The translations under genes were made by a program, and so were the position numbers. This document shows, one piece after another, positions 1-6,295 of a stretch of DNA of 6,295 bases. Position 1 is the stretch's first letter, and every line of letters starts with the position of its first letter. The stretch lies in contig CABMDX010000047.1 in NCBI GenBank assembly GCA_902385025.1, forward strand, positions 1 to 6,295, given 5' to 3'. The DNA comes from an uncultured archaeon. GTDB lineage: Archaea; Halobacteriota; Methanosarcinia; Methanotrichales; Methanotrichaceae. The notes beneath the pieces are model-generated. The model saw nothing but the letters and a program-made list of their open reading frames with translations. It searched no databases and was not told the origin of the DNA.

Positions 1-1
1 C

Positions 2-466
2 CTGACGCATGCAGGTCTCCAGTACGCAGACCTCACCAGGGCAGATCTCTCAAATGCGGATTTCTCAGATGCAAATTTGGAATCGATTCGTCTTGTGGGC
101 GCAAAGATGAAAGGCATAAAGCTCGACCACGTGAGCCTTCATCTGATCGATCTCAGGGGCCTGAATCTGGCGGATTCGTCCATTAAAAAGGCCGGATTGG
201 ACATAGTTTACTTGACCGATGCCAATATGAGCCATGCGGACCTCGCTGGCACACGTCTGAGCCAGGTTGAGCTGACGGGGGCGGATCTGACCGGCGCCAA
301 CCTGAAGGATATTAGCTATGATCAATTTACCCTTTACTCCCTTTCCAAGGCCAGGCTGGACGGTGCCCAGATGTCCGATCAGCTAAAGGCAGATATCAAC
401 GCATTGAATAGCGGGGCTCTATCTCCCGCTACAGACAAAGGAGCACCCTCCAATTCAATTAAATGA
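2..466 (+). CDS. Pentapeptide-repeat protein, 5' partial
   Basis: The frame is open from the first complete codon at 2, so the gene starts upstream of the window; the TTG at 77 is only an internal codon. The visible 154 residues contain many A(D/N)Lxx-type units, for example YADLT, RADLS, NADFS, DANLE, LADSS, DANMS, HADLA, GADLT and GANLK. This is the signature of the right-handed quadrilateral beta-helix of the pentapeptide-repeat family. The last 50 or so residues (from about DISYDQF) lose the repeat and end in a polar, low-complexity tail rich in Ala, Ser and Lys. No signal peptide can be judged because the N-terminus is missing. Function cannot be assigned: members range from gyrase-protecting DNA mimics to structural or unknown proteins. 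The stop TGA overlaps the ATG of a small downstream frame (ATGA). Confidence 0.9.
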   Translation: MTHAGLQYADLTRADLSNADFSDANLESIRLVGAKMKGIKLDHVSLHLIDLRGLNLADSSIKKAGLDIVYLTDANMSHADLAGTRLSQVELTGADLTGANLKDISYDQFTLYSLSKARLDGAQMSDQLKADINALNSGALSPATDKGAPSNSIK

Positions 467-633
467 AGCGGGTTTTGGAGGGTAGCACTTCCTTGAAGGA
501 AAAGGCAATTGCGCGCTTCGACATGCTGCGCCTGATCCAAATGGAGGCGGCTGCCCGAAAACGGCACTTGAAGGCGGTCCTGGTGCACTCTTGCGTAACT
601 ATATATCTCCATAGCATTCTTTTTGGCTTTTGA
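463..633 (+). CDS. Possible small protein (56 aa), doubtful
   Basis: An ATG overlaps the stop of the pentapeptide gene in the ATGA arrangement typical of translational coupling, and the frame stays open for 56 codons to TGA 631-633. The protein (MKRVLEGSTSLKEKAIARF... to ...HSILFGF) has a basic, probably helical middle (ARFDMLRLIQMEAAARKRHLKAVL) and a hydrophobic end. Up to about codon 46 the codons resemble those of the neighbours. Against it, there is no Shine-Dalgarno before the ATG, the last third overlaps the TATA element proposed for taw1, and I recognise no family. It could be a genuine coupled small gene, a decayed gene remnant, or chance. Confidence 0.3.
   Translation: MKRVLEGSTSLKEKAIARFDMLRLIQMEAAARKRHLKAVLVHSCVTIYLHSILFGF
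593..608 (+). promoter_or_regulatory. Archaeal BRE/TATA box for taw1
   Basis: CTATATATCT (599-608) follows GCGTAA (593-598), giving a TATA box with a plausible BRE. The centre near 603 predicts a transcript start around 628, about 7 nt before the ATG at 635. No Shine-Dalgarno is visible there, so taw1 may be translated from a nearly leaderless mRNA. Confidence 0.55.
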
Positions 634-634
634 T

Positions 635-1570
635 ATGGATTCTCAGGATCAGGCCAGGCAAACCCTCACCAGGCAGGGCTATCACCTCGTGGGCTCGGGA
701 GCAGTCAAGCCCTGTTTGTGGCTCAACCGCTCTTTGAGGGGCGGAGATCAATGCTACAAGCACCACTTCTATGGCATTTCCAGTCACCGCTGCGTACAGA
801 TGACACCAACGCTCGAATGTAACCACCTCTGCCTGCATTGCTGGAGGCCCATCGACGATCCCGTTCCTGGAAATGAGCCTATGGAGCCTGCTGCGCTGCT
901 GGACGGAATACTGCAAGGTCAGAGCAAGTTCCTTTCCGGCTATGGAGGTGCCAAGACCACATCAGTGAACCGGTTGGCTGAGGCCCGCAAGCCCAGGCAT
1001 GTTGCCATTTCGCTTATGGGCGAGCCAACCCTCTATCCTTACTTAAAGGAGTTCATAGAGCTGATAGGCAAAAGAGGATTGACATCATTTCTGGTAAGCA
1101 ATGGCACCAACCCGGATGTCCTGGATGATCTTCGGCCGACGCAGCTATACCTGAGCCTGAATGCACCTGACGAAGATATGTACAGGCGGGTATGCCAGCC
1201 CACAACGGACCTTTGGCCGAAGATACTGGAAAGCCTGGGATTGTTGAGTGAGCACAAATGCCGCAGTGTTGTGCGTATGACAGTCGCCCGCGGCCTGAAC
1301 ATGGAGCGTCCAGAGGATTTTGCCCGCATAATCAGGGCAGCAGAGCCCGACTTTGTTGAGGTCAAGGCTTATATGCACCTGGGACGCTCTCGAAAGCGCC
1401 TGGAGAGAAAAGCCATGCCGGATCATTCCGAGGTACTGGGCTATGCTCGCGCTCTTGGCAAAGCCCTGGGCTATGAACTGGAGGCAGAGGTTCCCCTGAG
1501 CAGAGTCGCTCTCCTCTCCAGCGGCCGCATCCCCCGAAGCCTGGGGCTGCAAGAGTCGCAGGAGCTTTAA
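635..1570 (+). CDS. taw1: tRNA 4-demethylwyosine synthase (Taw1/TYW1)
   Basis: Radical SAM enzyme that condenses N1-methylguanosine at position 37 of tRNA-Phe with pyruvate-derived carbons to form 4-demethylwyosine, the tricyclic core of wyosine bases. From ATG 635 the protein is 311 residues, the usual length for archaeal Taw1. The radical SAM motif is C62-x3-C66-x2-C69 (ECNHLCLHCWRP). Three further cysteines, C27, C40 and C53, are each 13 residues apart, as expected for the second [4Fe-4S] cluster of archaeal Taw1. Cys40 sits in CYKHHFYGI, whose Lys42 matches the lysine proposed to form a Schiff base with pyruvate. SLMGEPTLYP, LVSNGT and the C-terminal LLSSGRIP are also family-typical. An in-frame TTG at 623 would add four residues, but ATG 635 fits the TATA spacing better. 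No other wyosine genes lie in the window. Confidence 0.96.
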   Translation: MDSQDQARQTLTRQGYHLVGSGAVKPCLWLNRSLRGGDQCYKHHFYGISSHRCVQMTPTLECNHLCLHCWRPIDDPVPGNEPMEPAALLDGILQGQSKFLSGYGGAKTTSVNRLAEARKPRHVAISLMGEPTLYPYLKEFIELIGKRGLTSFLVSNGTNPDVLDDLRPTQLYLSLNAPDEDMYRRVCQPTTDLWPKILESLGLLSEHKCRSVVRMTVARGLNMERPEDFARIIRAAEPDFVEVKAYMHLGRSRKRLERKAMPDHSEVLGYARALGKALGYELEAEVPLSRVALLSSGRIPRSLGLQESQEL

Positions 1571-1653
1571 GAAAAAAGATCAAAATCGGGATGCTAATTG
1601 AGCATTTGCCGATTTGAACCGCGCCGGATTCCTTATAGATTTAGTATTACATA

Positions 1654-1672
1654 CTTCAAATATTTAATATAT
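1654..1672 (+). promoter_or_regulatory. Probable TATA promoter in gap before response regulator
   Basis: CTTCAAA (1654-1660, BRE-like) followed by TATTTAATATAT (1661-1672) is the best TATA-like element in the AT-rich gap 1571-1850. It predicts a start near 1692. That gives either a response-regulator mRNA with a leader of about 160 nt or a short independent RNA ending in the T-rich stretches at 1771-1803. The rest of the gap shows no convincing protein-coding signal. Confidence 0.5.
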
Positions 1673-1741
1673 CATAAAATGGTTACAAAATCGGTGCCAT
1701 CATTGCAGTCACTTGCTTTCCACAAGAAGTTGCTCACTTGC

Positions 1742-1803
1742 AGGATGTATACCATCCTCCAGTGGGAAAACTATTTTTGTGGGTAGTTTCATTTAGTTTT
1801 TGT
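1742..1803 (+). terminator. Hairpin followed by T-rich tracts
   Basis: AGGATG (1742-1747) pairs perfectly with CATCCT (1753-1758) across the 5-nt loop TATAC. It is followed by CTATTTTTG (about 1771-1779) and TTTAGTTTTTG (about 1793-1803). This resembles a hairpin plus T-tract terminator or attenuator between the proposed start near 1692 and the response-regulator ATG. It could end a small RNA, reduce read-through into the regulator gene, or be a leader structure. Confidence 0.35.
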
Positions 1804-1850
1804 CTCAAGATACATGTTGATGCATCGGGGCGAAGAAGTTGGGTGAATCT

Positions 1851-2246
1851 ATGGATAGGGAAATAAAGATCATGCTGGTGGAAGACAATCTCGAAGATGC
1901 TGCATTCACGCAGAGGGTCCTGAAGTTCAATAAGCTCAGTCGGGACCTGGTCTTGGCCACCAGCGGTCGGGAGGCTATGGATGCCCTGCAAGAGAGAGCC
2001 AAATCAGGAACCCCTCCTGAGCTCATATTGCTGGATATAAATCTGCCCGATATAAGCGGCATAGATCTGCTTACCCTTATCAAGAAAGAGAAGGCCTTTT
2101 CAAGCATTCCCGTAGTCATTCTTACGGGCTCAAATGAGGATCAGGATATTCAGAAGAGCTATGACCTGGGTGCGAGCAGCTATCTGGTCAAGCCGATCTC
2201 CAATGATGCCTTGATGCAGGTTATCGAGAAGCTATTTTATCCCTGA
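1851..2246 (+). CDS. Single-domain response regulator (Rcp1-like receiver)
   Basis: A stand-alone CheY-like receiver of 131 residues with no output domain. It carries all the phosphorylation residues: acidic pair E11-D12 (MLVEDN), phosphoacceptor D62 (LILLDINLPD), T92 (VVILTGS) and K114 (SSYLVKPIS). The pattern LVEDN...LLDINLPDISG...IPVVILT.S....DI..SY matches the Rcp1 type of receiver, which commonly partners histidine kinases and phytochromes and is abundant in Methanosarcinales. Phosphotransfer or protein-protein signalling in the cytoplasm is the likely role; the cognate kinase is not in the window. The start is ATG 1851, preceded by GGGTGA (1841-1846); an in-frame TTG at 1839 is less likely. 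Its last 15 nt overlap the end of the convergent endonuclease IV gene. Confidence 0.94.
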   Translation: MDREIKIMLVEDNLEDAAFTQRVLKFNKLSRDLVLATSGREAMDALQERAKSGTPPELILLDINLPDISGIDLLTLIKKEKAFSSIPVVILTGSNEDQDIQKSYDLGASSYLVKPISNDALMQVIEKLFYP

Positions 2247-3086
2247 GGCAAGCCTTCTTGCCACATCGAGATTCCCAATGTCGTCCCGACGAAGGTCTTC
2301 TGGTGTCTCCAGGATCATCGGCAAATCCCGGCAAACTGGATGATTTAGAACCGCCCTGAGCCCCTCTTCACCGATATGTCCTAATCCCAGATGCTCATGC
2401 CGATCCCGCCCTGATCCCAGGGTTCCTCGACAATCGTTCAGATGGATGAGCTTCAACCGTTCTATGTCTATGCAGCCAGCAAATCGATTCATTGTGTCCT
2501 TAAGGTTTGCAGGAGTCCTCAAATCGTAGCCTGCTGCATGCAGGTGGCATGTGTCCAGACAGACCCCCAGATGCCCCCCATCCAGCTCCCGCGATTTGAT
2601 GATGGCAGATATATCCTCAAAGCTGCTGCCCATGCTATTCCTGGTGCCGGCGCTGTTCTCCAGAAGAATGGTCACGGTGCCAGAAGCCGCCTCAAGAGCA
2701 GTCTGCAGCGCGCGAACGATCCTTGAGCGTCCCTCCTCCACGCCGGAGCCTTTGTGGCTTCCCAAATGTGTCACCAGATAGGGTATACCAAGCATCCGGC
2801 ATCGCAGCACCTCCGTCGCGAGAGCCTGCACCGATTTTAGATAGACATCCTCCTCAGGTGAGGCAAGATTGGGCAGGTAGGGCATGTGATCGACTACCGG
2901 GAAAAGACCTGATTCCTTGAGGTGAGAGGCGAAGCTCTGCGATGCTTCTTCTGTGAGGGGCTTTGTCCTCCAGCCGCGCGGATTGGAGGTGAAGATCTGA
3001 AAGGCATCGCAGCCCTTTTCCAGGGCCCTGTCCACGGCCCTTTCAACACCACCGGCCACTGAGATATGCACGCCCAATCGCACCAT
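2232..3086 (-). CDS. nfo: Endonuclease IV (AP endonuclease, deoxyribonuclease IV)
   Basis: A zinc-dependent AP endonuclease of base-excision repair, cutting 5' of abasic sites and removing 3' blocking groups. From ATG 3086 the protein has 284 residues, typical for the family, and is a TIM barrel opening with MVRLGVHISVAGG. All nine metal ligands expected from E. coli Nfo are in place: H67 (DHMPYLPNL), H107 (THLGSH), E143 (LLENSAG), D178 and H181 (CLDTCHLHAAGYD), H215 (LIHLND), D228 and H230 (GRDRHEHLGLG) and E260 (LETP). The frame stays open upstream to 3218, but MVRLGVHIS is the conserved N-terminus. ATG 3086 has GGTGA about 8 nt upstream, and a TATA-like element at 3119-3129 predicts a start near 3098, so the longer forms are rejected. 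The stop lies inside the convergent response-regulator gene. Confidence 0.96.
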   Translation of the reverse strand: MVRLGVHISVAGGVERAVDRALEKGCDAFQIFTSNPRGWRTKPLTEEASQSFASHLKESGLFPVVDHMPYLPNLASPEEDVYLKSVQALATEVLRCRMLGIPYLVTHLGSHKGSGVEEGRSRIVRALQTALEAASGTVTILLENSAGTRNSMGSSFEDISAIIKSRELDGGHLGVCLDTCHLHAAGYDLRTPANLKDTMNRFAGCIDIERLKLIHLNDCRGTLGSGRDRHEHLGLGHIGEEGLRAVLNHPVCRDLPMILETPEDLRRDDIGNLDVARRLASGIK

Positions 3087-3118
3087 CGCTTCACTCACCA
3101 TCTCCTGGATATCGATAG

Positions 3119-3130
3119 CAATAATAACCA
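3119..3130. promoter_or_regulatory. AT-rich element, possible shared promoter for nfo and sRNA
   Basis: GCAATAATAACC is the only AT-rich core between nfo and the sRNA. Read on the minus strand (GGTTATTATTGC) it sits about 25 nt before a predicted nfo start near 3098. Read on the plus strand it sits about 25 nt before a start near 3150, just ahead of the sRNA terminal stem at 3157. It is weak as a TATA box in either direction, so the assignment rests mainly on spacing. Confidence 0.35.
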
Positions 3131-3156
3131 CTGCTTGGAAACAGCATGTCATTCGG

Positions 3157-3216
3157 GCGCCTGTGATGATTTTGGTTGCTCTGAGAATGTGATGAGCCCT
3201 ATGAGTTCTGAGGCGC
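3157..3216 (+). ncRNA. Box C/D sRNA, predicted guide for C34 of elongator tRNA-Met
   Basis: A complete archaeal box C/D sRNA of about 60 nt. Box C is GTGATGA (3163-3169), D' is CTGA (3181-3184), C' is GTGATGA (3189-3195) and D is CTGA (3208-3211). The guides are 11 nt (3170-3180) and 12 nt (3196-3207), matching archaeal spacing; the D'-C' spacer is GAAT. A perfect 5-bp terminal stem closes it: GCGCC 3157-3161 with GGCGC 3212-3216. The D guide GCCCUAUGAGUU is complementary to AACUCAUAGGGC. The nucleotide five upstream of box D (G3203) pairs with the C of CAU in CUCAUAG, which is C34 of an elongator tRNA-Met anticodon loop. A guide for that site is known in Haloferax. The D' guide UUUUGGUUGCU would target A in AGCAACCAAAA; I do not recognise that RNA. 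L7Ae, Nop5 and fibrillarin would be the protein partners. Confidence 0.9.
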
Positions 3217-3261
3217 ACGATATGCTGATATGGGTCTCCCGGTGCAAGGGAAAGGCAAAAG

Positions 3262-3288
3262 AAAAAACTGCTTCCTGCAGGATTTTTT
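3262..3288. terminator. Bidirectional hairpin terminator
   Basis: AAAAAA (3262-3267), CTGC (3268-3271), loop TTCCT, GCAG (3277-3280), a GA bulge and TTTTTT (3283-3288) form an inverted repeat with a T6 run on each strand. On the minus strand it lies just past the stop of the small protein at 3293; on the plus strand it lies about 50 nt past the sRNA. It can serve both convergent transcripts. Confidence 0.65.
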
Positions 3289-3292
3289 AGCT

Positions 3293-3607
3293 TCAGGCTT
3301 GGGAGGACATTTTCAACTTGGCCCAGCGGCTGATATTATCTATTAAATTCAGCTCAACAATCTTTCGGGCATCATAGAGCATCTCAGCCACATCATTCAG
3401 GGCAAAGCTCTTCTTCTGGCCCTTCTTGTCAACCACCTCGATGACCTCTCCGGGCAATGCCTTGGCCATCTCCCGCATTTGGCCTGCCATCACAGAGCAG
3501 GCTTTTTTGAGGTATTTAATCGAGTAGTCAGATGTAGGCTTCCTGTCGGTGAGGTTCCGGTTGACCTCCTTGATGGACCAGCACATGGTAAGAATATCCC
3601 TGTACAT
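3293..3607 (-). CDS. Small conserved-looking protein of unknown function
   Basis: A protein of 104 residues (MYRDILTMCWSIKEVNRNL...). I do not recognise the family and see no catalytic motif, signal peptide or membrane segment. It looks mostly helical, with basic and acidic heptad-like stretches (SIKYLKKACSVMAGQMREMAKAL and LNDVAEMLYDARKIVELNLIDNISRWAKLK) around a short probable beta-hairpin, GEVIEVVDKKGQKKSF. That suggests a small soluble, perhaps oligomeric or binding protein. ATG 3607 has GGTG (in GTGGGTGCC) about 5 nt upstream; an in-frame GTG at 3619 would add MGAK. A TATA box at 3637-3647 predicts a start near 3617, leaving a leader of about 10 nt and favouring ATG 3607. The gene is followed by a hairpin terminator and appears to be its own transcription unit. 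Confidence 0.8.
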   Translation of the reverse strand: MYRDILTMCWSIKEVNRNLTDRKPTSDYSIKYLKKACSVMAGQMREMAKALPGEVIEVVDKKGQKKSFALNDVAEMLYDARKIVELNLIDNISRWAKLKMSSQA

Positions 3608-3636
3608 CTTGGCACCCACTTCCCGTTTGGTGGGAG

Positions 3637-3647
3637 TATATTTAAAA
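3637..3647 (-). promoter_or_regulatory. TATA box of the small protein gene
   Basis: On the minus strand TTTTAAATATA matches the archaeal TATA consensus well. The predicted start, about 25 nt downstream near 3617, is roughly 10 nt before ATG 3607. Confidence 0.65.
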
Positions 3648-3675
3648 GCTGTGGATAATGGATTGAGCGGATGAT

Positions 3676-3680
3676 AAAAA
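3676..3680 (-). terminator. T-tract terminator after tRNA-Trp
   Basis: On the minus strand CC-TTTTT-ATC follows directly after the tRNA-Trp discriminator A73. A short T-run immediately 3' of a tRNA is a common archaeal termination signal. Confidence 0.5.
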
Positions 3681-3718
3681 GGTGGGGCTGGTGAGATTCG
3701 AACTCACGATCGACGGGT

Positions 3719-3851
3719 CTCTCCGATACTGAAGTGCTTACAGCCGGAATGGATGGCTGATAACAACTCATTTCAGTGCTCCAACGGATCATCAACGGCC
3801 TCCCCGTCGAGAAGCCTCAGTAGACCCGTTGCTCATCATTAAATAATACCG
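3719..3851 (-). other. Archaeal tRNA intron excised by the splicing endonuclease
   Basis: The 133-nt intron is delimited by the bulge-helix-bulge described for tRNA-Trp. It is long for an archaeal tRNA intron because it encloses a C/D guide RNA. Downstream of the D box it has an extra hairpin, CAGCC (3755-3759) with GGCTG (3741-3745), around a 9-nt loop. Its last two nucleotides (AG) repeat A36-G37, so one guide can pair with exon 2 before or after splicing. Confidence 0.93.
3773..3839 (-). ncRNA. Intronic box C/D guide RNA for C34 and C39 of tRNA-Trp
   Basis: In the intron, read on the minus strand: box C ATGATGA (3833-3839), D' CTGA (3817-3820), C' TTGATGA (3789-3795) and D CTGA (3773-3776). 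Both guide spacers are exactly 12 nt. The D' guide GCAACGGGUCUA pairs 8 bp with A36-U43 (AGACCCGU), and the fifth nucleotide before D' faces C39. The D guide UCCGUUGGAGCA pairs with G31 to G37, and its fifth nucleotide faces wobble C34. In the precursor that pairing extends three more base pairs into the intron (10 bp in all, one G-U). The D'-C' spacer forms an 8-bp hairpin (GGCTTCTC/GGGAGGCC, loop GACG). Homologous intronic guides for tRNA-Trp positions 34 and 39 are known in Haloferax and other Euryarchaeota. Confidence 0.94.
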
Positions 3852-3901
3852 CTGGAGCCCGTCGCCCTACCTGGCTAGGCCACAGCCCCGGTTTTTTAAA
3901 G

Positions 3902-3975
3902 CGGGCCGAGAGGGATTTGAACCCCCGACCTAAAGGTTAAGAGCCTTTCGCTCTGCCTGACTAAGCTACCGGCCC
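3902..3975 (-). tRNA. tRNA-Lys (CUU)
   Basis: A 74-nt cloverleaf without intron. The acceptor stem is GGGCCGG/TCGGCCC with G7-U66, the anticodon stem AAAGG/CCTTT, the loop CUCUUAA with anticodon CUU (3939-3941), and the T arm GGGGG-TTCAAAT-CCCTC. Discriminator is G73 and no CCA is encoded. It reads AAG codons. It is the first tRNA of a two-gene transcript with tRNA-Trp. The TATA element at 3998-4007 places the start at about 3977, within a few nucleotides of the mature 5' end, so almost no 5' leader would remain for RNase P. Confidence 0.96.
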
Positions 3976-3997
3976 GTCCCCTTCCAACGTTGATGCT

Positions 3998-4013
3998 AGA
4001 TATATACGTTTCG
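3998..4013 (-). promoter_or_regulatory. BRE/TATA promoter of the tRNA-Lys/tRNA-Trp unit
   Basis: On the minus strand CGAAAC (4008-4013) then GTATATATCT (3998-4007) gives a strong BRE plus TATA box. The centre near 4003 predicts transcription from about 3977, just before the tRNA-Lys 5' end at 3975. Confidence 0.75.
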
Positions 4014-4058
4014 GGTGGCAAGAATATGATGAAATGAGCATAAAGGGCTTCAAACCCC

Positions 4059-4078
4059 AAAAAAAAGTGCAACGTTGC
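4059..4078 (-). terminator. Palindrome plus T8 terminator downstream of glnA
   Basis: On the minus strand the perfect palindrome GCAACGTTGC (4069-4078) is followed after two bases by TTTTTTTT (4059-4066). It is the longest T-run in the window and separates the glnA transcript from the tRNA promoter. It may end read-through from the first terminator, or a 3'-UTR-derived RNA. Confidence 0.6.
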
Positions 4079-4133
4079 CCTTGAAATGGCCATTGAATAG
4101 ATGCCACATGCCACAGCCGGGAAACGCGCTCTT

Positions 4134-4164
4134 AAAAATAAGCGGGTGTGGGAAAATATTCCCC
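4134..4164 (-). terminator. Hairpin terminator directly after glnA
   Basis: Immediately past the stop codon the minus strand reads GGGGAATATTTTCCC, a 5-bp GGGAA/TTCCC hairpin with a TATT loop (4150-4164). It is followed about 12 nt later by ATTTTTAA (T-run 4134-4138). Confidence 0.5.
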
Positions 4165-5490
4165 TCAGAAAATATTGATGTACCTCTCAACCTCCCAGGG
4201 ATGGACGAATGTATTGTAAGCCTCCCACTCTGAAAGCCCCAGACGCATGATGTTCTCGAAGACATGCTCGCCGAGAGCCCCGCGTATCACGCTATCTGCT
4301 TCCAGATAATCCAGGGCTTCCTTCAGATTGGCGGGCAAGGTCCTGATGCCCATGGACCTGCGCTCCGCCTCGGAGAGATGGTAGACATTCAGGTCCACCG
4401 GATCTCCTGGATCCATGCATTTCTTGATGCCGTCCAGTCCTGCCGCCAGGATGACGGCGAAGGTCAGGTAGGGATTGCAGGTTGGGTCAGGTGAGCGGAA
4501 CTCAAGGCGTGTGGACAGGCCGCGACCGGCAGGGATGCGTATGAGCGAGGAGCGATTGGGCCCGGACCAGGTGATGTAAACCGGTGCCTCGAATCCCGAG
4601 ACCAGGCGCTTGTAGGAGTTGATAAGCGGATTGGCTATGGCGGTAATGGCACAGGCATGCTCAATCAGCCCTCCCACGAAGAACCTGGCCAGATCGCTGA
4701 TATTCATGGCGCTTTCGGGATCGAAGAACGCATTCTCCTCGCCGCGGAAAAGGGATATATTGGCATGCATTCCTGTTCCTGCGGCCCCATAGATGGGTTT
4801 GGGCATGAAGGTGGCGCGCAGGCCTTCTCTCATGGCGATGGTCTTGGTGACGTACTTGAATGTGACCACCTTGTCGGCGTTCTTAAGGGCATCGTCATAA
4901 ACGAAGTCTATCTCATGCTGCCCGCGAGCAACCTCGTGGTGAGAGGCCTCTATGGTAAAGCCCATCTGGGTCAGAGCCCGGATTATCTCGCGGCGCACAT
5001 CCTCGGCCAGATCCACGGGACCCAGGTCGAAGTATCCTCCATAGTCATGGGGCGTCGTGGCCGAACCGCCGTTCTGCTTCTCGAAGAGGAAGAACTCCAG
5101 CTCCGGGCCGACGTTCATCCGGTATCCCATCTCCCTTGCGGCATCCAATTGTCTGCTCAGAACATGGCGGGGATCTCCCTCAAACGGCTTGCCGCTGGGA
5201 AGGTGCACATCGCAGATGAAACGTGCTTCATTGGAACCGTCCTTGGTGCGCCAGGGCAGAAGGCTGAATGTGGAGAGGTCGGGCCGGAGGACCATATCGG
5301 ATTCCTGAATTCTGGCAAAGCCCTCGATGGATGAGCCGTCGAAGGATATGCCGCTCTTCAGAGCCTTCCCCATCTGGGTGGCGGGAATGGCCACGTTCTT
5401 CACAATCCCCGAAATATCCGTGAACTGCAGCCGGAGAAACTCTACATTCTTCTCTTGGATCGTTTTGAGCACTTGCTCCTCTGAATACAT
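4165..5490 (-). CDS. glnA: Glutamine synthetase, type I-alpha
   Basis: ATP-dependent ligation of ammonia to glutamate, the entry point of nitrogen assimilation; a cytoplasmic dodecamer. The 441 residues match the GSI-alpha length (about 440-450) without the GSI-beta insertion. Landmarks: D51 in GISFDGSSIEG; metal-binding E130 and E132 (GPELEFF), E186 and E193 (HHEVARGQHEID) and H242 (GTGMHANIS); NPLINSYKRLV with R295; flap E301 (GFEAP); R313 (GPNRSS); E330 and R332 (LEFRSPDPTCNPYL). R60 (GFARIQESD) aligns with the Bacillus feedback-inhibition arginine. Around Y370 the sequence is NVYHLS rather than the NLYDLP adenylylation site, so covalent control is unlikely. In methanogens control is usually through 2-oxoglutarate, GlnK and NrpR. 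Start ATG 5490 follows AAGGAGATGAT (5497-5507). It is transcribed divergently from the PurD-like gene. Confidence 0.97.
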   Translation of the reverse strand: MYSEEQVLKTIQEKNVEFLRLQFTDISGIVKNVAIPATQMGKALKSGISFDGSSIEGFARIQESDMVLRPDLSTFSLLPWRTKDGSNEARFICDVHLPSGKPFEGDPRHVLSRQLDAAREMGYRMNVGPELEFFLFEKQNGGSATTPHDYGGYFDLGPVDLAEDVRREIIRALTQMGFTIEASHHEVARGQHEIDFVYDDALKNADKVVTFKYVTKTIAMREGLRATFMPKPIYGAAGTGMHANISLFRGEENAFFDPESAMNISDLARFFVGGLIEHACAITAIANPLINSYKRLVSGFEAPVYITWSGPNRSSLIRIPAGRGLSTRLEFRSPDPTCNPYLTFAVILAAGLDGIKKCMDPGDPVDLNVYHLSEAERRSMGIRTLPANLKEALDYLEADSVIRGALGEHVFENIMRLGLSEWEAYNTFVHPWEVERYINIF

Positions 5491-5496
5491 TGGACT

Positions 5497-5507
5497 ATCA
5501 TCTCCTT
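5497..5507 (-). promoter_or_regulatory. Strong Shine-Dalgarno of glnA
   Basis: AAGGAGATGAT on the minus strand matches the 16S 3'-end complement (GGAGGTGAT) at all but one position, and ends 6 nt before ATG 5490. The ATG inside it is out of frame with glnA. Confidence 0.7.
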
Positions 5508-5520
5508 ATGCCACTCTCGC

Positions 5521-5546
5521 TGCATTATCCTCAATGCATCATTGCA
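5521..5546. repeat. Inverted-repeat cluster in the glnA leader
   Basis: TGCATT (5521-5526) and AATGCA (5533-5538) form an inverted repeat with a 6-nt spacer, followed after TC by the related ATTGCA (5541-5546). It lies 31-56 nt upstream of the glnA ATG, between the likely promoter and the Shine-Dalgarno. It could be an operator or an mRNA hairpin. It does not fit the GGAA-N6/7-TTCC pattern of the methanogen repressor NrpR. Confidence 0.35.
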
Positions 5547-5615
5547 AGAGCTTTGCCTCAAACTCATTATGCTTGAATTGTTATGAAGATTTATGAATCT
5601 AGGGCTGTACGGGGA

Positions 5616-5626
5616 GTTTTAAATAG
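5616..5626 (-). promoter_or_regulatory. Candidate TATA box of glnA
   Basis: CTATTTAAAAC on the minus strand is the best TATA-like element upstream of glnA. It predicts a start near 5595 and a leader of roughly 105 nt. An inverted repeat AGATT-TATG-AATCT (5587-5600) sits right at the predicted start, where an archaeal repressor could act. Confidence 0.45.
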
Positions 5627-5673
5627 GTAACCGCTGAGGAAGGCCGCTCCCAGCCAGGCCAAGCCCAGGCGAG

Positions 5674-5690
5674 GCAAATATGCTTATTTA
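5674..5690 (+). promoter_or_regulatory. Candidate BRE/TATA of the PurD-like gene
   Basis: GCAAATA (5674-5680) followed by TGCTTATTTA (5681-5690) predicts a start near 5711, just before ATG 5717. CTATAAT (5694-5700) is too close to serve unless the mRNA is leaderless or starts further in. Confidence 0.4.
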
Positions 5691-5716
5691 GGGCTATAAT
5701 CTTCAATGGGAGTTTG

Positions 5717-6295
5717 ATGTCCAAGAGAAGAGTTCTGGTGGTGGATGCAGGTGGCAGAGGAAACGCCATAGCCCATGCCTTTGCCCGGAGCGCGATTGTG
5801 GATACCGTTTATGTCGCACCCGGAAATGCAGGCAGCGAGATGATGGATAAATGCCGCCTGGCGGTCTGGCAGGGGAAGGCTCCCAAATCCATTCCTGAGA
5901 TTCTCGCTTTCGTAAAGCAGGAGAAAATAGACCTGACGTTTGTCGGGCCAGAGGGCTATCTCTCTGATGGAATAGTCAATATCTTCCAGGAGGAGGGCGA
6001 GAGAATTCTTGGCCCCAAGAAAGAGGCATCCATCCTGGAGAACAGCAAATGCACTGCCAAGGACCTTCTCAAAAGGCTAAATGTTCCGATTCCACCCTGC
6101 CAGAATTTTACCGATCCAGGCGAGGCCCGGGAGTACGCGAGGCAGTATTGCTCCCAGAGACCGGAAACAGGGCTGGTGATCAAGGCGGACGGCCTGGCCG
6201 CGGGAAAGGGCTCTATTGTATGCTCTTCTCTGGATGAAGCCCTATCTGCCATCGATCGAATCATGGTCAGCCCCAAGCTATTCGGAACCGCCGGA
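5717..6295 (+). CDS. purD: PurD-like phosphoribosylamine-glycine ligase, 3' partial
   Basis: The first 193 codons of an ATP-grasp ligase of the GAR synthetase family, which joins glycine to 5-phosphoribosylamine in purine synthesis; the gene runs off the window (full length would be near 430 residues). Landmarks: the N-domain strand and glycine loop VLVVDAGGRGNAIAHAF (6-22), VYVAPGNAGS (31-40), VGPEGYLSDGIV (76-87), GPKKEASILENSK (99-111), and the ATP-grasp lysine block VIKADGLAAGKG (154-165). The loop reads GGRGNAIAH where canonical PurD has GGREHA, and GPEGYLSDG where most have GPExPLxxG. It may therefore be a divergent PurD or a paralogue with another substrate; the symbol is tentative. 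Start ATG 5717 has GGGAG (5708-5712) 4 nt upstream. A three-codon frame (ATG 5706) ends in TGATG overlapping this start. Confidence 0.85.
   Translation, partial: MSKRRVLVVDAGGRGNAIAHAFARSAIVDTVYVAPGNAGSEMMDKCRLAVWQGKAPKSIPEILAFVKQEKIDLTFVGPEGYLSDGIVNIFQEEGERILGPKKEASILENSKCTAKDLLKRLNVPIPPCQNFTDPGEAREYARQYCSQRPETGLVIKADGLAAGKGSIVCSSLDEALSAIDRIMVSPKLFGTAG

Follow-up and report, generated by a model that had tools for sequence, protein, structure and literature searches.

The contig stretch analysed here, from an uncultured Methanotrichaceae archaeon that is probably a Methanothrix (6,295 nucleotides, the whole of which we refer to as the window), carries, next to an nfo-like gene, a 60-nt element with the appearance of a box C/D sRNA. 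The question raised by this locus is which nucleotide of which RNA such an sRNA would address. An earlier note on this DNA, made from the letters alone, had proposed C34 of elongator tRNA-Met, or of its precursor, as the site of methylation.

Reportedly, the formation of Cm34 in Haloferax depends on the sR-tMet RNA, a result from 2011 that is attributed to Joardar and known to us as a citation. In haloarchaea, sR-tMet is listed for Cm34 with reference to Joardar 2011 (PMC4033218, excerpt), and 18 sRNA candidates have been reported for Cm34 of pre-tRNA-Met (PMC2584109, excerpt). The same excerpt names the Pyrococcus tRNA-Met guide sR49 and suggests position G1950 of the 23S rRNA for an orphan, sR41. 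Guides of this type, the site they address and their need for the unspliced tRNA have been described before in Haloferax and other archaea, and they are predicted for Pyrococcus (PMC2584109, excerpt). Two human RNAs, SNORD97 and SCARNA97, target the same nucleotide, C34 of elongator tRNA-Met, but are eukaryotic and are described as pairing with the anticodon stem-loop (PMC6601510, excerpt). In the open-licence literature, searched by title or abstract start, we found no paper on such a guide RNA in Methanothrix, nor did we meet, in the portions of that literature available, the claim that a single guide underlies both sR41 and sR-tMet.

Anatomy of the sRNA and its Rfam relatives

Judged by its sequence, the element is a complete box C/D sRNA and a new copy of a known guide type (Table 1). 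Boxes C, D', C' and D follow one another in order, the guides fall within the archaeal range of about 10-12 nt, the spacer between D' and C' measures 4 nt and a stem of 5 bp closes the RNA. Direct reading thereby confirms the perfect boxes, the spacers of 11 and 12 nt and the 5-bp stem that had been described before. Counted upstream from box D, the fifth nucleotide (N+5) is G3203, which lies opposite C34 of the relatives' elongator tRNA-Met.

Table 1. Position and evidence of the sRNA, its parts and its flanking genes in the window
Feature	Position	Strand	Evidence
nfo-like gene (AP endonuclease 2 / TIM barrel), divergent neighbour	2232-3086	-	Pfam PF01261, E = 8.7e-45; likely start at 3086
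Whole box C/D sRNA gene (Rfam sR41 / sR-tMet type)	3157-3216	+	Direct reading, Rfam, covariation, model search
Terminal stem, 5' arm, GCGCC	3157-3161	+	Direct reading; stem covariation
Box C, GTGATGA	3163-3169	+	Direct reading; aligned with 40 other copies
D' guide, 11 nt	3170-3180	+	Variable among relatives
Box D', CTGA	3181-3184	+	Direct reading
Box C', GTGATGA	3189-3195	+	Direct reading; aligned with 40 other copies
D guide, 12 nt, GCCCTATGAGTT	3196-3207	+	Complements the 5' exon-intron junction of the relatives' elongator pre-tRNA-Met
Box D, CTGA	3208-3211	+	Direct reading
Terminal stem, 3' arm, GGCGC	3212-3216	+	Direct reading; stem covariation
tRNA-Trp(CCA), intron with sR3-type box C/D guide at 3771-3843	3683-3889	-	Rfam, intron-allowing ARAGORN

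In Rfam, the best match for this stretch is sR41 (RF01126; 44.6 bits, E = 4.9e-8). Boxes, spacing and D guide are all as in that family, and in the Rfam alignment the window copy shows the D guide GAGCCCUAUGAG followed by two bases and CUGA; the D' guide differs. The score falls short of the family's gathering cut-off (54 bits), so that the gene would escape routine annotation. Among six other loci scanned, three exceed this cut-off (Thermococcaceae, 61.5 bits; Methanoperedens, 60; RumEn M2, 55.7). The earlier description of the sRNA as being of an unannotated type is therefore right with regard to the cut-off and wrong in that the RNA belongs with an existing family.

The haloarchaeal family sR-tMet (RF02163) has the D guide core and the predicted target in common with the window sRNA, which nevertheless scores just 23.4 bits against it, below the gathering cut-off of 50. 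The Natrinema copy, by contrast, matches sR-tMet with 61 bits; it is a longer RNA (73-nt match), and its pre-tRNA junction is CACUCAUA/GGGU, the slash here and in the following marking the exon-intron boundary. An 'sR41' is among the sequenced small RNAs of Thermococcus kodakarensis, by name (PMC9014305, excerpt). The tRNA-Trp intron guide that matches Rfam's sR3 is called sR50 in PMC7994747, so Rfam numbering need not equal that of PMC2584109; as the schemes may differ, we do not claim that the latter errs about its sR41.

Genomic neighbourhood

As called mechanically, the nfo ORF extends to 3218 and runs across the sRNA in antisense. Its start is likely at 3086, where the protein would begin with MVRLGVHIS; this would put the sRNA upstream of nfo, in divergent orientation. 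The placement of the sRNA opposite the nfo leader, as proposed in the earlier note, holds with this start.

On the other side, 466 nt separate the sRNA from tRNA-Trp(CCA), which is followed by tRNA-Lys. ARAGORN missed the tRNA-Trp with default settings and found it when introns were allowed. The intron matches Rfam sR3 (54.5 bits, E = 8.3e-12), the box C/D RNA of the pre-tRNA-Trp intron for Cm34 and Um39. It would likewise be an anticodon-arm guide, but one that sits inside a tRNA intron, whereas the predicted guide for tRNA-Met is a separate gene. The window thus has two predicted anticodon-arm guides, for tRNA-Met and tRNA-Trp, within 0.8 kb. Among 30 loci found with the sRNA model (see below), 16 within the genus and 14 outside, tRNA-Trp and tRNA-Lys lie downstream of the sRNA in 15 of the 16 other genus loci, the contig of the sixteenth ending first; within about 1.5 kb of the sRNA, the pair was met in none of the 14 loci outside the genus.

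Two further genes of the window may be mentioned here. A radical SAM protein with the wyosine-formation domain PF08608, by its sequence probably a tRNA position-37 modification enzyme, is encoded at 623-1570 (+), at a distance of 1.6 kb from the sRNA. A small ORF of 108 aa that has no Pfam match (3293-3619, -) occupies part of the interval from the sRNA to tRNA-Trp.

Conservation of the sRNA

Of 41 genomes searched by BLAST with a 70-nt stretch, 34, among them the own, have a match at E < 1e-4; at E <= 1 the number is 39, which includes chance matches. For more sensitive searches, we used a covariance model built from 41 copies, namely the window and 40 of the 47 located copies; six near-duplicates of other copies and one longer copy (L173) were left out, and L099, L100, L103 and L162, in which the script failed to place box C, were also dropped. 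At E <= 0.01, this model finds the sRNA in 115 of the 119 genomes of the class, at least 26 of which had themselves supplied model copies, and in all 100 class genomes with at least 90% completeness and at most 5% contamination.

The terminal stem shows two-sided changes at all four modelled pairs, with 91.5% of cells paired. Its covariation score of 0.565 was reached in none of 500 shuffles (shuffled mean 0.173); the bare count of pairs with two-sided changes was equalled by 59 of 500. The D guide is near-constant, its core CC[C/T]TATGAG being identical in all copies read. The D' guide, on the other hand, changes even between congeners, and we therefore propose no target for it. This drift fits the pattern in Pyrobaculum, whose tRNA-targeting sRNAs have one guide without a target (PMC7994747, section 6).

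The exact guide pattern TGANGAGCCCTATGAGNNCTGA matched at least 117 stretches. The 80 of these that were listed are all archaeal and include Methanothrix, Methanosarcina, Methanoperedens, Methanomassiliicoccales, Marine Group III, DHVE2, Natrinema, Haloterrigena, Thermococcaceae and Pyrohabitans. All 80 fit the sRNA model at E <= 0.01, some being training copies; the lowest scores, 30.9-34.5 bits at 10 loci, are weak, and four of these matches cover the 3' half only. A match from the Diapherotrites (L182) was rejected as a good copy, with no Rfam match at E <= 0.01, 33 bits against our own model and no clear upstream box C.

Two observations concern additional copies. In one genome (G152 of family f4, locus L338, contig G152:C206), two copies of the tRNA-Met guide lie about 1.3 kb apart; their D guides are identical, and their D' guides differ slightly. 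The own genome has a weak second match of the sRNA model (29.8 bits), a C/D-like sequence (L389, G000:C193:4095-4152, -) with a different D guide, GGATATTGAGTT, whose complement is AACUCAAUAUCC; a comparison with rRNA loci gave no clear match, L020 and L029 reading on the strand opposite to the rRNA.

The junction of elongator pre-tRNA-Met as predicted target

The lead to the target came from a tRNA-like pattern, which in seven genomes met GAGACTCATA followed by GGGT within a tRNA gene. A first tRNA pattern found nothing in 41 genomes, probably because its D-arm was written too strictly. A gapped pattern matched in 19 of the 41; the site in G031 is not a tRNA, and the remaining 18, out of 25 genomes of the genus, have an intron-bearing elongator pre-tRNA-Met. 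Their gene reads GAGA or AAGA, CTCATA/GGGT, CCTGAG, A and then TCTCG or TCTTG. The intron ends fit a bulge-helix-bulge, with a central helix of CUCA and UGAG and 3-nt bulges. The putative cut sites follow the general archaeal splicing rule, and by archaeal tRNA features the genes read are presumably those of the elongator, the initiator or tRNA-Ile(CAU), as named here.

The D guide complements the 5' exon-intron junction of this pre-tRNA, GACUCAUA/GGGU, with C34 at N+5. With the junction of the congeners, the window guide would form the pairs U-G30, U-A31, G-C32, A-U33, G-C34, U-A35, A-U36 and U-A37 with the exon, followed by C-G, C-G, C-G and G-U with the first intron bases; the Methanothrix junction is GACUCAUAGGGU, and a G-U stands at both ends of the duplex. 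Of the two forms of the RNA that the earlier note had allowed for, it is the precursor that fits, three pairs of the core lying within the intron. The exact target string offered there, AACUCAUAGGGC, is absent from all 86 pre-tRNA junctions that were read. The note's string AACTCATAGGGC occurs 101 times in the retrieved loci, 97 times as the antisense of a box D; the other sites are L106, L209, L255 and L008, and there is no tRNA gene at L008.

The own assembly (2.28 Mb in 390 contigs, 78.6% complete) yielded no elongator tRNA-Met gene, either with the patterns or with a pre-tRNA model. The exact guide complement, CTCATAGGGCTC, occurs in it only in the sRNA itself, and of 17 one-mismatch sites, the seven that were read (L002 to L008) have no tRNA gene. 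With the gene absent from the assembly, we infer the window's target from the relatives, whose tRNA-Met the window's own, unassembled one would resemble.

The pre-tRNA model has strong matches in 18 of the 25 genus genomes and in all genomes of two other families (14 of 14 in f3, 2 of 2 in f2). The genus genomes with no match (G000, G001, G002, G003, G005, G014 and G016) are all less than 90% complete. Across the class, 109 of 119 genomes match at E <= 1e-14, and the junction was read in 59 of them. Both genes were found in 106 genomes, the sRNA only in nine, the tRNA only in three and neither in one; the 13 lacking the pair are G105, G123, G144 and 10 genomes of less than 90% completeness. 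When 40 of the exact-pattern genomes were searched with the same model, 31 gave an elongator pre-tRNA with a CUCAUA/GGG junction; no elongator was identified in the other nine, and the matches read there, in all but G053 and G060, are other tRNAs. No intron-less elongator tRNA-Met gene was met among the genes read. One elongator gene, L391 of G064 (Thermoplasmata), appears to carry, in addition to the intron that follows position 37, a further insertion in its T arm.

Guide and target agree across genomes

The complementarity is intact wherever both genes were read. A script that accepts only core-form guides and junctions, and that prints what it skips, found all nine core pairs (positions 32-37 and intron bases 1-3) to be Watson-Crick in 84 of 84 genomes. 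As 30 of these genomes had been picked by the exact guide pattern, their independent evidence comes from the tRNA alone. The only genomes skipped, G025 and G027, have an unusual T loop; read by hand, they too show nine of nine Watson-Crick pairs. The arrangement for which sR-tMet is known, with the D guide on elongator pre-tRNA-Met and C34 at N+5, thus recurs in 18 congeners and in 84 of 84 scripted pairs, and the earlier note's assignment of N+5 to C34 extends beyond the genus.

The two hand-read genomes, which belong to one family, are instructive. Their junction is CUCAUA/AGGG and their guide CCUUAUGAG: intron base 1 is A and guide nt 9 is U, whereas the other 84 genomes have G and C, respectively. 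Against this junction, a guide of the usual sequence would have a mismatch at intron base 1. This two-sided change is probably a single event in sister genomes.

At guide nt 2, a U faces A31 in 80 genomes and a C faces G31 in three (G055 of the Thermococcaceae, G065 of Pyrohabitans, and G069); in G054, a C mismatches A31. The outer positions are loose, nt 1 pairing in 52 of 84 genomes and nt 12 in 50 of 84, G-U included. When targets were shuffled among genomes, the observed pair total of 839 was reached in none of 2000 trials (maximum 837), a result that rests on G055, G065 and G069 and ignores relatedness.

Mature tRNAs, rRNA and nfo as alternatives

Given that the genes read for tRNA-Ile(CAU) and initiator tRNA-Met share the CUCAUA loop, the sRNA might have mature tRNA-Met, or every CAU tRNA, as its substrate, and its pairing with the intron would then be incidental. 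Cm34 is indeed not confined to the elongator, as it is found in the initiator tRNA-Met of P. furiosus and M. maripaludis (PMC7668247, excerpt). Yet guide nt 9-11 pair with intron bases 1-3 in all 84 scripted genomes and in the two read by hand, and once the tRNA of G004 is spliced, nt 9 would stand opposite A38. By RNAduplex, the guide has -19.9 kcal/mol on the precursor, against -11.1 on the mature anticodon arm; on a congener's tRNA-Ile(CAU), it has -12.3 kcal/mol in a different register. We regard an action on mature tRNAs as very improbable.

An equally slim chance attaches to a target in rRNA, such as helix 69 of the 23S rRNA (G1950 in the numbering of PMC2584109). Its case is the suggestion of G1950 for the Pyrococcus sR41 noted above and the prevalence of rRNA matches among archaeal sRNAs (about two thirds of 489; PMC4644070, excerpt). 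In 16S and 23S rRNA proper of five relatives, read on the correct strand, we found nothing strong or common to all. The best ungapped matches there reach 8.5 to 10 of 12 at scattered places, and the best duplexes have -12.4 to -15.2 kcal/mol (-12.4 to -13.4 in three genus genomes; -15.2 on the 16S rRNA of G028), compared with -19.9 for the pre-tRNA. Furthermore, N+5 faces a C rather than a G, and in the family of G025 and G027 the guide changes along with the pre-tRNA. In the own genome (78.6% complete), rRNA models found no rRNA.

Finally, an antisense or leader RNA for nfo, as the element's position opposite the region upstream of that gene might suggest, is the least probable of the three: copies sharing its boxes and guide are present in 115 of 119 class genomes, and conservation lies in the D guide and boxes, not in the flanks.

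Discussion

We predict that the window sRNA guides methylation of C34 in unspliced elongator tRNA-Met, and put the probability of this reading at about 93%. Against it stand the assignment of the Pyrococcus sR41 to G1950 and of sR49 to tRNA-Met in PMC2584109, where the numbering may be another, and the snoRNAdb target list for P. furiosus, which, as quoted in the excerpt of PMC7668247, is without tRNA-Met. By analogy with Haloferax, the RNA would be made and used by an L7Ae-Nop5-fibrillarin particle, which would place the D guide on the unspliced tRNA, with guide nt 9-11 on the first three intron nucleotides (GGG), and methylate C34. As the guide covers the 5' (CUCA) strand of the predicted bulge-helix-bulge while nt 9-11 pair with the intron, methylation would precede splicing, the same conclusion being drawn from intron pairing in PMC2584109 (excerpt). 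Since the genes read for tRNA-Ile(CAU) and the initiator have the CUCAUA loop without such an intron, the intron would favour the elongator, and its GGG may provide the specificity against these two tRNAs.

A wider reading, tentative and in our judgement rather unlikely, joins these points. It holds that one guide has been filed under two names, sR41 and sR-tMet, and that its D guide has been kept since early Euryarchaeota together with an elongator tRNA-Met intron whose first three bases act as a disposable tag, setting the elongator apart from the other CAU tRNAs. As guide binding and the splicing fold would be mutually exclusive, methylation would then be a checkpoint before splicing. Two published points speak against a specificity based on GGG: the initiator Cm34 of P. 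furiosus and M. maripaludis, and the tRNA-Trp intron of H. volcanii, itself a methylation guide, which can be deleted with no loss of viability (PMC4090602, excerpt).

With the predicted C34 methylation of unspliced elongator tRNA-Met, a guide RNA of Methanothrix, an acetate-using methanogen, gains a specific target, and the main gain over what was described before is in breadth and in the covariation of guide and target. The results suggest that two Rfam families share one job. They also offer a test of why archaea keep the intron of elongator tRNA-Met: a role as tag and checkpoint, if true, would explain its retention.
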